This document shows, in pieces, positions 1 through 64,000 of a stretch of DNA of 64,000 nt. Numbering within the stretch: position 1 is the stretch's first letter; each line of letters opens with the position of its first letter. The stretch comes from Natronoarchaeum mannanilyticum. GTDB lineage: Archaea > Halobacteriota > Halobacteria > Halobacteriales > Natronoarchaeaceae. The stretch is taken from contig NZ_BAAADV010000001.1 of the NCBI RefSeq assembly GCF_039522665.1, positions 558,001-622,000 on the forward strand. The letters run 5' to 3'. Under the pieces are notes generated by a model. That model had not been told where the DNA came from, did not search any database, and saw only the letters and a list, made by a program, of their open reading frames with translations. The translations under genes were made by a program, and so were the position numbers.

Positions 1-333
1 ATTTTGAGTGCCCGAGAGGACGTACGCGTCTGCGCCGAAGTCGTCGGCCGTGTCGGGATCCACGACGACCGCGCTGGGGTAGTCGACGTCGGGGTAGTCG
101 ACCGCGAACGACTCTTTGACTTCGTCGGCCGTTCCGGAGGGAAAGCCGCGGTGGGGCAGGATCGTGAGCTGGCTCTCCGATCCTTCGGGAAGCTCGCGGT
201 CCTCGGGCCACAGGCTGCCGGCGTCCTCCGCGACGTCGTCGACGAGCGCCGGCGTCGTCAGCGGCTCGTCGAGGCGGAGCTGGGCGATCCGCGCGGCGGC
301 GTCCCGCTCCAGCACCTCGAAGTAGTCGGTCAT
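1..333 (-). CDS. arcS: Archaeosine synthase ArcS (TgtA2-like), N-terminal part, cut by window edge
   Basis: Only the first 111 codons are present; the gene runs off the left edge. ArcS converts preQ0 at position 15 of archaeal tRNA, placed there by TgtA, into archaeosine. The N-terminus MTDYFEVLERDAAARIAQL resembles the degenerate TGT-like start of haloarchaeal ArcS/TgtA2, and the segment ending AVVVDPDTADDFGADAYVLSG fits the same family. ATG at 333 is the only sensible start. It lies downstream of tgtA on the same strand, separated by 288 bp, which matches the common haloarchaeal order. The family call rests on remembered homologues and context. Confidence 0.8.
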   Translation of the reverse strand, partial: MTDYFEVLERDAAARIAQLRLDEPLTTPALVDDVAEDAGSLWPEDRELPEGSESQLTILPHRGFPSGTADEVKESFAVDYPDVDYPSAVVVDPDTADDFGADAYVLSGTQN

Positions 334-621
334 ACCTCACAGGTGCCGCGGCGACCGAATGAGGCTGTCGGTCCCCGTCGGCGGGCGCTCTCCGGACGAA
401 ACGGCCGTGGGATCGACGTCGACGCCGAAGCGGCGTCGAGCCGAAGCGAGGAAGTAGCGAACAGGCGGCACTCGGCCGGGAGTCTACGCTCCCGGATCGA
501 ATTCCGCGAGGCGACGTGCCGCGCAGTCGCGAACGCCCCGCGGCGTCGGTCAGATCACGGCGATGCTGGCCGCTCGATCAGGTATAAAGCTGTGGCGGCG
601 CCGAGGGGAGCGAGGGACAGC
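334..621. other. Spacer between arcS and tgtA, no gene seen
   Basis: This 288-bp stretch has no convincing reading frame on either strand. A TTTATA-like word on the minus strand (about 582-587) is too far from arcS (250 bp) to fit a leaderless promoter. The long plus-strand frame that crosses it is antisense to tgtA and the Nudix gene and is not a gene. Confidence 0.5.
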
Positions 622-2097
622 TTAACGGGATTGCTCCGAGAGATTCCACAGCGTCACTCGCTCGGGGATCCGCTCCAGAGCGGACGCGTGCCAGTCACGG
701 TGACCGACGGTGAACTCGACGTCGGGGTTCAACTCCGTCAGCCGGGCGATGCCGTCGGCGGCGCGTTCGAGCGCGCGCCGATCGCAGCGGTCGGGCACCT
801 CCGCGGTGAGCGGGTACGTTTCGGACAGTTCTCTGGGGAACGGACCGAACGGCGGAACGACGCGCCAGGATTCGTCGAAGCTGTCGGACTTGTTGCCCTC
901 GGTGAGCAGCACTTCTCCCTCGGGATCGAGCCGGTCGAGGCGCTTGTGGTGACGAACGACTTCGGGGCGGTCCGCGCTCTCGGCGGAGAGGTAGAAGAAG
1001 GCGTTCTTGGAGGCGGGATCCGATCGTTCGAGCTGCTCGGCGTGATCGCACAGCGCGCGATAGCCGTCGAGCATCGCGGGATGGGCGCGGGCGCGGGCCT
1101 CGACGAGTTCCAGCAGGTCGCCGTCGCGGATCGCCTGCTTGATCCGGCGGATCTCCTGGAACGTGACGTGGAGGTTGTGGGCGGCGAGTTCCTCCTCCTG
1201 AGCGCGGTCGTCGAGCGCGCGCAGTTCGTCCGGCGAGAACTCGGTGCAGACCGGACACGAGCAGGGCAGGTAGTCGAGTTCGTCGAGGTGCTCGGTGCCG
1301 TCGACGGTGAGATACCGGCCGTCTCGGGCGTACAGGGCGTAGGCGGCCGAGTCGAACAGATCGCAGCCCATCGCGACCGCGAGCGCGAACATCATGGGGT
1401 GGCCGGCGCCGAACAGGTGGACCGGCGCGTCCTCGCCCAGCCCGCGCTTGGCGGCGGCGACGGCGTCGACCATGTCGCCGTACCGGTAGTCGTTCATCAG
1501 CGGGACGACCGCGCCGACCGGGAAGACGTCGAGGTCGGTCGCGTCGGCGTGCTCGGCGGCGTCCTCCCGGAGGTCGGTGTACGTCGACCCCTGGACCGGC
1601 GCGTTGACGAGCATCTCGCCCGTGTCGATCCCCTCGGCTTCCTCGAGGCGCTCTTTCGTCGTCGCGAGCTCGTCTTCCGCGCGCTCGCGGTCGACGTCCG
1701 GCGGCGTCGGGATGTCGACGGGCGTCCCGATGTCCGAGCCGATCTTTCGCTGGAAGCGCAGGATCTCGTCGGTCGTCACGTCGATCTCGCCGTACTCCGA
1801 GAGTTGAAACGACCCGGAGTCGGTCATGATCGCGCCGGGGAACTCCAGCATCTCGTGGAGCCCGCGATCGAGGGCGTCCTCGCGAAGCTCGTCGTTGCCG
1901 TGGATGATGTAGGAGTTGGTGATGAGGATCTCGGCGCCGAACTCCTCGTGGAGCCGCTTCGGGGAGATCGTCTGGAGGTTCGGGTTGACGACCGGCAGCA
2001 GCACCGGCGTCTCGACGGTGACGTCGGCGCGGGGGACCGTCAGCCGGCCGATCCGGCCGGCCGCGTCGGCGTCCCGGAGCTCGAAGTGCTCTCGCAT
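622..2097 (-). CDS. tgtA: tRNA-guanine(15) transglycosylase TgtA
   Basis: TgtA exchanges guanine 15 of tRNA for preQ0, the first committed step of archaeosine synthesis. The 491-residue protein has the TGT TIM-barrel: the catalytic-type motif MTDSGSFQ with Asp93 near residues 91-98, the APVQGS loop near 167-172, [10 protein letters not shown] near 192-201, and the zinc site Cys279, Cys281, Cys284 with His307 or His310. The C-terminal extension carries the archaeal C1/C2-type domains. Length suits an archaeal enzyme that has shed its PUA domain, as haloarchaeal TgtA often does. It follows the Nudix gene by 45 bp and precedes arcS, suggesting one transcription unit. ATG at 2097 precedes the conserved MREHFELRD start. 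Confidence 0.95.
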
Positions 2098-2142
2098 TAC
2101 CGGAGCGTGGCCCGGCGCGAGGGTAAGGATTCCGTTCCGGGA

Positions 2143-2691
2143 TCAGTTCTCGACGAGTTCGTAGTAGAGCACGCCCAGCGCGGTCCGGCCGTCCCGGACG
2201 TCGTCCGCCGCGACGGCCGCGCGGAGCTCCTCGAACGAGGTGGTGTCGGTCCGGATGCTCTCGTTGTGGTCGAGATTCTGCTCGGCCGTAGGCCGACAGT
2301 CGCGGGCGACAAAAAAGTGCAACACCGAGTCGGCGATGCCGTTGGCCGGCTCGACCGTCGTCATGTGGCTCACCGACTCGGTCTCGTAGCCGGTCTCCTC
2401 GCGCAGCTCGCGGCGCGCGGCCGCCGCCAGCGACTCGTCGTCGGGCTCGACGCCGCCGACGGGCAGCCCGCGGTTGATCCGGTCGACCGCCTGGCGCCAC
2501 TCCTCGATGACGACGACGTCGCCGTCCGACGTGAACGGCAAGACCACGACCGCGGGCGGCTCCGACAGGTAGTCGTACTCCCCCTCGGTGCCGTCGGGGA
2601 AGCGGACGTCGTCGGTCACGACGTCGAAGCCGGGACAGGAGTAGGCGGTCTGCGAGTCGAGCGTCTCCCAGCGGAGGTCGTCTTCGGCCAT
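2143..2691 (-). CDS. Nudix hydrolase, ADP-ribose pyrophosphatase-like
   Basis: Nudix enzymes hydrolyse nucleoside diphosphates linked to another group, using Mg2+ bound by the Nudix box. The box is complete here: Gly80, Glu86, Arg94-Glu95, Glu98-Glu99 and Gly101 fit G-x5-E-x7-RE-U-x-EE-x-GU exactly. The preceding segment (VVVIEEWRQAVDRINRGLPVGG) resembles ADP-ribose or NDP-sugar pyrophosphatases, so ADP-ribose is a reasonable but unproven substrate. The gene heads the minus-strand run Nudix-tgtA-arcS. No link between this hydrolase and archaeosine is implied beyond co-transcription. Confidence 0.85.
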   Translation of the reverse strand: MAEDDLRWETLDSQTAYSCPGFDVVTDDVRFPDGTEGEYDYLSEPPAVVVLPFTSDGDVVVIEEWRQAVDRINRGLPVGGVEPDDESLAAAARRELREETGYETESVSHMTTVEPANGIADSVLHFFVARDCRPTAEQNLDHNESIRTDTTSFEELRAAVAADDVRDGRTALGVLYYELVEN

Positions 2692-2895
2692 CGACGGGGG
2701 GTTTCGGCGCCACCTCGAAAAGCCTCACGACGGCCAATTCCGCTCGCCCCCGAATAAATGAATGAAATCAGACTAGTTAGATGTGGGAGTATTACTGTCC
2801 CTGAACGGTTTAGCACCGTATAGTCGATGAGATGATAATAGTAGATATGCTTTTCCGGCTCGCCGCCAACAGTAAGGCGTAGTTACTTTCGAACC

Positions 2896-3240
2896 ATGCA
2901 ACGCAAAGCACCCGAACAGAGAACGCGGGCCGGCACCGAGGAGAGGGACGTGTTCTGGGCGTACCACGACGAAGACAGTCCGGCGAAGCTGAGCACGACG
3001 GTCGTGCACGCTCTGGCCGACGTGCTCGGGGCGGACGCCTCGGTGATGCGAGAGGAGCTCCACGACTGCGTCGATCTGCGGGGACTGGATCTGCTCTTCC
3101 GTGATCGGACTGCCGGGACGCCGCGCGCCGGCGGCTACCTCAGTTTCCGGCTGTACGACCACCAGGTGACGGTGTACGCCAGCGGCGACATCGCCGTCGA
3201 GCCGCCGGCGCCGACTCGGGGATCACCGCCCGCGGTCTAA
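2896..3240 (+). CDS. HalOD1 output-domain protein
   Basis: This 114-residue protein looks like a stand-alone HalOD1 domain, a small haloarchaeal module often found at the end of response regulators or alone. The core STTVVHALADVLGADASVM, DLRGLDLLF and the closing strand pair LYDHQVTVYASGDIAV match the family pattern. HalOD1 has no proven biochemical activity that I know of. The gene starts just after an AT-rich patch (2755-2885), unusual for this genome, that probably holds its promoter. The next genes on the strand are the Gln-rich and PRC-barrel genes. Confidence 0.7.
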   Translation: MQRKAPEQRTRAGTEERDVFWAYHDEDSPAKLSTTVVHALADVLGADASVMREELHDCVDLRGLDLLFRDRTAGTPRAGGYLSFRLYDHQVTVYASGDIAVEPPAPTRGSPPAV

Positions 3241-3502
3241 CTCCGGCGATCCCCGTAACCTCTCCTTACCCGCCGTTCGTCCAGTCTGCGAGCGTTCGCT
3301 ATCGACGGTGACGCTCGCGCGTGGCCAGCGACGGCCGATCCATCCGCGTCCCGCCCAAGAATCACTTTCGCGGCCGGAAGCAACAGCTACGGCCGCTGAA
3401 CCGTCTGAACGGTCGCTTCCGACTATACTCGTGGCTCCCGGCGACTAACGAGCCGGACGGTCGCCGGGCGGCGCCAGCCGTCGGCGGCCGCCGAACTAAC
3501 CC

Positions 3503-4612
3503 ATGACGGATTCAAACCGACAGCCACGAACCGACCAGAATCGACGGCGAGACGAGCGTAGCGGTCAGGACGATCCGGGCGACTACCGGACCGCGATGGA
3601 CGTCCAGGAGGCGACGATGGACCAGGGCCAGCAGGCGATACGCCAGACGGCGGAGTTACAGCGGTCGTTCGCGCGGGCGGCGCTCCGCGGAATCGAGAGC
3701 CAGCAGGCCGCCCAGCGGCAGGCCTTCGAGTTCACGAAGGCGGCGATCGGCAGCTATGTCGACACGATGAACTCGATGCTGCCGGCCATCGAGGACGCCC
3801 AGCAGCAGTTCGCACGGGAGGCCGAGAGTGCGGGCGCCGAGCTGACCGATCAGTTCCAGGAGACGACCCGGGAGACGGGCCAGCGGTCCGAGCAGTTCGG
3901 CCGGCAGATGGCCCGACAGGGTCAGCAGACGGGCCAGCAGATGGACCAGCAAGCTCGGCAAAACGTCGACGAGAGTAGCCATCAGATGTCCGGAGCGGCC
4001 CAGCAGACCGGACAGCGACCGGGCCAGCAGGTCGAACAGCGAACTGCCGACCAGTCGAACGGGACCGGGCAGCCCGAAAGCGACGGGTTCCGGCGCGCGG
4101 ACGCCCCGCACGAGCGCGGCATCCAGCCGCCGTCGAGCGATCAGCGCGGCGGCGGGTACCAGCCGTCACAGCAGTCCGGTGTCCGATCGCAGGCGCCACA
4201 GCAGCCCTCGCGAGAATCCCCGTCGCAGCCGGGATCGTCCGGGAGAACGCGTGACGAGCCTCATTCCCGGCCACCCGGAACGACTGGGCGATCCGGTGAA
4301 CCGACGGAGTACCAGCGGTCACCGGGGTCGGGAGACCGACCCCATACGGGACGAGGACAGTCCGAGCTCCGGGGTTCGAGCGGCCGCGACGAGCCCTCCG
4401 ACCGTTCCGGCGGCCGGTCCCCGACGCATCAGGAGCGCCGGGAGCCGCCCCAGACCACACAACCGGGCGAGGAGACGCCCCAACGCGAGATTCCGATCAG
4501 TTCGTCACCCGAGCGGACGCACAGCCCCTCGCAGAGACCGAGCACCGAGTACGGCACTCGGAGCGACACCGGCAGCGAGTCGAACGAAGAGCGCGAGGAA
4601 CCGCCCGAGTGA
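3503..4612 (+). CDS. Gln-rich coiled-coil / low-complexity protein, phasin-like N-terminus
   Basis: I do not recognise a named family for this 369-residue protein. Residues about 30-125 form an amphipathic helical region (QEATMDQGQQAIRQTAEL, then Ser/Gln/Ala-rich helices) that resembles phasins, which coat polyhydroxyalkanoate granules, or other helical surface-coat proteins. From about residue 140 on the protein is low complexity, rich in Gln, Ser, Arg, Pro and Gly, and probably disordered. There is no signal peptide or membrane segment. The stop overlaps the spacing to the next small PRC-barrel gene (ATG 2 nt downstream), so the two are probably co-translated. The frame is supported by codon use despite the low complexity. 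Confidence 0.6.
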   Translation: MTDSNRQPRTDQNRRRDERSGQDDPGDYRTAMDVQEATMDQGQQAIRQTAELQRSFARAALRGIESQQAAQRQAFEFTKAAIGSYVDTMNSMLPAIEDAQQQFAREAESAGAELTDQFQETTRETGQRSEQFGRQMARQGQQTGQQMDQQARQNVDESSHQMSGAAQQTGQRPGQQVEQRTADQSNGTGQPESDGFRRADAPHERGIQPPSSDQRGGGYQPSQQSGVRSQAPQQPSRESPSQPGSSGRTRDEPHSRPPGTTGRSGEPTEYQRSPGSGDRPHTGRGQSELRGSSGRDEPSDRSGGRSPTHQERREPPQTTQPGEETPQREIPISSSPERTHSPSQRPSTEYGTRSDTGSESNEEREEPPE

Positions 4613-4613
4613 T

Positions 4614-4844
4614 ATGAGTTCCCTCAGCGACGCCGTCGGATCGATCGTCGTCGACGCCGCGGGCGACCGCGTCGGCGTCGTCACCGACAGCGACGGCGAC
4701 CGGCTGTTCGTCCGGCCGGAGCCGGGCGCCCTCGACGCCGTGGCGAGCAAGTTCGGCTGGATGGAAGCCCGACGAGACGCGTACCCGCTGGCGCCCGAAC
4801 ACGTCGCCACCGCCGGCGGCGGAACGGTGCGGCTTCGAGAGTGA
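4614..4844 (+). CDS. Small PRC-barrel-like protein
   Basis: This 76-residue protein (MSSLSDAVGSIVVDAAGDRVG...) has the two-strand VGSIVVDAAGDRVGVV pattern and a DAYPLAPEHV end that match the C-terminal PRC-barrel of the neighbouring 5111-6517 protein (GKEVVDATGEKVGMV, EDYPVDAGHV). PRC barrels are small beta modules seen in photosynthetic reaction centres, RimM and many archaeal proteins of unknown role. The start ATG lies 2 nt after the stop of the Gln-rich gene, so translation is likely coupled. The longer reading frame upstream in the same phase overlaps the Gln-rich gene and was discarded. Confidence 0.75.
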   Translation: MSSLSDAVGSIVVDAAGDRVGVVTDSDGDRLFVRPEPGALDAVASKFGWMEARRDAYPLAPEHVATAGGGTVRLRE

Positions 4845-5110
4845 CGGGCGGACCGAAATCCGCACGGCTCCGTCCGACCGAGGCGCCGATCGCTCGGAAG
4901 CCGAAACTACCCCGTCGATGGACGACCGTACCGCGACGGGCGCCGACGTTCCGCCGAAGAAACTCGCGATGAACTTCCGGGCCGAACGTCGGTAGCGACG
5001 CCTACGTTTCCGTTTCTCAACCCCTCACGAGGGCGGCGTTTCGAAGCGACGCCCTATCCGGTCCAACGGTCACGTCGCTTTTCCGGGCCAGCGGTCAACC
5101 GCGAAACGCT

Positions 5111-6517
5111 ATGTCTGAGGACCACAGCGGCGGAAACCGGCGTATCTCGACGGATCGCGAGACGATCAGAGGGTGGGCCGACGAGCACGAGGCGGTCCCG
5201 GCCCGACACACCGGAGCGGGAGAGACGCGATACCACGTGGTCCGGGAGACCGATCTCGGAAGCGACCACGAGCGGATGGAGTGGGACGAGTTCTTCTCGG
5301 AGATCGACGACGCCGAACACGTCGTCGTCTACGAGGAATCGGCCGAGAGCGAGCCGTTCGACGTACTCGCCCGCGACGAAGCGCTCGTCGAGAACGACAT
5401 GGAGCGCGAGGAGATCGAGCGCGCGCTGACGGAAGGCGAGGTCGTCACGAGCGAGGTCAAAGAGACGACCGTCGTCGAGAGCGTCATCGTCGAGGAGGCG
5501 ACGATCGAGAGCGAGCTCGTCGACACCGAACTCGTCGAGGAGCGCCTGGTCGACGCCGAGCTCATCGAGCGGGAGTGTACCGGCTGCGAGATCGTCGCCG
5601 ACCGGGAGGGCGAGGACGACGCGCTGTTCGACGAGGAGCGGTACTTCGACGCCGTCCAGTCCGGCGAGCGGTCGGACCACGAGGGGATGGGCGTGTTCGG
5701 CGCCGGCGGCGGGAAGGACCTGCCCTACTACGCCGAACTCGACGTCCGGGAGACGTGGAGCGCCACGCGCGAACTGCTCGAACGGTTCACCGTCGAGAGC
5801 GAGATCGTCGACACCGACATCGCAGAGAGCGACAGCATCGAGGACGTCGACATCGACGTCGAGGGCGTCCAGCGCGACATCCTGCGGAGCGACCTGTTCG
5901 ACGAGGACGCCGACGAGGAGATCGTCACGCAGTACGACATCGAGAGCGAGTTCGGCGAGGGCGACGCGATCCACACGTTCTTCAACCGGCGCCGGACCGT
6001 CGAGGACGAGGTTGTCGACGAGAAGCGCCTCCGCGCGGACGTGACGGGCGGCGAAATCCTCGGGATGGAGCGGATGGAGACGATCGACATCGAGTCGGAG
6101 TTCACCGACGACGAGGGGCTCGCCCCGCTGGAAACGCGCGACGCGGAAGGGTCCGCGGCGGAACCGGCGCTCGACGACGAATCGGCCGCGACGGGCGATT
6201 CGACGCCCGGAGCTGGAGCGACCGCGGAGGGCGAGATGGCCGGGACGCCCGATCTCACCGAGGACGACGTCGGCAAGGAGGTCGTCGACGCCACCGGCGA
6301 GAAAGTCGGCATGGTCGCGACCGTCGACGCCGGCGAGAACGTGATGTACGTCGACGCCGATCCGAGCATCACCGAACGGGTCAAGGCCGCGCTCGACTGG
6401 GGCGAGGTCGGGAAAGAGGACTACCCCGTCGACGCGGGACACGTCCAACGCGTCGACGACAATCAGGTCGAGCTGAAACCGGAAGAGGACCTCTCAGCCG
6501 AGGGCCAGTCGCGTTGA
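5111..6517 (+). CDS. Acidic repeat protein with C-terminal PRC-barrel
   Basis: The 468-residue protein is very acidic and has three parts. Residues 1-105 are a basic-to-acidic lead domain (TDRETIRGWADEHEAVP, YHVVRETDLGS). Residues about 115-330 carry irregular short repeats alternating a hydrophobic Val/Ile pair with Glu/Ser/Asp (TSEVKETTVVESVIVEE, ESELVDTELVEERLVDAEL), suggestive of stacked beta strands. Residues about 385-455 are a PRC-barrel matching the neighbouring 76-residue protein. No signal peptide or membrane segment is visible. Similar proteins occur in other haloarchaea as PRC-barrel proteins of unknown role. A CTGCEI pair of cysteines near residue 158 is the only possible metal site. 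Confidence 0.75.
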   Translation: MSEDHSGGNRRISTDRETIRGWADEHEAVPARHTGAGETRYHVVRETDLGSDHERMEWDEFFSEIDDAEHVVVYEESAESEPFDVLARDEALVENDMEREEIERALTEGEVVTSEVKETTVVESVIVEEATIESELVDTELVEERLVDAELIERECTGCEIVADREGEDDALFDEERYFDAVQSGERSDHEGMGVFGAGGGKDLPYYAELDVRETWSATRELLERFTVESEIVDTDIAESDSIEDVDIDVEGVQRDILRSDLFDEDADEEIVTQYDIESEFGEGDAIHTFFNRRRTVEDEVVDEKRLRADVTGGEILGMERMETIDIESEFTDDEGLAPLETRDAEGSAAEPALDDESAATGDSTPGAGATAEGEMAGTPDLTEDDVGKEVVDATGEKVGMVATVDAGENVMYVDADPSITERVKAALDWGEVGKEDYPVDAGHVQRVDDNQVELKPEEDLSAEGQSR

Positions 6518-6599
6518 CGGACGCCGCTGTCGCACGATTTCTGCGTTCCTCGCACACACACTACGCGGTGCTCGGGAGGATAGAATGCGGGAAAGGTAG

Positions 6600-6619
6600 T
6601 GGGCCGGCGCGAATTCGAA
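6600..6619 (-). repeat. Duplicated 3' end of tRNA-Pro(CGG)
   Basis: Twenty bases at 6600-6619 are identical to 6746-6765, the discriminator base, acceptor 3' strand and part of the T-arm of the tRNA-Pro gene, in the same orientation and 146 bp away. A short direct copy of a tRNA 3' end is the classic scar left by an integrase that uses tRNA genes as attachment sites. The 126 bp between the copies hold no gene, so any element has been lost or reduced. Confidence 0.6.
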
Positions 6620-6745
6620 CTGGGCAAGACGGTCGCGCTCACTTCGTTCGCGCGCTGCGACTTGCTGGCTCGAATTCGCGCGTCGTGATTTACACACCCA
6701 CTACGGACTCCTCGCTACGCTCGTCGTTGCGAAGTGGGGTGAAAA

Positions 6746-6818
6746 TGGGCCGGCGCGAATTCGAATCGCGGTTACGGCCACCCGAAGGCCGAAGGATACC
6801 AAGCTACCCCACCGGCCC
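6746..6818 (-). tRNA. tRNA-Pro, anticodon CGG
   Basis: The minus strand folds as a full cloverleaf of 73 nt: a 7-bp acceptor stem GGGCCGG/CCGGCCC with discriminator A, a D-arm with GGU, an anticodon stem CGGCC/GGCCG around loop UUCGGGU (anticodon CGG, reads CCG), and a T-arm CGCGA-UUCGAAU-UCGCG. CCA is not encoded. Four T residues follow the 3' end on the minus strand (6742-6745), a likely terminator. No intron is present. Confidence 0.95.
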
Positions 6819-6869
6819 GCATTCGAATCCATGCCGCGGCGACTTTTAACCGTTCCGAAACGGGGGCGG

Positions 6870-7460
6870 TCAGTACCGGGTGAACCCGTCCGTGTCCAGG
6901 TGATTGTGCGCGACCGTGATGGCGTGGTCGGCGTGCAACCGCTCGGGGCCCAGCCGCACGCGCCGGTCGGCGGCGTCGTCGAGTAGGGCCGCCTCGTCGT
7001 CGGTGAAGTCGTTGTGATCCGAGAGCACGAAGATCGGATCCTCCGGCGGGGCGACCTCGACGACCGGGTCGCCGTCCTCGTGGAGCTGAACGACGGTCCC
7101 CTCGACCGACTCCAGCAGCGGCTCGAAGCCGCGCCGGGTCAGCGAGACGCCGGGCGAGGTCTCGACCGGAATGTGCCCGATCGCCTCCTCGCGCTCTTCG
7201 AGGGCGTTGCGGACGAGCGCGGCCGTCGAGCGCTCGTCGGGATTCAGGCGCCGGAGATCGGCTCCCTCGAACGTGATCGTGAACTCGTCCCGGAGAACGA
7301 GGTGCGTCCGGACGTCCTCCCGAATCGCGTGCGAGAGGAAAAAGGCGGAGTTGACGCAGCGACAGAGCACGTCGAGACGGCCGGCGCCGCCCGCGATGTC
7401 GTCGAGCGAGAAGTCGGGCTCCGTGGGGACGTCGTGCCCGAGCACGATGAACTGGCGCAT
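6870..7460 (-). CDS. trmY: tRNA (pseudouridine(54)-N(1))-methyltransferase TrmY
   Basis: TrmY is a SPOUT methyltransferase that uses SAM to methylate N1 of pseudouridine 54 in the T-loop of archaeal tRNA. The 196-residue protein begins [19 protein letters not shown] and keeps the family segments [19 protein letters not shown], the [13 protein letters not shown] knot region and the C-terminal [15 protein letters not shown]. The frame extends further upstream, but ATG 7460 is chosen because homologues begin MRQF and a TATA-like CTATGC sits about 27 nt upstream (near 7484-7489). It is transcribed away from pus10, whose product makes its substrate base. Confidence 0.95.
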
Positions 7461-7596
7461 GCGACCGACTCGGACGCCGGCGGGCATAGTGGCGTCGGAT
7501 CGGGGCGGCGCTCCCGGAGCAGTCGCAGAAGACGGGCGTGCGCCGCCGCGGCGGCCGGGAGTGCGTGCCCGCGCAGAAGCGCGGGCCGCACGACTC

Positions 7597-7688
7597 GGGG
7601 GAGGGCAGGCCGCGGTGCGGTCGCGGTCAGCGGTGCGGTCGCGGTCAGCGGTGCGGTCGCGGTCAGCGGTGCGGTCGCGGTCCTGGCG
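7597..7688 (+). repeat. Dispersed element with conserved ends and tandem-repeat interior
   Basis: The first 25 nt (7597-7621) are identical to 62232-62256, and the end word GCGGTCCTGGCG (7677-7688) recurs at 62281-62292. The middle differs: here it is four copies of an 18-bp unit CGGTGCGGTCGCGGTCAG starting at 7613 (last copy partial), while the other copy has unrelated GC-rich sequence. Conserved ends with a replaceable core suggest one repeat family. Confidence 0.7.
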
Positions 7689-7717
7689 TCCTGTCGAGCG
7701 AAGCGAGACAGGGCTCG
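7681..7717 (+). repeat. 37-nt hairpin unit, copy of 30209-30245
   Basis: This unit and the inverted copy at 30209-30245 differ at only two positions, and those two are partners in the hairpin stem: CCTGTC/GACAGG here and CCTGCC/GGCAGG there. The loop GAGCGAAGCGA is unchanged. Paired changes keep the stem, which points to selection on, or a mechanism acting on, the folded form. Confidence 0.75.
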
Positions 7718-7815
7718 GGAGAGCTCTGCTCTCCCGGCGAGGGAGCGAACGTAGTGAGCGACCGAGGACTTTGCACACCGCAAGGCAATTGACCCCGCCG
7801 CGACTGGTTTCGGCC

Positions 7816-9126
7816 ATGACTCTCACCGAGCGGGCCCGGGCGCTGCTTTCGTCCGGCCCGATCTGCGACGCCTGTCTCGGCCGGCCGTTCGCCGACCGGA
7901 GCTTCGGGCTGACCAACGCCGAGCGCGGGCGAGCCCTGCGGACGACCGTCGCGCTGGAGGACGACGAGCCCTACGAGTCGACCGAACCCGCCGAGTGCTG
8001 GGTCTGCGAGGGCCACTGCGGCGACTACGACGAGTGGGCCGAGCGCGTCGTCGAGGCCGCCGAGGGCGTCGAGTTTTCGACCTACCAGGTCGGGACGCGC
8101 GTGCCGCCGCTGATCGAGGAAAACGACGTGTTGCTGCGCGAGGAGGCCGGCATGGACGAGGAGGCCGGCGAACTGTTCAAGTCGGCGTTCAACCGCGAGG
8201 TCGGCAAGCGCGTCGGCCGGCTCACCGGCGCCGAAGTCGACTTCGACCGGCCGGACGTGCTCTCGCTCCTCAATCTCGAACGCGAGGGCGACGTCGAGTT
8301 CCAGGTCAACCCCGCGTTCGTCTACGGGCGCTACCGCAAGTTAGAGCGCGATATTCCCCAGACCGAGTGGCCGTGCCGGGAATGTGGCGGCAGCGGGAAG
8401 CAACTGGCCCCCGACGGCGAGGAGGCCTGCGACCACTGCGGCGGCAGCGGCTACCTCTACGACGACAGCGTCGAGGGGTACGTCGCCCCGCACGTGAAGG
8501 ACGCCATGGACGGCGACGAGGCCGTGTTCCACGGCGCCGGCCGCGAGGACGTCGACGCGCTGATGCTCGGGACGGGCCGGCCGTTCGTCGTCGAAGTGAA
8601 GGAGCCCCGGCGCCGCGATCCCAATACGAAGGAACTCGAAGCCGCGATCAACGACGCCGCCGACGGCGCCGCGGAGGTCGAGGGGCTGCGACTCGCCACC
8701 CACGAGATGGTCGAGCGCGTCAAGGAACACGACGCGAGTAAGACCTACCGGATGGACGTCGAGTTCGGCGAGCCGGTCACCGAGGCCGCGCTCGTCGAGG
8801 CGCTCGACGAACTCGAGGGGACGACGGTCGACCAGCACACGCCCCAGCGCGTCGACCACCGGCGGGCGAGCCTCACGCGGACGCGCGACGTCTACGAGAT
8901 CGAGGGCGAACTCGACGACGACCGCCGCGGGACGCTCGAACTCCACGGCGAGGGCGGCCTGTACGTCAAGGAACTCGTCAGCGGCGACGAGGGGCGCACG
9001 GAGCCGAGTCTCGCGGGCCTGCTCGGCGTCGACGCCGAGGTGACGGCGCTGGACGTGATCGCCGTCGAGGGCGAGTCCGAGCCGTTCGAGGTCGAGGAGT
9101 ACTTCCGGGACGGCGAGGAGAACTGA
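7816..9126 (+). CDS. pus10: tRNA pseudouridine(54/55) synthase Pus10
   Basis: Archaeal Pus10 isomerises U54 and U55 of the tRNA T-loop to pseudouridine. The 436-residue protein has the N-terminal THUMP-like zinc module (Cys17, Cys20, Cys61, Cys64), then a small CxxCGGSG...CxxCGGSG metal-binding insert, and a catalytic core with [20 protein letters not shown], where the first Asp of the DVD-type motif is the expected catalytic residue, followed by KEPRRR. ATG 7816 is chosen because the upstream in-frame region is repeat DNA. A weak CAATTG sits about 27 nt upstream. It faces trmY, whose product methylates the Psi54 that Pus10 makes. Confidence 0.95.
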
Positions 9127-9207
9127 CGCCAGGCGAGAACGAGAACCGATCGGCGACGTCCGTGGCGCCAGATGAGAAAACGGCCGGTAGCGCTCTGAGG
9201 TCCGGTT

Positions 9208-10524
9208 TTACTCGTCGTCTTCGTCGACCACTTCGATCCCGCGGTTGTTCACCGCGCTGGGATTCAGGCCGACCTCCTGGAGGAAGTCCTTGTACTCGCG
9301 CTCGCACTGCTCGGCGTCTTTCTGCTGGTCGGAGGCGTGGTCGCACAGCGCCGCCAGATCCTCCGGCACGTCGTTCGTGTAGACGATCCAGTGGTTGATC
9401 AGGTCCGAGAGGCGGCGGATCGGGCTGGTGAAATGACCGTAGATCTCGAAGTTCAGCGCGTGGTGGCCGCCGAACGGGTCGTTCATGTACTTCGCGCGGG
9501 GCATCACCTTCATCACGGCCCACTGGATCTTGTCCAGCTGGCGGCCGGGCGCTTCCTCGAGGGTGGCGTTGACAGCCTTTCGCGGGTCGTCCCACGAGTC
9601 CGCGGGGATCGACACGCCGTCGAGCTCCTGGATCTCGCGGAGCGCCTCGTCCCACTCGTCGGGGCTGGGCTGGGGGTGGACGCGGTACATCGCCTCGACG
9701 CCGCGGTCCCACATGAGCTTGTGCGTGACGGCCTTGTTGGCCTTGAGCATGCACTCCTCGATGATCGTGTGAGCGCGGTCCCGTGCGGGGTTCAGGACGA
9801 GCGACCCCTCCTCCTTGCGCTGCTCGTGCATCCGGTCGGCGACCTCCCAGACGAGCTCGCACTTCTCGGCGAGGTCGACGTCCTGATCTTCGAGCAGGTC
9901 CGCCGCGGAGTCGGGCTCGTCGAGCAGATTCTCGGCTTCGGAGTAGGTGAGCCGCGCGTCGCTGCGGATCACCGACTTGTAGATCTCGATCCCGTCGTAG
10001 CCCAGCGTCTCCTTGTCGAGGTGCATCTCGACGGTGTGGGCGAGCCGGTCCTCGTTGGGGACGAGCGAGCAGACCGTCTCGGCCAGAATCGGCGGCAGCA
10101 TGTGGATCGTGTAGCCCGGCAGGTAGACGGTGTTGCCCCGCTCGACGGCCTCGTCCCACATCGCGGTGTCGGGGTTGACGTAGTGGGTGACGTCGGCGAT
10201 GTGGACCCACAGCACGTACTCGTCCGATCGCTCCTCGATCGAGATGGCGTCGTCGAAGTCCTGGGCGTCGATCGGATCGACGGTCCAGGTCGTCATCTCC
10301 CGCAGGTCGTCGCGCTCGTCGACCTCGTCGGCGATCTCCTGCTGAATTCCTTCGGTCCGGGCCTCGGCTTCGTCGAGGACCTCCTGGGGGAAGCCGTCGC
10401 GGATGCCGAGCTTCTCGAACAGTTCCTCGCGCTTGTTCTCCAGGTGCCGGGCCATCTCCTCGTCGATCTCGACCGGCCCCTGGCTCTCGGCCGTGCCCGC
10501 CTCGGCCTGCGACTCGCTGGTCAT
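9208..10524 (-). CDS. RNB-domain ribonuclease (RNase R/II family)
   Basis: A 438-residue 3'-5' exoribonuclease-like protein. The catalytic RNB core is evident: TTWTVDPIDAQDFDDAISIE carries the Asp cluster that binds Mg2+, followed by YVLWVHIADVTHYV, LPGYTIHMLP and, later, HHALNFEIYGHFTSPIRRLSDLINHW. It lacks the flanking cold-shock and S1 domains of bacterial RNase R, as haloarchaeal RNase R does. ATG 10524 (MTSESQAEAG) is chosen over an upstream in-frame start because GTCTATCC sits near 10551, the right spacing for a TATA box. Expected role: exonucleolytic RNA turnover in a lineage without an exosome. Confidence 0.9.
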   Translation of the reverse strand: MTSESQAEAGTAESQGPVEIDEEMARHLENKREELFEKLGIRDGFPQEVLDEAEARTEGIQQEIADEVDERDDLREMTTWTVDPIDAQDFDDAISIEERSDEYVLWVHIADVTHYVNPDTAMWDEAVERGNTVYLPGYTIHMLPPILAETVCSLVPNEDRLAHTVEMHLDKETLGYDGIEIYKSVIRSDARLTYSEAENLLDEPDSAADLLEDQDVDLAEKCELVWEVADRMHEQRKEEGSLVLNPARDRAHTIIEECMLKANKAVTHKLMWDRGVEAMYRVHPQPSPDEWDEALREIQELDGVSIPADSWDDPRKAVNATLEEAPGRQLDKIQWAVMKVMPRAKYMNDPFGGHHALNFEIYGHFTSPIRRLSDLINHWIVYTNDVPEDLAALCDHASDQQKDAEQCEREYKDFLQEVGLNPSAVNNRGIEVVDEDDE

Positions 10525-10677
10525 GCCCGCTGATACGAGGGTGGGACGGATAGACGTATCGCAACGGCGGCGCCCGCCGGCCAGCGGCGCGTAGCTGCCC
10601 GCGGCGACGGGCGTCGCCGCCGGACAGCGCACCCTACCCGGCCGTCCGCCGGGCGGGTCGAGAGCGCTCCGGCGTCA

Positions 10678-10968
10678 CTACTCCTCGATCGGCCCGTACC
10701 GTTCCTCGACGAGCGCGCTGTACCACGAGAGAAACTCGTCGCGCGAGTGCTCGCCGGCGTCGACCTCCACGAGCAGCCCCTCGAGTTCGTCGCGGGGCTG
10801 GTGGCACAGCTCGCGGTCGCAGGCCTTGCAGAGGTACTCGAACTCCTTGCCGTCGCGATCCCAGCGGTCGCCGTACTTGTCGTACTCGCGGGCGTGATCG
10901 CGGCGGAGCGAGGTCCCACAGGCGATGCAGGTGACCGACTCGGTGTCGCGGGACCGGGATCCCCACAT
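10678..10968 (-). CDS. Small zinc-ribbon protein
   Basis: A 96-residue protein with two Cys pairs, CIACG near residue 15 and CKACDREL near 48, which would form a zinc ribbon, followed by an acidic helical tail (DELEGLLVEVDAGEHSRDEFL). Conserved haloarchaeal proteins of this type exist, but I know no function. It lies 153 bp upstream of the RNase gene on the same strand, so the two may be co-transcribed. Binding of nucleic acid or protein through the ribbon is a guess. Confidence 0.75.
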   Translation of the reverse strand: MWGSRSRDTESVTCIACGTSLRRDHAREYDKYGDRWDRDGKEFEYLCKACDRELCHQPRDELEGLLVEVDAGEHSRDEFLSWYSALVEERYGPIEE

Positions 10969-11124
10969 ACGCTACCACACGACTCGCGGGCACTTAGCGT
11001 TTTGTCGCGTTCGACCGAGAAGTCGGCCGACCGCTGCGGTGCACCGACCGATCCGCGAGTCCGGTACTGGCGTTCGTCGAACGTATCGAAAATAGAATAC
11101 GGCGTGAGCGGCACACCGTGGCGT

Positions 11125-11922
11125 ATGCCCACGAACGCGCTAACGAGGCGTTCCGCGATCTCGGCGATCGGCGGCTCGATGGTCGGCCTGGCCGGTTGCT
11201 CGACCACCGACGGCGATGGAGGCGATAGCGGGGACGGTAACGCCACCGACGGGTCGGACGGAGCGACGCTGTCCGAGGAATATCCACCGGGCGTGACCGA
11301 CGACGGACTCGACGACACCCAGGCCATCGTCGACGCGACCAAGACCGCGCTGGTCGAGAACGGGTACGACGTCACCTCGACGCTCGTCTCCGGGTCGGCC
11401 GAGAACGCGATCGAACAGCGGTACAGGAGCAGTCTCGACCAGAAGCGACACTTCTTCCGGTTCGATAGTTCGTCAAGCACGATCGTCAGCTACGCCGAGA
11501 GCGACAGGACCTACCGGAAGACGTCGCAAGGCGGCGAGACCGACTACGCGAGTCGGGCGACCGAGCAGTCGATCGCGGACCTGCACACGTCGGCCGACAT
11601 CGTCGCGATGCTGGGCAGTCCGGAATCGCTGGGCGGCATTCTGGATCGCGGACGCTTCGTGCCGGACGCGATGGCCGAGTACAACGGCCGAGACGTCGTT
11701 GCATTCGAGTTCGACGGCGTCGTCGCCGACCAGATTCAAGGGACGATCGAGGACCCGAGCGGAAAACTCCTGGTATCGCCGGAGGGAGTCGTCTTCGACG
11801 CCGCGCTCAGCATGACCGTGTCGTCGGACGGGAACGCACAGGCCTACGAGACAACGTTCACCATCAACGCGCTGGGATCGGTCGACGTTCAGCGGCCGTC
11901 GTGGGTCGGCGAGCAGTTCTGA
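11125..11922 (+). CDS. Tat-exported lipoprotein, DUF7537-like
   Basis: The 265-residue protein begins with a Tat-type signal (LTRRSAISAIGGSMVG) followed by a lipobox LAGC, so it should be exported folded and anchored by lipid at the Cys near residue 25. A Gly/Asp/Ser-rich linker follows, then a beta-rich domain with FRFDSSSSTIVSYAESDRTY and a C-terminal half (VVAFEFDGVVADQIQGTI...YETTFTINALGSVDV). The layout resembles a large haloarchaeal lipoprotein family related in fold to LolA/LppX-like carriers, but the function is unknown. The in-frame stretch upstream is antisense to the zinc-ribbon gene, so ATG 11125 is used. Confidence 0.75.
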   Translation: MPTNALTRRSAISAIGGSMVGLAGCSTTDGDGGDSGDGNATDGSDGATLSEEYPPGVTDDGLDDTQAIVDATKTALVENGYDVTSTLVSGSAENAIEQRYRSSLDQKRHFFRFDSSSSTIVSYAESDRTYRKTSQGGETDYASRATEQSIADLHTSADIVAMLGSPESLGGILDRGRFVPDAMAEYNGRDVVAFEFDGVVADQIQGTIEDPSGKLLVSPEGVVFDAALSMTVSSDGNAQAYETTFTINALGSVDVQRPSWVGEQF

Positions 11923-11943
11923 CGAACCGACCGGAGCGCGGCG

Positions 11944-11949
11944 TTTATG
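11944..11949 (+). promoter_or_regulatory. TATA box of the PUA-protein gene
   Basis: TTTATG is centred 27-28 nt before ATG 11974, the spacing of a leaderless haloarchaeal promoter. It decides between two in-frame starts, since the earlier ATG at 11947 lies inside the TATA box itself. Confidence 0.75.
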
Positions 11950-11973
11950 CTGTCGCGCCTGTTCGATCCGCAC

Positions 11974-12453
11974 ATGGACGTCAAATCGCGCCATCACCTC
12001 CGGAGCGACGACGTTTCGGAGCTCGAATCGGCGATCGAAGGGCAGCTCGGCGTCGACGTCGGCGGCGACTCCTACGAGCTGGTCGAGCTGGAGGGCTCGG
12101 AGTTCGATCTCGTGCTGGTCGACGGCGAGCCGCTCGTGCTGTACTACGAAGACGAACCGTTCCTGACCGTGCAGGGCGCCAACGAGCGGTCACCCGAAAG
12201 CCACGTCGTCACGGTCGACGCCGGCGCCGTGTCCTTCGTCAGCGACGGCGCGGACGTGATGCGGCCCGGCATCGTCGAGGCCGACGACGACGTCGAGGCG
12301 GGCGACCTGGTCGCGATCGCCGAGGAATCACACGGGAAAGTGCTCGGGATCGGCCGCGCCAGGGTCGACGGCTCGGAGATGGTCGGCGACGAGGGCAAGG
12401 TCGTCGACTCGGTCCACCACGTCGGCGACGACCTGTACGACTTCGTCGTCTGA
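11974..12453 (+). CDS. PUA-domain RNA-binding protein (DUF1947 type)
   Basis: The 159-residue protein begins MDVKSRHHLRSDDVSEL, typical of archaeal DUF1947 proteins related to MCT-1, and has a C-terminal PUA domain (VSFVSDGADVMRPGIVEADDDVEAGDLVAIAEESHGKVLGIGRA). PUA domains bind structured RNA such as tRNA or rRNA; archaeal members are thought to act in translation or RNA modification. ATG 11974 is preferred over 11947 because the TATA hexamer lies 27 nt upstream of it. It is followed after 9 bp by a convergent gene. Confidence 0.85.
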   Translation: MDVKSRHHLRSDDVSELESAIEGQLGVDVGGDSYELVELEGSEFDLVLVDGEPLVLYYEDEPFLTVQGANERSPESHVVTVDAGAVSFVSDGADVMRPGIVEADDDVEAGDLVAIAEESHGKVLGIGRARVDGSEMVGDEGKVVDSVHHVGDDLYDFVV

Positions 12454-12462
12454 GTCGCGGTC

Positions 12463-13185
12463 CTACGCTCCGGCGTCGTCCTCCTGCCGAGCGATCGCGC
12501 TCCGGAACCCCTCGACCGCGAGCTCGTAGGTCTCCCGCAAGTCCGCGACCGGTGCCTCGGTGGCGTCGACGCGCAGATCGTCGTAGAAGCTCGTCACCTC
12601 GCGGTCTTCGGTCCGGGCGACGCGGACGGCCGCGCTCTGGACGGTCTGGTCCTCGCGACGGTCGCCGCCGACCTCGTGGCCCGCCGCGAGCGCGTCGATC
12701 AGGCGCTCGGCGAGCGGCTCCGGACCTTCGGGGTCGTCGATCACGTCGGCGCGCTCGTCGTGGGCCGACGACTCGTAGGCCGCCGCGGTCGCCTCGATCA
12801 CCTCGGGGCCGGTCAGCAGATTCCCGGCGACCGTGTAGCCGTCCCCGCTCGCGTGGCCGAACCAGTCCTTGCACTCCTCGCCGGAGAAGGTGAACGTGCC
12901 GTCCGCGCCGACGCCGTGGAGTTGGCGCTCGGGCGCGCTGTCGTCGGCGTTGACCAGCGCGTCCAGGGCGTCCTCGATCGCGAGGCCGTCCGCGAGATAC
13001 TCCGCGCCTTTTCGCCCGAGGTCGACGTTCACGAGGCTCTGGGTCGCGACGGCGCCGTGCTCGTTGACGAACGGACAGAGGCGCCCGACGCCGGGCAGCC
13101 GCGTCGTGACGGCGACGCCGAAGCGCATCCGGTCAGTCCCGCTCTCGTCGGTGTAGGACTCCCGCGCGCAGATGCTGAACGTCAC
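12463..13185 (-). CDS. DUF1028 family protein (Ntn-hydrolase-like)
   Basis: DUF1028 proteins, sometimes called FimA-like, have an Ntn-hydrolase-type fold and begin TFSICAR as here. The 240-residue protein has the family segments RFGVAVTTRLPGVGRLCPFVNEHGAVATQSLVNVDLG, EDALDALV and the YTVAGNLLTGPEVIEA motif. I choose the GTG at 13185 (VTFSICARES) over a TTG at 13212 because the family usually starts at that point and a TTTTTG word sits 27 nt upstream. Substrate is unknown. It converges on the PUA gene. Confidence 0.8.
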   Translation of the reverse strand: MTFSICARESYTDESGTDRMRFGVAVTTRLPGVGRLCPFVNEHGAVATQSLVNVDLGRKGAEYLADGLAIEDALDALVNADDSAPERQLHGVGADGTFTFSGEECKDWFGHASGDGYTVAGNLLTGPEVIEATAAAYESSAHDERADVIDDPEGPEPLAERLIDALAAGHEVGGDRREDQTVQSAAVRVARTEDREVTSFYDDLRVDATEAPVADLRETYELAVEGFRSAIARQEDDAGA

Positions 13186-13371
13186 GCCGGGCAGTGGCGT
13201 CGCCAGCGACAAAAACCCGCGCTCCCCGGCAGCCCCGGTTAGCTCGCCCGCCCGGAAACCACCGAAGTTGCCGTATACCGGTGTGAAAGCTGCATCTACC
13301 GTTCGCGTACCACAACCTTACCTCGGTAACCGGGACGATTACTTCAAACGATTGTCTCGACGGCTCGGTCG

Positions 13372-14481
13372 ATGCCAGAACGAAGCTTCCCGACGCGGTC
13401 GCTCGCGGTCGCCGCCCTCGCGGTCCTCGCGCTGGGCGCGATCGTCGCGACCGCCGCGGCGACGCCGATCGCACAGCCGGCGGCCGATCAGAGCGCGCAG
13501 ATCGCGGACGACCCGCGCGCGCAGACGCTCGCCCAGGAGAACGCCACTGACGCCGAACCGATCGAGGACGAGTTCGTCGTCCCCGCCCCCGAGGAGGGCG
13601 ACGAGTACTTCGAGGCGGTCGCCGACGACCGCAGGTGGATCAGCTACGTCAACCCGCGCGACGAGTACCGGGATCCGTACCGCGGCGAGGGGTCGGGCAA
13701 GATCTGCGTCACGCTGCTCAACGAGGACGGCGAGGTCGTCGCCGGCGAGTCGGTACCGAACACCCGCGTCGAGATCCCCACCGGCGAGACGCTCTCGTGG
13801 CACTCCGAGGCCGACCCGATCGAAGTCGAGTTCCCCCTGACCGAGCACTACGAACGCCCGCTCGACTCCGATCAGTTCGGCACCAGCCCGGACCTCCCGC
13901 AGGGCGACGGCTACATGGACAGCCACTGCATCGAGTTCCACGGACCCGAGGCGACCGCGACGATCAGCTACGGCGAGGCCGAGGTCGAGGGCGAGCACGC
14001 CGACCGGATCGACGTCGTCGGATACGTCCAGAAGACCAACACCTGGGACTCCGGCGTCGATCCGATCGCCGCGGCCGAGCCCTACGAGGACGCCGGCGGC
14101 TGGACGTACGAGCCCGACAACTCGCACGGGCAAGCCGTCGTGGTCCTCCAGCTCGATCCGCCCGAGGACGGAACCAACGGGAACACCGACGACGAAGATG
14201 AATCGAACACCGGCGACGAAGACGAGTCTGGGAGTGAAGACGAGTCCGACAGCACCGGCGAAGACGGAACGAACGGTGAGAACCAGACCGGCGGAAATCA
14301 GACGGACGGTGGAAACGAGACGGACGGCGACGGTGGCGAGAGCGACGGCGAAGACGCCCCCGACTCTACCGACGGCGGGGACGCCGATTCGCAGGACGAC
14401 GCCGACTCGCTCCCGGGCTTCGGCGTCGAACTCGCGCTCGCTGCCCTGTCGATCGCGGCGCTCGCGCGGACGCGGCGCTGA
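13372..14481 (+). CDS. Secreted surface protein with PGF-CTERM-type anchor
   Basis: The 369-residue protein has an N-terminal signal peptide (residues about 10-30, LAVAALAVLALGAIVATAAA), a folded domain to about residue 265, a Thr/Asn/Gly/Glu/Asp-rich linker (about 266-345) with many N-x-T/S sites likely to be glycosylated, and a C-terminus LPGFGVELALAALSIAALARTRR. The last element is a PGF-CTERM signal: PGF, a membrane helix, then basic residues. Such proteins are cut and lipid-linked by archaeosortase A in haloarchaea. The folded domain contains SGKICVTLLNEDGEVVAGES and is not one I recognise. GATTAC lies about 27 nt upstream of the ATG. Confidence 0.85.
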   Translation: MPERSFPTRSLAVAALAVLALGAIVATAAATPIAQPAADQSAQIADDPRAQTLAQENATDAEPIEDEFVVPAPEEGDEYFEAVADDRRWISYVNPRDEYRDPYRGEGSGKICVTLLNEDGEVVAGESVPNTRVEIPTGETLSWHSEADPIEVEFPLTEHYERPLDSDQFGTSPDLPQGDGYMDSHCIEFHGPEATATISYGEAEVEGEHADRIDVVGYVQKTNTWDSGVDPIAAAEPYEDAGGWTYEPDNSHGQAVVVLQLDPPEDGTNGNTDDEDESNTGDEDESGSEDESDSTGEDGTNGENQTGGNQTDGGNETDGDGGESDGEDAPDSTDGGDADSQDDADSLPGFGVELALAALSIAALARTRR

Positions 14482-14600
14482 GCCCCGATCGCCGATCGAT
14501 CGCTCGACGGCGCTCGACCGATCGCTCGGGGGCGGCGTCAGACCTGCGTCCGACGGACGGCGTCTCGGCGCCGGGGTCGCCCGCCGCGCGAGGGCAAGAA

Positions 14601-14606
14601 CTATAC
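14601..14606 (+). promoter_or_regulatory. TATA box of sepF
   Basis: CTATAC is centred 27-28 nt before ATG 14631. It supports that start (MGLMSTILGG) over the in-frame ATG 9 nt further on. Confidence 0.65.
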
Positions 14607-14630
14607 TCGCTCCGCCGGTCGGGTTCCCAC

Positions 14631-14993
14631 ATGGGTCTCATGAGCACGATCCTCGGGGGCCGGGGTTCCCGGAGCACCGAGGACTACGTCGAACTCGACC
14701 TCGACGACTTCGAGTCGGTCGCGACCGAGGCCGCGATGCAGGTCCACGTCGCGGAGATCGCGGGACAGGCCGACGCAATCGACATCAAAGACGCCATCTA
14801 CGACGGCGACATGGTGGTCGCGGACATCACGCGCCTGCGCACGAGCGACAGCACGACCGAACACGTGATCGACGAGCTGCGACAGGTCGCCAGCGAGGTC
14901 GACGGCGACATCGTCCAGAAGGGCGACGACCAGCTGATCGTGACGCCGACCGGCGTGAAGATCAGCCGCGAGAAGCTCGGCGACGGCGTCTGA
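14631..14993 (+). CDS. sepF: Cell division protein SepF
   Basis: Archaeal SepF anchors FtsZ to the membrane at the division site. The 120-residue protein starts with an amphipathic membrane-targeting helix (MGLMSTILGG), continues with the conserved haloarchaeal segment RSTEDYVELDLDDFES, and has the SepF core ADAIDIKDAIYDGDMVVADITRL...VIDELRQVASEVDGDIVQKGDDQLIVTPTGVKI. The length fits archaeal SepF, which lacks the long bacterial linker. It stands as a single gene, convergent with the NifU-like gene. The promoter places the start at 14631. Confidence 0.92.
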   Translation: MGLMSTILGGRGSRSTEDYVELDLDDFESVATEAAMQVHVAEIAGQADAIDIKDAIYDGDMVVADITRLRTSDSTTEHVIDELRQVASEVDGDIVQKGDDQLIVTPTGVKISREKLGDGV

Positions 14994-15020
14994 GGCCGGA
15001 GGCGAGAAGAAGTCCCTTTT

Positions 15021-15395
15021 CTACCAGCGGCCGTCCTTGAAGTCGCCGCGGCCGCCCTCCGTGCGGTCGACCCCCATGATGCTTTCCTCCTGATCGACGC
15101 CGAAACTTCCGCCCGACTCGGGGACGCGGACGGTCACCTCCTCGACCTCGGGGTACTTCTTGATGAGGTCGGCCTCGATGTTGCCCGCGGTGATGTCCGC
15201 GACGTCGCAGCCCGCACAGCCCCCGCCGAGTTCGACGACGACCTCGCCGGTCTCGGGGTCGGCCTTGCGGACGTTGCTCGTCCCGCCGTGCATCTTGATG
15301 ATCGGCATCTGCTTTACGAGCCAGGTCTCGATCTCCTCGGCGAGCGTCTCCTCGCCCGCGTCGTCGGCGGCGTCCTCGGAGGCGTCTGTGCTCAT
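15021..15395 (-). CDS. NifU-like Fe-S scaffold domain protein
   Basis: The 124-residue protein contains a NifU C-terminal domain: [17 protein letters not shown] holds the CxxC pair (about residues 60-63) that binds a transferable Fe-S cluster, with the typical [15 protein letters not shown] helix-strand after it. An acidic N-terminal extension (first 25 residues) and a charged C-terminal tail ([17 protein letters not shown]) flank the domain. Nfu-type proteins carry clusters to target enzymes; aconitase encoded at 30.7 kb is one potential client by analogy only. Confidence 0.85.
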
Positions 15396-15499
15396 TGCAC
15401 GTACCTAGGGGTTCGAGGGATGGAAAGCGTTCGGGTTTCGGGAACTATGATGGCAGATTCGGATCGACGCGGGGCAAACAGCTCACGCTCGCGCCCGGC

Positions 15500-16915
15500 T
15501 CACTCCTCGTCCCCGTCGTCGGAGCGCGCCCGGGCCAGCGCGCCGGCGCCGAGTCCGAGCGCCGCGGCGCCGACGCCGAAGCCCGATAACGGCGAATCGC
15601 CGCTTCCGGACTCGTTCGAACCGCCGCTGTCCGAGTTCCCGTCAGTGCCGTCGACGCCGTCGGGAAGTTCGTCGTCGTCGACCGGCCCGTCGGGAAACGT
15701 GTAGAGACGCCCTTGCTCGGCCAGCTGGGGGCTCGTCTCCTCCGCGCTGCTGGCGACGACGCAGTCGCCGGCCCGGGCGAGCTGGGCCGTCCAGAAGCTG
15801 GCTTCCTCGGCGTCGCGCCACCAGGCGATCCGCATCGGCGTCGACGGGTCGCTCAGGTCGTGGATCTGCACGCCGCCGAAGTACCACGACGAGTAGAGGC
15901 GTCCGTTCGCGATGTCGAAGTTGTGCGAGGTGGTGAACTGCCCCTCGCGAGTGTTGTTCTCGGCCCGCGGCGCCTCGACGTGCGCGAGGTGCTCCGGAGC
16001 GGCGGGGTCGGAGACGTCGTACAGGTCGATCCCGCCCGGGCCGCCGACAGCGTCGTCCCCCGTACCGATAGCCCAGGCCTCCTTGCCGACGCCGAGCAGC
16101 GTCCCCTCGTCGCCGAACTCGCAGTAGTGGGCGTTCCCGGGCGGGATCGTCCGCTCGGTCCCGGCCTGCGCGGAGTCGAGCTGCGTCAGCTCGCCGAGTT
16201 CGTAGTCGCCGACCCGCGCGACGTAGGATGGGGTCGCGGGATCGGAGACGTCGACGAGCCACGTCCCGATGTCCCAGTAGGCCAGCGCGGCCAGCCCGTC
16301 GCGGACCTGCACGTCGTGGAGCGGTCGCAGGCCCGGATCGATGTCCGCTACCGTCGCATCGTGGTCCAGCGGCGACCACCGGCCGACCTGCGATAGCTCG
16401 TCGCCGACAACCTCGAGGATGACGAGCGATTTCGAGCGCAGAGTGTTGCCCGTGAGAAAGACGTTCCCGTCGACGAACTCGGCGTTGTGGATCGGAAACT
16501 CCGTCGGCGTGAAGGAGAGAAATTCGGGCTCGGCCGGATCGCTCACGTCGTACAGCAGGACGCCGTTCGTCGCCTGGACGCTAGGGTTGGCCGGCCCGAC
16601 GACGATCAGCCGATCGCCGTCGAGGCGGCAGTCCCAGAGCTGCCCGACGGACTGGTCCGATCGGTCCGCGAGCGGCTCCCGAACCTCGGCGAGAAGCTGC
16701 GGATCGGCGGTGTCCGAGACGTCGACGGTCGCGAACCCGTCGCCGGCGGCCACGTACGCCACTTCTCCGTCCGGGCCGACGACGGCTTCCTTCGCGTCGT
16801 CGATATCGACGCTCCCGAACGGCAGGAAGTGGCTCTCGGGGTGGGCGGCCGCGCCGCCGACAGTCGTGAGCGCGAACGCGCCGGCGCCCGCTCGCAGAAC
16901 GTCGCGTCGTCGCAT
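15500..16915 (-). CDS. Secreted LVIVD-repeat beta-propeller with CTERM-like tail
   Basis: The 471-residue protein starts MRRRDVLRAGAGAFALTTVGG, a Tat signal. Repeats of the form VDVSDTADPQLLAEV, YDVSDPAEPEFLSF, VDVSDPATPSYVARV, YDVSDPAAPEHLAHV and HDLSDPSTPMRIAWW are LVIVD repeats that build a beta-propeller. The C-terminus has an Asp/Ser/Gly-rich linker and LSGFGVGAAALGLGAGALARAR, close to a PGF-CTERM sorting signal but with Ser in place of Pro, then a short acidic end. Such proteins are cell-surface proteins of unknown ligand. ATG 16915 is chosen because the Tat motif follows at once. Confidence 0.8.
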   Translation of the reverse strand: MRRRDVLRAGAGAFALTTVGGAAAHPESHFLPFGSVDIDDAKEAVVGPDGEVAYVAAGDGFATVDVSDTADPQLLAEVREPLADRSDQSVGQLWDCRLDGDRLIVVGPANPSVQATNGVLLYDVSDPAEPEFLSFTPTEFPIHNAEFVDGNVFLTGNTLRSKSLVILEVVGDELSQVGRWSPLDHDATVADIDPGLRPLHDVQVRDGLAALAYWDIGTWLVDVSDPATPSYVARVGDYELGELTQLDSAQAGTERTIPPGNAHYCEFGDEGTLLGVGKEAWAIGTGDDAVGGPGGIDLYDVSDPAAPEHLAHVEAPRAENNTREGQFTTSHNFDIANGRLYSSWYFGGVQIHDLSDPSTPMRIAWWRDAEEASFWTAQLARAGDCVVASSAEETSPQLAEQGRLYTFPDGPVDDDELPDGVDGTDGNSDSGGSNESGSGDSPLSGFGVGAAALGLGAGALARARSDDGDEE

Positions 16916-16980
16916 GCCCGGTGCTCCGGGTGTCAGAGAGTTAAGCCGTCCGGTCTCCGCGACGCGGCATGCTCGCGCTG

Positions 16981-17124
16981 CGGCGTCAAGACGCCGGAGG
17001 ACGCGAGGCGTCCTCCGAGTCCTCACTCGCTAGCGCTCGTGAGGACGCCGCGGAGCACAGCTCCGCGAGCCCCGCTTCGGCTTCGCCTCAGCAGGACGCC
17101 GAAGCGCGTTGCGCTTCGAGCCCC
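16981..17124. repeat. Array of short perfect hairpins
   Basis: Between the LVIVD and ROK genes lie successive inverted repeats: CGGCGTC/GACGCCG (16981-16996), GGAGGACGC/GCGTCCTCC (16996-17016), TCCTCAC/GTGAGGA (17020-17045), GCGGAGC/GCTCCGC (17050-17066) and GAAGCGC/GCGCTTC (17101-17117). Linkers alternate between GGACGCC and GAGCCCC. The surrounding 16916-17187 holds no credible gene. Confidence 0.75.
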
Positions 17125-17187
17125 GACTCGCTTTGCTCGTCGAGACACCGCTACGGAGAGGCCATTTGGCTTCTCGTAGTCCTTCGA

Positions 17188-18159
17188 CTACCGTACTCGC
17201 GACCGGTCGCCGGTACCATCAGTCATCGCGCTCGCGAGCGCCCCCTTCACCACGACGTCGTCGCCGAGATTGGTGAGCTGGACGTCCGGCAGGTTGGTAA
17301 AGACCATCTCGGGGAGCTTCTCGCGGATCGGCTCCAGGACGAGCTCCTCGTTGTTGAGCGCGACCGCGCCGCCGACGTAGACGACGATCGGCGCGTACGA
17401 GTGGATGATGTTCGCGATCCCCATCGCGTTCCAGTGGGCGGTCTGGTCGATCACGTGGTCGGCCAGCGCGTCCTCGCCGGCGTGCTCGAACACGTCGACC
17501 GCCGAGAAGTCGGGATCCTCGATCGGCATCGCGGTGTCGACGGGGTCGTCCTCGTAGATCATCTGGGCGTACCGCGGGATGTTGTTGCCCGAGCAGTACG
17601 CCTCCCAGTGGCCGTCCTTGCCGCAGCCGCAGGTGAGCCGGCCGTGGGGATCCAGCATCATGTGGCCGACCTCGCCGGCGTTGCCGTCCCACCCCGAGAG
17701 GACGTTCCCGTCGGTGCAGACGCCGGCCCCGATGCCGCTGGAGATCGTCAGGTAGACCATGTCGTCGGGGTTGCGGTCGCTGTGGAACCGCTCGCCGATG
17801 ACGCCCGCGATCGTGTCGTTGTGGAGGTGGACGTCGTCGCTGTCGATCAGCTTCGAGATCGGCCCGGTCAGGGGAATCCGGTCGATCGTGTCCGGCAGAT
17901 TCGCTGGATCCATCACGGCGCCCTCGGCGAGATCAAGCGGCCCGATCGAGCCGACGCCCGCCGCGACGATCGAGGTGGGGTCGATCCCCGCGTCGTCACA
18001 GGCGATCCGCAGCGACTCCAGGACGGCCTCGGTGACCGCGATCCCCGTCGGGCCGCGAGGCGTCCCCCGCTTGTGCGCGCCGATGATCGTCCCAGCATCG
18101 TCGGCGACGACCGCCCTGACGTTGGTCGCGCCGAGGTCGACCCCCGCGTAGTTCACCAT
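17188..18159 (-). CDS. ROK-family sugar kinase (glucokinase-like)
   Basis: ROK kinases phosphorylate hexoses such as glucose or N-acyl sugars with ATP. The 323-residue protein starts MVNYAGVDLGATNVRAVV, the ATP-binding phosphate-1 motif, and has the phosphate-2 segment TISSGIGAGVCTDGNVLSGWDGNAGEVGHM. The zinc-site motif reads CGCGKDGHWEAY: the usual CGCGxxGCxEAY has Cys in place of this His, so the site is altered. ATG 18159 is used; a TTAATT-type word lies 27 nt upstream. A role in using glucose released by the amylases of this window is plausible but not shown by context. Confidence 0.82.
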   Translation of the reverse strand: MVNYAGVDLGATNVRAVVADDAGTIIGAHKRGTPRGPTGIAVTEAVLESLRIACDDAGIDPTSIVAAGVGSIGPLDLAEGAVMDPANLPDTIDRIPLTGPISKLIDSDDVHLHNDTIAGVIGERFHSDRNPDDMVYLTISSGIGAGVCTDGNVLSGWDGNAGEVGHMMLDPHGRLTCGCGKDGHWEAYCSGNNIPRYAQMIYEDDPVDTAMPIEDPDFSAVDVFEHAGEDALADHVIDQTAHWNAMGIANIIHSYAPIVVYVGGAVALNNEELVLEPIREKLPEMVFTNLPDVQLTNLGDDVVVKGALASAMTDGTGDRSRVR

Positions 18160-18327
18160 GTACGTGGGAAACGAGCGCGGCCGCACTTAATTGCATAGTT
18201 TTCCGCGGGCGCCGTGCCGTCGGGTGATTGCTGGCGACGCCGGTCGACCACCGGACAGCGGCGTCCGTCGACGATCGGGACGGCGGCGCCGCTGTGTGGT
18301 GCAAAGAGATGGAAAAGCGGAACTGCG

Positions 18328-18780
18328 TTACTCTTCGCGGACGAACGTGACCGGGCACGGCGCCGACAGCATGACCTTCTGGGCGGTGCTGCCGAAGACG
18401 GCCTTGCCGGTCGGCGAGCGCTTGCGCCCGCCGACGATCACGCGATCGACGCCGATCTCCTCGGCGAGGTCGACGATCGTCTCGCCGTGCTCGCCGACGG
18501 AGCCCCGCACCTCGTACTCGACGTCGTAGCCGTCCAGCGAGTTCGAGAGCGTCCGGATCGTCGCGTGGCGCTGGGCGACCTCGTCGGGGGATACCTCGGT
18601 GCGCTCGGTGTCGAACTCCAGCCGGTCGAGTACGTCGTCGTACTCCTCCTCGGTGAACACGTGGGCCAGCACTACTTTCGCGTTCGCGGGCGCCGCGACC
18701 TCGACGGCGGCTTCGGCGATCTCTTCTGCGCGGTCGGCGTCGCCGGGACCGACGGCGACGAGAATTTTTGTGAGCGTCAT
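18328..18780 (-). CDS. Universal stress protein, UspA family
   Basis: The 150-residue protein has the UspA fold: strand ILVAVGPGDAD, a central VVLAHVFTEEEYDDVL, and a C-terminal nucleotide-binding motif VIVGGRKRSPTGKAVFGSTAQKVMLSAPCPVTFV, matching G-2x-G-9x-G-S/T. Members bind ATP and act in stress tolerance in ways not well defined. CTTAAG lies about 27 nt upstream of ATG 18780, giving a leaderless promoter. The gene is divergent from the SDR gene, so the short region between them holds two promoters. Confidence 0.9.
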   Translation of the reverse strand: MTLTKILVAVGPGDADRAEEIAEAAVEVAAPANAKVVLAHVFTEEEYDDVLDRLEFDTERTEVSPDEVAQRHATIRTLSNSLDGYDVEYEVRGSVGEHGETIVDLAEEIGVDRVIVGGRKRSPTGKAVFGSTAQKVMLSAPCPVTFVREE

Positions 18781-18889
18781 ATCACGGTTTTCTCAACCGA
18801 CCTTCTTAAGGATACTGACCGGCCTACGCCGCGACGAGCCCCGACTCCGGATCGCGGACGTTGATAACGCCGCGGGCCGACGTACCGAT

Positions 18890-19630
18890 ATGATCGACAC
18901 GGACCTCTCGGATCGCGTCGTGCTCGTCACGGGCAGCTCTCGCGGCGTCGGCCGCGAGCTGCTGCTGGCGGCCGCCGAGCGCGGCGCCAGCGTCGCGGTG
19001 CACTACCACACCAGCGACGACGCCGCCCGCGAGGTCGCCGCCGAAGCCGCCGAGCGCGGGGGACCGGAAACCACGGTCGTCCGCGGCGACGTCACCGATC
19101 CCGACGCCGTCGACGGGCTGTTCGACGCCGTAGAGGAGGATATCGGCCCAGTCGACGTGCTCGTGAACAACGTCGGCGACTTCGCGCCGGTCCACTGGGA
19201 GGAACTGGACGCCGAGACGTGGCACCGCGTGTTCGCGACGAACGTCCACGCGACGTATCTCTGCTCGCGCCGGGCGCTGCCCGCGATGCGCGAGCGGGAG
19301 TGGGGCCGGATCGTCAACATCGGCTACGCCTCCAGCGAGAAGGGGTTGATCAGCCCGAAGAACGCGCCGTATTTCATGGCCAAGGCCGGCGTGCTGATGT
19401 TCACGCGGATGCTCGCCGCGGACACGCAGGACGACGGGATCACGGTCAACGCCGTCTCGCCGTACGTCGTCGAGAACTCCGACGAGTTCCCCGAGGACCT
19501 CCCGCGCGGGCGCCCGGCGTCGTTCGACGATATCGTCCAGGCCGTGATGTTCTTCCTCGACGACGACAGCGGCTACGTCAGCGGCGAAAATATCGAAGTG
19601 GACGGAGGGTGGCTGCCGGAGTCAGTATAA
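18890..19630 (+). CDS. Short-chain dehydrogenase/reductase (FabG-like)
   Basis: The 246-residue protein has the classical SDR features: the NAD(P) motif TGSSRGVG near residues 13-20, GDVTD, NNVGD in place of NNAG, and the active site with Ser in NIGYASSEKG and Tyr-x3-Lys in YFMAK. The C-terminus GYVSGENIEVDGGW is typical of 3-oxoacyl-ACP reductase-like members. The substrate cannot be told from sequence. TTGATAAC sits about 27 nt before ATG 18890. It precedes the tetR gene by 82 bp on the same strand, but the latter has its own operator. Confidence 0.88.
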   Translation: MIDTDLSDRVVLVTGSSRGVGRELLLAAAERGASVAVHYHTSDDAAREVAAEAAERGGPETTVVRGDVTDPDAVDGLFDAVEEDIGPVDVLVNNVGDFAPVHWEELDAETWHRVFATNVHATYLCSRRALPAMREREWGRIVNIGYASSEKGLISPKNAPYFMAKAGVLMFTRMLAADTQDDGITVNAVSPYVVENSDEFPEDLPRGRPASFDDIVQAVMFFLDDDSGYVSGENIEVDGGWLPESV

Positions 19631-19690
19631 CGCGGTCGGATGCCATTGTCTATCAGCGTGACCCCACCTTCGAAACCCCTTTCACGCCCA

Positions 19691-19710
19691 CTGACTGACT
19701 AGTCAGTCAG
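19691..19710. promoter_or_regulatory. TetR-type operator palindrome
   Basis: CTGACTGACTAGTCAGTCAG is a perfect 20-bp palindrome ending 2 bp before the ATG of the TetR gene. TGACTGACTAGTCAGTCA-like words are familiar upstream of haloarchaeal TetR-transporter pairs. A repressor bound here would cover the transcription start, so autoregulation of the tetR-MATE unit is likely. Confidence 0.8.
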
Positions 19711-19712
19711 GA

Positions 19713-20369
19713 ATGAGCGACGCCCCCAGCGACGAGTCGAGCGAGGACGCCGATCCGCGCGAGGAGATCATGAACGCGACCTACAGCGCGCTCGGCGAGC
19801 ACGGCTACGCCGACCTGACGATGCAGGACATCGCGGACGAGCTGGGCAAGAGCACGTCGCTGCTGCACTACCACTTCGACACGAAAGAGGAGCTGCTGGT
19901 CGCGTTCATCGACCACATCATGGCGGAGTTCCGCGAGGAGCACGCGCCGCCGGAGGACCTGCCGCCCGAGGAGCGGCTCCGCGAGTTCCTCGATCTATGG
20001 GTGTTCGAGCCCGACGAGGACGAGCGGGCCGCCCTCCACCTCGCGCTGCTGGAGTTTCGTTCTCGCGGACCGTTCAACGAGGCCTACCGCGAGCAGCTGG
20101 TTCGGAGCGACGAGCTGCTGCGGGGCACCGTCGCCGAGATTCTGCGGGACGGCGTCGAGTCGGGCGCGTTCGAGCCGGTCGATCCCGAGTCGACCGCGCG
20201 GATGATCGTCGCGACGCTGGACGGCGCGCGGACGCGCCAGATCACGCTCGACGATCCCGAGTACACGCCGACGATCCGGGACGAGCTGGTCGAGACGGTC
20301 GTCGACCCGCTGCTGGCCGACTCGGACGACGAACAGGATGGAACAAACGAGGAGGCCGACCGACCGTGA
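19713..20369 (+). CDS. TetR/AcrR-family transcriptional regulator
   Basis: The 218-residue protein has the TetR N-terminal helix-turn-helix: REEIMNATYSALGEHGYADLTMQDIADELGKSTSLLHYHFDTKEELLVAFIDHIM. The C-terminal half is a ligand-binding helical domain. A perfect palindrome lies just before the start, and the stop overlaps the start of the MATE gene (GTGA), so the regulator and the efflux pump form one translationally coupled unit. The likely model is ligand-relieved repression of its own operon. Confidence 0.92.
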   Translation: MSDAPSDESSEDADPREEIMNATYSALGEHGYADLTMQDIADELGKSTSLLHYHFDTKEELLVAFIDHIMAEFREEHAPPEDLPPEERLREFLDLWVFEPDEDERAALHLALLEFRSRGPFNEAYREQLVRSDELLRGTVAEILRDGVESGAFEPVDPESTARMIVATLDGARTRQITLDDPEYTPTIRDELVETVVDPLLADSDDEQDGTNEEADRP

Positions 20370-21838
20370 GCGGGCGCGAGGACCGATCGGTCGACGTCGT
20401 CGACGGCGAGCTATTCAAGCCGCTGGTGGTGCTGTCGGCGCCGATCGTCATGACGATGCTGTTGCAGGTCGGCTACAACCTCGCGGACACCTACTGGGTC
20501 GGCCGCCTCGGCTCCGACGCCGTCGCCGCGCTGTCGTACTCGTGGTCGATCGTGTTCCTGATGGTCAGCGTCGGCGGCGGGTTCACCGTCGCGGGGACGG
20601 TGCTGGTCGCCCAGAACAAGGGCGCCGGGCAGTCGAACCGCTCGCACCACGTCGCCGGCCAGACGATCGCGTTCGTCACGCTGCTGTCGCTGGCGTTCTC
20701 GGTCCTGGGGATCGCCATGACGCCGACGCTGCTGCGCTGGATCGGTGCGGATCCCAGCGGCGACGCCTTCCGGTACGCCGTCGACTACACGCGCGTCGTG
20801 TTCGCCGGGCTGCAGTTCATGTTCTGGTTTTTCATCTTCAACGCGCTGATGCGCGGCTGGGGCGACACCAGGACGCCGCTGTACCTGATGTTCGGCAGCG
20901 TCGTGCTGAACGTCATCATCGACCCGATCTTCATCCTCGGGTTCGACGGCAACCCGCTGTTCGCCATGCTCGGGCTGGAGGGCCTGGAGGCGACGCTGTA
21001 CGCCGCGACGGGATTCGAGGGGTGGTCGGTGATGGGCGCCGGCGTCGCGACCGTACTGTCGCGGGGGCTGGCGGCGGTCGTCGGCCTCTACATCCTGTTT
21101 AGCGGCTGGGCCGGCCTCCAGCCGACGCTCGCGGACCTGCGGCTCAAGCGCGACACCGTCCGGAAGATCGTCGACATCGGGCTGCCGACCGCCGGCGAGC
21201 AGAGCTTTCGCTCGCTGGGGATCACGGCGCTGACTGCCATCGTCGCGATCGCCGGCACGGACGCCGTGGCGGCCTACGGCATCGTCCAGCGGCTCGCCTC
21301 GCTCGTCTTTCTCCCGGCGATCGGGCTGGCGCGGGGAACCGAGACGGTCGTCGGCCAGAACCTCGGCGCCCAGCAGGTCGAGCGCGCCAAGCGCGCCGTG
21401 ATGATGAGCGCGGCGATGGTCACGGTCGTGTTCCTCGGCGTCGGCGCCGTCGCGTACACCTTCGCCGAGCCGATCACCGGCGTGTTCGTCACCGGCGAGG
21501 GGGCGGGCGACGTGATCGACGTCGGGTCGGCCTACCTGGTGATCTGCGCGCCCGCGTTCGCCTTCCTCGGGGTGTTTCAGGTCGTCCTCGGCGGGTTCCG
21601 GGGCAGCGGCAGCACGCGCACCGCGATGCTGCTGTCGATGCAGGAGATCTGGATCTACCGCATCCCGCTGGCGTACGTCCTGCTTGTGTACACCGACCTG
21701 GGCGTCGTCGGCGTCTGGTACGCGATGGCCTTTTCCTACGTCGCCAGCGCGCTCACCACCGGCGGCTGGTTCCTCCGGGGCACCTGGACCGACAGCGAAG
21801 TCGACGAGGAGCGCGTCGCCGCGGCGACCGCGGACTGA
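20366..21838 (+). CDS. MATE-family multidrug efflux transporter
   Basis: The 490-residue protein has about 12 membrane segments in two MATE repeats, starting FKPLVVLSAPIVMTMLLQVGYNLADTYWVGRLGSDAVAALS and again GLPTAGEQSFRSLGITALTAIVAIAGTDAVAAYGI. MATE proteins export cationic drugs in exchange for Na+ or H+. The start is GTG 20366, inside the GTGA overlap with the tetR stop; the in-frame sequence upstream is within tetR. Control by the adjacent TetR is likely. Export substrate is unknown. Confidence 0.92.
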   Translation: MSGREDRSVDVVDGELFKPLVVLSAPIVMTMLLQVGYNLADTYWVGRLGSDAVAALSYSWSIVFLMVSVGGGFTVAGTVLVAQNKGAGQSNRSHHVAGQTIAFVTLLSLAFSVLGIAMTPTLLRWIGADPSGDAFRYAVDYTRVVFAGLQFMFWFFIFNALMRGWGDTRTPLYLMFGSVVLNVIIDPIFILGFDGNPLFAMLGLEGLEATLYAATGFEGWSVMGAGVATVLSRGLAAVVGLYILFSGWAGLQPTLADLRLKRDTVRKIVDIGLPTAGEQSFRSLGITALTAIVAIAGTDAVAAYGIVQRLASLVFLPAIGLARGTETVVGQNLGAQQVERAKRAVMMSAAMVTVVFLGVGAVAYTFAEPITGVFVTGEGAGDVIDVGSAYLVICAPAFAFLGVFQVVLGGFRGSGSTRTAMLLSMQEIWIYRIPLAYVLLVYTDLGVVGVWYAMAFSYVASALTTGGWFLRGTWTDSEVDEERVAAATAD

Positions 21839-21876
21839 GCGGCGGCGCCTCCAACGTCTCGACGCCGCGGAGCGAT

Positions 21877-22305
21877 TTACTCCTCCGCGAGCAGCGTCGA
21901 CACGCGGGCGTTCTCCTTGATCTTGAGTCCGGCGCCGCCGACCGACAGCGGCACGCGCGGTAGCTCCGCGACGTGCAGCGTCGGATGGCTGGCGCCGCGC
22001 TCGCGGACGGCGTCGCGGATCTGCAGCGGAATCCGGCCCTCGCCCGTCAGCGACTCGTTGTACTCCAGCATGTACTGGCCGGCGTCGAGATGCCACCACT
22101 GGTAGTCGTCGTCCTCGTTCCGCCACGTGCGTTCGTGAGGGTCGAGATCAGCGTCCGCCAGCTCGCCCCCGCCGAAGTCGACGCGGCCGGGCGCCGCGAC
22201 CTCGTAGATCTCGGCGACCGTCAGGTCGAGGCCGGCGTCGGTGCGCTGGGTCTCCTCGTGAACGATCCCCTCCGCGCGCGTCGCGAGCTCGTCGAGCGTC
22301 GGCAT
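21877..22305 (-). CDS. dCTP deaminase/dUTPase-family protein
   Basis: The 142-residue protein resembles the trimeric dUTPase/dCTP deaminase fold: TDAGLDLTVAEIYEVAAPGRVDFGG near the N-terminus, then YNESLTGEGRIPLQIRDAVRERGASHPTLHVAELPRVPLSVGGAGLKIKENARVSTL at the end. The motif order is close to haloarchaeal proteins annotated as dCTP deaminase, but the RSS-type substrate loop seen in the second family member of this window (34739-35236) is not evident. It may be a divergent member with another function. ATG 22305 is chosen because the region upstream is the divergent hydrolase promoter. Confidence 0.7.
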   Translation of the reverse strand: MPTLDELATRAEGIVHEETQRTDAGLDLTVAEIYEVAAPGRVDFGGGELADADLDPHERTWRNEDDDYQWWHLDAGQYMLEYNESLTGEGRIPLQIRDAVRERGASHPTLHVAELPRVPLSVGGAGLKIKENARVSTLLAEE

Positions 22306-22350
22306 CGGGCGGGAGGTCGGCCGCGGGCGGCAAAAGCCTGTGGTCGGGGC

Positions 22351-22356
22351 ATTAAG
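22351..22356 (+). promoter_or_regulatory. TATA box of the nucleoside hydrolase gene
   Basis: ATTAAG is centred 27-28 nt before the GTG at 22381. It supports this non-ATG start and a leaderless message. Confidence 0.65.
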
Positions 22357-22380
22357 TGGCCGACCGCCGAACGTCCGCAG

Positions 22381-23289
22381 GTGAGGAAGGTTCTGATCGA
22401 CGCCGACCCGGGCACCGACGACGCGGTCGCGATGGCGACGCTGCTGGCCGCCGACAACGTCGACGTGGTCGGCGTGACGACCGTCGCAGGCAACTCGACG
22501 CTGGAAAATACGACGGCCAACGCCCGCTCGATCCTGGAGCTGTTCGACCGGGGCGACGTGCCGGTCGCGAGCGGCTGCGAGCGCCCGCTGGCCCACTCGC
22601 TGTCGACCGGCGAGTCGATCCACGGCCCCGGCGGGCTGCGCGGCGACGTCCCGGCGCCGACCGGCACCGCGCTCGACGCCCACGCGACGGAGTTCATCCG
22701 CGAGCAGGTCGACGAGCACGGCACCGACCTGACGATCGCGGCGCTGGGCCCGCTGACCAACGTCGCGGTAGCGATGGCGGTCGATCCCAATCTGGCCGAC
22801 CGCGTCGGAAGCCTGATCGCGATGGGCGGCGCGGTCCACGCGGGGGGTAACGTCACGCCCGCGGCGGAGTACAACGCGTACGCCGACCCCGCCGCGGCGA
22901 GCCGGGTCGTCCAGGACGGCGGACCGAACCTGGTACCGCTCGACGTCACCGATCGGGCGACGCTCCCGGAGTCGACAGTGGCCGAGCTGCGGGGCGGCGG
23001 CGGGCCGCTCTCGACGGTCGCGGAGTGGTGCGACTACCCCGAGCGGCTCCGCGAGGCCGACGGCCACGCGATCCACGACGCCGCCGTGGCGGCTCACATT
23101 GCCGGCGACGTGCTAACCTTCGAGCCGCGGGCGCTGTCGGTCGTCGACGGCCGCGGCCCCTGCAGAGGGGCGACGATCGCGGACACCCGCGCCGACTCGA
23201 ACGCCGAGCCGACCGCCAGCGTCGCGACCGAGATCGACGTCGAAGCGTATCGCGAGACGGTCGTCGACGCGTTGCTGTCGCTGGCCTGA
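22381..23289 (+). CDS. Inosine/uridine-preferring nucleoside hydrolase
   Basis: The 302-residue protein has the signature DADPGTDDAVAM at residues 7-18, whose Asp cluster binds the catalytic Ca2+, and the later segments TLAALGPLTN-like (LTIAALGPLTNVAVAM), MGGAVHAGGNVTPAAEYNAYADPAAA and HDAAVAAHI. These enzymes split N-glycosidic bonds of purine or pyrimidine ribonucleosides for salvage. The GTG start at 22381 fits the TATA word upstream and the family start VRKVLIDADPGTDDA. It is divergent from the dCTP deaminase-like gene, also a nucleotide enzyme. Confidence 0.9.
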   Translation: MRKVLIDADPGTDDAVAMATLLAADNVDVVGVTTVAGNSTLENTTANARSILELFDRGDVPVASGCERPLAHSLSTGESIHGPGGLRGDVPAPTGTALDAHATEFIREQVDEHGTDLTIAALGPLTNVAVAMAVDPNLADRVGSLIAMGGAVHAGGNVTPAAEYNAYADPAAASRVVQDGGPNLVPLDVTDRATLPESTVAELRGGGGPLSTVAEWCDYPERLREADGHAIHDAAVAAHIAGDVLTFEPRALSVVDGRGPCRGATIADTRADSNAEPTASVATEIDVEAYRETVVDALLSLA

Positions 23290-23359
23290 TCGTGGCATCG
23301 AGGCGTTCCTGGAGGGACGATTAGCGGCATTTTTGTCCGATCGCGAGGAACGCTCACGC

Positions 23360-24301
23360 ATGACGATCGACGACGTCCAGCGACTCGGTGTCCACGAATC
23401 GGTCTCGGCCGTGTTTCCGCCGGACCGCCTCGAAGCTGCGCTCTCGGAGCTCGACGCCGAGGTCGAACTGGTCGGCGATGATCCCGATCGAGCGGCGGCT
23501 TGCGACGGGCTGGTCACGTTCGCCCACCGCGATTACTTCGTCGGCGCGGTCGAGTGGATTCACACGATCCAGGCGGGCTACGACCGGTTCCCGCTCGACA
23601 CGTTCGAGCGCGAGGGAGTCTCGCTCACCAACAGCACCGGCATCCACGGCGACAGCGTCGGCGAGACGGTGACGGGCTACATGCTCGCGCTGGCGCGGCG
23701 CCTGCACACCTTCATCGAGAACCAGCACGAGCGCGCCTGGGACCGCCCCGAGTGGGACGAGCCGTTCACCATCGCCGGCGAATCGCTGTGCGTCGTCGGG
23801 CTCGGCACGCTCGGTCGCGGCATCGCAGAGCGGGCCGACGCGCTCGGAATGAACGTCTCGGGCGTCAAGCGCACGCCCGAACCGGTGCCGGGCGTCGAGC
23901 ACGTCTACGCGAACGACGACCTCCACGATGCGATCGCGGGAGCGAAGTTCGTCGCGCTGACGGTCCCCCTGACCGAGGAAACCCGCGATCTCGTCGGCGA
24001 GCCCGAACTCGCGGCGATGGCCGACGACGCGTACCTGATCAACGTCGCGCGTGGCGGCGTGGTCGATCAGGACGCGCTCGTCGACGCGCTGGAGCGCGAC
24101 GAGATCGCCGGCGCCGCGCTCGACGTGTTCGAGCAAGAACCCCTGCCCGACGAGTCGCCGCTGTGGGACATGGACGAGGTGATCGTCACGCCCCACGCCG
24201 CCGCGGCCACCCGTGACTACTTCCGCGAGATCGCCGAGCTGGTGCGCGAGAACGTCGGCCGGATCGAGCGCGGCGAGGCGCTGCACAACCGGGTCGTCTG
24301 A
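23360..24301 (+). CDS. D-2-hydroxyacid dehydrogenase
   Basis: The 313-residue protein belongs to the NAD(P)-dependent D-isomer 2-hydroxyacid dehydrogenases. It shows the Rossmann motif VVGLGTLGRG near residue 145, the active-site Arg in INVARGGVVD, Glu in DVFEQEPLP and the His in TPHAAAATRDY. Substrates such as glyoxylate, hydroxypyruvate or 2-ketoisocaproate are possible; haloarchaeal DdhA-like enzymes are close in layout. It follows the hydrolase by 70 bp with its own likely promoter. Confidence 0.9.
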   Translation: MTIDDVQRLGVHESVSAVFPPDRLEAALSELDAEVELVGDDPDRAAACDGLVTFAHRDYFVGAVEWIHTIQAGYDRFPLDTFEREGVSLTNSTGIHGDSVGETVTGYMLALARRLHTFIENQHERAWDRPEWDEPFTIAGESLCVVGLGTLGRGIAERADALGMNVSGVKRTPEPVPGVEHVYANDDLHDAIAGAKFVALTVPLTEETRDLVGEPELAAMADDAYLINVARGGVVDQDALVDALERDEIAGAALDVFEQEPLPDESPLWDMDEVIVTPHAAAATRDYFREIAELVRENVGRIERGEALHNRVV

Positions 24302-24380
24302 TCGCGGGACGCCGAAGCCGAGCGTCCGCGGGTCAGCGACGTCCACAGTTTTTAACAGATCGGATCGGCAACCGTCGCGT

Positions 24381-24605
24381 ATGGACGAAGCGCTCGAAGT
24401 GGTCGACGTCGTGGCCGACTCGGGCTTCGAGGGACTGATCGCCTGGGCGCTCCGGATCGCCGGGCTGCTCGCGATCCTGGCGGGCCTGGGCCTGTGGCTC
24501 GGGACCGAGATGGGGCTGCTGGTGATCCCGGCGCTGCTGATCCTCGGCGGGCTGGTGTTGCTCGTCGCGCCGAGCGTGCTGCTCGCGCTGGCGGAGTTCG
24601 CGTAA
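24381..24605 (+). CDS. Small two-helix membrane protein
   Basis: A 74-residue protein with an acidic start (MDEALEVVDVVADSGFEG) and two membrane helices, AWALRIAGLLAILAGLGLWLG and LLVIPALLILGGLVLLVAPSVLLAL. No family is recognised. A TTTTAA word 28 nt upstream of the ATG gives a convincing promoter, which is the main support for a real gene. It lies between the dehydrogenase and a convergent gene. Confidence 0.7.
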   Translation: MDEALEVVDVVADSGFEGLIAWALRIAGLLAILAGLGLWLGTEMGLLVIPALLILGGLVLLVAPSVLLALAEFA

Positions 24606-24796
24606 CGCCGTAGACTTTTCACGAGAATCGCGTGGAGAGCCGCCGCTCGGGAGTTAGTAGCGGGCGGCTCGGGTGAAGGCGTCGTCACAAGGGGCTCGGT
24701 GGGGGTAACCTTCGTCACTGCCGCCCGTCGGCGATTGGCGGCGGTGCGGTTTCACTGTTGCGTCTGCGCGTTCCGCTCCGCTTCGCGGCTCGCTCG

Positions 24797-26164
24797 TCAC
24801 TCCCGCCAGCTGGTCAGCGCGGCGTGCTCCTCGGCCACCGCCGCGACGTCCTCGCCGTCCAGACGCCCGCGCTCGGTGACCACAGCCTCGATCAGTTCGC
24901 CCGGCGTCACGTCGAACGTCGGATTCAGCACGTCGATCCCGACGTCCCCGTCGTAGATTGCCGTCGCGTCGCCGGTTTCGAGGTTGACCGTCTCGCGGCG
25001 GGTGACCTTGTCGCTCGCGGCGACGACGTAGACGGGGATCCCCTCGCGAGCGGCCGCCAGCGCCGCGGCGCGCGTCCCGGTCTTGTTGACGACCCTGCCG
25101 TCGGGCAGCACCGCGTCGGCGCCGACGACGACCGCGTCGACGTCCTCGGTCGCGAGCGCGTGGGCGACCGCGGCGTCGGCCAGCACGGTCACGGGCGCGT
25201 CGAGGGCGGCCGCGAGCTCCTCGGCGACGCCGATCCCCTCGCGAGCCGGCCGGGACTCGGCGACGTGAACGGATCGGGGCGACGCCGATTCGAGGGCGTC
25301 GAGGACCGTCCCCGAGCGCGAGAGCGTGAGCACGCTCATCCCGTCGAGCAGCTCGGCGGCCGCTGCTGCCGCGTCGGCGTCCGCCCGGAGCGCGCGGTCG
25401 ATCCCCGCGTCGGCCGCGGCTTCGACGGCGAACGCGACGCCCTCGGCAGTGGCGTCGCCGTCCATCGCTGCGGCGTCGCCGTCCATCGCTGCGGCGTCGC
25501 CGTCCATCGCTGCGGCGTCGCTTTCCGCGACGTCGTCACCGCCCGCGGCGGCCGCCAGCACCCTGTTCACCCGGTTCTCCAGCACGGCCATGCTCGGTCG
25601 GGCGCTCAGCAGCCGATCGCCCAGGTCGGTGAGCTCGTCGAGATCCGGGTCGCCCTCCGAGACCTGCAGCGCCGCGCGGTCGCGCAGCACCTCCAGGGCG
25701 CGCACGGAGAGGTAGGCGGCCCCGTGCTCGCCGTCGGCCGTGATCGATCGGACGGTCGGCGCGACGCGCTGGTAGCGGTACCACTCGCTCGGCGACGCCG
25801 ATTCGTGGAGTAGCGCGGTCGGGGCGACCCACTCGGCGTCGTCAGCCGTCGCCGCGCCGTCGGTTGTCGCCGCGCCGTCGCCGGCGACGTCGAACAGCAC
25901 CGGCGCGTACGACTCCTCGCCGTCCCGGATCGGAGAGCCCGTTCGGACGTGTTCCAGGGTATTGGGATCGAGTCCGAGCGCCGACGCGGCGCGTCGAGCC
26001 GCAGCGATCGGTTCGGAGTCGGTAGCGTCCGATTCGGCTTCGGCGTCCGGCCGTTCGTCTGCGGCGTCCTCCAGCGGTGCGGACGGGAGGCGAGGAGCGC
26101 CGTCGTCGCACCGGACGAGCACCGCGCTCCCCCGGCGGAGGACGGCTGCGGCGTAGTCAGTCAT
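24797..26164 (-). CDS. IF2B/ribose-bisphosphate isomerase-like protein with degenerate Nudix N-domain
   Basis: The 455-residue protein has a C-terminal eIF2B-alpha/ribose-1,5-bisphosphate isomerase-like domain (about 160-455): MSVLTLSRSGTVLDAL, VVVGADAVLPDGRVVNKTGT and PVYVVAASDKVTRRE are hallmark segments. The N-terminal part (1-150) resembles a Nudix fold but its Nudix box is not intact; no G-x5-E-x7-RE-x2-EE is visible. Between residues about 217 and 236 there is an 18-bp in-frame tandem repeat encoding AAAMDGD three times. It could act in sugar phosphate or nucleoside metabolism rather than translation. ATG 26164 starts MTDYAAAVL. Confidence 0.78.
   Translation of the reverse strand: MTDYAAAVLRRGSAVLVRCDDGAPRLPSAPLEDAADERPDAEAESDATDSEPIAAARRAASALGLDPNTLEHVRTGSPIRDGEESYAPVLFDVAGDGAATTDGAATADDAEWVAPTALLHESASPSEWYRYQRVAPTVRSITADGEHGAAYLSVRALEVLRDRAALQVSEGDPDLDELTDLGDRLLSARPSMAVLENRVNRVLAAAAGGDDVAESDAAAMDGDAAAMDGDAAAMDGDATAEGVAFAVEAAADAGIDRALRADADAAAAAAELLDGMSVLTLSRSGTVLDALESASPRSVHVAESRPAREGIGVAEELAAALDAPVTVLADAAVAHALATEDVDAVVVGADAVLPDGRVVNKTGTRAAALAAAREGIPVYVVAASDKVTRRETVNLETGDATAIYDGDVGIDVLNPTFDVTPGELIEAVVTERGRLDGEDVAAVAEEHAALTSWRE
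25451..25512 (-). repeat. 18-bp in-frame tandem repeat inside the IF2B-like gene
   Basis: The plus strand reads GTCGCCGTCCATCGCTGC followed by G, with the 18-bp unit repeated three times. On the coding strand it encodes repeats of Ala-Ala-Ala-Met-Asp-Gly-Asp. Unit length is a multiple of three, so copy number can change without breaking the frame. Confidence 0.75.
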
Positions 26165-26224
26165 GCGTTCGAGGACGAACGCCTCCGGGGAACCTCTTTC
26201 GGGATCCGTCACGAACGGACGCCC

Positions 26225-26728
26225 ATGACGACGGTAGCCATCGTCAGCGACACGCACGTTCCCTCGCGAGCGAGCGCGGTGCCCGAGTGGGTGCGCGAGG
26301 CGGTCGCGAGCGCCGACCGAGTGATCCACGCCGGCGACTTCGACTCGCGGGACGCCTACGAGGAGTTCCGCGATATCGCGGGCGCGGAACTGGTCGCGGT
26401 GCGGGGCAACATGGATCCGAGAGGGATCGACGTCCCCGAGAGGGCCGGGCTGACAGTCGAGGGCGTCGAATTCGTCGTCACCCACGGCGACGGTCACACC
26501 GGCAGCTACCGGGACAGAGTGCTGGAGACCGTCCGTCGGGAGGCCGACGATCCCGATTCGGTGGTCGGGGTGTCGGGGCACACCCACGAACTGCTGGACG
26601 AGGTCGTCGACGGGATTCGACTGCTGAACCCCGGCAGCGCGACCGGCGCCGCGCCGGCGTCCTCGGCGTCGATGCTCGTCGTCGAGGTCGCGGACGGCGA
26701 GCTCTCCGTCGACGTGCGCGAGGGGTGA
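26225..26728 (+). CDS. YfcE/MJ0936-type metallophosphoesterase
   Basis: The 167-residue protein has the calcineurin-like metal motifs in order: SDTHVPS, HAGDFDS, RGNMD (for GNxD), THGDGH and SGHTHE. YfcE-like enzymes hydrolyse phosphodiesters with Mn2+; physiological substrates are unknown. A second family member of the same length is at 36763-37266. It is divergent from the IF2B-like gene. Confidence 0.9.
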   Translation: MTTVAIVSDTHVPSRASAVPEWVREAVASADRVIHAGDFDSRDAYEEFRDIAGAELVAVRGNMDPRGIDVPERAGLTVEGVEFVVTHGDGHTGSYRDRVLETVRREADDPDSVVGVSGHTHELLDEVVDGIRLLNPGSATGAAPASSASMLVVEVADGELSVDVREG

Positions 26729-26803
26729 CGATCGGCGAGAGCCGGAGAGGCTTCGACGCGCTCAAGCGCGAATTAAAGTGAGTGCCGCGACTACGTCGCC
26801 GGT

Positions 26804-27331
26804 ATGCCCGGCCCAACGTTCGCGAGGGGAGAGACGGTCGAACTGCGCACGATCGAACCCGAGGACGCCGAGTTCCTCCAGCGGACGGTGAACGATCCGC
26901 GGGTCCGCACCAGCCTCGCCGCCTACGAGCCGACGAACGGGCCGGCAGAGAGCGAGTGGATCGAATCGCTCGACGAAGGCGACGGCGCCGACTTCCTGAT
27001 CTGCGTCGACGGTGAGCCCGTCGGAACGATCGGGCTCAAACCACCGAACGAGGTCTGGGGTGCCGCTGAGATCGGCTACATGATCTCGCCCGACGAGTGG
27101 GGCGAGGGGTACGCCACCGACGCCGTCGAGACGATCTGTCGTTACGCCTTCGAGGAGCGCCGGCTCAACAAGGCGTACGCCACGGTCTACGAGACGAATC
27201 CGGCGTCGCGGCGAGTCCTCGAAAAGGCCGGCTTCACGGAGGAGGGCGTCCACCGCAACGAGGGATTCACCGAGGGCGAGCACGTCGACATCCACCGGTA
27301 CGGTCTCCTGGTCGACGAGTGGGATCGGTGA
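26804..27331 (+). CDS. GNAT acetyltransferase, RimJ/RimL-like
   Basis: The 175-residue protein has the GNAT fold with ELRTIEPEDAEFLQRTVNDPRVR at the N-terminus, EIGYMISPDEWGEGYATDAVETICRYAFEERRLNKAYATVY as the acetyl-CoA-binding region, and NPASRRVLEKAGFTEEGVHR at the end. This pattern is that of RimJ/RimL-type enzymes that acetylate protein N-termini, and of related small-molecule acetyltransferases. TTAAAG lies about 27 nt upstream of the ATG. Confidence 0.88.
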   Translation: MPGPTFARGETVELRTIEPEDAEFLQRTVNDPRVRTSLAAYEPTNGPAESEWIESLDEGDGADFLICVDGEPVGTIGLKPPNEVWGAAEIGYMISPDEWGEGYATDAVETICRYAFEERRLNKAYATVYETNPASRRVLEKAGFTEEGVHRNEGFTEGEHVDIHRYGLLVDEWDR

Positions 27332-27418
27332 GGACCATACCGAGGGTCGCGATCCGCGACGCCGGATGCACTTTCCACCATCCGCGCGCTTTTTACCGGC
27401 CACCACCGAGGGAGAGCC

Positions 27419-28177
27419 ATGGAAGCGTTCGCGGTCCCGGACGTGCCCGAGATCCGGGCGGGCGACGACCTCGCGGCGATCGTCGAGGAGCGCGTCGACC
27501 TGCGCCCCGACGACGTCGTGGTCGTCGCCAGCACGGTCGTCTCGAAGGCCGAGGGCCGGACCGCAGATCTGGACGCGTTCCCGGCCGGCCCGCGCGCCGT
27601 CGAGATCGCCGACCGGCTGGAGTCGGCCACGGGCGACGAGAAGGACCCGCGGTTCGCTCAGGCCGTCTTAGAGGAGAGCACCGAACTACTGATGGACGAG
27701 CCGTTTCTCCTGACCGAGACGCGCTTCGGCCACGTTAACGTCAACGCGGGCATCGACCGCTCGAACGTGCCCGGCGCAGATCTGCTCCTGCTACCGAAGC
27801 GCCCGAGCGAGAGCGCCGCGCGGATACGCGAGGGCCTCGCATCCGAGGCGCCCATCGTCGTCACCGACACCTGCGGCCGACCGTTCCGCCACGGCCAGCG
27901 CGGCGTCGCGATCGGCTGGGCGGGGATGCCCGCGAGCCGCGACTGGCGCGGCGAGGCCGACCGCGACGGCCACGAGCTGGAGGTCACGGTCCAGAGCGTC
28001 GTCGACGAACTCGCCGCCGCGGCGAACCTCATCGCCGGCGAAGGCGACGGCGGGACGCCGATCGTCGTGATCCGGGACTGGTCGTTCGGCGACCACGAGG
28101 GCAGCGACGAGCTATTCCGATCGGTCGAGAGCGACTTCGTCCGGCAGGCGCTGCGGAAATGGGACTACGAGGACTGA
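27419..28177 (+). CDS. cofE: Coenzyme F420:L-glutamate ligase CofE
   Basis: CofE adds gamma-linked glutamates to F420-0 with GTP. The 252-residue protein has the family segments RPDDVVVVASTVVSKAEGR, ETRFGHVNVNAGIDRSNVPG, LLLPKRPSESAARIREGL, VVTDTCGRPFRHGQRGVAIGWAGMP and DELAAAANLI. CTTTTTACC about 28 nt upstream supports ATG 27419. The next gene, 37 bp downstream on the same strand, is a Mer-like enzyme that would use F420, so the pair forms a sensible F420 unit. Confidence 0.95.
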   Translation: MEAFAVPDVPEIRAGDDLAAIVEERVDLRPDDVVVVASTVVSKAEGRTADLDAFPAGPRAVEIADRLESATGDEKDPRFAQAVLEESTELLMDEPFLLTETRFGHVNVNAGIDRSNVPGADLLLLPKRPSESAARIREGLASEAPIVVTDTCGRPFRHGQRGVAIGWAGMPASRDWRGEADRDGHELEVTVQSVVDELAAAANLIAGEGDGGTPIVVIRDWSFGDHEGSDELFRSVESDFVRQALRKWDYED

Positions 28178-28214
28178 GGGCGGCGGACGAGAAATGAGAG
28201 ATTCTACGAAACCT

Positions 28215-29198
28215 ATGCACGGCATCGAACTCACCCCCGAGCACCCGGTCGCAGAGATCGTCGAGCACGCAGAGCGCGCCGAAGCCGAGGGGTTCGACGC
28301 GATCTTCGCGGCGAGCCACTACTTCAACCGCGACCCGTTCGTGACGCTCGATCGGATCGCCGCCGCCACCGAGGAGATCGCGGTCGGCCCCGCGGCGGCC
28401 AACCCCTACGACACCCACCCGGTGACGCTGGCCTCGCGGATGGCCACCCTGCAGGAGGTCAGCGACGGGCGAGCGGTCTTCGGCGTCGGACCGGGTGACA
28501 AGTCTACCCTGTCGAGCCTCGGCGTCGAGCAGGAGCGGCCGCTCCGCCGAGTTCTGGAGTCGTTCAAAGTCGCGCAGGACCTCTGGGCGGGCGAGCGCGT
28601 CTCGATCGACGGCACGTTTGAAACAACTGACGCCGGCCTGGAGTACGACGTCGAGGGGGAGATCCCGGTGTACGTCGGCGCGCAGGGGCCCCACATGCTC
28701 CGGATGAGCGCCAAGCACGCCGACGGCGTCCTCGTGAACGCGTCGCATCCCGACGACTTCGCGTGGGCGTCGGATCGGATCGCGGAAGGACTGGAAGAGC
28801 GGCCGGACGACCGGGGCGAGTTCGACGTGGCGGCTTACGCCAGCGTCAGCGTCGCCGAGGACGCCGAGGCGGCCCGCGAGATCGCGCGCCAGCCGGTCGC
28901 CTTCATCGCGGCGGGCGCGGCGCCGCCGGTGCTGGACCGGCACGGACTGGACGCCGACGCCGCCGCGGAGATCGGCGCCGCCATCGAGCGGGGCGAGTTC
29001 GGCGCCGCGTTCGAGGCGGTCACGCCGGAAATGATCGACGCGCTCGCGGTCGCCGGGACGCCCGACGACGTCGCCGAGCGGATCGAGGAGATCCTGGCGT
29101 ACGCCGACAGCTTCGTCGCCGGGACGCCGCTCGGCCCCGATCTGGAGGAGGCGATTACTCTCGTCGCGGCGGCGCTCGACCGGGCGACTCGGGGATGA
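28215..29198 (+). CDS. mer: F420-dependent 5,10-methylene-tetrahydromethanopterin reductase-like enzyme (Mer)
   Basis: Mer is a luciferase-like F420 enzyme that reduces methylene-H4MPT/H4F; in haloarchaea it works in folate C1 metabolism. The 327-residue protein has the family start MHGIELTPEHPVAEIVEHAERAEAEGFDAIFAASHYFNRDPF, GPAAANPYDTHPVTLASRMATLQEVSDGRAVFGVGPGD and VYVGAQGPHMLRMSAKHADGVLVN. ATG 28215 fits homologous starts; an in-frame ATG at 28194 would add seven residues and cannot be excluded. It follows cofE by 37 bp. Its 3' end overlaps the convergent small membrane-protein gene by 44 bp. Confidence 0.88.
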   Translation: MHGIELTPEHPVAEIVEHAERAEAEGFDAIFAASHYFNRDPFVTLDRIAAATEEIAVGPAAANPYDTHPVTLASRMATLQEVSDGRAVFGVGPGDKSTLSSLGVEQERPLRRVLESFKVAQDLWAGERVSIDGTFETTDAGLEYDVEGEIPVYVGAQGPHMLRMSAKHADGVLVNASHPDDFAWASDRIAEGLEERPDDRGEFDVAAYASVSVAEDAEAAREIARQPVAFIAAGAAPPVLDRHGLDADAAAEIGAAIERGEFGAAFEAVTPEMIDALAVAGTPDDVAERIEEILAYADSFVAGTPLGPDLEEAITLVAAALDRATRG

Positions 29199-29388
29199 GC
29201 AGGTCGACGAGCGAGCCCAGCACGAGGTAGCCGAAAAAGAGGAACGTCGCGGCGAAGAACAGATTGCCCAGCGCGACGAGAATCGCCGAGAGCGGGTCGA
29301 CCGTCGCGGCGTCGACGAAGTACGTGACCGCGTCGAGCACGTCGCCGATCGGATTCACCTGTGCGATCAGTCCGGTGGCAGTTACCAT
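29155..29388 (-). CDS. Small membrane protein, overlaps the end of mer
   Basis: A 77-residue protein with one long hydrophobic region, AILVALGNLFFAATFLFFGYLVLGSLVDLLIP, preceded by a weakly hydrophobic N-terminus and followed by a basic tail PGRAPPRRE. No family is recognised. Its stop lies inside the mer reading frame (44 bp of convergent overlap), which is unusual but the hydrophobic segment is hard to explain as chance. Function unknown. Confidence 0.6.
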   Translation of the reverse strand: MVTATGLIAQVNPIGDVLDAVTYFVDAATVDPLSAILVALGNLFFAATFLFFGYLVLGSLVDLLIPESPGRAPPRRE

Positions 29389-29472
29389 GCTCCGGCTTTG
29401 GGGGTTGTGGTACTTGTTTGCTTCCGTCCGAGACGACCCGCGGTGCGGCGCCCGGCGGACGGCTGCTCGCGC

Positions 29473-30009
29473 TCAGTCGCCGAGCTGGCGCACCATGATG
29501 ATCGCGTCCTCGCCGTCGTCGTAGTAGCGAGGCACCCGCCGCAGCGGCTCGAACTCGAACCGGTCGTACAGCGACCGGGCGCCCTCGTTGCCGACGCGCA
29601 CTTCCAGTTTCACGGAGTTGGCCGACTCGCCTCGAAGCGTGGCCAGCGCCCGCCCGAGCAGCGTCGAGCCGACGCCTTCGCCCCGCCGATCGGGGTGGAC
29701 CGCCAGATCCTTGACGTGGCCCAGCGGCCGCCCGTGATTCGGCACGAGGTCGGCGACGACGAAGCCGAGTACGGACGCCGCGTCGATCGTCTCGCTGGCG
29801 GATCGGTCGGCGTTCTGCGGGTCGTCGGGAGCGGCCGTCTCGTCGACGGCGACCAGGAACGCCGGCGAGGTCAGGTGGCGCTCGAACGCCGCCATCGGCC
29901 ACGGGCTCGGGAACGATGCCCGCTCGATGCGGTGGACCGCCAGCAGGTCCGCGCGCTCGGCGTCGCGCACCCGGACGTCGTCGGTCGACTCCTCGGGCGT
30001 GACTGTCAC
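29473..30009 (-). CDS. GNAT acetyltransferase, RimI-like (N-alpha-acetyltransferase)
   Basis: The 178-residue protein resembles archaeal RimI/Ard1: VRDAERADLLAVHRIERASFPSPWPMAAFERHL, then LGHVKDLAVHPDRRGEGVGSTLLGRAL with the RRGEGVG acetyl-CoA loop, and VKLEVRVGNEGARSLYDRFEFEPLRRVPRYYDDGEDAIIM. Such enzymes acetylate protein N-termini. The start is GTG 30009 (VTVTPEES), supported by a TATTAG word 27 nt upstream; frames that extend further lack homology. Confidence 0.88.
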   Translation of the reverse strand: MTVTPEESTDDVRVRDAERADLLAVHRIERASFPSPWPMAAFERHLTSPAFLVAVDETAAPDDPQNADRSASETIDAASVLGFVVADLVPNHGRPLGHVKDLAVHPDRRGEGVGSTLLGRALATLRGESANSVKLEVRVGNEGARSLYDRFEFEPLRRVPRYYDDGEDAIIMVRQLGD

Positions 30010-30032
30010 GGGGGGCAGTACGGGTCGCGGGA

Positions 30033-30038
30033 CTAATA
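30033..30038 (-). promoter_or_regulatory. TATA box of the rimI-like gene
   Basis: On the minus strand TATTAG is centred about 27 nt before the GTG start at 30009 and decides this non-ATG start. Confidence 0.65.
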
Positions 30039-30208
30039 GGTGCTCGGCTAGGCGAGGGCATCGCTGTGAGGGACAACGTCCGGGCTCCGCGCGGTCGTAG
30101 TCGAGCAACTGTAGTTACCAGTGGAGAGCACATCACCACGAAATCCCTCGCCCCGCCGACCGCGCCTCGCCCTTTCAGTCTGCCGGAAGACTCGCTGCGC
30201 TCGTCTTC

Positions 30209-30245
30209 CGAGCCCTGCCTCGCTTCGCTCGGCAGGACGCCAGGA
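30209..30245 (-). repeat. 37-nt hairpin unit, inverted copy of 7681-7717
   Basis: Read on the minus strand this unit matches 7681-7717 in 35 of 37 positions. The two differences are on opposite sides of the same stem pair (CCTGCC/GGCAGG instead of CCTGTC/GACAGG), so pairing is kept. Confidence 0.75.
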
Positions 30246-30438
30246 CAGCACCGCATTGCGCGGGTCGCCTGACGGCGACCACGCGCTCTCCGGCCCTTCC
30301 CCGTGGGCGCGCCATGAAGGCGCGCCGGGCCGCGCGGGTAGTGGCGCGCGCTGTCGAGCCCTTGTGGTGAGACAGCAGCGCGCGAGGGAGGCGCCGAAGG
30401 CGCCGAGGCTGGGGAGGTGTGAGGCTGCGGTCTGCAGA

Positions 30439-30626
30439 GGGTGGGAATGAAAGGGGCCGCCGCGCTCGACCCGGTGAGGTCGTTCGAAAGGCGGCGCTCC
30501 GCGCCGCCTTTCGTGATGACGAGAGACGCCTTTGGCGTCTCTCGGACCACGACGCAAGCACCGCAGCGACCGACGGGAGCGAGGAGCGCAGCGAGTCGCA
30601 ACCGGTCGAGCGCGGCGGGGGCTTTC
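30439..30626 (+). repeat. Stem-variable element, copy A (188 nt)
   Basis: The element begins GGGTGGGAATGAAAGGGGC and ends GGGGCTTTC. Directly inside lie 14-nt arms CGCCGCGCTCGACC (30458-30471) and its exact complement (30604-30617). Nested inside are a 13-bp perfect hairpin (CGAAAGGCGGCGC, 30485-30497, with 30501-30513) and a 10-bp one (GAGAGACGCC, 30521-30530, with 30534-30543), then a GCAAGCACCGCAGC motif shared with copy B. Copies B and C are at 57265-57524. Confidence 0.8.
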
Positions 30627-30711
30627 ACCGCGTCAGCTATCAATACGACTGCGTAGACCCGTCGATACTCCTCGAAGACCGCAAAAAATACAGAGAGAAC
30701 GAGGTAGCCGA

Positions 30712-32688
30712 TCAGTCGTCCGCGGGAGCGGGACTGTCGCCGGACTCCTCGGCCTGCTTTTTGGTGTGAGCGAGCTTGCCGCCGGCCGCGAGGATGTCGC
30801 GCTCGCGTTCGGAGGCGTCGAGCTGCGCGGTCGCCTCCCAGTCGTCGTTCACGCGGATCGTGAACTCCTCCTGGCCGGACTGGACCGCCTCGGCGACGTC
30901 GTCGACGATCTCGACGTCGTCGCCCTGCTCGATCCGCTCGTAGGTGTCCTCGTCGATGGTCAGCGGGATCAGGCCGAAGTTGAAGAGGTTCGCCTTGTGG
31001 ATGCGGGCGAAGCTCTGGGCCAGCACGCCCTCGACGCCGAGGTACATCGGACAGAGGGCGGCGTGCTCGCGGGAGCTACCCTGACCGTAGTTCTCGCCGG
31101 CGACGAGGAAGCCGCCGTCGGCCTCAAGCGCGCGGTCGGCGAACGTCTCGTCGATGCGCGAGAGGGTGAACTCCGAGAGCTTCGGGACGTTCGACCGGTA
31201 CATCAGGATGTCCTGGGTCGCGGGGATGATGTGGTCGGTCGTGATGTTGTCGTCCATCTTCAGCAGGGTCGGGCCCTGGAGCTTGGAGTCGAGCGGGTCC
31301 TTCAGCGGCACGTCGCCGATGTTGGGGCCCTTGACGAGCTCGTCGTCGACGGCCTCGTCGGGGCTGATGAGGTCCGTCTTGGAGGCGTCGTACTGCTCGG
31401 GGAGCTCGATGCCGGGCGCCTCGAGGTCGTCGAGCTCGTCGGACAGGTCGCGGGGATCGACGATCTCGCCTTTGAGCGCCGCGGCGGTCGCGACCTCGGG
31501 CGAACAGAGGTAGACGTTGTCGTCCTCGATGCCCGAGCGGCCCTCGAAGTTGCGGTTGAAGGTTCGCAGCGACACCGAATCGGAGGCGGGCACGTGGCCG
31601 ATGCCGATACAGGCGCCGCAGGTCGCTTCCGAGAAGTTGACGCCGGCCGCCATCATCTCGGCGACCCAGCCCTGGCGGGCCAGGATCTCGGAGGCCTGCT
31701 TCGAGCCGGGGGCGACGATCATGTCGGTCTTCTTGTCGACCTCGCGGCCCTCCAGCATCTTCGCGCCGGGGAGGATGTCCTCGTAGCCGCCGTTCGTACA
31801 GGAGCCGATGATGACCTGGTCGACGTCCTGGCCCGCGACCTCGCGGACCGGCACGACGTTGTCGGGCATCGACGGCTGGGCGATCAGCGGTTCCAGATCC
31901 GAGAGGTCGACGACGATCTCGTCGTCGTACTCGGCGTCGTCGTCGGGCTGGAGCTCGACGTACTCCTCGCCGCGGCCGACGCGCTCGAGGTAGTCCTGGG
32001 TCTGCTCGTCGGTCGGGAAGATCGACGTCGTGGCGCCCAGCTCGGTACCCATGTTGGTGATCGTCATCCGCTCGGGCGCGGTCAGCGTCTCGACGCCCGG
32101 GCCGGTGTACTCGAGGATCTTGCCGACGCCGCCCTTGACGCTCAGGCGTCGCAGCAGCTCGAGGATGACGTCCTTCGCGGTGGCCCAGTCGGGCAGCTCG
32201 CCTTCGAGGCGAACGTTGACGACTTCGGGCATCTCGATGTAGTAGGGCGCGCCGCCCATCGCGACGGTGATGTCGATCCCGCCGGCGCCGATCGCGAGCT
32301 CGCCGAGCCCGCCGGGAGTCGGCGTGTGGGAGTCGCTCCCCAGCAGCGTCTTGCCGGGCGCGGCGAAGTTCTCCCGGTGGACGTTGTGGCAGATGCCGTT
32401 GCCGGGGCGCGAGAAGTGCGCGCCGTAGGTGCCGGCCGCAGAGCGGAGGAAGCGGTGGTCGTCCGTGTTCTTAAAGTCGAACTGATAGGTCTGGTGGTCG
32501 CAGTACTGGGCGGCGAGTTCCGTCTGGACGTTGTCCAGTCCCATCGCCTCGAACTGCAGCCAGACCATCGTCCCCGTGGTGTCCTGCGTGAGGACCTGGT
32601 CGATCTCGATGCCGATCTCCTCGCCGGTTTCCAGCTCGCCTTCGACGAGGTGGTCATCGAGAATTTTCTCTGTCAGAGTTTGTCCCAT
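30712..32688 (-). CDS. acn: Aconitate hydratase
   Basis: Aconitase interconverts citrate and isocitrate in the TCA cycle through a 4Fe-4S cluster. The 658-residue protein has the cluster ligands in IGSCTNG and the CGACIG pair, the substrate loop GSDSHTPTPGGLGELAIGAGGIDITVAMGG, and the swivel domain with AGENYGQGSSREHAA. Length and order match the short mitochondrial-type aconitase of haloarchaea. A TTTATA box 30 nt upstream gives a leader of only a few bases. The C-terminal tail is acidic and Lys/Glu-rich. Confidence 0.95.
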   Translation of the reverse strand: MGQTLTEKILDDHLVEGELETGEEIGIEIDQVLTQDTTGTMVWLQFEAMGLDNVQTELAAQYCDHQTYQFDFKNTDDHRFLRSAAGTYGAHFSRPGNGICHNVHRENFAAPGKTLLGSDSHTPTPGGLGELAIGAGGIDITVAMGGAPYYIEMPEVVNVRLEGELPDWATAKDVILELLRRLSVKGGVGKILEYTGPGVETLTAPERMTITNMGTELGATTSIFPTDEQTQDYLERVGRGEEYVELQPDDDAEYDDEIVVDLSDLEPLIAQPSMPDNVVPVREVAGQDVDQVIIGSCTNGGYEDILPGAKMLEGREVDKKTDMIVAPGSKQASEILARQGWVAEMMAAGVNFSEATCGACIGIGHVPASDSVSLRTFNRNFEGRSGIEDDNVYLCSPEVATAAALKGEIVDPRDLSDELDDLEAPGIELPEQYDASKTDLISPDEAVDDELVKGPNIGDVPLKDPLDSKLQGPTLLKMDDNITTDHIIPATQDILMYRSNVPKLSEFTLSRIDETFADRALEADGGFLVAGENYGQGSSREHAALCPMYLGVEGVLAQSFARIHKANLFNFGLIPLTIDEDTYERIEQGDDVEIVDDVAEAVQSGQEEFTIRVNDDWEATAQLDASERERDILAAGGKLAHTKKQAEESGDSPAPADD

Positions 32689-32715
32689 AGCGGCCGGATA
32701 TCGTCTTTCCTCGGA

Positions 32716-32721
32716 TATAAA
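32716..32721 (-). promoter_or_regulatory. TATA box of the aconitase gene
   Basis: TTTATA on the minus strand, about 30 nt before ATG 32688, in a locally AT-rich stretch. Confidence 0.7.
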
Positions 32722-32797
32722 TCCCGCGAGTCCCTCCTGTACGACCGTTCACAATCCGCCCCGCCACAGCGGTCTTTAACTTAAATAGCCGAGAGGA

Positions 32798-32817
32798 ATA
32801 CGTACGTTCGTACGTAT
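32798..32817. promoter_or_regulatory. Perfect 20-bp inverted repeat between histidine-kinase stop and aconitase promoter
   Basis: ATACGTACGTTCGTACGTAT consists of 9-bp arms around TT. It starts 5 bp after the histidine-kinase stop and about 80 bp before the aconitase TATA box. It may be an operator for aconitase or part of a transcription end of the kinase gene; no T-run follows directly, so the operator reading is slightly favoured. Confidence 0.5.
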
Positions 32818-32822
32818 CGAGG

Positions 32823-34553
32823 TTAGTTCCGGAATTGTTCACCGATGGCGACGTTCGATCCGTCGTCGCGCACGGTCTCGACGGCCGAACGGTCCGCGCC
32901 GGCGGGGCGTTCCGCCGGAACCCGGAGTATCACCGCGGTTCCGTCGGCCTCGTCGCACTCGAAGGACAGCGTGGCGTCGAGCCGCCGGGCGCCCCACTTG
33001 ACGAGCCAGAGCCCGACGCCGCTGGTGTGTCTGAGTGCGGTCTCCGTCCCCTCGAGGACGGCCTGCCGGTCCTGTTCGGGGATGCCGCAGCCGTCGTCGC
33101 GGATCGTGATCTCGACGCGGTCGCCGCGATCGGCGACGCCGACACGAACCACGTCGCCGCCGTGTTCGACGGCGTTCCCGATCAACTCGACCACGACGTC
33201 TTCGAGCACGTCCGGCTCCGTGCGGACCTGCGCGTCCCCGCGGACCGTCAGCGAAATGTCAGCTCCGGGATTGTCTACCCGGGCGGTCTCGACGACCGCT
33301 TCCAGTACGGCCTCGAGATCCGCCTCTACCGGGTCGGGGTCCGTCCCCGGGGCGAGTTCCTCGATGCGTCGCATCTTGTCGGCGATCGACAGCAGATCGC
33401 GCGCGCTCTCCCGGATCGGCGAAATCCGGCGCTCCGTGACGTCGGCGACCTCCCGTTCGAGCAGCTGGGCCTGCCCGTCGACGACGTTCAGCTCGTTGCG
33501 GATGTTGTGCCGGAGCAGCCGCTGGAGCACCTGCAGTCGCTGGCGGTGCTGTTCGACGGTGGTGACGTCCCGGCACAGCAGCGTCCGGCCGATCGGACGG
33601 CCGAAGTCGTCGGTGACCGGGGACGAGGAGACGTCGATCCGCCGCCGGTCGCCGGTCGAGTACGACGCCGGCAGCTCCGCGAGTTCGGGGAACGCCTCGC
33701 CGACGACGTCGCGGAGCGGAACCCCGCGGACCTCGCGGTCGGCGCAGTCGAACACGGCCTCGGCGGCGGGGTTGATCCGAACGATCTCGTCGGCGGCGTT
33801 GAGCACGACGACGCCGTCGTCCAGATCGTCGAGCGCGGACCGCTCGCCGATGCGCCTGGTCGCCGGAGCGACCGATAGCAGCTCGTGAGAGAACAGCGCC
33901 CGGCCGAACGCCAGCGCCGTGATCGGGAACGCGAACGGCGTCGGATTGACGGGAATCTTCGAGAGAACGCCGAGGCCGACGAGCAGTCCCGTACCGATAC
34001 ACGCGCTCGCGCCGACCAGCAGCGCGAGCGTCTGGCCCATCTCGACGCCCGACGACAGGAAATGCCAGGCCAGCACGACCAGCCCGGCCAGCAACAGCGC
34101 GAAGATGAACGCCAGGGTGGCGTACCCCCAGGGCCCCATCGTCAACTCGGCGACGGCGAGCCCGTGGTCCGTGTAGGCCGTCGCGTCGCGCACGGCGACG
34201 CCGCCGGGGTTCACACCCAGCACGGGGAGCGAAGCCGCCGGGAACGCGAGCAGGCCCGCGACTCGGGCACGCGACAGCGTTCCCAGGCCCGTGTACGCGA
34301 GAATGAACCCGAGCCAGGCGACGGCCACCACCGACCCCAGCCAGAGCAGCCCCGTCTCGATCGTCGCGGCGTACTCGACCGGAAGCACCGCGCCGACGAC
34401 GACGAGCAGCGTCCAGGCCGACTGCAGCGCCATCAGCGCGATGAACCAGTCGCCGCCGGCTTCGCGGCGGTGGGCCGCGGCGTACACCGCGAACGCTCCC
34501 GCGATCCCCGCCGAGCACAGCAATGCGAGCACGTAGCCCCAGGCGGGAATCAT
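32823..34553 (-). CDS. Sensor histidine kinase with 7TM sensor and PAS domain
   Basis: The 576-residue protein has about seven membrane helices (residues 5-225) of the haloarchaeal 7TM histidine-kinase sensor, a PAS domain (about 238-335, LDDLDDGVVVLNAADEIVRINPAAEAVF), a dimerisation helix with the phospho-acceptor His349 in LLRHNIRNELN, and an ATPase domain with N-box ELIGNAVEH (456-464) and DDGCGIPE (486-493). The H-box is of the haloarchaeal HNIRN type. No response regulator is adjacent. TTTTATAC lies 20-27 nt upstream of ATG 34553. Confidence 0.92.
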   Translation of the reverse strand: MIPAWGYVLALLCSAGIAGAFAVYAAAHRREAGGDWFIALMALQSAWTLLVVVGAVLPVEYAATIETGLLWLGSVVAVAWLGFILAYTGLGTLSRARVAGLLAFPAASLPVLGVNPGGVAVRDATAYTDHGLAVAELTMGPWGYATLAFIFALLLAGLVVLAWHFLSSGVEMGQTLALLVGASACIGTGLLVGLGVLSKIPVNPTPFAFPITALAFGRALFSHELLSVAPATRRIGERSALDDLDDGVVVLNAADEIVRINPAAEAVFDCADREVRGVPLRDVVGEAFPELAELPASYSTGDRRRIDVSSSPVTDDFGRPIGRTLLCRDVTTVEQHRQRLQVLQRLLRHNIRNELNVVDGQAQLLEREVADVTERRISPIRESARDLLSIADKMRRIEELAPGTDPDPVEADLEAVLEAVVETARVDNPGADISLTVRGDAQVRTEPDVLEDVVVELIGNAVEHGGDVVRVGVADRGDRVEITIRDDGCGIPEQDRQAVLEGTETALRHTSGVGLWLVKWGARRLDATLSFECDEADGTAVILRVPAERPAGADRSAVETVRDDGSNVAIGEQFRN

Positions 34554-34738
34554 ATTTACGCAACGAACCAGTGTATAAAACGCGCCGACTTTACTCTTGT
34601 GTCTATTGTTGGCGAAATATACTGTCGGGAAGCGGGTACGCAGAGCGCACCACGTCGCGCGGCGCCGATCCGAACGGTCGCGAACGCGGATCGCGACGGT
34701 CCGAAACTGACTTGCCGGGCGGGCGACCTCGTGGGCGC

Positions 34739-35236
34739 ATGTTCCGATCCGGCGCGTTCGTCGCCGACCACGTGTCGCCAGTCGCCGGCGAACAGGTCCA
34801 ACCCAACGGCGTCGACCTCACGGTTGAAGCCGTCTTCGAGCAGGTCGAACCGGGACGCATCGGCCGCGACGGCAAGCGAATCGGCGAGCGCGAGGAGATC
34901 GAGCCCTCGGTCGCTAGCGCTCCCGAGGACACCGATGCTGGGGTACCGACGTTCCGCCTCTCGCCCGGCGGCTACGTCGCCCGCTACGGCGAGACGATCT
35001 CGATCCCCGAGGGTCACGTCGGGTACGTCCTCCCGCGGTCGTCGCTGATGCGTAACTCCGCGATGCTTCACACCGCGGTCTGGGACGCCGGCTACACAGG
35101 TAGAGGCGAGGGGCTGCTGGAGGTCAACCACGACCTCGAACTGGAGCGGGGCGCTCGCATCGCCCAGCTGGTGTTTGCGCGGGCGGACCACGAGGAGACC
35201 TACGACGGATCGTACCAGGGCGAAAATATCGAGTAA
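34739..35236 (+). CDS. dCTP deaminase / dUTP diphosphatase family enzyme
   Basis: The 165-residue protein has the dCTP deaminase/dUTPase signature: QPNGVDLTVEAVFEQVEPG, the nucleotide loop LPRSSLMRNSAMLHTAVWDAGYTGRGEGLLEV, and the tail ERGARIAQLVFARADHEETYDGSYQGEN. It prevents uracil in DNA by making dUMP precursors or removing dUTP. Deaminase, dUTPase and bifunctional forms cannot be separated by eye; haloarchaeal members are often labelled dUTPase. The start ATG 34739 (MFRSGAFVADHVSP) fits the family. Confidence 0.88.
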   Translation: MFRSGAFVADHVSPVAGEQVQPNGVDLTVEAVFEQVEPGRIGRDGKRIGEREEIEPSVASAPEDTDAGVPTFRLSPGGYVARYGETISIPEGHVGYVLPRSSLMRNSAMLHTAVWDAGYTGRGEGLLEVNHDLELERGARIAQLVFARADHEETYDGSYQGENIE

Positions 35237-35441
35237 GCCGGCCCCACTGTGGTGCGGTAGCAAAACGGAAGCGGCCACGGGCCGGTCGCAACGGACCACG
35301 TAGGGCGAGGTAACCCCACGTTACCGTCGCGTAAGACGCATTCAAAGCGCCTGTAGCGCCCTCCAAACGCTCGTGAAAGCCGTGAACGGTTCTCGGTGTT
35401 CAAGACGGGTCCTCGCTAGTGGATCGAACGCAGGTCACTCT

Positions 35442-35729
35442 ATGAGCCAAAAAATGCGAGGACAAGAGAGAGACGTAGCGTCGGAGGCCGGAACGGACTT
35501 CGCGCTGTTCGCGTCGGTCGTCTCGGTCGCGATGTCGTTGTACGCCTTCTTCGGGCGAGGCGACCGGGAGCTGGGGATCTTCGTCGGGCTGTGGGCGCCG
35601 ACGATCCTCACGCTCGCGAACCACTTCAAGCAGCGCCAGTTCGAACAGCGCCTCAAGATGATCCCGATCGCGCCCTCGGCGTCGAACGTCCGGGAGACGA
35701 TCGAGGACCTGCTGCGATCGAGCCAGTAG
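35442..35729 (+). CDS. Small membrane-associated protein, family unknown
   Basis: A 95-residue protein, MSQKMRGQERDVASEAG..., with a hydrophobic stretch FALFASVVSVAMSLYAFF and a second one LGIFVGLWAPTILTLANHF, then a basic tail KQRQFEQRLKM. I do not recognise a family. An in-frame GTG-type upstream start exists (35373), but ATG 35442 gives a cleaner protein. The stop is 138 bp before the convergent YhhQ gene end. Confidence 0.65.
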   Translation: MSQKMRGQERDVASEAGTDFALFASVVSVAMSLYAFFGRGDRELGIFVGLWAPTILTLANHFKQRQFEQRLKMIPIAPSASNVRETIEDLLRSSQ

Positions 35730-35790
35730 ACGAGTCGTCGCGGCAGCCATTTTTCGGACGGTAGCGATCGAGAAGCGGCGGGTGCGGCGT

Positions 35791-35813
35791 CCGGACGAGC
35801 GCAGCGAGTCCGG
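35791..35813. repeat. Hairpin with GAGCGNAGCGA loop
   Basis: Arms CCGGAC (35791-35796) and GTCCGG (35808-35813) flank the loop GAGCGCAGCGA. It belongs to the dispersed hairpin family described in the findings and sits downstream of the yhhQ stop. Confidence 0.7.
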
Positions 35814-35866
35814 GCTCGAAGCGAGTACGCTTCGGCGTCCGACCGCGAGTCAGCCCAGTCGCTCGC

Positions 35867-36613
35867 TCAGTCGCCGACTCGGCCGGCGGGATCGAGCGCC
35901 GCGGCGTCGAGATCGTACTGGCGGATCGCGCCGACGATCGCGTAGACGACGGGCGTGTCGAGAACGGCGATCGCCAGCTTGAGCAGGTACTGGCCGACGA
36001 TCAGCGACGCGAGGAAGCCGGCGCCGGGAACGTCGCCGTTGCCCAGGAGCGCCGGCGCGATCGCGAACCCGACGGTGACGAAGATCACGGTGTCGATCGC
36101 CTGACTGCTGGCGGTCGAACCGACGTTCCGCAGCCAGAGGTGGTCGCCGTCGGTGTACTCCCGGAGCCGGTGGAAGACGAGCACGTCCCAGTTCTGGCTG
36201 ACGACGTACGCCAGCAGGCTCGCGACGACGATGTTCGTGCTCGCGCCCAGCACCGTCGCGAACGTGTCGGCCGCGACCTGCGAGGTCGGAGCGACCGGCG
36301 CCGCGATCGTCGACCAGACCAGCGCCAGCAGCACGAAGTTCATCGCGAAGCCGACGTTGACCATCACCTGCGCGGCCCGCCGACCGTACAGCTCGGCGTA
36401 GCAGTCGCTCGCCAGGAACGTGACGGCGTAGGCCAGTGCGGCGCCGGGCAGCGCGAGCTGGGCGCCGACGATCGGCAGTTCGAAGGGCAGCGAAAAGCCC
36501 AGGATCTTCGAGGCGGTCAGCTGTGCGGTCACCAGCGCGGTGACGAACAGGCCGATCAGCGTCACCTGCCCGACCGTCGGCGTCGCCGCGGCGCGGGGGC
36601 TGTCGCGTGGCAT
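35867..36613 (-). CDS. Queuosine-precursor transporter YhhQ/VUT family
   Basis: The 248-residue protein has about six membrane helices and the family motifs TLIGLFVTALVTAQLTASKILGF, FLASDCYAELYGRRAA and a later helix pair with SQAIDTVIFVTVGF. YhhQ imports preQ0/preQ1-type 7-deazaguanines. In an archaeon the likely cargo is preQ0, the substrate that TgtA (622-2097) places in tRNA before ArcS makes archaeosine. The genes are 34 kb apart, so the link is by function only. Confidence 0.88.
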   Translation of the reverse strand: MPRDSPRAAATPTVGQVTLIGLFVTALVTAQLTASKILGFSLPFELPIVGAQLALPGAALAYAVTFLASDCYAELYGRRAAQVMVNVGFAMNFVLLALVWSTIAAPVAPTSQVAADTFATVLGASTNIVVASLLAYVVSQNWDVLVFHRLREYTDGDHLWLRNVGSTASSQAIDTVIFVTVGFAIAPALLGNGDVPGAGFLASLIVGQYLLKLAIAVLDTPVVYAIVGAIRQYDLDAAALDPAGRVGD

Positions 36614-36762
36614 CTCTGTGCCCGACCAGTCGGGCCGGGGGCAAGATGGTTTCTACTCGCGGTTGCCAGTTCGCGTCGCCGGCGACCCACCCGGTACAGT
36701 TCACCGCGGCGAGGGCCCGACGGTCGGAAACACTGTAAGGAATCGGCCCGTCACCGTCGAGT

Positions 36763-37266
36763 ATGCTGATCGGCGTCATCTCCGACACCCACGACAACGT
36801 CGCGGCGGTCGACCGAGCGGTCGAGATCTTCGAGGATGCGGACGTCGACGCGGTGATCCACTGCGGCGACGTGATCGCCCCGCCCGTGGTGCCCCACTTC
36901 GAGGGGCTGGAGGTCCACGCCGTGCTGGGCAACAACGACGGCGAGCTCGACGGGCTGGAGTCGGCGTTCCGCGCCCTGGGCAACGGCAGCGAACTCCACG
37001 GCCGCTTCGCGGATCTGGAGTTCGACGGAACTCGCTTCGCGGTGCTGCACAGCGAGGACACCGACGACGTCGAGGCACGCGCCCGATCCGGCGAGTACGA
37101 CTACGTCTGCTACGGCCACCACCACGTCGCAGAGGAGCGCGACGTGGAGGGAACGACGGTGCTCAACCCCGGCGCGCACTTCCCGGACGTCCCCGAAGAG
37201 CAACACAGCGTCGCGCTGGTCGACACCGCGAGCGACGAGGTGGAGTTCCACGACGTCGCAGTCTGA
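36763..37266 (+). CDS. YfcE/MJ0936-type metallophosphoesterase
   Basis: A 167-residue paralogue of the protein at 26225-26728, with SDTHDN, HCGDVIAP, GNNDGE, HSEDTDD (in place of the usual HG) and GHHH motifs. The canonical THGH is replaced by LHSEDT, so one metal ligand is not obvious. It precedes the 5-FCL gene by 60 bp on the same strand. Substrate unknown. Confidence 0.9.
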   Translation: MLIGVISDTHDNVAAVDRAVEIFEDADVDAVIHCGDVIAPPVVPHFEGLEVHAVLGNNDGELDGLESAFRALGNGSELHGRFADLEFDGTRFAVLHSEDTDDVEARARSGEYDYVCYGHHHVAEERDVEGTTVLNPGAHFPDVPEEQHSVALVDTASDEVEFHDVAV

Positions 37267-37326
37267 GCACCGCCGTCGGCGAAGAAACGCAAAGGCTCAA
37301 CTCGCCGGCGCGCGAGCGATTCGCGC

Positions 37327-38031
37327 ATGGACAAGCAGGCACTCCGCGAGCGCGTCTGGAACGATCTGGAGGACAGCGGCGAGGCACGGTTTCCCTACCC
37401 GCCCCACGGGAGAATTCCCAACTTCGCGGGCGCGGACGACGCCGCCGATCGGCTCGCCGAGACGGACGCCTGGCGAGCGGCGGACGCGATCAAGTCCAAC
37501 CCCGACGCTCCACAGCTCCCGGTCCGGCGTGCGGCGCTGCGGGCGGGGAAGACGGTGTACATGGCCGTCCCGCGGCTGCGCGACGAGGAGTGTTTCCTCC
37601 GGCTCGATCCCGCGGAGATCGACGACGTCGACCACGCGACGACGATCGGCGGCTCCGCGGAGGTCGGCGTGCAGGTCCACCCCGAGTCGATGCCGTCGAT
37701 CGACCTGATCGTCGCCGGCAGCGTCGCGGTGTCTGAGAGGGGCGCCCGCGTCGGCAAGGGCGAGGGGTACAGCGATCTGGAGTACGGCGTCCTGCAGGCG
37801 TTCGACCTCGTCGCCGAGTCGACGACCGTCGCGACGACCGTCCACGAACGCCAGATCGTCGACGAGGACGTTCCGGTCGACGCCCACGACGTGCCCCTCG
37901 ATCTGGTGGTGACGCCCGAGCGGACGATCGAGACAGAGACGCCCCACGATCGGCCGGACGGGTTGGACTGGGAAGCGCTGTCCGACGAGCGGATCGAGGA
38001 GATTCCCGTTCTCGGGTCGCTGCGGTCGTAG
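37327..38031 (+). CDS. 5-formyltetrahydrofolate cyclo-ligase family protein
   Basis: 5-FCL converts 5-formyl-tetrahydrofolate to methenyl-tetrahydrofolate with ATP. The 234-residue protein contains ALRERVWNDLEDSGEARFPYPPHGRIPNF, RAALRAGKTVYMAVPRL, LIVAGSVAVSERGARVGKGEGYSDLEYGVL and AHDVPLDLVVTPERTI; the GxRxGKGxGYxDLE signature is near-complete. It complements the Mer-like C1 enzyme encoded at 28.2 kb. Start ATG 37327. Confidence 0.88.
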   Translation: MDKQALRERVWNDLEDSGEARFPYPPHGRIPNFAGADDAADRLAETDAWRAADAIKSNPDAPQLPVRRAALRAGKTVYMAVPRLRDEECFLRLDPAEIDDVDHATTIGGSAEVGVQVHPESMPSIDLIVAGSVAVSERGARVGKGEGYSDLEYGVLQAFDLVAESTTVATTVHERQIVDEDVPVDAHDVPLDLVVTPERTIETETPHDRPDGLDWEALSDERIEEIPVLGSLRS

Positions 38032-38133
38032 CCGGGACGCGTCGATGCGTCGCGGCGAGACGCCGAGTCACAACTTGCTCCGGACAGCGAGCCGAAACCG
38101 GTTTGCCGGACGCCTGCAGAGGATCGCGTACGA

Positions 38134-38778
38134 ATGGCCCCGCAAGACTGGCGAACGTACCTCGTCACTCAGGAGAGCCTCTCGGCCGGTCGGAGCACCG
38201 TCGAGATCGCCCGTGCGGCGATCGAGGGCGGCGTCGACGCGATCCAGCTCCGGGACAAGGAACGGAGCGCGAAGCGCAGATACGAGACCGGGCGCGAGTT
38301 GCGCGAGTTCACCGCCGAGGCCGACGTCGATCTGATCGTCAACGACCGGGTCGATCTCGCGCGGGCGATCGACGCCGACGGCGTCCACCTCGGACAGGAC
38401 GATCTGCCGGTGCCCGCGGCGCGCGAGCTGCTCGGCAACGATGCGATAATCGGCAAGTCGACCTCCTTCGTCGAGGAAGCGATCGAGGCCGAGCGCGAGG
38501 GCGCGGACTACCTCGGCGTCGGCGCGGTGTACGGCACGAGTTCGAAGGACGTCCCCGACGACGAGGCCGACTTCGGCCCCGAGCGCGTGGCCGAGATCGT
38601 CGAGGCGGTCGAGATTCCCGTGGTGGGAATCGGGGGCATCGACGCAGCGAACGCCGCCGCAGTCGCCGAGGCGGGCGCGGTCGGCGTCGCGGTCATCTCG
38701 GCGATCACGCGGGCCGACGATCCTGCGGCGGCGACGCGAGCGCTTCGCGAGGCCGTCGAGCGCGGGCGCGACGCGTAG
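38134..38778 (+). CDS. thiE: Thiamine-phosphate synthase ThiE
   Basis: ThiE joins the pyrimidine and thiazole precursors to make thiamine phosphate. The 214-residue TIM-barrel has GVDAIQLRDKERSAKRRYETGRELREF, DLIVNDRVDLARAIDADGVHLGQDDLP, IIGKSTSFVEEAIEAEREGADYLGVGAVYGTSSK and VVGIGGIDAANAAAVAEAGAVGVAVISAI, all hallmarks. A thiazole or pyrimidine partner is not adjacent. Start ATG 38134. Confidence 0.93.
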   Translation: MAPQDWRTYLVTQESLSAGRSTVEIARAAIEGGVDAIQLRDKERSAKRRYETGRELREFTAEADVDLIVNDRVDLARAIDADGVHLGQDDLPVPAARELLGNDAIIGKSTSFVEEAIEAEREGADYLGVGAVYGTSSKDVPDDEADFGPERVAEIVEAVEIPVVGIGGIDAANAAAVAEAGAVGVAVISAITRADDPAAATRALREAVERGRDA

Positions 38779-38950
38779 ATCGACCACGCACCCGCCTTGC
38801 TCTCGGCGTCGCGTGACGTGCGTCGATATCTGACGGCCCGACCGATTCGGGTCTGCCGTCGAGAGAGGAACCAAATGGTCTATATTCGAGAAATAGCCCT
38901 AAGTGCCACCCATTCATTTTGCTAGAACGTTAATAGATGAGTGATCGCCC

Positions 38951-39868
38951 ATGTTAACTGGGGAAGATGGCAAAATCGAACAGCCCATCGGTGGGTCGTC
39001 GGAGCACGAGTTCCTCGCCGGCGAGCGCGCGCTCGACGAGGTACGGTCGGACGTCGTCTCGTTCATCAGGCGCCGGGTGGCCGAAGCCGGGGCGAACGGG
39101 GCGGTCGTCGCGATGAGCGGCGGCGTCGACTCGACGCTCACCGCCGCGCTCGCGGCCGAGGCGGTCGGCAGCGACCGCGTGCTCGGGCTGGGACTACCGT
39201 GTAACAAGCTCGACAGCCACCACATGGCGGACGCCCGAACGGTCGCCGAGGGGCTGGGGATCGAGTTTCGCGAGATCCAGTTGCAACCGCTGCTCGACGC
39301 GTTCGAGGACGCCGTCGCCGGGATCGACTCCCGGGAGAGGGCGACCGAAAACGCGATCGCGCGGCTGCGGATGGCCTGCGCGTACTACGCCGCAAACGCC
39401 CGGTCGCGGCTCGTGGTCGGGACCGCCAACCGCTCGGAGCGGCTGCTGGGGTACTTCACGAAGTACGGCGACGGCGCGGCCGACCTGTATCCGATCGGAG
39501 ACCTCTACAAGACGGAAGTTCGGGCGCTCGCGCACCACGTCGGCGTCCCCCGGCGCATCGTCCGCAAGGCGCCGACCGCCGGGTTGCGGGTCGGACAGAC
39601 CGACGAGAAGGATCTCGGCGCGACCTACCCGGTGATCGATCGGTTGCTCCGCGGGATGATCGACCGGCGCGAGGACGTCGAAACGGCCGCCGACGGCGCC
39701 GGCGCCGATCAGGCCACCGCCGAACGGATCGCCGACCGGTACCGCGACACGGTCCACAAGCGGGCGGTTCCGCCGACGCCAGGACTCTCGGATCGCGGAA
39801 CGGGGCGACCGGCACACCTCCTCCATCTCGAAGAGCGGGAGGCGTCGGGAGACGGCGATCGCGAGTGA
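38951..39868 (+). CDS. nadE: NAD+ synthase
   Basis: NadE amidates nicotinic-acid adenine dinucleotide to NAD+ with ATP. The 305-residue protein has the P-loop-like SGGVDSTLTAAL motif near residues 53-64, ALGLGLPCNKLDSHHM-like substrate segments, GTANRSERLLGYFTKYGDGAADLYPIGDLYKTEV and KAPTAGLRVGQTDEKDLGATY. There is no glutaminase domain, so ammonia is the likely nitrogen donor. The N-terminal 20 residues precede the family core, so a later start is possible. The upstream 38779-38950 is AT-rich and holds the promoter. Confidence 0.92.
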   Translation: MLTGEDGKIEQPIGGSSEHEFLAGERALDEVRSDVVSFIRRRVAEAGANGAVVAMSGGVDSTLTAALAAEAVGSDRVLGLGLPCNKLDSHHMADARTVAEGLGIEFREIQLQPLLDAFEDAVAGIDSRERATENAIARLRMACAYYAANARSRLVVGTANRSERLLGYFTKYGDGAADLYPIGDLYKTEVRALAHHVGVPRRIVRKAPTAGLRVGQTDEKDLGATYPVIDRLLRGMIDRREDVETAADGAGADQATAERIADRYRDTVHKRAVPPTPGLSDRGTGRPAHLLHLEEREASGDGDRE

Positions 39869-39891
39869 CGCGCGGCGGAGACGGACGCTGA

Positions 39892-40584
39892 TCAGACGAA
39901 CTCGTCGAGCCCGCTCTGGGGATCCGATTCGGGCGCATCGACCGGCTCGACGATCGCGGGCGAGTCGTTGCTCGGGTCGTTGACCGCCGTCGAGATCGGG
40001 TACTTTTCGAAGCCCTCGCCGGTGTGGGGTTCGAGCAGATCGTCTTTCTCCGGCGGCTCGTCGCCGAGCCAGTCGCGTTCGTCGTCGGCGTCGAAGATCA
40101 CCGGCATCCGGTGGTGGAGCGGGTCCAGCAGCTCGTTGGGCTCGGTGGTGAGGATCGCCGTCGACTCGACGGTCCGGTCCTTGCGCTCCCAGCGCGACCA
40201 GACGCCGGCCATCGCGAACGGCTCGCCGTCCGCGCGCTCGACGCGGAACGGCTGAGTCCCGTCGGTGCGATCCTGCCACTCGTAGAAGCCGTCGGCGACG
40301 ACGAGACAGCGTTTTTGCTCGTACGCTTCGCGGAACGCCGGCTTCTCGTCGATCGACTCCGCGCGGGCGTTGATCAGCCCGTTCCACTCGTCGGGGTCGT
40401 CGGCCCAGGCAGGGACGAACCCCCAGTGGAGGTGATCGAGCGTCTCGGGCGCGTCGTCGCGGATCGTCGCGATCGGCGTCTCCGGGGCGACGTTGTACCG
40501 CGGTTCGTACGCCTCGGAGACGCTCACGTCGAACCGCTCTTCGAGCGCCGACGGCGAGGCGAACAGCGAGGTGCGGCCGCACAT
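39892..40584 (-). CDS. SRAP (HMCES/YedK) family DNA-protein crosslink protein
   Basis: SRAP proteins crosslink to abasic sites in single-stranded DNA through Cys2 to protect them. The 230-residue protein begins MCGRTSLFASPSALEERF with Cys2, has the RYNVAP motif, NARAESIDEKPAFREAYEQKRCLVVADGFYEW and the HHRMPVI segment with the conserved His. All the expected active-site residues are present. It converges on nadE and stands alone. Confidence 0.92.
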   Translation of the reverse strand: MCGRTSLFASPSALEERFDVSVSEAYEPRYNVAPETPIATIRDDAPETLDHLHWGFVPAWADDPDEWNGLINARAESIDEKPAFREAYEQKRCLVVADGFYEWQDRTDGTQPFRVERADGEPFAMAGVWSRWERKDRTVESTAILTTEPNELLDPLHHRMPVIFDADDERDWLGDEPPEKDDLLEPHTGEGFEKYPISTAVNDPSNDSPAIVEPVDAPESDPQSGLDEFV

Positions 40585-40748
40585 ATGGCCGGCTTCGGGC
40601 CGGAGGAGCCTAAATCGTCCGAAGGTCGGGGCTCGACGACGCCCGTCGGCGTCGCGCGACGCCGACGGTCAGCCAGCCGACAGACGCCGCCGACCGGCTA
40701 CCCGTGCGGTGAGCAGATTCATATCCGAGGAGCGTGAAGTATGAGAAC

Positions 40749-41198
40749 ATGGACCGAGAAGAGAGCGACCGCGAGTTCGTCGTCGTGGACGACGATCCAG
40801 ACACCGACTTCGTCATCGTGGAGGAGGAGTCTGCGGACGCGGAATCCCGACGTGACGACGAGCTCGTCGCGGTGCCCGACGCCGACGCGCGGTACCCCGG
40901 TCTGGTGCCCGTCGAGTCGCTCACCGAGACGGGCTTCGTCATCGTCGACGAACCGGTCGAGGAGACGGACTTCGTCATCGTCGAGGACGCTCGCGAGGAT
41001 GGCGACGCCGCCCCGGAACCGGCTGGCGATACCGAACTCGCGCTCGCGGACGCTACCGATCTCGTGCTCGCGGAAGACGCCGATCCCGTGCTTGCGGACG
41101 AGGACGGTCTCGTCCCGGCGGACGACGAGACGCCGACGGGCGGCACGGTTCCGAACCCGTTCGTCCCGGACCTGTTCCGACCGGGTCGCGGGAGCTAA
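40749..41198 (+). CDS. Acidic DFVIV-repeat protein, unknown function
   Basis: The 149-residue protein contains three DFVIV-type repeats (DTDFVIVEEE, ETGFVIVDEP, ETDFVIVEDA) after an initial EFVVVDDD, then three shorter ones (LALADATD, LVLAEDAD, PVLADEDG). Acidic residues dominate and there is no signal or membrane segment. I recognise no family. An ATTCATAT word (40717-40724) sits 27 nt before ATG 40749, so this start is preferred over a GTG at 40734. The last bases overlap the convergent PhyH stop by 4 bp. Confidence 0.7.
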   Translation: MDREESDREFVVVDDDPDTDFVIVEEESADAESRRDDELVAVPDADARYPGLVPVESLTETGFVIVDEPVEETDFVIVEDAREDGDAAPEPAGDTELALADATDLVLAEDADPVLADEDGLVPADDETPTGGTVPNPFVPDLFRPGRGS

Positions 41199-41980
41199 AC
41201 GCAGCCGGGGAACTCCTCGCCCTGCACCGCGACCGAGTCGACCCAGTCGGGCCGTTCCTCGGCGGACTTCGTAAATCGCGATCGGGCGTCCATGTACGAC
41301 ATGATGAGCGCGCGCCGCCAGTCGTCGGTGTCGTTGGGCGACGTGTAGTGAGGCAAGAGACAGTGCGTGAACAGGGCGCTGCCGGCTTCCATCGGCACCG
41401 GCTCCGCATCGGCGGGCTCGTAGTCGCGCTCGCCGATGACGATGTCGGTGTCGTACTCGACGGACTCGTGGCTCAGCAGCCCGTCGGTGTGGGCGCCCGG
41501 TACGACCTGCATGCAGCCATTTTTAGGCGTGGCGTCGTCGAGGGCGATCCAGACCGTGACGTGCTCGAACGGTCGGATCGGGTAGTAGGCGGCGTCCTGG
41601 TGGAACCCCTTCTCGCTGCCGACCTGTGGGGGCTTGAACATCGCCGCGCTGCGCAGCAGTTTGAGATTCGGTCCGAGCAGATCCGCGGCGACCGCGGTGA
41701 TCGTCTCGTCGGTCATCACGTCGCGGAACACGCCGTCGTCGCGGACCATCCCGAGCCCCTCGAACTTCCGGACGGCGTCGGCCTCCTCGGCGACGTCGAC
41801 CTCGCCGCGCTCGACGGCCGGCTCGATCTGGGACTGGAAGGTGTCGGGCGCGCGGTCGCCGTGCGTGTACTCGCGGAGGCGCTCGCGCACCGTCTCGACC
41901 GTCTCGGGAGCGAGGGCGTCCTCGACCACGACGTAGCCGTCGGTCTGGTACTGCTCGAACTCGGCGTCGGACAGGTGCAT
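41195..41980 (-). CDS. Phytanoyl-CoA dioxygenase (PhyH) family protein
   Basis: PhyH enzymes are Fe(II)/2-oxoglutarate dioxygenases. The 261-residue protein has FEQYQTDGYVVVEDAL at the start, the facial triad HxD in FHQDAAYYPI and the distal His in LPHYTSPNDTDDWRRALIMSYM, with Arg after it for 2-oxoglutarate. The substrate is unknown. ATG 41980 is preferred over an upstream in-frame GTG because ATTACTG lies 27 nt upstream of it. The stop overlaps the convergent repeat-protein stop. Confidence 0.87.
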   Translation of the reverse strand: MHLSDAEFEQYQTDGYVVVEDALAPETVETVRERLREYTHGDRAPDTFQSQIEPAVERGEVDVAEEADAVRKFEGLGMVRDDGVFRDVMTDETITAVAADLLGPNLKLLRSAAMFKPPQVGSEKGFHQDAAYYPIRPFEHVTVWIALDDATPKNGCMQVVPGAHTDGLLSHESVEYDTDIVIGERDYEPADAEPVPMEAGSALFTHCLLPHYTSPNDTDDWRRALIMSYMDARSRFTKSAEERPDWVDSVAVQGEEFPGCV

Positions 41981-42088
41981 ATTCAACACTCGGTGGTATT
42001 CTGCAGTAATCGTTTTGGTTCCGCATCATATCGCGGTTGTACCACCGAGTAGAATAGTTTTTACCGCAGCGGCGGTTTCGATCGTTCG

Positions 42089-43456
42089 ATGAGTAACGCG
42101 ACGGGCGGATCGACGGACGGACTGCGCGCGAAACTATCCCGGCTGGGACCGACGTGGATCGCAGGCGCCATCGCCGCGGGCCCGGCCTCGATGGCGGCGG
42201 TGCTCGGCGCCGGCGCGACCTTCGGCTACGCGCTGCTGTGGGTCGTCGTGCTCTCGGCGCTTCTGGGCGCGACCGCGCAGTACCTCTCGATGCGGCTCGG
42301 GCTGCTGACCGAGCGAGGGATCGTCGGCGCCGTCGAGGAGCACCTCGGCGAGCTCTGGGCGTGGGTGCTGGTGATCGACACGGTGCTCGCGTCGGGGCTG
42401 GCCCAGATCGTGATCATGAAGACGGTCGCGGAGGTCAGCGGGACGATCACCGGGTTCGATCCCCGACTCTGGGGCGTCGCCTGGGCGCTGGCGCTGGCGG
42501 TCGGCCTCGCGGGCGGCGGCTACCGCTTCCTGGAGACCGGCGCCAAGGCGATCGTCTCGATCGTCGTGCTGGCCTTTGTCGCCACGGCGTTCCTCGTGCC
42601 GATCGATCCGGGCGCCGCGGCGGGCGGGCTGGTGCCGACGATCCCGGCCGGCATCGACGGCGCCTTGCTGGCGGCGGGCGTGCTCGGCGGCGCGGTCCAC
42701 ATCACGCTGATCACGATGCAGAGCTACACGATGCGCGCTCGCGGCTGGACCCGCGACGACTACGATATCGGGCTGTTCGACGTCGGCACCTCGATGCTGG
42801 TCGCGTTCGGCGTGTTCAGCGTCGCGACGTTCCTCGTCGCCGCGAGCGTGCTCGCCCCCGAACTATCGCCGGGCGGTCAGCTGCAGGCGTCCGCGGCGGC
42901 CGCGTCGCTCGGCCCGCTGGTCGGCAATTTCGCAGAGACGCTGTTCATGCTCGGCCTCTGGGCCGCGGCCGTCTCCACGCTGGGCGCGAACACGGTCGTC
43001 CCGCCGTACCTGCTGGCCGACAAGCTCGGCTGGGAGACCGACGTCTCCGACGACCGGTTCCGCGCAGCGGTCGTCGCGGTGGCGCTGCTCGGCGGACTCG
43101 GGGCGTTCCTCGGCGGGAACTTCTTCTCGCTCCTGACCCAGATGCTCACCTTCGGGCTGATCGGGACGCCGTTCGCGCTCGCGATCGTGCTGTACCTGCT
43201 GAACGATCCCGAAGCGGTCCCCGAGACGAACCCCGCGATCGCGAACGTCGGCGGTCTGATCGTGTTCGGGATCGCATCGGTGCTGGCCGGTTCGTACGTC
43301 CGGGAGCAGCTTCGGTCCGGCCTCGGGGAACCGGTGCCGACGTTCTTCGTCGCGTTCGCGATCGCGATCGGCGCCGCGACGGTCGCGCTGGTCGGTAAGT
43401 TCGTGCGCGAGGCGCGCCGCTCCGCCGCGGGCGTCGACGCCGAGGCGGATGTCTGA
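42089..43456 (+). CDS. Nramp-family-like transporter with altered metal site
   Basis: The 455-residue protein has about 11 membrane helices and aligns with Nramp metal transporters: LGPTWIAGAIAAGPASMAAVLGAGATFGYALLW aligns with the TM1 DPGN region and VHITLITMQSYTMRARGW with the TM6 MPHNLxLHS region. The metal-binding Asp and Asn of DPGN are Gly and Ser here, and the TM6 Met is not present. Substrate may therefore be not a transition metal. TTTTTACC lies 27 nt upstream of the ATG. The P-loop gene overlaps its end by 8 bp. Confidence 0.85.
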   Translation: MSNATGGSTDGLRAKLSRLGPTWIAGAIAAGPASMAAVLGAGATFGYALLWVVVLSALLGATAQYLSMRLGLLTERGIVGAVEEHLGELWAWVLVIDTVLASGLAQIVIMKTVAEVSGTITGFDPRLWGVAWALALAVGLAGGGYRFLETGAKAIVSIVVLAFVATAFLVPIDPGAAAGGLVPTIPAGIDGALLAAGVLGGAVHITLITMQSYTMRARGWTRDDYDIGLFDVGTSMLVAFGVFSVATFLVAASVLAPELSPGGQLQASAAAASLGPLVGNFAETLFMLGLWAAAVSTLGANTVVPPYLLADKLGWETDVSDDRFRAAVVAVALLGGLGAFLGGNFFSLLTQMLTFGLIGTPFALAIVLYLLNDPEAVPETNPAIANVGGLIVFGIASVLAGSYVREQLRSGLGEPVPTFFVAFAIAIGAATVALVGKFVREARRSAAGVDAEADV

Positions 43457-44039
43457 GCCGATCGGCTCGGCCGACGAGCTCCCCTTCCCGCTCCGCGGGA
43501 CGACGCTGGTGACCGGCCCCTCGAACGCCGGGAAGACGCGCCTGACCGCCCGCGCCCTCGACGCCTGGGTCGCCGATCGCGGCGCCGAGGGCGTCGTCGT
43601 GCTGGAGTTCGCGCCCGAGATCGAGCGCGACGGCGTCCTGCTCGGCGGGCGACTCGACCGGTTCGTCGAGGTGCCCGACGTCGCGTTTCACGGCATCCTC
43701 GATGCCCATGCGCCGCGGGCCGCGGCGAGCGACGAGACCGAAGCTCGCGAGCTCGCTGCGGACAACGCCGAGCGCGCGCGGTCGATTCTGGACGCCGCGC
43801 CGGAAGCTCCTGGGGCGGTATTCGTCAACGACGCGACGATCCCGTTCCAGCACGAGGCGGGCGACCTCGACAGGCTGCGCTCGTACTGCGGGGACGCCGA
43901 CATCGCCGTGCTGAACGCCTTCGAGAGCGACGAACTGGGCGCGGAGCACCCCGTCACGCGACGAGAACGGAACGCGCTCGACGGGTTGCAGGACTGCGCC
44001 GACCGACACGTCGGACTCGACGCGGACGGGAGCGAGTGA
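43449..44039 (+). CDS. P-loop protein of unknown function
   Basis: A 196-residue protein with a Walker A motif GPSNAGKT near residues 22-29 in a typical strand-loop-helix (TTLVTGPSNAGKTRLTARALDAWV) and a later hydrophobic strand-Asp combination (GAVFVNDATI) that might be a Walker B. No named family recognised. Its start overlaps the transporter gene by 8 bp, so the two are translationally coupled, which suggests a functional link. Confidence 0.75.
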   Translation: MSEPIGSADELPFPLRGTTLVTGPSNAGKTRLTARALDAWVADRGAEGVVVLEFAPEIERDGVLLGGRLDRFVEVPDVAFHGILDAHAPRAAASDETEARELAADNAERARSILDAAPEAPGAVFVNDATIPFQHEAGDLDRLRSYCGDADIAVLNAFESDELGAEHPVTRRERNALDGLQDCADRHVGLDADGSE

Positions 44040-44571
44040 CGGCACCGGACCGGCAGTGACGCCGCGGCGACGCGTCGACCCTGTCACGGTGACGCCGTCG
44101 CGCCGCTTCGGTTCCGTCGTAGTGAGGCCGCTGTGACCTGTCGCGATCGGGACAAAGCCGCGGTGGCGACATCTCACGGCGTCGCCAACACCGTTTATGA
44201 CCCGTGCTACCATAGTTCAGTATGTCCGGCGAGGACCCGAGGACACACCGGACGACCCGGCGCGGACCGTCCGAGCGGCGGACGGCCTGTTCCGGGTTAG
44301 GGGCAAAACTGAACTCCCCGTGAGAGGGGAACAAAGTGAACGCCCCGAAGGAGACTCGAAGCGGCCCGGCAACCGCCCGCCCGGGCGGGCGGTCGAGAAG
44401 GCCAAGTATCGGACGTCGCGCAAGTGACGTTCGCGAATCTGGCGACGCCGATTGGCGCCGTCAGCACGGTCGTAGGGGCCGCGGAAACCGGCTCCCGTCC
44501 GGGTCCTAATCGGGCCCTCGTCGGGAGCGCGACGATTTTATCGGCGATGCCGCTAGTCAGCCGCGGGACCG
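44040..44571. other. Gene-free region with promoter and strong hairpins
   Basis: No frame here resembles a known protein. A TTTATG box (44194-44199) would start a transcript near 44222. Downstream lies a nested hairpin, outer arms GGGGC (44301-44305) and GCCCC (near 44342-44346), inner CCCC/GGGG around GTGAGA. Further on is the 20-bp palindrome CCGCCCGCCCGGGCGGGCGG (44373-44392). See the separate candidate transcript. Confidence 0.6.
44194..44430 (+). ncRNA. Candidate small RNA or very short leaderless ORF
   Basis: TTTATG at 44194-44199 is centred 27 nt upstream of 44222, where an ATG begins a 33-codon frame (MSGEDPRTHRTTRRGPSER...) ending at a stop near 44323. The same stretch folds into a two-part hairpin and is followed by a 20-bp GC palindrome that could stop transcription. 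Either a structured RNA or a short Arg-rich peptide is possible. This is a prediction from promoter spacing and structure only. Confidence 0.35.
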
Positions 44572-44862
44572 TCACCCGATGTCGAAGTTGAGCCGATTCT
44601 TCGCCTTGTCGACCAGCGCGTCGATCCGGTCCTGGAACTCCTCGACGGAGCGCTCGACGTAGTGGACCTTGCCGCGGGGGATCCGGCGGACCACGTCGTT
44701 GCCCTCCTCGTCCTCGCCGGTCTTGACCTGCCAGTGGTCCTGGAAGTAGACGATGTGCTCGTTGTCGACCTCGATCGACTCCACGTCGCCGTCCGGGTCG
44801 TCGAACACGATCGTCGCCTGGCCCAGCTCCGGGTCGGGCATGTCGAACTGCGTCTCGGACAT
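44572..44862 (-). CDS. Conserved small haloarchaeal protein of unknown function
   Basis: A 96-residue acidic protein, MSETQFDMPDPELGQATIVFDDPDGDVESIEVDNEHIVYFQDHWQVKTG..., ending in a helical EEFQDRIDALVDKAKNRLNFDIG. The mixed strand/helix pattern and a CTTTTG word 27 nt upstream support a real gene. I know no function. Confidence 0.75.
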   Translation of the reverse strand: MSETQFDMPDPELGQATIVFDDPDGDVESIEVDNEHIVYFQDHWQVKTGEDEEGNDVVRRIPRGKVHYVERSVEEFQDRIDALVDKAKNRLNFDIG

Positions 44863-44985
44863 GGGTATAGACGCCACGAGAGCGGACAAAAGCGTCGGGG
44901 GCGGTGCGAAGTTCGGGGGACGGCCTCCGCGATCATCCGGACCGGGGGACGCCTTATTACCGTACCGCGTGAAGCACCGCGAGAG

Positions 44986-45468
44986 ATGGCGATCGCCCGA
45001 AGAATGCGACTCTGGCTCGACGAGCACCTCGGCTACGTCGGAGCGGCGCTCGCGTATCTTGTCGCCGGCATCCACCTCTTTCACCCGCAGTACGGCTTCT
45101 CTCGACTGGTCAGGCTTCTCGCGACCGGGAATCTGTCGTTGCTCGGGTACGATCCCCGTCCGCTGGCGTTCGTGTTGTCCGGGTTCGCTATCCTGCTCGG
45201 GATCAAGCTCGTGCTCCTCGATTTCGGCCGCAACCCCGTCTACGCGCTCGGAATGTTGCTCGTGACAACCTACTTCGTCGGCTACTTCGCGTGGCACCTG
45301 ACGGGCCACGGCGGCTTTCTGCCCGGTCGAAAGCCGCTGTATCACGGTTTGCACCCGGTTACGGCGGTCCTGTCGCACCTCGCGAACTATCCGCTGGCCG
45401 CCGCGGCGAAGTTCGCCGAGGCGGCGCTGTTCGTCGTTCTCGCGGTTCTGTATCGGCGAGAGACGTGA
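44986..45468 (+). CDS. Membrane protein of unknown function
   Basis: A 160-residue protein with about four membrane helices: LGYVGAALAYLVAGIHLF, PLAFVLSGFAILLGIKLVLL, YALGMLLVTTYFVGYFAW and AAKFAEAALFVVLAVLY. His residues lie at membrane edges (HLFHP, AWHLTGHGG, YHGLHPVTAVLSH), a pattern that can indicate metal or haem binding, but no family is recognised. CCTTATTAC sits about 28 nt upstream of ATG 44986. Confidence 0.75.
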   Translation: MAIARRMRLWLDEHLGYVGAALAYLVAGIHLFHPQYGFSRLVRLLATGNLSLLGYDPRPLAFVLSGFAILLGIKLVLLDFGRNPVYALGMLLVTTYFVGYFAWHLTGHGGFLPGRKPLYHGLHPVTAVLSHLANYPLAAAAKFAEAALFVVLAVLYRRET

Positions 45469-45487
45469 GCCCGCGCGGTAAACCCCG

Positions 45488-46045
45488 CTACAGGTACGTG
45501 TCCCGCATCGTCTCCTCGAGGATCCCGTCCGGGTCGAGCACGATGTAGACGAGCACGAACGGCTCGCGCGGGTCGAGCACCCACACCGAAAACGGCGGTT
45601 CGGCGGACTCGGCCGCACGGGCGACCAGCGGCTCCAGGGGCTTGACGCCGTCGCGGAACTCCGAGAACAGGTCGCGCTGGCCCGCCTGCTCGGCGAACGT
45701 GTAGACGACGCCGTTGGGCTCGTTGTCGGTGCTGTAGGTGACCCGCGAGTTCATCGCCTCGCCGGCCGAGCGGGCGGCCTCGAAACACTCCTGGGCGGCC
45801 TGGAACACGGCTTCCTCGGTGCGGACGAACCGGAACCGCGTCGGCGAGGTGACGTCCACGTCCTCGATCTCGGGGTCGCCGTCGGTCCACCGTAGCGACG
45901 CCGCGACCCGGTTGCCGACCGCCAGATCGGGCGCGTCCGCCGCCGGGACGTAGGTCGGCTCGGCCGACTCGACGTCCAGCAGGAGCCACTCCTCCTCGTC
46001 GCGCCCCGGGAGCACGCGGAACCGACCGTCCGACGACTGTTGCAT
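45488..46045 (-). CDS. Conserved haloarchaeal protein, DUF6663-like
   Basis: A 185-residue soluble protein, MQQSSDGRFRVLPGRDEEEWLLLDVESAEPTYV..., with the central block NSRVTYSTDNEPNGVVYTFAEQAGQRDLFSEFRDGVKPLEPLV and the end DPREPFVLVYIVLDPDGILEETMRDTYL. The block agrees with what I recall of DUF6663, whose function is unknown. It lies convergent with the membrane-protein gene and divergent from the VOC gene. Confidence 0.78.
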   Translation of the reverse strand: MQQSSDGRFRVLPGRDEEEWLLLDVESAEPTYVPAADAPDLAVGNRVAASLRWTDGDPEIEDVDVTSPTRFRFVRTEEAVFQAAQECFEAARSAGEAMNSRVTYSTDNEPNGVVYTFAEQAGQRDLFSEFRDGVKPLEPLVARAAESAEPPFSVWVLDPREPFVLVYIVLDPDGILEETMRDTYL

Positions 46046-46164
46046 TGGGTGGACGTAGGCCCCCCGGCGTACATGAGTGCCACGACCTGGAGAGGCGCTG
46101 ACTGCGACCGTCCCAGGCTGTCCCGAAACACAGGCATATCCAGCGCGAGCGCGTAGCCCCGCCC

Positions 46165-47127
46165 ATGAGCGAGGGAGCGTCGGGACTGACGGACACGCCC
46201 GGAATCCACCACGTCACCGGGATCGTCGGGGACGCCCAGCGAAACGTCGACTTCTACGCCGGGACGCTCGGACTGCGGCTCGTCAAGCGGACGGTCAACT
46301 ACGAGGACGTGCTCCGCTATCATCTCTACTACGGGAACGAGCGGGGAGAGCTCGGAACCGTGCTGACGTGCTTTCCGTACCCGAACGACGACCCCGGCCG
46401 ACTCGGCAAGCCCCAGATCGAGTCGGTCGGCTTCGTCGTCCCGCCGGGCTCGCTCGCCTACTGGGTCGATCGCCTGACAGACCGGGGCGTCGACGTCAAG
46501 GGGCCGGACCGGCGGTTCGACGAGCAGTACGTCCGGTTCGAGGATCCGGCCGGAACGCAGGTCGAGCTCGTCACCGGCGAGTCGACGGTCGAGCCCTGGA
46601 CCGGCGCCGGCGTCCCGGCCGACACGGCGATCCGCGGCGTCCACGGCGTCGCGACGCTGCCGGCGAACCCCTACGCGACCGCGAGCACCCTCGAAACGCT
46701 GGGGTTCGAGCTCGCCGAACAGGACGGCGACCGCATCCGCTATCGCGCGAGCGGCGATCGCGCGACCGCGATCGACGTGCTCGACCGCGAGGCGGCCTAC
46801 GGGCGCGAGGGTATTGGGACGATCCAGCACGTCGCCGTCCGAGCCGAGAGCGTCGACGAGCTCTACGAGTGGCACGACCTGTTCCGCGAGCGCGACTACG
46901 ACGTCTCGCGGGTGACGGATCGCCACTACTTCCACTCGCTGTACGTCCGCGGCCCCGGCGGGATCCTGTTCGAGCTGGCGACCGAACGGCCGGGACTGAC
47001 GATCGACGAGGACGTTGCGACAATGGGCGAGTCGCTGGTGCTGCCCGACCGGTTCGAGGACGACCGGGAGATGATCGAGGGGCAGCTGTCACCGATCGAG
47101 CTGCCCGAACGAGAACGATCCGACTGA
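46165..47127 (+). CDS. VOC-family ring-cleaving dioxygenase-like protein (MhqO type)
   Basis: The 320-residue protein has two glyoxalase/VOC modules: IHHVTGIVGDAQRNVDFYAGTLGLRLVKRTVNYED in the first and IQHVAVRAESVDELYEWHDLFRERDYDV...RHYFHSLYVRGPGGILFELATE in the second, with the metal ligands His (IHHVTG), His (QHVAV) and Glu (LFELAT). MhqO-like proteins are induced by quinones and cleave aromatic rings. Aromatic substrate in this organism is unknown. Start ATG 46165. Confidence 0.87.
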   Translation: MSEGASGLTDTPGIHHVTGIVGDAQRNVDFYAGTLGLRLVKRTVNYEDVLRYHLYYGNERGELGTVLTCFPYPNDDPGRLGKPQIESVGFVVPPGSLAYWVDRLTDRGVDVKGPDRRFDEQYVRFEDPAGTQVELVTGESTVEPWTGAGVPADTAIRGVHGVATLPANPYATASTLETLGFELAEQDGDRIRYRASGDRATAIDVLDREAAYGREGIGTIQHVAVRAESVDELYEWHDLFRERDYDVSRVTDRHYFHSLYVRGPGGILFELATERPGLTIDEDVATMGESLVLPDRFEDDREMIEGQLSPIELPERERSD

Positions 47128-47283
47128 GCGACCGGATCGCTCCCGGACCGGTCGAACGACCGAGTCCGGACGTGCGACCGCGCAACCGACCCGAGATTTC
47201 ACTGAACCGATCCGCGCGTACCCGGAGGCGAACCTGACCGACGCGCAACTACGCCTAAAGTCGCCGCGCGCGTAGCCTCGCCC

Positions 47284-47757
47284 GTGCTAGAATCTCTGCA
47301 GCGACGCATCGAGAGCGACGGCGAGACGGAGCGTCGACTCGACTCTAACCGGGGACCTGACGCCGAGCGTCGATCGGTCGTCGCGACGCCGCTGTTCAGA
47401 CTGGGGCGGGCGATCTTCGGCGGCATCCTCGCGCTACTGGCGATCGACAACCTGCGCAACCTCGACGAGCGGATCGAGTACGCCCGGGCGAAGGGCGCGC
47501 CCGCTCCGGATCTGTCGGTGCCCGGGATCAGCATTACCCTCCTACTGGGCAGCGTCGGCGTCACGCTCTGGCGACTGCCCTCGGCGTCGGCGGCGGCCGT
47601 CGCGACGTTTTTCGCGGCCGTGACGCCCCAGATGCACGACTTCTGGACGATCGAGGACGACGCCGAGCGCCAGCAGGAGTTCTTCCAGTTCCTCAAGAAC
47701 GGCGCGCTATTTGGAGCGGCGCTCGCGCTCGCGCGACTCGCTCGCAGGCACAGGTAG
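47284..47757 (+). CDS. DoxX-family membrane protein
   Basis: The 157-residue protein starts at GTG 47284. The DoxX pattern is clear: LFRLGRAIFGGILALLAIDNLRNLDERIEYARAKGAPAPDLSVPGISITLLLGSVGVTLW, then AAAVATFFAAVTPQMHDFW and QFLKNGALFGAALALARLARR, giving four helices. DoxX proteins are implicated in thiosulfate or redox functions but roles vary. The first 30 residues are polar and may not be translated in all forms. Confidence 0.85.
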   Translation: MLESLQRRIESDGETERRLDSNRGPDAERRSVVATPLFRLGRAIFGGILALLAIDNLRNLDERIEYARAKGAPAPDLSVPGISITLLLGSVGVTLWRLPSASAAAVATFFAAVTPQMHDFWTIEDDAERQQEFFQFLKNGALFGAALALARLARRHR

Positions 47758-47774
47758 CGACGACCATCGCCGGA

Positions 47775-48572
47775 CTACTCGGCTGCCGAATCGCCGGCTC
47801 GCGAATCACCCGAAGCCACCGACGGATCGGCGACCGTCGCGTTGACGATGATCCCCGTCAGGAGCACGGCCGACGCGAGATACAGACTCGTGAGCATGAC
47901 GATGATCCCGCTGAGGACGCCGTACACCGCGAACCGGCCGGCGTTGACTGCGTAGAGGTGGACGCCGGCGTGGATGGTGGTGAGCCCGACTGCGGCGGTG
48001 ATCGCACCCGGAAGCGCCGCCGCCGGTCGGTCGAGCGTCCGCGAGGGGACGTAGTACAGCGGGACGAACACGACCGAGAGCGCGACGACCAGCGCTCCGA
48101 GGCCGATCGCCGTCCCGCCCGGCGTGCCGAACAGCGTGCTCGCGAGGATGATTGCGCCGATAGTCAGGACGAGCGATCCCAGGACGACCGCGGCGTCCCT
48201 GAGCTGATACCGCAGCGGCCGGTCCCGAACGCCCTCGACGCGCTCGACGACCGCGAGGAAGCCGACGGCGACGTTCGTCGCGCTCCACGCGAGGACGACG
48301 ATCGCCAGCGCCGCTGCACCGGTTCGGCCGGTCGCGGTCGTCGTCGCCTCGTACACCAGCTGCCGGGCGCCGAGCGTGAGAAACCGGGGCGTCGACGTCT
48401 GGACGCGCGCCGCGAGCTGCTCGCCGAACAGCGCGAACACGATCAACAGTACCGGGACGAACGAGACGAACGCGTAGTACGCCAGCGCCGCGGCAGGGTA
48501 CTTCACCTCCTGCTCGTAGGCTACCCGGACGATCCGCCGTCCGAGAACGAGCGCGTCGGAGAGCCGCCCCAT
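47775..48572 (-). CDS. YihY/BrkB-family membrane protein
   Basis: A 265-residue protein with about six helices and the family features LAYYAFVSFVPVLLIVFALFG near the N-terminus, LAWSATNVAVGFLAVVERVEGV, and VPLYYVPSRTLDRPAALPGAITAAVGLTT-type segments. Earlier labelled ribonuclease BN, the family is in fact a membrane protein of unknown transport role. ATG 48572 (MGRLSDAL) is preferred; an in-frame start nine codons upstream exists. Confidence 0.88.
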   Translation of the reverse strand: MGRLSDALVLGRRIVRVAYEQEVKYPAAALAYYAFVSFVPVLLIVFALFGEQLAARVQTSTPRFLTLGARQLVYEATTTATGRTGAAALAIVVLAWSATNVAVGFLAVVERVEGVRDRPLRYQLRDAAVVLGSLVLTIGAIILASTLFGTPGGTAIGLGALVVALSVVFVPLYYVPSRTLDRPAAALPGAITAAVGLTTIHAGVHLYAVNAGRFAVYGVLSGIIVMLTSLYLASAVLLTGIIVNATVADPSVASGDSRAGDSAAE

Positions 48573-48633
48573 AGTTCCCGGTTCGTGACACGCGCCCATA
48601 CGTCTGTGTTCGACGGCGGACTGCGACCCAGCG

Positions 48634-49008
48634 CTACGAGAGGTGGGCGGTGACGTCCGTCGAGGAGACCATCCCGACGTAGTCGTCGTCGACCACGGGG
48701 AGATGCTTGATCCCGTAGGTCGTCAGCATCGCGGCGACCTCCTCCATGTAGAGGTCCGGCGTGACGGTCTCGACGTCGGTCGTCATCACGTCCGACACCG
48801 CCAGTTCCGACGTGTCCCGTCCGTCGGCGACGGCGTCGAGCACGTCCGTGCTACTCACGATCGACCGCGGCGTCGTCGGGACGACCAGCGCGCTGATGTT
48901 TTTGTCTCGCATCCGCCTGGCGGCCTCCTCGACCGTGGCGTCCGCGGGAATCGTCTCCAGGGGCGTCGACATCACGTCTTCGACGGTTACTCTTTCTTCA
49001 GAACTCAT
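48634..49008 (-). CDS. CBS-domain pair protein
   Basis: The 124-residue protein is two tandem CBS motifs: VEDVMSTPLETIPADATVEEAARRMRDKNISALVV and VSDVMTTDVETVTPDLYMEEVAAMLTTYGIKHLPVVDDDYVGMVSSTDV. CBS pairs bind adenosine nucleotides such as AMP, ATP or SAM and act as energy sensors. A partner cannot be inferred from context. Confidence 0.92.
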   Translation of the reverse strand: MSSEERVTVEDVMSTPLETIPADATVEEAARRMRDKNISALVVPTTPRSIVSSTDVLDAVADGRDTSELAVSDVMTTDVETVTPDLYMEEVAAMLTTYGIKHLPVVDDDYVGMVSSTDVTAHLS

Positions 49009-49214
49009 ACGTCTACAGATGGGATCGGGGGGTATGGAGCTTTGCCCCTGACCGGCATCGCCCTCGAAACTCCGGACCGCCGGTTCGCTGCCACCGCCAG
49101 TCGCGTCAGCCGAGGCTGATCAACCGCTGACGATCCGCCACTCGACGACGTCGAACGCGTCGACGAAAATCGAGGCTTACCGCTCGTGCGACCGGTTCGG
49201 TCGAGGTGCCGTTC

Positions 49215-49874
49215 TCACGCGCTACAGACCCTGTGAAGGTCGCTCAGCGAGTCGATATCCCAGGTCGGCCAGACGTTGAGCTCCCAGTTCGTGCGGTGGG
49301 GACGCCGGATGAACGCCGAATCGATGCCGGCGCGCTCGGCGGCCCGGATGTCGGACTCGTTGTCGCCGACGAACAGCGCCGAATCGGCGTCGAGGTCGGA
49401 CAGCGCGCGCTTGAGGTAGTGCGGGTTGGGTTTCCGAAGGTCGAGGCTCTCGACGGTCGGCTCGCGGCCGTAGGCGGTGCCGAATCGATGGGAGATCTCG
49501 TTGTGCTCCAGCACGAAGTCGACCGTCTCCTGCTGATTCGAGCTGACGATCCCCATCGCGGCGTCGAGGTCGGTCAGCGTGTCGATGTCGTCGTAGAGCG
49601 CCTTCCGGCCCTCGCGGACCTCCACCTGCTGGGCGCGCGACAGCGCGCTCTCGCGGGCTTGCCAGAAGGTTTCGGGTTCGAGATCGTACGTGCCGCAGAT
49701 GCTGTCGACCTGTCGGGGCGTCGCCCCGACGGTCATGTCGTCGACGTGATCGGGCTCCAGGTCGGTGACGCCGAACTCCGAAAACGTCTCCCGGGTCGCC
49801 TCCCGGAGGACGTCGAAGTCCGTTCGCTCGACGAGGACACCGTCGTTGTCGAAGATGACGGTATCGTATGTCAT
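49215..49874 (-). CDS. HAD-superfamily hydrolase, phosphoglycolate-phosphatase-like
   Basis: The 219-residue protein has the HAD motifs: DNDGVL near residue 9 (nucleophile Asp9, general acid Asp11), SSN after IV (motif II), KPNPHYLKRAL (Lys motif III) and FVGDNESDIRAAERAG (motif IV). The alpha-helical cap at 20-90 fits subfamily IA. It may dephosphorylate a small metabolite. CTTATC 27 nt upstream supports the ATG. Confidence 0.9.
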   Translation of the reverse strand: MTYDTVIFDNDGVLVERTDFDVLREATRETFSEFGVTDLEPDHVDDMTVGATPRQVDSICGTYDLEPETFWQARESALSRAQQVEVREGRKALYDDIDTLTDLDAAMGIVSSNQQETVDFVLEHNEISHRFGTAYGREPTVESLDLRKPNPHYLKRALSDLDADSALFVGDNESDIRAAERAGIDSAFIRRPHRTNWELNVWPTWDIDSLSDLHRVCSA

Positions 49875-50016
49875 ATTACATACTGGGCGGTCGGACTGAT
49901 AAGAGTTTCAGTCGACGCGGCGTCGCGGTAACGGTGGGACTGCTCGAAATTCGGAAGAAGATCACGGTCAACGGGTGACAGAAGTCGGCAAATATTTTCT
50001 ACGTTCGAGAAGCGAA

Positions 50017-50030
50017 CGGGCGCGACGGGA
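50017..50030 (-). repeat. Partial copy of the tRNA-Arg 3' end
   Basis: CGGGCGCGACGGGA at 50017-50030 is identical to 50105-50118 in the 3' half of tRNA-Arg, same orientation, 88 bp away. The region between has two hairpins (GCAAACGC/GCGTTTGC and a longer imperfect one). It looks like a second instance of a tRNA 3'-end scar, but it is only 14 nt. Confidence 0.45.
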
Positions 50031-50104
50031 GTGAGCAAACGCGAAGCGTTTGCGAACTACGTCGCGTCCGCTCGTTTGCGAGGAACGGACGTGACGAGCG
50101 AGAG

Positions 50105-50177
50105 CGGGCGCGACGGGATTCGAACCCACGGCATCTTGGTCCGGAACCAAGTGCTCTGTCCGCTGAGCTACGCGCCC
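50105..50177 (-). tRNA. tRNA-Arg, anticodon CCG
   Basis: The minus strand folds into a 73-nt cloverleaf: acceptor GGGCGCG/CGCGCCC with discriminator G, D-arm with GCUCAGCGGACAGAGC, anticodon stem CUUGG/CCAAG around UUCCGGA (anticodon CCG, reads CGG), and T-arm CGUGGGUUCGAAUCCCG. CCA is not encoded and there is no intron. Confidence 0.95.
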
Positions 50178-50261
50178 TCGAATACAGTTAGGACTGCGCC
50201 GTGGTAAAACCGTTTTGAACCGTAGAGCGGAAGCACAACTGTCGAAGAAGCCGAACCGCGT

Positions 50262-50840
50262 TCAGGGCTGCTCGCCGGTCTCGATAGAGAACTCGCCGCG
50301 GGGGTACGCCACGCAAGTGAGCGTGTAGCCGTCGGACATCTCGCTCTCGCCGAGCATCGACTGGTTGTCGTGCTCGACCAGCTCGTTGGCGTCGCCGTCG
50401 ATCTGGCCGGCACACGAAACGCACTGGCCCTGGCGACAGGCGTAGGGGAGGTCCCAGCCTTCCTCCTCGCCGCGGTCGAGGATGTTCTCGTTGTTGGCGA
50501 TCTCGATCGTCTCGCCCTCCTTGACGAACTCGATCTCGTAGTACTCGATCTCGTCTTCGGGGATGTCGGCGGGGCCGCTGCCGCCCGAACCGCCCTCGCC
50601 GCCCTCTTCGAGCTCGCCGCCGGCTTCGCCGCCGCCGATGGCGCCCGCCGGGGCGCCGCCGCCGATCGAGCGGTTCATCGGCTCGGGGAAGTCGGTCTCG
50701 GGGACGCTCTCGGCGCGTCGGTCGAGAACCTGCTGGGAGATGTCTTCGTTTGCGGTCCAGCCCGTGCCCCGCGAGAAGTGCATGAGCACGGCAACCAGGG
50801 TCAGTCCGATCCCGATAGCGACCCCCAGTTCGTTCACCAT
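50262..50840 (-). CDS. Membrane-anchored 2Fe-2S ferredoxin
   Basis: The 192-residue protein has one membrane helix at the N-terminus (NELGVAIGIGLTLVAVLMHF), a Gly/Glu-rich linker (about residues 60-95), and a plant-type 2Fe-2S domain: ENILDRGEEEGWDLPYACRQGQCVSCAGQIDGD with Cys-x4-Cys-x2-Cys, and a last Cys in TLTCVAYPRG. It should donate electrons at the membrane. ATG 50840 (MVNELG) is supported by TTAAA about 28 nt upstream; the longer in-frame form reads through repeat DNA. Confidence 0.9.
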   Translation of the reverse strand: MVNELGVAIGIGLTLVAVLMHFSRGTGWTANEDISQQVLDRRAESVPETDFPEPMNRSIGGGAPAGAIGGGEAGGELEEGGEGGSGGSGPADIPEDEIEYYEIEFVKEGETIEIANNENILDRGEEEGWDLPYACRQGQCVSCAGQIDGDANELVEHDNQSMLGESEMSDGYTLTCVAYPRGEFSIETGEQP

Positions 50841-50908
50841 ATGCGCCCAGATTCGAAGTGCGGGTTTAATTGGTTTGTGTTTCCCGACCACCTTTTCCCT
50901 ACCACCTT

Positions 50909-51029
50909 TTTCCCGTTCGGGTGGCCTCGCTGCGCTCGGCCACCTCTCACGGCAAAAACGTGGGCGAAAAAGGCCGATTCCTCACTTCGTTCGGAATCGG
51001 TGAAACGCCTCGCTTCGCTCGGCGTATGC
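50909..51029 (+). repeat. Two-hairpin dispersed element, copy 1
   Basis: It begins CCACCTTTTTC, contains a hairpin with arms GGTGGCC/GGCCACC around TCGCTGCGCTC, then AAAAACGTGGGCGAAAAAGG, a second hairpin with arms GATTCC/GGAATC (50976-50981 and 50993-50998), and a third CGCC/GGCG around TCGCTTCGCTC. Its last 76 nt (50954-51029) correspond base for base in length to 54337-54412. It lies in the ferredoxin-gnd intergenic region. Confidence 0.78.
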
Positions 51030-51056
51030 TCCACCACTAGCCCCGTTGTCGGACCG

Positions 51057-51953
51057 CTACTCGTCTTTCCGCGCGACTTCGTGCCGTCCGAAGCCGTAGC
51101 GAAGCCGGTTGGCGAGGCGGCGGGAGAACCGGTCGTCGCGGCTGGCGAACCGCTCGGAGAGCGCCTGGTAGATCAGCGGAAGCGGCACCTCCTGTTCGAG
51201 CGCCTCCTGAACGGTCCAGGTTCCGGTCGAGCCGCCGGCGACGTAGTCGTCGACGTCGCCGAGGTCGGAGCCCTCCTCGCGGAATGCCTCCTCGCAGAGT
51301 TCGAGCAGCCACGAGCGGATCACGGCGCCGTTGTTCCACGTGCGCGCAACGGCTTCCAGATCGAGATCGTAGCGGCCGTTCGCGAGGAGCTCGAAGCCCT
51401 CACCGTAGGCCTGCATGAGCGCGTACTCGACGCCGTTGTGGACCATCTTGACGTAGTGGCCGCTGCCGGCGGGGCCCATCCGGTCGTGCCCTTCCGGACC
51501 GGTCGCGACGGCGTCGAAGATCGGCGTCAGCTCGTCGTAGGCCCACTCGGGGCCGCCGATCATCAGCGAGAACCCGAGCTCGGCGCCGGCGGGGCCGCCG
51601 CTGGTGCCGCAGTCGAGATACGCCGCGTCGGTCGCCTCCGCTCGACGCACCGAGTCCTCGAAGTGGGAGTTGCCGCCGTCGACGACGATATCGTCGGCGT
51701 CGAGCGAGCCCTCCAGATCGTCGAGCGCGGCGTCGACCGCTTTGCCGGCAGGCACCATCAGCCAGATGCGCTTCTCGTCGCCGAGTGCCTCCGCGAGGTC
51801 CGTGACGGAGTCGGCCGGCGTCGCGCCGGCGTCCGCCGCCGCCGCGACCGCGTCGTCGTCGAGGTCGAACGCCACCACGTCGTGGCCCGCGTCGAGCACA
51901 CGCTCGACGACGATCTGTCCCATCCGTCCGAGTCCGATAACGCCGAGTTGCAT
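51057..51953 (-). CDS. gnd: 6-phosphogluconate dehydrogenase (decarboxylating), short NAD-type
   Basis: The 298-residue enzyme oxidises and decarboxylates 6-phosphogluconate to ribulose-5-phosphate. MQLGVIGLGRMG is the NAD-binding fold, VVDGGNSHFEDS the conserved GGNS motif, and GPAGSGHYVKMVHNGVEYALMQAYGEGFELL the catalytic block with Lys and Asn. The length fits the short GndA-type enzyme. Haloarchaea run an oxidative pentose phosphate route with this enzyme. The gene is isolated; the 3' end adjoins a repeat element. Confidence 0.93.
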   Translation of the reverse strand: MQLGVIGLGRMGQIVVERVLDAGHDVVAFDLDDDAVAAAADAGATPADSVTDLAEALGDEKRIWLMVPAGKAVDAALDDLEGSLDADDIVVDGGNSHFEDSVRRAEATDAAYLDCGTSGGPAGAELGFSLMIGGPEWAYDELTPIFDAVATGPEGHDRMGPAGSGHYVKMVHNGVEYALMQAYGEGFELLANGRYDLDLEAVARTWNNGAVIRSWLLELCEEAFREEGSDLGDVDDYVAGGSTGTWTVQEALEQEVPLPLIYQALSERFASRDDRFSRRLANRLRYGFGRHEVARKDE

Positions 51954-52060
51954 GGAACACCCTCTCCCGGGGACGTAGGTAGTGATTGCGATTCGTCGGC
52001 CGACGCCGTCGAACGGTACAGCCTCGAGACGCGGGACGCTGAACGGTTTCGTCGCCCCAC

Positions 52061-52093
52061 CTATAGTATAATTATAATTGGAACTATAGTATA
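52061..52093. promoter_or_regulatory. Direct repeat CTATAGTATA upstream of the exported amylase gene
   Basis: CTATAGTATA occurs at 52061-52070 and 52084-52093, 23 bp apart (about two helical turns), 54-86 bp before the amylase ATG. Spacing and position suit a protein binding site upstream of the core promoter. The whole 52060-52135 stretch is strikingly AT-rich. Confidence 0.5.
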
Positions 52094-52115
52094 TTCATCT
52101 AACAATTAAGAATAA

Positions 52116-52121
52116 TTTTAA
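52116..52121 (+). promoter_or_regulatory. TATA box of the exported amylase gene
   Basis: TTTTAA is centred about 28 nt before ATG 52147, giving a leaderless start downstream of the direct repeats. Confidence 0.55.
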
Positions 52122-52146
52122 CTATCATGGTTGTATATGGCGAGTC

Positions 52147-53439
52147 ATGCCATCCGATCACAACGGACGTGGCACGACGTACAGCGCGGACAGACGAACA
52201 GTGCTGAAAGGTATCGGCGCGACGGGCGCGGCCCTCGCCGGTGGCGCAGTTGCGTCCGGCACGGGCGCCGCCGCGATCGGCGACTCGGCCGTCCTCCAGT
52301 TTTACCACACCAACTGGTCGGACGTCGAGAGCCAGGTGAGCGCAATCGCGGACGCCGGGTTCGACGCGATCCAGCTACCGCCCGCACAGGAATCGAAGCT
52401 GACGCGCGCCGATCAGGACGACGACCACCACCCGCCGCTGGGGTATCAGCCGATCAATCACAAGAACTTCGACAGCGAGTTCGGCACGGAAGCCCAGTAC
52501 CAGTCGCTGGTCGACGCCGCGCACTGGAACGGGCTGAGCGTCATCGCCGACGCGGTCATGAACCACATGGCCGCCGGCGTCGACTTCTCGAACTTCCCGT
52601 ACTTCAGCTACAACGACTTCCACCACAACGGCGGGATCGACGACTACAGCGACGACTGGCAGGTCGAGAACTGCGACCTCTCGGGGCTGCCGGACCTCGA
52701 CCAGGACTCGAGCTACGTTCGCGGCCAGCTCAAAGACTACGTCGACAAGTACGCCAGCCTCGGCGTCGACGGCATCCGCTGGGACGCCGCCAAGCACATG
52801 TCGGAGTCGTTCTTCGCCAACCACGTCAGCTCGTGGGCGAACGAACACGGCCTGTACTCGGTCGGCGAGGTGCTCCAGGGTTCGAAGAGCTACTGCGACG
52901 GCTACGCCCAGACGGGGATGTCGGTGACCGACTACCCGCTGTACTACACGATGAAGGAGGACGCGTTCCACCAGAACGGCGACCTCAGCACGCTCGACGG
53001 CGGCGGCTACGTCGACTGGAACTCCTACAGAGCGATGACGTTCGTCTCGAACCACGATAGCGACCCGCCGCAGTACCAGAAGATGGCCTACGCGTACATC
53101 CTGACCCAGGAGGGCTATCCGCGGGTGTACCAGAAGGACATGCCCTACTGGGACGGCGACATCAAGGATCTGCTGTGGGTCCGACGGAATCTCGCGGCCG
53201 GATCGGCGATCACGCGACACGCCAGCCGGGACCTCTACATCTTCGAGCGGGAGGGGAACCTGCTCGTCGGGCTCAATCGGTCGGGCTCCTGGCAGGGCAA
53301 GTGGGTCCCCACGAGCTGGACCAACACCGAGCTCTCGGACTACGTCGGCAACAACGGCGACAACTTCACGACGAACGGCGACGGCTGGGTGCAGATCTGG
53401 ATCCCGCCGCGAGGGTGGGTCTGCTACGCGCCGGCCTGA
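52147..53439 (+). CDS. Tat-exported alpha-amylase, GH13
   Basis: The 430-residue protein starts with a Tat signal (DRRTVLKGIGATGAALAGGA, residues 15-34), so it is exported folded. The GH13 regions are present: region I ADAVMNH (134-140), region II GIRWDAAKH with nucleophile Asp213, region III VGEV with Glu241 acid/base and region IV VSNHD with Asp304. The C-terminus is a short beta domain (DNFTTNGDGWVQIWIPPRGWVCYAPA). Expected substrate is starch or glycogen. It ends the AT-rich promoter region described separately. Confidence 0.95.
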   Translation: MPSDHNGRGTTYSADRRTVLKGIGATGAALAGGAVASGTGAAAIGDSAVLQFYHTNWSDVESQVSAIADAGFDAIQLPPAQESKLTRADQDDDHHPPLGYQPINHKNFDSEFGTEAQYQSLVDAAHWNGLSVIADAVMNHMAAGVDFSNFPYFSYNDFHHNGGIDDYSDDWQVENCDLSGLPDLDQDSSYVRGQLKDYVDKYASLGVDGIRWDAAKHMSESFFANHVSSWANEHGLYSVGEVLQGSKSYCDGYAQTGMSVTDYPLYYTMKEDAFHQNGDLSTLDGGGYVDWNSYRAMTFVSNHDSDPPQYQKMAYAYILTQEGYPRVYQKDMPYWDGDIKDLLWVRRNLAAGSAITRHASRDLYIFEREGNLLVGLNRSGSWQGKWVPTSWTNTELSDYVGNNGDNFTTNGDGWVQIWIPPRGWVCYAPA

Positions 53440-53629
53440 ACGACGAGCGCGCGACCGCTGCTCGGCTGGGTGAGACCGGGCGCAGGTCGGCTTCGTCGGT
53501 CACCGCGGCTGACGGTCTTCTTTTGCAGCTTCGGAGCCTCACGAGGTCGGACTGAACGCTAACGATGGAAGCGACGATCGGCTGCTAGAATCGTACGCAA
53601 AAATCGAATCGACGGATCGAAACCGACTC

Positions 53630-54064
53630 TCAGCGGTACCAGGAACGCTGGTCGAAGATGTACGCCAGGCACGCGACCGAGATCGCGAGCGGGACGAGCC
53701 ACTGGAGCAGGCCATCCGCGTAGGAGACGGGCACGTTGGAGCTCGTCTGGACCCACACGAGGCAGCCGAGGAACAGGACCGATTGCGCCCCGAACATCGC
53801 CAGTGCGGCCGGCCAGGCCCACGACTTGATGCTCCAGATGCCGCCGATGACGTACAGCTGAACAACCGTCAGCGCCATCGACGCGAAGACTACCCACGCG
53901 AGACCGTCGATCGAGAGGAGCGAGAAGTTGAAAAAGCCCGCCCCGGCCATGTCCGAGAGCCCGATCATCGCGAAGGCCATCCCGAACAGCACCAGATATC
54001 CGTCTACGACACAGGCGGCCCGAATGCCCGCGGGGACCGATGTCAATTTCTCGTCTGCGGTCAT
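53630..54064 (-). CDS. Four-helix membrane protein, family unknown
   Basis: A 144-residue protein with four hydrophobic segments: GYLVLFGMAFAMIGLSDM, DGLAWVVFASMALTVVQLYVIG, WAWPAALAMFGAQSVLFLGCLVW and LLQWLVPLAISVACLAYIF. ATG 54064 (MTADEKLTS) is chosen over an upstream TTG because TTTTTA lies 27 nt upstream. No function recognised. Confidence 0.75.
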   Translation of the reverse strand: MTADEKLTSVPAGIRAACVVDGYLVLFGMAFAMIGLSDMAGAGFFNFSLLSIDGLAWVVFASMALTVVQLYVIGGIWSIKSWAWPAALAMFGAQSVLFLGCLVWVQTSSNVPVSYADGLLQWLVPLAISVACLAYIFDQRSWYR

Positions 54065-54212
54065 GTCCACCAAGTCGGAGCGCCACCGTAAAAATTTTTC
54101 TAACGCAAGATTACCGAATTCCTCATTCTTTCAACTCGCGGTCGGGCTGCCCGAGGACGGCGACGAAACGAAGCCCTTAACTCCCGGAGCGGCATTCGTG
54201 GAAATGCACATC

Positions 54213-54283
54213 GGGACCGTGGGGTAGTGGTATCCTATGCGGATGGGGTCCGTATGACCCGAGTTCGACTCTCGGCGGTCCCA
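54213..54283 (+). tRNA. tRNA-Pro, anticodon GGG
   Basis: A 71-nt cloverleaf: acceptor GGGACCG/CGGTCCC with discriminator A, anticodon stem UGCGG/CCGUA around AUGGGGU (anticodon GGG, reads CCC and CCU), T-arm CCGAG-UUCGACU-CUCGG. CCA is not encoded and no intron is seen. Its 3' end runs into CTCCACC and a T-run. It is a second proline isoacceptor in the window. Confidence 0.95.
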
Positions 54284-54285
54284 CT

Positions 54286-54412
54286 CCACCTTTTTCATCG
54301 TCGGGTTCGCTCGCTAGGCTCGCGAACCACTCCTCGAAAAACGTGGGCAAAAAAGGCCGATTCCGAACGAAGTGAGGAATCGGTGAACCGCCTCGCTTCG
54401 CTCGGCGGATGC
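54286..54412 (+). repeat. Two-hairpin dispersed element, copy 2
   Basis: It starts CCACCTTTTTC as copy 1 does and has a first hairpin GGTTCGC/GCGAACC with a TCGCTAGGCTC loop, so the stem differs in sequence from copy 1 but still pairs. The second hairpin keeps GATTCC/GGAATC arms (54359-54364 and 54376-54381), but the loop sequence is the reverse complement of that in copy 1. The last hairpin is CGCC/GGCG around TCGCTTCGCTC, as in copy 1. Confidence 0.78.
54291..54295 (+). terminator. T-run after tRNA-Pro(GGG)
   Basis: TTTTT follows the tRNA 3' end by 7 nt and is a likely archaeal U-tract terminator. It lies at the start of the repeat element. Confidence 0.55.
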
Positions 54413-54522
54413 ACTCTCCGCGAGTCCGCTAACTTGGAGCCTCGACACAACTAACCGAAGACAACTGAAGCTACGGCGCGATGTCCGCAGTACTTTTCAT
54501 AATTCCGACCGATCGTCCGCAC

Positions 54523-54705
54523 ATGAACCGAAGGCGGCTGAAAATCCTGATCGGTGTGGCGATGGTCCTGCTCGGTCTCGTTCAGGCGTGGTCGTTCGCC
54601 GTTCAGGATATGTGGATCCCGACCGCCCTGGGAGTCGCCTACGGTGCCATCGGCGTCGCCTTTCTCTGGACCGAAGTGTACGCCGCCGACGAGTCGGCCG
54701 GCTAG
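54523..54705 (+). CDS. Small two-helix membrane protein
   Basis: The 60-residue protein MNRRRLKILIGVAMVLLGLVQAW... has two membrane helices (LKILIGVAMVLLGLVQAWSF and IPTALGVAYGAIGVAFLW) and an acidic C-terminus. TTTTCATAA lies 27 nt upstream of ATG 54523, so this start is preferred to one at 54481. Its stop overlaps the CPBP gene end by 4 bp. No family recognised. Confidence 0.68.
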   Translation: MNRRRLKILIGVAMVLLGLVQAWSFAVQDMWIPTALGVAYGAIGVAFLWTEVYAADESAG

Positions 54706-55472
54706 AGGAACCCGCCGCCGACGTGCAGGACCAGCCCCGCCCCGAAGTGGGCGATCATCGCGGCTTCCAGCCCGCCCTTCCAGTAGAGCCAGCCGAACAG
54801 CGCGCCCGGAAGTCCGTTGAGTACGAGCGCCCGGACGATCACCGCGGGCGTGAGCGCGGTAAGTTGCGCGGTCGCCGGCAGGTGCCCGAGGGCGAATAGC
54901 ACCGAGGTGAGTACCACGCCGAGCCAGACCATCCAGGGCTGCGGCATCCCGTCGGGGCCCGGACGGAGTCGCCAGAGCGTCCAGACGACGAGCGTCATCG
55001 CGCCGAACCGAAGGAGGATCTCCTCGTAGGTTCCGCCGGCCAGGGCTGCGAGGACGCCGACGCCGAGAATGTCGAGCGGCGTGCCGGCGAGGCCCGAGCC
55101 GACCGCGACGTGGCCGGCGAACGCGAGTCGATCGAGAGCGAGGACGAGCGCGCCGGCCGCTGCACCCAGGCCGAGCGACTGCGCGACGACCGGCCGCGGG
55201 TCCGGCATCGGGTAACCGCCGAGCGCGGCGTCGAGAAACGGCGTGCGAAAGCCGACAGCAGGACCGAGCGACAGGCCGATCCACGTTGCGATCGCGAGCA
55301 GGACGGCGGTCTGACCGAGCGTGGCGGCGACGGCCAGCGCCGGCGAAACGGGAAGCGCCGCGGGATCGAGGACGCCGGAGCGAAACAGGTACGGCAGCGA
55401 CGCCGCGACGCCGGCGACGCCGAGCAGCCACAGAGCGAGAAACGATCGGCGATCGACCGGGCGACGAGTCAT
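54702..55472 (-). CDS. CPBP-family intramembrane metalloprotease
   Basis: CPBP/Abi proteases are membrane proteins with a Glu-Glu and two His metal sites. The 256-residue protein has about seven helices, TYEEILLRFGAM with Glu150 and Glu151, ALGHLPATAQL with His197, and AMIAHFGAGLVLHVG with His242, in the family order. Substrates are unknown; bacterial members act in protein secretion or bacteriocin immunity. Start ATG 55472. Confidence 0.88.
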   Translation of the reverse strand: MTRRPVDRRSFLALWLLGVAGVAASLPYLFRSGVLDPAALPVSPALAVAATLGQTAVLLAIATWIGLSLGPAVGFRTPFLDAALGGYPMPDPRPVVAQSLGLGAAAGALVLALDRLAFAGHVAVGSGLAGTPLDILGVGVLAALAGGTYEEILLRFGAMTLVVWTLWRLRPGPDGMPQPWMVWLGVVLTSVLFALGHLPATAQLTALTPAVIVRALVLNGLPGALFGWLYWKGGLEAAMIAHFGAGLVLHVGGGFL

Positions 55473-55642
55473 CTCTCCGGGATTTCTGATCGAGGGGCAA
55501 ATCGCTGGCGGTCGGCGAACGAGTCGCTGGCGGTCGACGACCGGGTCGGACGCCGACGCGTCCGCGTCGACGCCGGGGCGACCGTCTCGACGCCGAGGCG
55601 GAACCCCGAGGAACCGGAACGCGACGGGTCGATCCGGACGAC

Positions 55643-55648
55643 TTTATG
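55643..55648 (+). promoter_or_regulatory. TATA box of htpX
   Basis: TTTATG is centred 27 nt before ATG 55672, a leaderless promoter that fixes the htpX start. Confidence 0.72.
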
Positions 55649-55671
55649 CTGTCCGGCCCCTAGCAGGTCGC

Positions 55672-56553
55672 ATGCAGTGGCAACCCGACTGGGGACTTCG
55701 CGCGCGGATGGGGCTGACGATGTTTCTCCTGTTCGCGCTGTACATCGTGTTCTTCGCGGCGCTGTGGGCGTACTCCGGCGGGAGCCTGCTCATCGCGGGG
55801 CTGGTCATCGGCTCGTTCTCGCTGGGCCAGTACTTCTTCAGCGACAAGCTCGCGCTCCGGAGCATGGGCGCGAAGACGGTCAGCGAGGAGGAGTACCCCG
55901 AACTCCACGCCGCGGTCCAGCGCCTCGCTCAGCAGGCCGACCTGCCCAAGCCGACCGTGGCGGTCGCCGACGACCGCGTTCCCAACGCCTTCGCGACCGG
56001 CCGGAACCAGAAGAACGCCGCCGTCTGCGTGACGACCGGACTCCTGCAGACGCTCAACCAGGACGAACTGGAGGGCGTACTCGCCCACGAACTCGCCCAC
56101 GTCAAGAACCGGGACGTGATGGTGATGACGATCGCGTCGTTCCTCTCGACGATCGCCTTCATGATCGTCCGGTGGGGCGCCTTTTTCGGCGGCGGCGGGC
56201 AGCGCCGCCAGGGCGGCGGCGGCATCATCGTCGCGATCTTGATCTCGCTGGTCGTGTGGATCATCAGCTACGTACTGATCCGGGCGCTCTCGCGGTACCG
56301 CGAGTACGCCGCCGACCGCGGGGCGGCCGTGATCACGGGCAAACCCTCCGCGCTGGCGTCGGCGCTGATGAAGATCTCCGGCGAGATGGAGAAGATCCCG
56401 AGCAACGACATGCGCGACGAGGCCGAGATGAACGCCTTCTTCATCATCCCGATCTCGAAGGGGGCGATCGCGCGCCTCTTTAGCACCCACCCGCCGACCG
56501 AGAAGCGCATCGACCAGCTCAACCGGCTGGAGCGCGAGATGGAAGGGTTGTAG
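55672..56553 (+). CDS. htpX: HtpX-family M48 membrane metalloprotease
   Basis: HtpX degrades damaged or misfolded membrane proteins. The 293-residue protein has two N-terminal helices (about 14-54), the zinc motif HELAH at 139-143, a central helix pair, and the downstream Glu in YREYAADRGAAV, in M48B order. It is followed after 24 bp by pspAB, a pairing typical of haloarchaea, so a shared envelope-stress role is likely. The start is fixed by a TATA box 27 nt upstream. Confidence 0.94.
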   Translation: MQWQPDWGLRARMGLTMFLLFALYIVFFAALWAYSGGSLLIAGLVIGSFSLGQYFFSDKLALRSMGAKTVSEEEYPELHAAVQRLAQQADLPKPTVAVADDRVPNAFATGRNQKNAAVCVTTGLLQTLNQDELEGVLAHELAHVKNRDVMVMTIASFLSTIAFMIVRWGAFFGGGGQRRQGGGGIIVAILISLVVWIISYVLIRALSRYREYAADRGAAVITGKPSALASALMKISGEMEKIPSNDMRDEAEMNAFFIIPISKGAIARLFSTHPPTEKRIDQLNRLEREMEGL

Positions 56554-56577
56554 TTCCCGACGCCCCACGACGGAGAT

Positions 56578-57192
56578 ATGGGACTGCTCGACGGGCTCCG
56601 GAGCATCTTCGGGACCCGCGCCGAATCCGACGCCACGAGCGGGGCCGACCCCGACGACCTGTTCGGGATGAGCACCGCTTACCTGACGATGGCGGCCGAC
56701 CTGGGGTACGAGCCCACCGGCCACGCCGCGCTGTGTTTCGCCGAGGTCGACAGCCACGAGTTCGCCGGAACGGTTTCTGACGTCCGCGCGATCCTGTCGG
56801 CGGGCGAGGCCGAAACCGGCACCGTCTCCCGGTTCGTCGACGACGACCACGGCTACCGCTGGGTCGTCTTCGAGGACGAGGACGACTTCGAGGATCTGGT
56901 GACGAATCTGAACTTCGCCTCGGACACGTTCATCGAGGAGGGGTACGGCTCGCGCCTGCTCGCGGCCGTGTTCGCCTTCGAGGGCCGCGGTCAGCCCGCC
57001 GACTGGATCTACTCGTTCCGCCGCGGGACCTTTTATCCGTTCGCGCCGAAGCCGGACGCCAGCCACGAGCGCGACAACCAACTGGAGCTGAAGCTGTCGA
57101 GCGTGCTCGACGGCGAACTTGAAGTCGAGGACGACAAGGAGTACTGGTACCCGCTCTGGCCCAGCGAGGGCGGTCGGCATCCCTGGGAGTAG
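56578..57192 (+). CDS. pspAB: PspA-associated protein PspAB
   Basis: The 204-residue protein begins MGLLDGLRSIFGTRAESD and contains DDLFGMSTAYLTMAADLGYEPTGHAALCFAEVDSHEF and LTNLNFASDTFIEEGYGSRLLAAVFAFEG with the C-terminal REDNQLELKLSSVLDGELEVEDDKEYWYPLWP. This is the haloarchaeal PspAB family, encoded beside htpX as here. Its molecular function is not established, but it belongs to the membrane-stress response. Confidence 0.88.
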   Translation: MGLLDGLRSIFGTRAESDATSGADPDDLFGMSTAYLTMAADLGYEPTGHAALCFAEVDSHEFAGTVSDVRAILSAGEAETGTVSRFVDDDHGYRWVVFEDEDDFEDLVTNLNFASDTFIEEGYGSRLLAAVFAFEGRGQPADWIYSFRRGTFYPFAPKPDASHERDNQLELKLSSVLDGELEVEDDKEYWYPLWPSEGGRHPWE

Positions 57193-57264
57193 CGTGAGAG
57201 GGCGTCTCTCGATGTTTCGGTTGACGCACCACCGAGGGATCTTCTGATTCTGGAACCGGGGTGA

Positions 57265-57380
57265 ACACCTCGAAAGCCCCCGCTCGCTCCGGTCGAGGGG
57301 CTTGCTGCGCGCGCTCCCTTCGGTCGCGTGCTTACGGCGCCCGTCTTCCCGGAGCGAGCGGCCCCTTTCAGTCCCACCCA
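57265..57380 (-). repeat. Stem-variable element, copy C
   Basis: On the minus strand it reads GGGTGGGACTGAAAGGGGC, a 12-nt arm CGCTCGCTCCGG, an interior with AAGCACGCGACC, the complementary arm CCGGAGCGAGCG and GGGGCTTTCGAGGTGT. Outer blocks match copies A and B; the arms do not. Copies C and B are head-to-head with a 25-nt spacer. Confidence 0.82.
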
Positions 57381-57404
57381 TGTCGGCTGGTCGATCAAGC
57401 GTAG

Positions 57405-57524
57405 GGGTGGGACTGAAAGGGGCTGACGCCTCGACGTACCCGGACGAAGCAAGCACCGCAGCCGCCGAAGGCCGAGGAGCGAAGCGAGTCCCGGAAGTCG
57501 AGGCGTCAGGGGCTTTCGAGGTGT
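57405..57524 (+). repeat. Stem-variable element, copy B
   Basis: It begins GGGTGGGACTGAAAGGGGC (57405-57423), arm TGACGCCTCGAC (57424-57435), interior with GCAAGCACCGCAGC, the arm's exact complement GTCGAGGCGTCA (57497-57508) and ends GGGGCTTTCGAGGTGT (57509-57524). The 19-nt start and 16-nt end are identical to copy C. Confidence 0.82.
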
Positions 57525-57573
57525 CGTTGATCGCGGTGACAGAGAAAACGAGTCAGCTAGTAACCGCTAATCC

Positions 57574-60500
57574 TCACTCCGAAACGTCGAGGAACGGAAT
57601 CGTCGCGAGCGCTTCGTCGTCGTACGCGAGCGCCTCGGCGCGACTCAGTCCGGTCGGCGTCACCAGATCGAGCACGTTCGGATTGAGGTCGTCGTCGCGG
57701 CCGCCGCCGAACGTCCACTGCCCGGCGTCGGCCTCGACCTGCCGGACGTGAGCGTGCTGGGTCTCGTCGAACGCGGTCACCAGCGGAACGATCTCGGCGT
57801 CTTCGAGATCCGGCAGGGCGTCCGTGTCGACCCAGACGAGCACGGCGTCCCGATCGGACAGCACCTCCGCGCCGCCGGTCGCGCGCACGTCGCCGTAGGC
57901 ACTCTCGACGGTGACGCCGCCCATCGGTCGGGCGAGCACGCGGTGCTGGTACTCGGCCTCAAAGCTGGCGTTCACGCCGGCCTGGGCGTACACCGATCCG
58001 CCGTCGGCGTCCGGCTCGCGGACGTACACCTGCGGGAGCTGGACCGAGAAACCGGTCTCGCGGTTCCAGGGGTTCTCGATCGTGTCGAACTCGAAGACGA
58101 ACTGGTAGCTCTCGGCGAACTTGCGGACCTCGAAGCTCGTCAGGTCGAAGCTCCCCGGCGCGAAGTCGTCCGCGAGCGGGAACTCGTAGTGGCCGGGGCC
58201 CAGTCCGGGCGCCGAGTCGCCCGTCCAGGTCGCGATCGGGTCGCCGACGGCGTCGAACGTCGGCGTCTCGAAGACGGCGATCGTGTCGACCTCGACCGTG
58301 GTGAGATCGTCGCTCGTCGCGGCGCCGTCACCCGTCGCACCGCCGGACGCCGCCCCGTCCGCGGCGTCGACGGCCAGGTCCTTCCCGGAGAACCGGTCGG
58401 TCGTGTCGACGATCGAGGGGAGTTCGACACGAGCCGGCCCGTCGCTCCCGAAGTTCACGACGACAACCGCGCGCTCGGGGCCAGAGAGGTTCGCCAGATC
58501 GCTCGCGTCCCGCCCGAACGCGAGCACGTGATCGTCCGATCGGAACCAGACGTCTTCGAGGTCGGCGTTCGGACCGAGTGCGTCGACGTCGTGGTACAGG
58601 TCGATCACGTCGCGGTAGAACTGGACGTGGTCCTCGGGCACCGTATCGCCCTGGTTGGCCCAGTTCATCAGCGCGCGCTGCTTGCCGCCCGGCCGGACGT
58701 CGGCGTCGCGGTCGTCGCCCTCGCCGCGGTGGCGGCCCTCGCCGTACTTGCTGATCTGGCGCTCCTGACCCGAGTAGACGAAGGGGACGCCCGGCAGCGC
58801 GACGCCGGCCGCCCAGATCGCTCGCTGGACGTGTTCGGGGTCGTCGTGGGCGTCGGCGTGGAGCGCCTCGTTGAGCAGGCGCGCCTCGTCGTGGTTCTCG
58901 GTGGCGTTGAGCAGCAGGGTGTGGTCGGGGAACCCCTTCTCCGCGCGGGCCTCGACGGCGTCGAGCAGGTCGAACGCCGACCCCTCGCCGCGGGCGATGT
59001 CGTGGGCCGCGCCGGTGTACTCGACCGTGTCGAAGTGGACGTCGAACTCGTTTTCGGCGAACCCGGCGTCGTGGGGGATCGACTCGTCGAGCATGAGGAA
59101 CTCCCCGTCGTTCGAGCGGACGATCTCGCGGACGTCCTTCCAGAAGTCGTGGGGGACGCCCCACGCGATGTCGCAGCGGAACCCGTCGACGCCGACCTCG
59201 CCCGACCAGAAGTCCGCCGCGGCGAGCAGGTGCTCGCGCACCGCGAGGTTGTCGAAGTTGAAGTTCGGCATGTCCAGCAGGTCGAAAAAGCCCGTCACGC
59301 GGGGCTCGGGCTCGACCAGCCCGTCGCCGTCGTAGCGGGCCTCGTGGACCCGGTCGAACCAGTCGTAGTACTTCGAGTCGGCGTCCCAGGCGTCGACGCG
59401 GGGCCAGTCGGCCAGCCCGTCGCGCTGCTCGTCGATCGATTCCTGGAAGAACTCGTGGTCCCGGCCGCAGTGGTTCGCGACGAAGTCGAACACGACCTTG
59501 ATGTCGCGGTCGTGACACGCCTCGACGAACGACCGGTACGCCTCGATCGGGTCCTGTCCGTCGGGCACCAGATCCGGCGCGACGCCGAAGTAGTCCAGCG
59601 TGTCGTAGCCGTGGGGACCGCCGCCCGAAATTTCCTTGGCGGCGCTGGCCGAGGGGACGATCGGCGTCAGCCAGACGGCGTCGACGCCGAGGTAGTCGAG
59701 GTACTCGACGCCGTCGGCGAGCACGTCGAAGTCGGTCTCGCCGCGCTCGCCGGCGAACGATCGGGTGAAGATCTCGTAGACGACGCCGTCCTCGATCCAC
59801 TCGGGCGGGCGGTTCGGCAGGTCGACGTCTCCCTCCGGCGAGAGCTCGACCGTGTCGACGACCGAGGCGAGGCGGCCGTCGTAGGCCGCGGCGTGGACGC
59901 GGGCCGACTCGCCGCCGAGGGCGCTCTCGGGCACGCGCGCAGTCAATCCATCAATCTGAACGTCCTCGGTCGCCAGCGCGTCGCGATCGTCCGCCAGAAA
60001 GAGGACTTCCAGCGCGGCCGTCGACGCGTCGGCGCCGGGCGCGAGCTCGGCGTCGGCCTCGACGACGAACTCGGCGGCGGCGGGGTCGTACGTCGCGTCG
60101 AGCGTGACCCGCGGCTGGCGTTCGGCGTCCGCCGGCGGTTCCGGGAACGCGTGGACGGTCTGCTCGTGGGTGCCGTCCGGCGCGTCGAGTTCGAGCACGT
60201 AGGTTCCGGGCGCGTCCGGGACGAACTCGGTGACGTGGTCCTGCCCGTGGTCGTAGCGCGGTTGCTCGTCGATCGTCGGCGTCGAGAACGACAGTTCGGC
60301 GTCGCTTTCCTCCGGCCGCTCGGCGATCGACCACTCGAAATCCGCGGGATCGTACCCGTCGGGATCCTCCCGGAGCACCGGCAGCCGCGGGCCGAGGTGG
60401 TCGCGGTTGGCGTAGTTGTCGCGGTCGCTCCCGTAGATCCGCCCGACGAAGGCCGGATCGACGAGCGCCTCGCCGACGGTCACGACGCGGGGCTGTCCGG

Positions 60501-60603
60501 GGTGGTACGAGTCGGCCCCGAACGCCGTGTGGGTGTCGACGCGGCTGGTGGTTCCGGATGCTGTGCTGCCGGACGGTCTGACGCTGTCGTCGTTCTTACT
60601 CAT
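57574..60603 (-). CDS. Large intracellular alpha-amylase-type GH13 enzyme with C-terminal DOMON-like domain
   Basis: The 1009-residue protein has no signal peptide. Residues 1-260 are beta-rich carbohydrate-binding-like regions; a GH13 catalytic barrel spans about 270-690 with DFVANHCG (region I), GFRCDIAWGV (II, nucleophile Asp), LMLDES (III, Glu) and ATENHDEAR (IV); a last beta domain (about 800-1000, PGHYEFPLADDF...FSVQLPQVYVREPDADGG) resembles the glucodextranase-type DOMON-like domain. Maltodextrin hydrolysis or rearrangement is likely. ATG 60603 (MSKNDDS) is used; the frame extends upstream without homology. Confidence 0.85.
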   Translation of the reverse strand: MSKNDDSVRPSGSTASGTTSRVDTHTAFGADSYHPGQPRVVTVGEALVDPAFVGRIYGSDRDNYANRDHLGPRLPVLREDPDGYDPADFEWSIAERPEESDAELSFSTPTIDEQPRYDHGQDHVTEFVPDAPGTYVLELDAPDGTHEQTVHAFPEPPADAERQPRVTLDATYDPAAAEFVVEADAELAPGADASTAALEVLFLADDRDALATEDVQIDGLTARVPESALGGESARVHAAAYDGRLASVVDTVELSPEGDVDLPNRPPEWIEDGVVYEIFTRSFAGERGETDFDVLADGVEYLDYLGVDAVWLTPIVPSASAAKEISGGGPHGYDTLDYFGVAPDLVPDGQDPIEAYRSFVEACHDRDIKVVFDFVANHCGRDHEFFQESIDEQRDGLADWPRVDAWDADSKYYDWFDRVHEARYDGDGLVEPEPRVTGFFDLLDMPNFNFDNLAVREHLLAAADFWSGEVGVDGFRCDIAWGVPHDFWKDVREIVRSNDGEFLMLDESIPHDAGFAENEFDVHFDTVEYTGAAHDIARGEGSAFDLLDAVEARAEKGFPDHTLLLNATENHDEARLLNEALHADAHDDPEHVQRAIWAAGVALPGVPFVYSGQERQISKYGEGRHRGEGDDRDADVRPGGKQRALMNWANQGDTVPEDHVQFYRDVIDLYHDVDALGPNADLEDVWFRSDDHVLAFGRDASDLANLSGPERAVVVVNFGSDGPARVELPSIVDTTDRFSGKDLAVDAADGAASGGATGDGAATSDDLTTVEVDTIAVFETPTFDAVGDPIATWTGDSAPGLGPGHYEFPLADDFAPGSFDLTSFEVRKFAESYQFVFEFDTIENPWNRETGFSVQLPQVYVREPDADGGSVYAQAGVNASFEAEYQHRVLARPMGGVTVESAYGDVRATGGAEVLSDRDAVLVWVDTDALPDLEDAEIVPLVTAFDETQHAHVRQVEADAGQWTFGGGRDDDLNPNVLDLVTPTGLSRAEALAYDDEALATIPFLDVSE

Positions 60604-60748
60604 GAAGGTAGGTTCCGAAATCGGTCGCCGCCGATCGATCGCAGTCCGCCAAACGCGCGGCAACGCCGCCGGGGGTCGTCGTCCGCGACCCAAGAGAACA
60701 GCCCGCACGCCGGGGCCCTCCGACGTGCCGAGAGGAATGTTGCCACAT

Positions 60749-60788
60749 CGATAGCATACCATGATAACTCCTTACATATATACTATCG
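60749..60788. promoter_or_regulatory. Imperfect inverted repeat in the amylase-radA intergenic region
   Basis: CGATAGCATA (60749-60758) and TATACTATCG (60779-60788) form 10-bp arms with one mismatch. The arm contains ATAGTATA (as its complement TATACTAT), the same octamer found twice upstream of the exported amylase. It lies about 150 bp upstream of the large amylase ATG, in an AT-rich strip typical of a promoter. A shared regulator is possible but unproven. Confidence 0.45.
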
Positions 60789-61020
60789 TGTTCCGGCGCG
60801 CGAATGGAAGGGGGAAACTCCCCGACGACGAGTCCCGGTCACACCGGAAACGTAGAACGGGACCGTTGCAAAAGCAAGCGCCTACACACTTTGCCCTCGT
60901 TCGACGAGGCCCCTCCGGTTCGATGTCGAGCAGCGCGTGTGCGCAGGTTTAGGTACGATCGGGCGGCGACATCCCGACGAACGCGCGCCAGTTTCACTTC
61001 CACTTCGGTGTTAACGGAGG

Positions 61021-61026
61021 TTTATG
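61021..61026 (+). promoter_or_regulatory. TATA box of radA
   Basis: TTTATG is centred 27-28 nt before ATG 61051, and so chooses that start over an in-frame ATG at 61024 that lies in the box. Confidence 0.78.
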
Positions 61027-61050
61027 TACCATCGGGGGCAACGGACGGGT

Positions 61051-62085
61051 ATGGCAGCAGAAGCAGACCTCGAAGATCTCCCCGGCGTCGGACCGGCAAC
61101 CGCAGAGAAGCTTCGCGACAACGGCTTCGACGACTACCAGGGCCTGGCGGTCGCCAGCCCCGGCGAGCTGTCGAACACGGCCGACGTCGGCGAGAGCACG
61201 GCCTCCGACATCATCCAGGCCGCCCGCGAGGCCGCCGACATCGGCGGGTTCGAGAGCGGCGCGCAGGTGCTCGAACGACGTGAGGAGATCGGCAAGCTCA
61301 AATTCAACATCCCGGAAATCGACGAACTGCTGGGTGGCGGCGTCGAGACCCAGTCGATCACGGAAGTGTACGGCGAGTTCGGCGCCGGCAAGTCCCAGGT
61401 GACCCACCAGCTGGCGGTCAACGTCCAGCTGCCCAAGGAGCACGGCGGCCTGCACGGCTCGGCGATCTTCGTCGACAGCGAGGACACGTTCCGCCCCGAG
61501 CGGATCGACGACATGATCCGCGGGCTCGACGACGAGATTATCGCCGCCATGCTCGAAGAGCGAGAGATCGAGGGCGAACCCGGGGACGACGACACCATGG
61601 ATGCGCTCCTGGAGAGCGTCCTCGACAAGATCCACGTCGCGAAGGCGTTCAACAGCAATCACCAGATCCTGCTCGCCGAGAAGGCCAAGGAACTCGCCAG
61701 CGAGAGTCAGGACGACGAGTACCCGGTTCGCCTGCTGTGCGTCGACTCGCTGACCGCCCACTTCCGCGCCGAGTACGTCGGCCGCGGCGAGCTCGCCGAG
61801 CGCCAGCAGAAGCTCAACAAGCACCTCCACGACCTGATGCGCGTGGGCGACCTCAACAACACCGCCGTGCTCGTGACCAACCAGGTCGCCTCGAACCCCG
61901 ACTCGTTCTTCGGCGATCCGACCCAGCCCATCGGCGGGAACATTCTCGGCCACACCTCGACGTTCCGCATCTACATCCGCAAGTCCAAGGGCGACAAGCG
62001 CGTGTTCAAGCTGGTCGACGCGCCGAACCTCGCCGACGGCGAGGCGATCATGCGCGTGCAGGACGAAGGCCTGAAGCCCGAGTAA
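61051..62085 (+). CDS. radA: DNA repair and recombination protein RadA
   Basis: RadA is the archaeal RecA/Rad51 recombinase that forms filaments on single-stranded DNA. The 344-residue protein has an N-terminal helix-hairpin-helix domain ([19 protein letters not shown]), Walker A GEFGAGKS (108-115), Walker B-type LLCVDSL and the [33 protein letters not shown]-binding loop region. Length equals that of other haloarchaeal RadA. The TATA position fixes ATG 61051. Confidence 0.97.
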
Positions 62086-62231
62086 GCGACCCGACGGCGG
62101 CGTTTTCTATCGCTTCGTCGTTTCTCGATACGCCCGATAGCGCAGCGAGCGCGAGGCTCACCTATTTTCTCGTGTTTGAGTCCCGCGTCGAAACCGCAGC
62201 GTGGCCGGGCGCGACCTCCGTGTCGCGCCGA

Positions 62232-62292
62232 GGGGGAGGGCAGGCCGCGGTGCGGTTGCTGGGGCGGTGGCTGTGCAGAAGCGGTCCTGGCG
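62232..62292 (+). repeat. Second copy of the conserved-end dispersed element
   Basis: Bases 62232-62256 equal 7597-7621 and 62281-62292 equal 7677-7688, but the middle lacks the 18-bp tandem repeat. It lies in the region between radA and aCPSF1, near their convergent ends. Confidence 0.68.
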
Positions 62293-62330
62293 GAATGCAA
62301 GGGCGAGCGACCGGAGGGAGCGAGGGCTTG

Positions 62331-64000
62331 TTACACGAAGCGGAACGTCTCGAGGTTCTTCGGCGCGAACGTCCGCATGTTGTAATCGTGGTACAGCGCA
62401 GATGAGAGATCCTGCGTCGAGGACTCGTCGCCGTGGACGCACAGCACCTTCTCCGGGCGGGGATTCATCGTCTTGACGAAGTTCTCCAGGCCCTGCCGGT
62501 CGGCGTGACCGGAGAAGCCGTCGACCGTCTCGACGTCCATGTTCAGCGTGAGCGTCGACTGGCGGCCGGTGTCGGCGTCGTCGATCGGGATCTCGTCCCA
62601 GCCGCTCTGGATGCGACTGCCGAGCGTCCCCTGAGCCTGGTAGCCGACGAAGGTCAGCGTCGAGTCCGGATCGCTGCCGAGATGGCGCAGCCAGGACATG
62701 ATCGGGCCGCCCGTGACCATCCCCGACGTCGAGAGGATGATGCAGGGCTCGCCGTCGGCGACCTCCTGGCGTTCCTCCTCGCCGCCGTCGATGTGGTTGA
62801 ACTCGTCGGCGAGGAACGGGTTCTCGTCGTCGTGGAAGATCCGGTCGCGAAGGTCGTCCCGGAGGTACTCGGGGTAGGTCGTGTGGATCGCCGTCGCCTC
62901 CCAGATCATCCCGTCGAGGTGGACGGGCATCTCGGGGATGTCGCCGCTGCGCATCGCCTCCTCGAGAACGAGCATCATCTCCTGGGAGCGCCCGACGGCG
63001 AACGCCGGGATCAGCACCTTCCCGTCCTTCTCGTAGGTGTCCTTGATGACCTGCTTGAGGTTGCGCTCGGCGTCGTCCTGGTCGGTCTGGTAGTCGTTGC
63101 GACCGCCGTAGGTCGACTCGAGGACGAGCGTCTCGACGCGCGGGAAGTCGTTGACTGCGCCGTTGAACAGGCGCGTGTCGTCGTAGTGGATGTCGCCCGA
63201 GAACGCGACGTTGTACAGGCCGTCGCCGATGTGGAAGTGACAGACCGCCGACCCCAGAATGTGGCCGGCGTTGTGCAGCGTGAGCTTGACGTCCGGCGCG
63301 ATGTCGGTGACGTCGCCGTACTCCAGCGGGATGGTGTGCTTGATCGTCTCGCGGACCATCTCGGAGTCGTACGGCGGCGCGCGACCCTCCTTGGCGGCGA
63401 CGTCGAGGTAGTCCAGTTGGAGCAGGCCCATCAGGTCGCGGGTCGGCTCGGTCGTGTAGACGGGACCGTCGTAGCCGTACTTGAACAGGAGGGGAAGGAG
63501 CGCGGAGTGGTCGAGGTGGGCGTGGGTCAGCACGACGGCGTCGAGGTTCGACGCGCCGGCGCCCAGCGCCTCGGGCACCTGCAGGTACGGCACCTCGCCT
63601 TCGGCGCCGGGCTTGTCGCCGCAGTCGATGAGGATGCGCGTCTCGGGCGTCGAGAGGACGAACGCGGCGCGGCCGACCTCGCGACAGCAACCGAGCGTCG
63701 TGATGCGGACGTACTCCTCGTCGGACATCTCCTCGCGGTGGATCTGCCGGCCGACGCGTTCGAGGACGTCCCGGCGCTCGTCGCGCTCCTGCTTGAGGAA
63801 GTTCCGGACGTTCGAGACCGTCGAGGACTCGATCGGCGGCGTCCGGACGACTTCCGGCGTCCAGCCGACTTCCTTGGTGATCTCCCGAAGCGTCGAGCCG
63901 TGGCGGCCGATCACCATGCCGGGTTTCTCGGCCTCGATGACGACCTCGCCGGTGTCCTTGTGGAAATCCAGGTCGGACACGCCGGCGTCGTCGGGAATCA
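62331..64000 (-). CDS. Archaeal CPSF1-type KH/metallo-beta-lactamase RNA nuclease aCPSF1, C-terminal part
   Basis: aCPSF1 cleaves RNA downstream of U-tracts and drives transcription termination in archaea. The fragment continues past the right edge, since the frame is open through the last base. It shows the second KH domain (GEVVIEAEKPGMVIGRHGSTLREITKEVGWTPEVVRTPP), the metallo-beta-lactamase motif HAHLDHS, HNAGHILGSA, a beta-CASP domain with SGMVTGGP, and the final GFSGHAD and VCVHGDE motifs. The N-terminal KH-like part lies outside. Internal GTG and ATG codons near the edge are not the start. Confidence 0.94.
   Translation of the reverse strand, partial: IPDDAGVSDLDFHKDTGEVVIEAEKPGMVIGRHGSTLREITKEVGWTPEVVRTPPIESSTVSNVRNFLKQERDERRDVLERVGRQIHREEMSDEEYVRITTLGCCREVGRAAFVLSTPETRILIDCGDKPGAEGEVPYLQVPEALGAGASNLDAVVLTHAHLDHSALLPLLFKYGYDGPVYTTEPTRDLMGLLQLDYLDVAAKEGRAPPYDSEMVRETIKHTIPLEYGDVTDIAPDVKLTLHNAGHILGSAVCHFHIGDGLYNVAFSGDIHYDDTRLFNGAVNDFPRVETLVLESTYGGRNDYQTDQDDAERNLKQVIKDTYEKDGKVLIPAFAVGRSQEMMLVLEEAMRSGDIPEMPVHLDGMIWEATAIHTTYPEYLRDDLRDRIFHDDENPFLADEFNHIDGGEEERQEVADGEPCIILSTSGMVTGGPIMSWLRHLGSDPDSTLTFVGYQAQGTLGSRIQSGWDEIPIDDADTGRQSTLTLNMDVETVDGFSGHADRQGLENFVKTMNPRPEKVLCVHGDESSTQDLSSALYHDYNMRTFAPKNLETFRFV

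Follow-up and report, generated by a model that had tools for sequence, protein, structure and literature searches.

Three-hairpin elements at gene 3′ ends in Halobacteria: putative bidirectional terminators that may enter genomes with the end of an orthologous gene

The 64,000 nucleotides of the Natronoarchaeum mannanilyticum genome (G000) analysed here, referred to as the window, contain two similar elements, and the question raised by this locus is whether they form a pair set apart by an inverted hairpin loop, as was originally predicted, or represent something larger. The first copy, found by BLAST and by model match, occupies 50901–51029 (+ strand) between the Fer2-domain gene at 50262–50891 (− strand) and the 6-phosphogluconate dehydrogenase stop (51057, − strand); it is full length, being composed of a core, hairpin 2 (hp2), GTGAA, hairpin 3 (hp3) and ATGC. 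Its core (50901–50972, +) reads CCACC-T5C ... hp1 ... A5-CGTGGGC-GA5-G, is matched by the covariance model R1 with 85.4 bits (G000:C1:608901-608972) and contains the TTTTTC (T5C) tract at 50907–50912 (+), recognized from the sequence and from the T5C terminator test of PMC7237163, hairpin 1 (hp1) at 50920–50944 (+), and A5 tracts at 50954–50958 and 50967–50971, which are T5 tracts on the − strand. It is followed by hp2 at 50974–51000 (+), with the arms CCGATTCC/GGAATCGG and the loop TCACTTCGTTC at 50982–50992 in the common orientation, and by hp3 (ACGCC/GGCGT) with the subsequent ATGC at 51005–51029 (+). The second copy, also full length and found in the same two ways, lies at 54285–54412 (+), directly 3′ of tRNA-Pro(GGG) (54213–54284), with its core at 54285–54355 (+; R1 match of 70.4 bits, G000:C1:612285-612355), its T5C tract at 54291–54296 (+), beginning 7 nt past the tRNA 3′ end, hp1 at 54304–54328 (+), hp2 at 54357–54383 (+), with the arms of the first copy and the inverted loop GAACGAAGTGA at 54365–54375 in the rare orientation, and hp3 (CCGCC/GGCGG) with ATGC at 54388–54412 (+).

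The two copies are 79% identical (BLAST, E-value 6e-24), which is far above chance, and both carry CCACCTTTTTC (50902–50912 and 54286–54296). Much of the original prediction was borne out: all of the motifs quoted as common to both copies are present, the 3′ parts are each 76 nt in length (50954–51029 and 54337–54412), the second copy does follow tRNA-Pro(GGG) immediately and the gene to the left of the first copy does encode a 2Fe–2S (Fer2) domain, in agreement with its description as a ferredoxin gene. The first copy, however, had been placed at 50909 with a length of 121 nt, and its actual start is 50901/50902 and its length 128–129 nt. A shorter second CCACCTTTTCCC is seen at 50888–50896 of the window, 14 nt before this copy, and another copy in G000 (L003) has a similarly extended left side (GACCTTTTCCCCTACCAC); from their sequences, a longer left end may be common to both. 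Elsewhere in the window, at 6638, 7695, 30191–30231 and 35796, the loop motifs of E (CTCACTTCGTTCG, CTCGCTTCGCTCG and CTCGCTGCGCTCG) recur in isolated hairpins that lack the core.

The two elements are not a pair, but belong to a large, dispersed haloarchaeal family of short three-hairpin, non-coding elements, here named E. The similarity is not limited to the two loci: R1, a model of the E core with 65 positions built from 11 copies, finds 19 copies in G000, and BLAST finds 12 places there, a count that includes the query itself and the inverted hp2 match. The same model matches 29 of 40 relatives and, in a sample of 292 genomes of the class Halobacteria, 243 genomes, from 71 of 77 genera. 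Of 147 genomes sampled across the phylum, 17 match, each being G000 or a member of the same order; the unmatched genomes comprise eight named ones of the same order, 12 of other groups and 110 further ones. Copies of E are also present on five haloarchaeal plasmid records, with no annotated feature beneath the match. A viral origin was rejected, the phage collection being without a match; four IMG/VR contigs carry a core pattern. A known structured RNA was likewise rejected, as between 50000 and 55000 of the window only the tRNA exceeded an Rfam gathering score, the other matches (up to an E-value of 10) being below threshold. The papers searched contained no description of E, and the family is apparently undescribed in that literature.

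The structure of E was derived from 158 copies, consisting of all 19 from G000, the best R1 matches from the relatives and the class sample, and four ileS loci; these are not a random sample, because they were chosen from the best model scores and include orthologs in related genomes, so that counts over them are not independent. The full-length element is about 125 bp, with three covarying hairpins, conserved linkers and T5 tracts facing both ways. On the + strand the core reads CCACC (or CGACC) – TTTTTC – short arm – TCGGGT – hp1 – ACC.CTC – short arm – AAAAA – CGTGG (or.CTCGG) – GC – RAAAAA, in which the outer arms, the T5 and A5 tracts and the inner arms pair with each other and unpaired bases stand between them at fixed places. 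Among 108 distinct rows, 96.6% of the cells are paired, with 333 two-sided changes against 13–72 for slid controls and a covariation score of 0.374 against at most 0.055; G–T occupies 26 and A–C nine of 2152 cells, numbers that favour neither RNA nor DNA. In the 80 of the 158 copies that were folded, the core folds better on the − strand in 79, with RNA and DNA parameters alike. By the pattern used, 34 distinct copies are full length, both window copies among them, and continue from the core with hp2, GTGAA, hp3 and ATGC; their alignment has two-sided changes in 18 of 31 predicted pairs, and the outer hp3 pair is A–T in 23, C–G in ten and C–T in one. The ‘rewritten’ first stem of the original prediction is real inasmuch as the hp1 arms do differ between the window copies (GGTGGCC/GGCCACC versus GGTTCGC/GCGAACC), but this is normal variation across the family, with the pairing preserved.

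Within the window pair, the hp2 arms are identical over 8 bp and the 11 nt loop TCACTTCGTTC is the exact reverse complement of GAACGAAGTGA, so that BLAST returns a 27 bp exact inverted match between the copies at hp2. An enclosed and exactly inverted loop of this kind would be expected of a live or programmed switch, or of a template-switch signature defining the pair, but the family makes such a reading barely credible. The 11 nt loops are mostly TCRCTNCGYTC, and TCACTTCGTTC itself occurs in five of 115 hp2 loops and two of 141 hp1 loops; exact inversion is therefore less improbable than it appears, because the loops are drawn from a small set of variants. The hp1 loops are mostly three bases, TNC on the + strand (TTC 41, TCC 13, TGC 12 and TAC 7 of 141) and GNA on the − strand. 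Loop orientation is forward in 100, reverse in 13 and undecided in 28 hp1 hairpins, and forward in 49, reverse in 12 and undecided in 54 hp2 hairpins, and only one of the 13 pairs of copies with common hp2 arms, the window pair, is inverted; flipping is thus rare and a switch improbable. In the congener G001, the site of the second copy is empty and that of the first holds a decayed relic only. Hairpin-loop inversion is a known mutational type, and identical arms around inverted loops are most simply explained if, in the past, the hp2 loop flipped once between two related copies; this was plausibly a single event in the history of the second copy, which has the rarer orientation. To this extent the predicted flip of a segment between inverted repeats stands, although it is rare family-wide; live inversion of the loop is not supported, and for the family as a whole the inversion is a minor matter.

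The T5 tracts and the position of E point to a different role; these features, like the duplicated gene ends, are larger than the loop inversion and were no part of the original prediction. TTTTTC is the first + strand T5 tract in 127 of the 158 copies, − strand T5 tracts are present in 156 and a second − strand tract in 149, against a background of 0.44 T5/A5 tracts per kb in flanking DNA. Genes were typed by a rule based on G+C content by codon position, by which 56 copies have only an antiparallel gene ending on the right, 38 only a parallel gene ending on the left, 29 both and 35 neither, the last remaining untyped. Measured from the left end of E, the stop codon of a parallel gene is at −2 to +5 nt in 53 copies. 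With tracts reading both ways and gene ends on either side, E is well placed to end transcription from both sides. In Haloferax volcanii, a T5C insert terminated 95% of transcripts (PMC7237163), and E likewise has TTTTTC directly downstream of genes (first + strand T5 tract in 127 of 158 copies; 53 copies within 5 nt of a stop codon). The tracts of E are thus predicted to terminate transcription here, and in our own reading E is a putative mobile bidirectional terminator that would travel with gene ends.

In 58 of the 158 copies, the left end of E touches a second copy of the last 20–195 bp of the gene on its right; the other 100 have no duplicate by the same test, for which the cross-locus rate was 0.4% and pseudo-sites 550–750 nt away gave 0 of 876. 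Of the 58, nine are untyped; in each of the other 49 (45 of class R and four of class RL), a gene running antiparallel to E(+) has its end on the right of the element. The left end of E is precise, reading ..AAAAAGGTGG toward the duplicate, which starts right after GGTGG (or GGTCG); where the spacer is 4 nt, 14 of 20 cases agree with the gene in their first three bases (shuffled mean 0.74), with one additional base after these. The comparison of intact with remnant ends covers 40 non-tandem loci, 17 copies in tandem and one with no typed gene having been dropped from the 58. Of the 141 differences, 112 fall at codon position 3, with 103 synonymous; both copies therefore mostly diverged as coding sequence. 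Such coding-like divergence is in keeping with exchange between species but not with a remnant that has simply decayed. For the remnant, plain drift was rejected, as it would give about 46% third-position differences by a rough estimate, against 79% seen. The difference rate by quarter from the duplicate start to the stop is 0.033, 0.091, 0.116 and 0.129, lowest beside the junction, and this rise could partly reflect weak constraint on the C-terminus. Tandem arrays of E plus the gene-end duplicate, some with identical units, are seen at L073, L076, L044, L050, L058, L247, L248, L249 and L267, and look as if their units could be multiplied. The orientation seen at protein genes with duplicates does not hold at tRNA loci, where E and the gene are parallel; at L006 (G000:C1, ∼696075) a 23 nt exact copy of the 3′ end of tRNA-Pro(TGG) touches the left end of E and an inverted copy of the same end lies to its right.

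The intact and remnant ends were compared with relatives at ileS and at genes which, from their C-terminal sequences, we take to be hisF and polC; the names ilvD, nuoI and etfA used below were assigned in the same way. In G001, hisF runs straight into the next gene, with stop and start overlapping and without E, and in G000 a 102 nt insert ending GGTGGTTC lies between two 33 bp copies of the gene junction, which differ at one position; with the junction copied on either side, both genes stay whole. The polC site is likewise empty in G001, and the differences between the polC duplicates fit mutation of both copies after insertion. At ileS of G000, the match of the gene to G001 is about 92% before the duplicate and about 70% from there to its stop, whereas over 239 nt the remnant past E has an 88% match to the end of the G001 gene; in Haloarcula amylolytica the ileS remnant is of the H. 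vallismortis type and the intact end is of a type seen in other genera. Judged from these matches, the intact end is foreign and the remnant native in both species. E is present at ileS in four of 78 scanned loci, of which three, from different genera, have the junction GGTGGATGC in common. Genes such as ileS, ilvD and etfA were hit repeatedly, each time with a different duplicate start (234, 62 and 45 nt before the stop end in ileS; 36, 24 and 38 nt in ilvD), and at nuoI the starts are only a few bases apart. In nuoI of G000 (L011) and G001 (L082), E has the same duplicate start in both species, and the intact end resembles the remnant in its own genome more closely than the two remnants resemble each other, which suggests conversion between the duplicates.

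The reading that we prefer, with a probability of roughly 0.47, is that E elements are class-wide, putatively bidirectional terminators at gene 3′ ends that spread between genes and species and reach a genome along with an orthologous gene's 3′ end. For such an entry, which we infer, an incoming strand would pair with the resident gene via the conserved coding sequence, and the hairpin end of E would become attached to that gene tens of bases upstream of its stop codon, so that the gene would then end in the incoming 3′ end and E and the old gene end would persist as a remnant past E. The host could tolerate the arrangement, as its gene would remain complete and acquire a strong terminator. 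Against this explanation, insertions in one and the same gene have different duplicate starts, so that a new join would be needed each time, and 100 of the 158 copies are without a duplicate. The hisF site favours another possibility, to which we give less weight: that E is a non-autonomous transposable element for which wide staggered nicks produce long variable target duplications, survivors being those whose duplication covers a stop codon and foreign ends being acquired by later recombination with E-bearing orthologs. The clean empty site, the duplication around the insert and the retention of both stop and overlapping start at hisF are what this would predict, as are the precise left end and the 3 nt match to the target after GGTGG, and hisF and several loci with identical duplicates resemble plain insertion with target duplication, for which no foreign DNA is needed. 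However, a transposon would have to account for the single orientation of all 49 typed copies, most of the diverged loci would need a second process to explain the coding-like divergence, Y1 transposase does not track E copy number and, to our knowledge, variable duplications of 20–195 bp match no known prokaryotic transposase.

Two further origins can be weighed against the same loci. Slippage or unequal crossing over might have copied a unit of gene end and E in tandem, with decay of the distal E leaving gene end, E and gene end in succession, and tandem arrays do exist (the 17 duplicate-bearing copies set aside, for example at L073, L076, L050 and L247); at etfA of G002, read by eye, a good E adjoins the gene and a decayed E lies past the remnant. 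This is nevertheless improbable as a general account, since at hisF and polC the sequence past the end of the duplicate continues just as it does where the site is empty and shows no remains of a distal E, and it is hard to hold for these loci unless the distal E was precisely deleted. Homology-guided arrival is favoured over both transposition and tandem duplication because of the fixed orientation and the coding-like divergence. Descent from IS200/IS605-type transposons, which would make E a PATE, would suit a short, non-coding, hairpin-rich element with a conserved end tetranucleotide, ATGC, on one side, but is very unlikely: PATEs cause no target duplication as described in PMC3119063, five genomes with 14–21 E copies (G006, G008, G013, G032 and G035) have no Y1_Tnp (PF01797) match, and five others (G017, G018, G020, G034 and G036) have Y1 without E. 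The Y1_Tnp counts thus lend this link no support.

A bolder and more doubtful form of the preferred reading is that haloarchaeal genera exchange gene 3′ ends by an integrase-free system of which E is the end-piece: its hairpin end would be joined to a resident housekeeping gene under the guidance of homology in the last codons, tail and terminator would be replaced together and the old tail would be left as a fossil. If the preferred reading is right, one structured element would form a standard gene 3′ end in most Halobacteria and be exchangeable between species together with coding sequence, and remnants beside intact copies would be a direct, countable record of past gene-end replacement, offering a route to mosaic core genes such as ileS, nuoI, ilvD and etfA. 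The family would also provide a ready set of strong bidirectional terminators, and a concrete enzymological question would arise as to what joins the end of E to the gene.

Among known systems, bacterial REP/BIME sequences are, as is E, dispersed terminator-like hairpin repeats; REP elements depend on a relative of Y1, which does not track E, and we know of no gene-end duplication for REP/BIME or SPRITE-like repeats, unlike E. Mycobacterial MIRUs, as E, are short repeats inserted at overlapping stop and start codons with both genes left intact, but they duplicate only a few bases and are without the three-hairpin terminator. In displaced rhs gene 3′ ends, the old end is superseded by a foreign one and persists downstream of it, as proposed for E, although rhs displacement concerns polymorphic genes and E involves ordinary housekeeping genes and a conserved hairpin element. 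Bacterial SPRITE repeats, as described in PMC10969869, resemble E as dispersed, terminator-like hairpin repeats. The H. volcanii T5C intergenic terminators, as far as described in PMC7237163, share TTTTTC just after genes, but E packs T5 tracts of both strands into a conserved three-hairpin dispersed unit. The SMRs, PATEs and MITEs of Haloquadratum walsbyi, as described in PMC3119063, are, as E, short, transposase-free haloarchaeal mobile repeats with strain-specific insertions, the PATEs being palindrome-rich; SMRs and PATEs are described there as without target duplication, and SMRs as having terminal inverted repeats and often targeting other mobile elements. Judged on its own ends alone, E lacks the terminal inverted repeats of a MITE, its ends being different (CCACC versus the ATGC side) and no such repeats appearing in the 34-copy alignment, and the duplications beside it are variable (20–195 bp) instead of short and fixed in length. 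The long gene-end duplicates touched by 58 of the 158 copies set it apart from PATEs, as does the lack of Y1 transposase in the five E-rich genomes named above, and both the duplicates and the lack of prominent terminal inverted repeats separate it from SMRs. Unlike SMRs and PATEs as described there, E is found class-wide at gene ends beside long variable gene-end duplicates; it is a short, transposase-free mobile repeat that is distinct from the haloarchaeal MITEs, PATEs and SMRs, in the form described in PMC3119063, by these duplicates and by its position at gene ends.

Follow-up and report, generated by a model that had tools for sequence, protein, structure and literature searches.

A dispersed non-coding element of the Halobacteriales with a covarying, probably single-stranded core

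The 64,000 nt of Natronoarchaeum mannanilyticum DNA analyzed here (the window) contain three copies of a hairpin element with conserved flanks and with stems that differ from copy to copy. The question raised by these loci is why stems that have been rewritten remain matched. The three copies that had been predicted from the sequence were found at 30439-30626 (copy A), 57405-57517 (copy B), and 57272-57379 (copy C). The arms quoted for each are exact complements, and the word GCAAGCACCGCAGC is indeed common to copies A and B (positions 30554-30567 and 57449-57462). Copies B and C are arranged head to head, separated by 25 bp, and the composite that they form is located between convergent genes. 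We favor, with a probability of about 55%, the reading that the copies belong to a dispersed non-coding element of the Halobacteriales that has a folded single-strand core (likely RNA) with a probable quadruplex clamp and compensated stems, and that was spread by transposons. The features of the two loci are listed below.

57265..57524, no strand: whole composite, including the matching outer tips ACACCTCGAAAGCCCC ... GGGGCTTTCGAGGTGT (from the sequence)
57272..57379, minus strand: left-hand folded core module of the composite, copy C (covariance model R1, 99.8 bits)
57380..57404, no strand: centre of 25 bp between modules B and C, ATGTCGGCTGGTCGATCAAGCGTAG (from the sequence)
57405..57517, plus strand: right-hand folded core module of the composite, copy B (R1, 118.9 bits; fold z −3.7)
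57405..57414, plus strand: 5' tail of copy B, GGGTGGGACT, with two G-runs, half of those in the proposed quadruplex
57415..57419, plus strand: 5' strand of helix P1 of copy B, GAAAG (partner CTTTC at 57513-57517)
30439..30626, plus strand: copy A, core module with a nested insert within it (R1, 39.9 bits; fold z −6.2)
30480..30552, plus strand: nested double-hairpin insert in copy A, ends approximate (alignment with uninterrupted copies)

In the window, GGTGGGANTGAAAGGGG with up to three mismatches occurs four times, compared to 0.30 expected occurrences, and the three exact matches are the three copies. In the own genome, GGGTGGGANTGAAAGGGGC with up to two mismatches was found 28 times and the reversed control not once, while a BLAST search with the composite as query listed 36 matches. 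A composite with 90% identity to that of the window is located at G000:C4:304456-304714, and other composites, too, have in their centres the word CGGCTGG that lies between B and C. Copies taken singly form better folds than shuffled sequences (z of −3.7 for copy B and −6.2 for copy A). The insert in copy A belongs to another family, made up of double hairpins whose stems are likewise rewritten yet stay matched (for example TCGTTCGAAAGG...CTTTCGTGATGACGAGAGAC...GTCTCTCGGACCACGA), which are inserted at varied places inside the elements; its members are the insert at 30480-30552 of the window, L014, L028, L034, L045, L047, L151, L164, L167, L168, L181, and L208.

The folded core and its distribution

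With a covariance model, for which up to 12 candidates were scored per genome, the core was detected in 245 of 292 genomes of the class, and all 44 positive genomes of a phylum-wide sample were from the same order. The element recurs throughout the Halobacteriales, up to 84 times in one genome; the matches include Halorubrum, Haloarcula, Haladaptatus, Halobaculum, Natrinema, and others, and a match in a Bacteroidales bin (L080) had no good stem. The original prediction had proposed to search related genomes for further copies with covarying arms. Such copies were found in 65 of the 76 genera of the class, with strong covariation. It had also stated that no similar named haloarchaeal family is known, in agreement with the absence of such a family from Rfam and from the open-access papers searched: Rfam yielded only tRNAs at the gathering score and otherwise chance-level weak matches to the inverted repeat, and the sequence words had no match in the open-access literature. 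A viral origin was rejected because there was no exact 18-mer in viral contigs, none of the 32 viral stretches with a 16-mer had a covariance-model match, and annotated phages contained no copy. A CRISPR repeat was likewise rejected because the copies are dispersed and no direct-repeat array is present at the locus; the GGGAnTGAAAG-type word, in which a resemblance to the end of some CRISPR repeats had been seen, is accounted for by the G-rich tail together with the 5' strand of P1.

The core of about 110-120 nt would act as one folded single strand, most likely RNA. From the outside inward, the proposed fold begins with helix P1 (GAAAG/CTTTC or CAAAG/CTTTG) and a GGG/GGG loop that does not vary, followed by the 12-13 bp of helix P2, whose sequence can change freely, by helix P3 with a near-constant C mismatch, by tandem G.A/A.G steps, and by a short apical part. 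From the fetched loci, 212 distinct copies were extracted, a clean P2 stem was present in 181, and 111 different 10-mers were found in the 5' arm. Flanks that are conserved around stems that are rewritten yet matched, as described originally, were also evident in an alignment of 42 diverse copies. This alignment was built without regard to structure, but copies with an extra base in P2 were excluded and the stems were named from the same sequences, so that its figures lean somewhat towards the structure: the 27 named pairs are formed in 96.4% of the cells, 22 of them show two-sided changes, and the covariation score is 0.640, compared to 0.155 ± 0.012 for shuffled and at most 0.119 for slid structures. 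RNAalifold, unaided, predicted nearly the same structure as the named pairs. The outermost pair covaries as well, with GAAAG/CTTTC in most genera and CAAAG/CTTTG in Halorubrum-type genomes. The loop between P1 and P2 is unpaired GGG/GGG in all 42 copies, and the C mismatch of P3 and the G.A/A.G steps are mostly kept. The core has the hallmark of a structured RNA family, covarying pairs above the controls on one strand, and the claim of selection for structure is supported. Loss of a whole hairpin is frequent (L008, L176, and G069), perhaps by slippage between the flanking GGGGC repeats. In G072 (L247/L225), the interior is inverted relative to the forward copy at the orthologous site in G039 (L220:14518) with the flanks kept, and the first hairpin at this site also has a compensated change from G-C to T-A.

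In a second class of modules, the same loop is GG/GG (GAAAG-GG-CGAG ... CGAG-GG-CTTTC), and the 5' tail of these modules is GGNGG instead of GGGNGGG, in 8 of 8 modules and in 17 of 17 with a verified partner. When the tail was left free in 145 genomes, GG-H-GG was found at 133 of the 150 GG/GG sites tallied among the matches listed, four further sites had GGNGG with an extra G, 13 had other tails, and none had GGGNGGG, the strings of this tally having been transcribed by hand. The GGG/GGG modules have the GGGNGGG tail in 190 of 198 cases, and in 64 of 67 cases at loci that were fetched without a tail pattern; three copies of the own genome, with the tails GGGTGG or GGGAGG, break the rule. Altogether, the four G-runs, which lie on either side of a hairpin about 100 nt long, change their length jointly (3 versus 2), and the two classes may stem from few lineages or ancestral events. 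Such a joint change would be expected if the runs formed a quadruplex of either three or two tetrads. Judging from these sequences, P1 and P2 probably clamp a G-quadruplex between them, to which the loop would contribute its two GGG strands and the 5' tail its two G-runs; through this clamp, the folded strand would bind a host protein or a ligand.

Head-to-head composites and their mobility

The original prediction had recognized the pair at 57265-57524, but had missed both that head-to-head pairs are a recurring unit and that they are mobile, with IS6-type ends elsewhere. These pairs are miniature transposons. In the genome G268, near-identical head-to-head composites are scattered over sites, and their ends of about 45 bp form an inverted repeat of which two variants are combined as aa, ab, and bb. 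The composite of G260 is of the same type. In both genomes, the composites have IS6-type ends, GTA[CG]TGTTTAGAT[AT]AGC at both sides, with a TGTT motif in the inverted ends, and they contain no transposase gene of their own. Target duplications of 8 bp were found in G268 and G260 (TCGAACCG, TCAGCGAC, GTGCGTGA, and CACGCGGC, the last at the composite of G260). The loci L307, L308, L310, and L288 have 8-bp duplications, and L306 matches at 6 of 8 positions. G268 also contains an IS6 copy (L330) that begins with GGTAGTGTTCAGATTAGC and has ends that match those of the composites, as well as a relic of 62 bp. The IS6 transposase gene of G268 scored 121.7 bits with the NCBIfam model IS6 (cut-off 125) and 29.1 with the Pfam model DDE_Tnp_IS240 (cut-off 27), and it appears to be damaged. 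IS6 elements are characterized by 8-bp duplications, GG tips, and a TGTT motif, and two IS6 MITEs are described (PMC7986276). Separately, the left and right flanks of L304 and L305 in G268 are exchanged, the left 8 bp of one composite being the right 8 bp of the other (CTCGCGAC), which suggests recombination between copies.

In the window, no IS6-type ends were matched when up to three mismatches were allowed, and in other genera, other outer sequences surround the core. Therefore, the core is older or more widely shared than any of the ends. The element would have spread in the form of non-autonomous transposons, which often contain a head-to-head pair of cores and, in at least two genera, have IS6-type ends. 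At the site of the composite in the window, only a decayed remnant is present in the same-genus genome G001, and nothing in G003 and G005. G081 was considered as an empty site and discarded, because its intergenic stretch is too diverged for a clean junction.

Long form, putative promoter, and plasmid setting

A longer element, of which copy A forms the right half, has the following additional features.

30166..30180, minus strand: inner end of the left domain, on the reverse strand, of the element containing copy A, CTCGCCCTTTCAGTC
30341..30389, plus strand: upstream hairpin module of the long type, GTGGCGCGCGCTGTCGAG ... GAGACAGCAGCGCGCGAGGGA
30410..30424, plus strand: conserved linker of the long type, TGGGGAGGTGTGAGG

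The linker TGGGGAGG is a feature of this long type. The upstream hairpin, with arms that flank a GA/GA step, was found in 52 of 110 long copies, compared to none in shuffled sequences and one on the other strand. In 24 of 56 Halorubrum-type long copies, versus 0-1 in control windows, the 25 bp that precede the first conserved word contain a TATA box, mostly at −15 to −13; none was found in 16 GAAAG-type long copies, including those of the own genome. With the usual archaeal spacing, this position predicts that the RNA starts at the foot of the first hairpin, in TATA-bearing copies about 14 nt downstream of the first base of GCGGTGGCG. In Halorubrum-type long copies, the own promoter would drive the RNA from this hairpin, and we infer from the promoter-like sequences that the element is probably transcribed. 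The TATA box at a fixed spacing in these copies makes RNA the likelier identity of the folded molecule. In the own genome, partial copies of the element tips (..GCGGCGGGGGCTTTCAGNGNGTT..) are repeated in tandem, about every 60-65 bp, in the flanks beyond both ends of long-type copies (L014-L034).

On plasmids, the module has a preferred neighbor. In six of eight plasmids inspected, about 600 bp separate it from a divergent gene that encodes an RPA/SSB-like OB-fold protein; by coordinates, the same holds for at least 12 of 30 plasmid records, and the same arrangement of module and RPA-like gene is found on contig C8 of the own genome. Conserved hairpins are present between the module and the plasmid RPA-like gene, and no second domain was found beyond the far side of the gene. 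At L185, L187, L188, L189, L191, L192, and L209, the start of the RPA-like gene and the module are connected by a conserved, hairpin-rich stretch of about 400-640 bp, which recurs on many plasmids of haloarchaea. The association with the RPA-like gene makes a role as single-stranded DNA possible.

Alternative explanations and known systems

The matched stems had originally been ascribed either to selection or to a copying mechanism that regenerates the second arm from the first. In the latter case, quasi-palindrome correction by replication slippage would rebuild one arm from the other, and the fold would be functionless. Many arms are perfect, as copying would produce them (in 140 of 202 copies, all 12 outer pairs are formed), and the two inverted interiors, one of which is an inversion at an orthologous site, are also in its favor. 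However, arm copying would turn GGG/GGG into GGG/CCC, and the presence of GGG/GGG in 42 of 42 copies speaks for selection for one fold and not for copying, as do the conserved G.A steps, the conserved C mismatch, and the polarity of the interior, which is forward in 171 copies and inverted in 2. In addition, the mismatches are biased: 168 distinct stems contain 77 G.T pairs versus 24 A.C mismatches (binomial p of about 1e-7, too optimistic because the copies are related). G.T and A.C represent the same event seen from either strand of double-stranded DNA, so that the excess of G.T indicates that the GGGTGGGA strand is selected to fold. Arm copying as the origin of the matched stems is thus largely contradicted by loop, polarity, and strand-biased mismatches, and we regard it as quite improbable; the stems would instead be rewritten by ordinary substitutions that others later compensate, with selection acting on the fold of one strand. 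Little more probability is assigned to an ordinary miniature transposon with hairpins that are by-products of its terminal inverted repeats. The IS6-type ends and target duplications in G268 and G260 are in its favor, and copies without hairpins exist (L008 and L332), but the core is conserved order-wide and across different outer ends, it lies beside plasmid RPA-like genes and covaries internally, none of which is explained by terminal repeats alone, and its conservation in lineages without mobile ends is partly seen.

That the element serves neighboring genes as a terminator, insulator, or UTR element is very improbable. Nearly all copies are intergenic, and the composite in the window is flanked by convergent genes, but the orientation relative to the neighbors is even (++ 57, +− 45, −+ 39, and −− 38, based on home-made gene calls), and no T-run follows the module; a terminator or UTR element was rejected on these grounds. 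A weightier competitor, though still an unlikely one, is that the folded strand is DNA, forming a hairpin or quadruplex when the region becomes single-stranded during plasmid transfer or on the lagging strand. The RPA-like protein would then recognize the fold, or the fold would start synthesis or transcription, and transposons would have taken up the module later. In bacterial plasmids, single-strand origins and single-stranded promoters start synthesis or transcription. The proximity to the RPA/SSB-like gene on plasmids and on contig C8 argues for DNA, and strand-specific folding fits single-stranded DNA as well as RNA, whereas the TATA box at a fixed spacing in Halorubrum-type long copies argues against it, as does the location of most copies on chromosomes, away from the RPA-like gene.

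The favored reading, a folded core that is likely RNA, has parallels in several known systems. In Spinach-type aptamers, which were selected in the laboratory, a quadruplex is clamped between coaxial helices, the same layout as proposed here; the clamp of the present element, in contrast, is proposed from natural sequence covariation. Integron attC sites and REP/REPIN hairpins have conserved ends, stems that vary but pair, and strand-specific folding, as does the element, but no linkage to cassette arrays, an integrase, or a REP-associated Y1 transposase was found, and the target duplications seen in two genera suggest that a DDE transposase is involved. The composites of G268 and G260 are like IS6-family MITEs in their lack of a transposase gene, their TGTT inverted ends, their 8-bp duplications, and the matching-end IS6 copy in G268. 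They are unlike them in that the interior is a conserved covarying fold shared far beyond the IS6-type ends, which the window copies do not have. Numerous non-coding mobile repeats (MITEs, PATEs, and small repeats), some with palindromes near their ends, are reported for Haloquadratum in the parts of the source used here (PMC3119063), and both these and the present element are non-coding mobile repeats of haloarchaea. According to the same parts, PATEs are derived from IS605 elements and have neither terminal repeats nor target duplications, and neither an order-wide covarying core nor a G-run rule is described there (PMC3119063). An IS605-derived PATE was rejected, since G268 and G260 carry terminal repeats and 8-bp duplications.

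A bolder reading, which we put forward only tentatively, is that the elements are order-wide archaeal RNA genes, each with its own promoter and with a quadruplex clamped between two helices, that were repeatedly made transposable cargo by insertion-sequence ends. They might then be present in dozens of copies per genome in some Halorubrum-type genomes, and would be a natural counterpart of the laboratory quadruplex aptamers. If the favored reading is true, the element is among the most widespread structured non-coding families in haloarchaea, one that readily escapes notice, since plain sequence searches fail to join copies whose stems diverge so quickly. In the joint shift of four G-runs from 3 to 2, sequence comparison provides a signature, rarely seen, of a natural quadruplex within a defined fold. 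The family also supplies this fold in hundreds of natural variants, and haloarchaea, with their molar intracellular potassium, are an apt place for testing the quadruplex.
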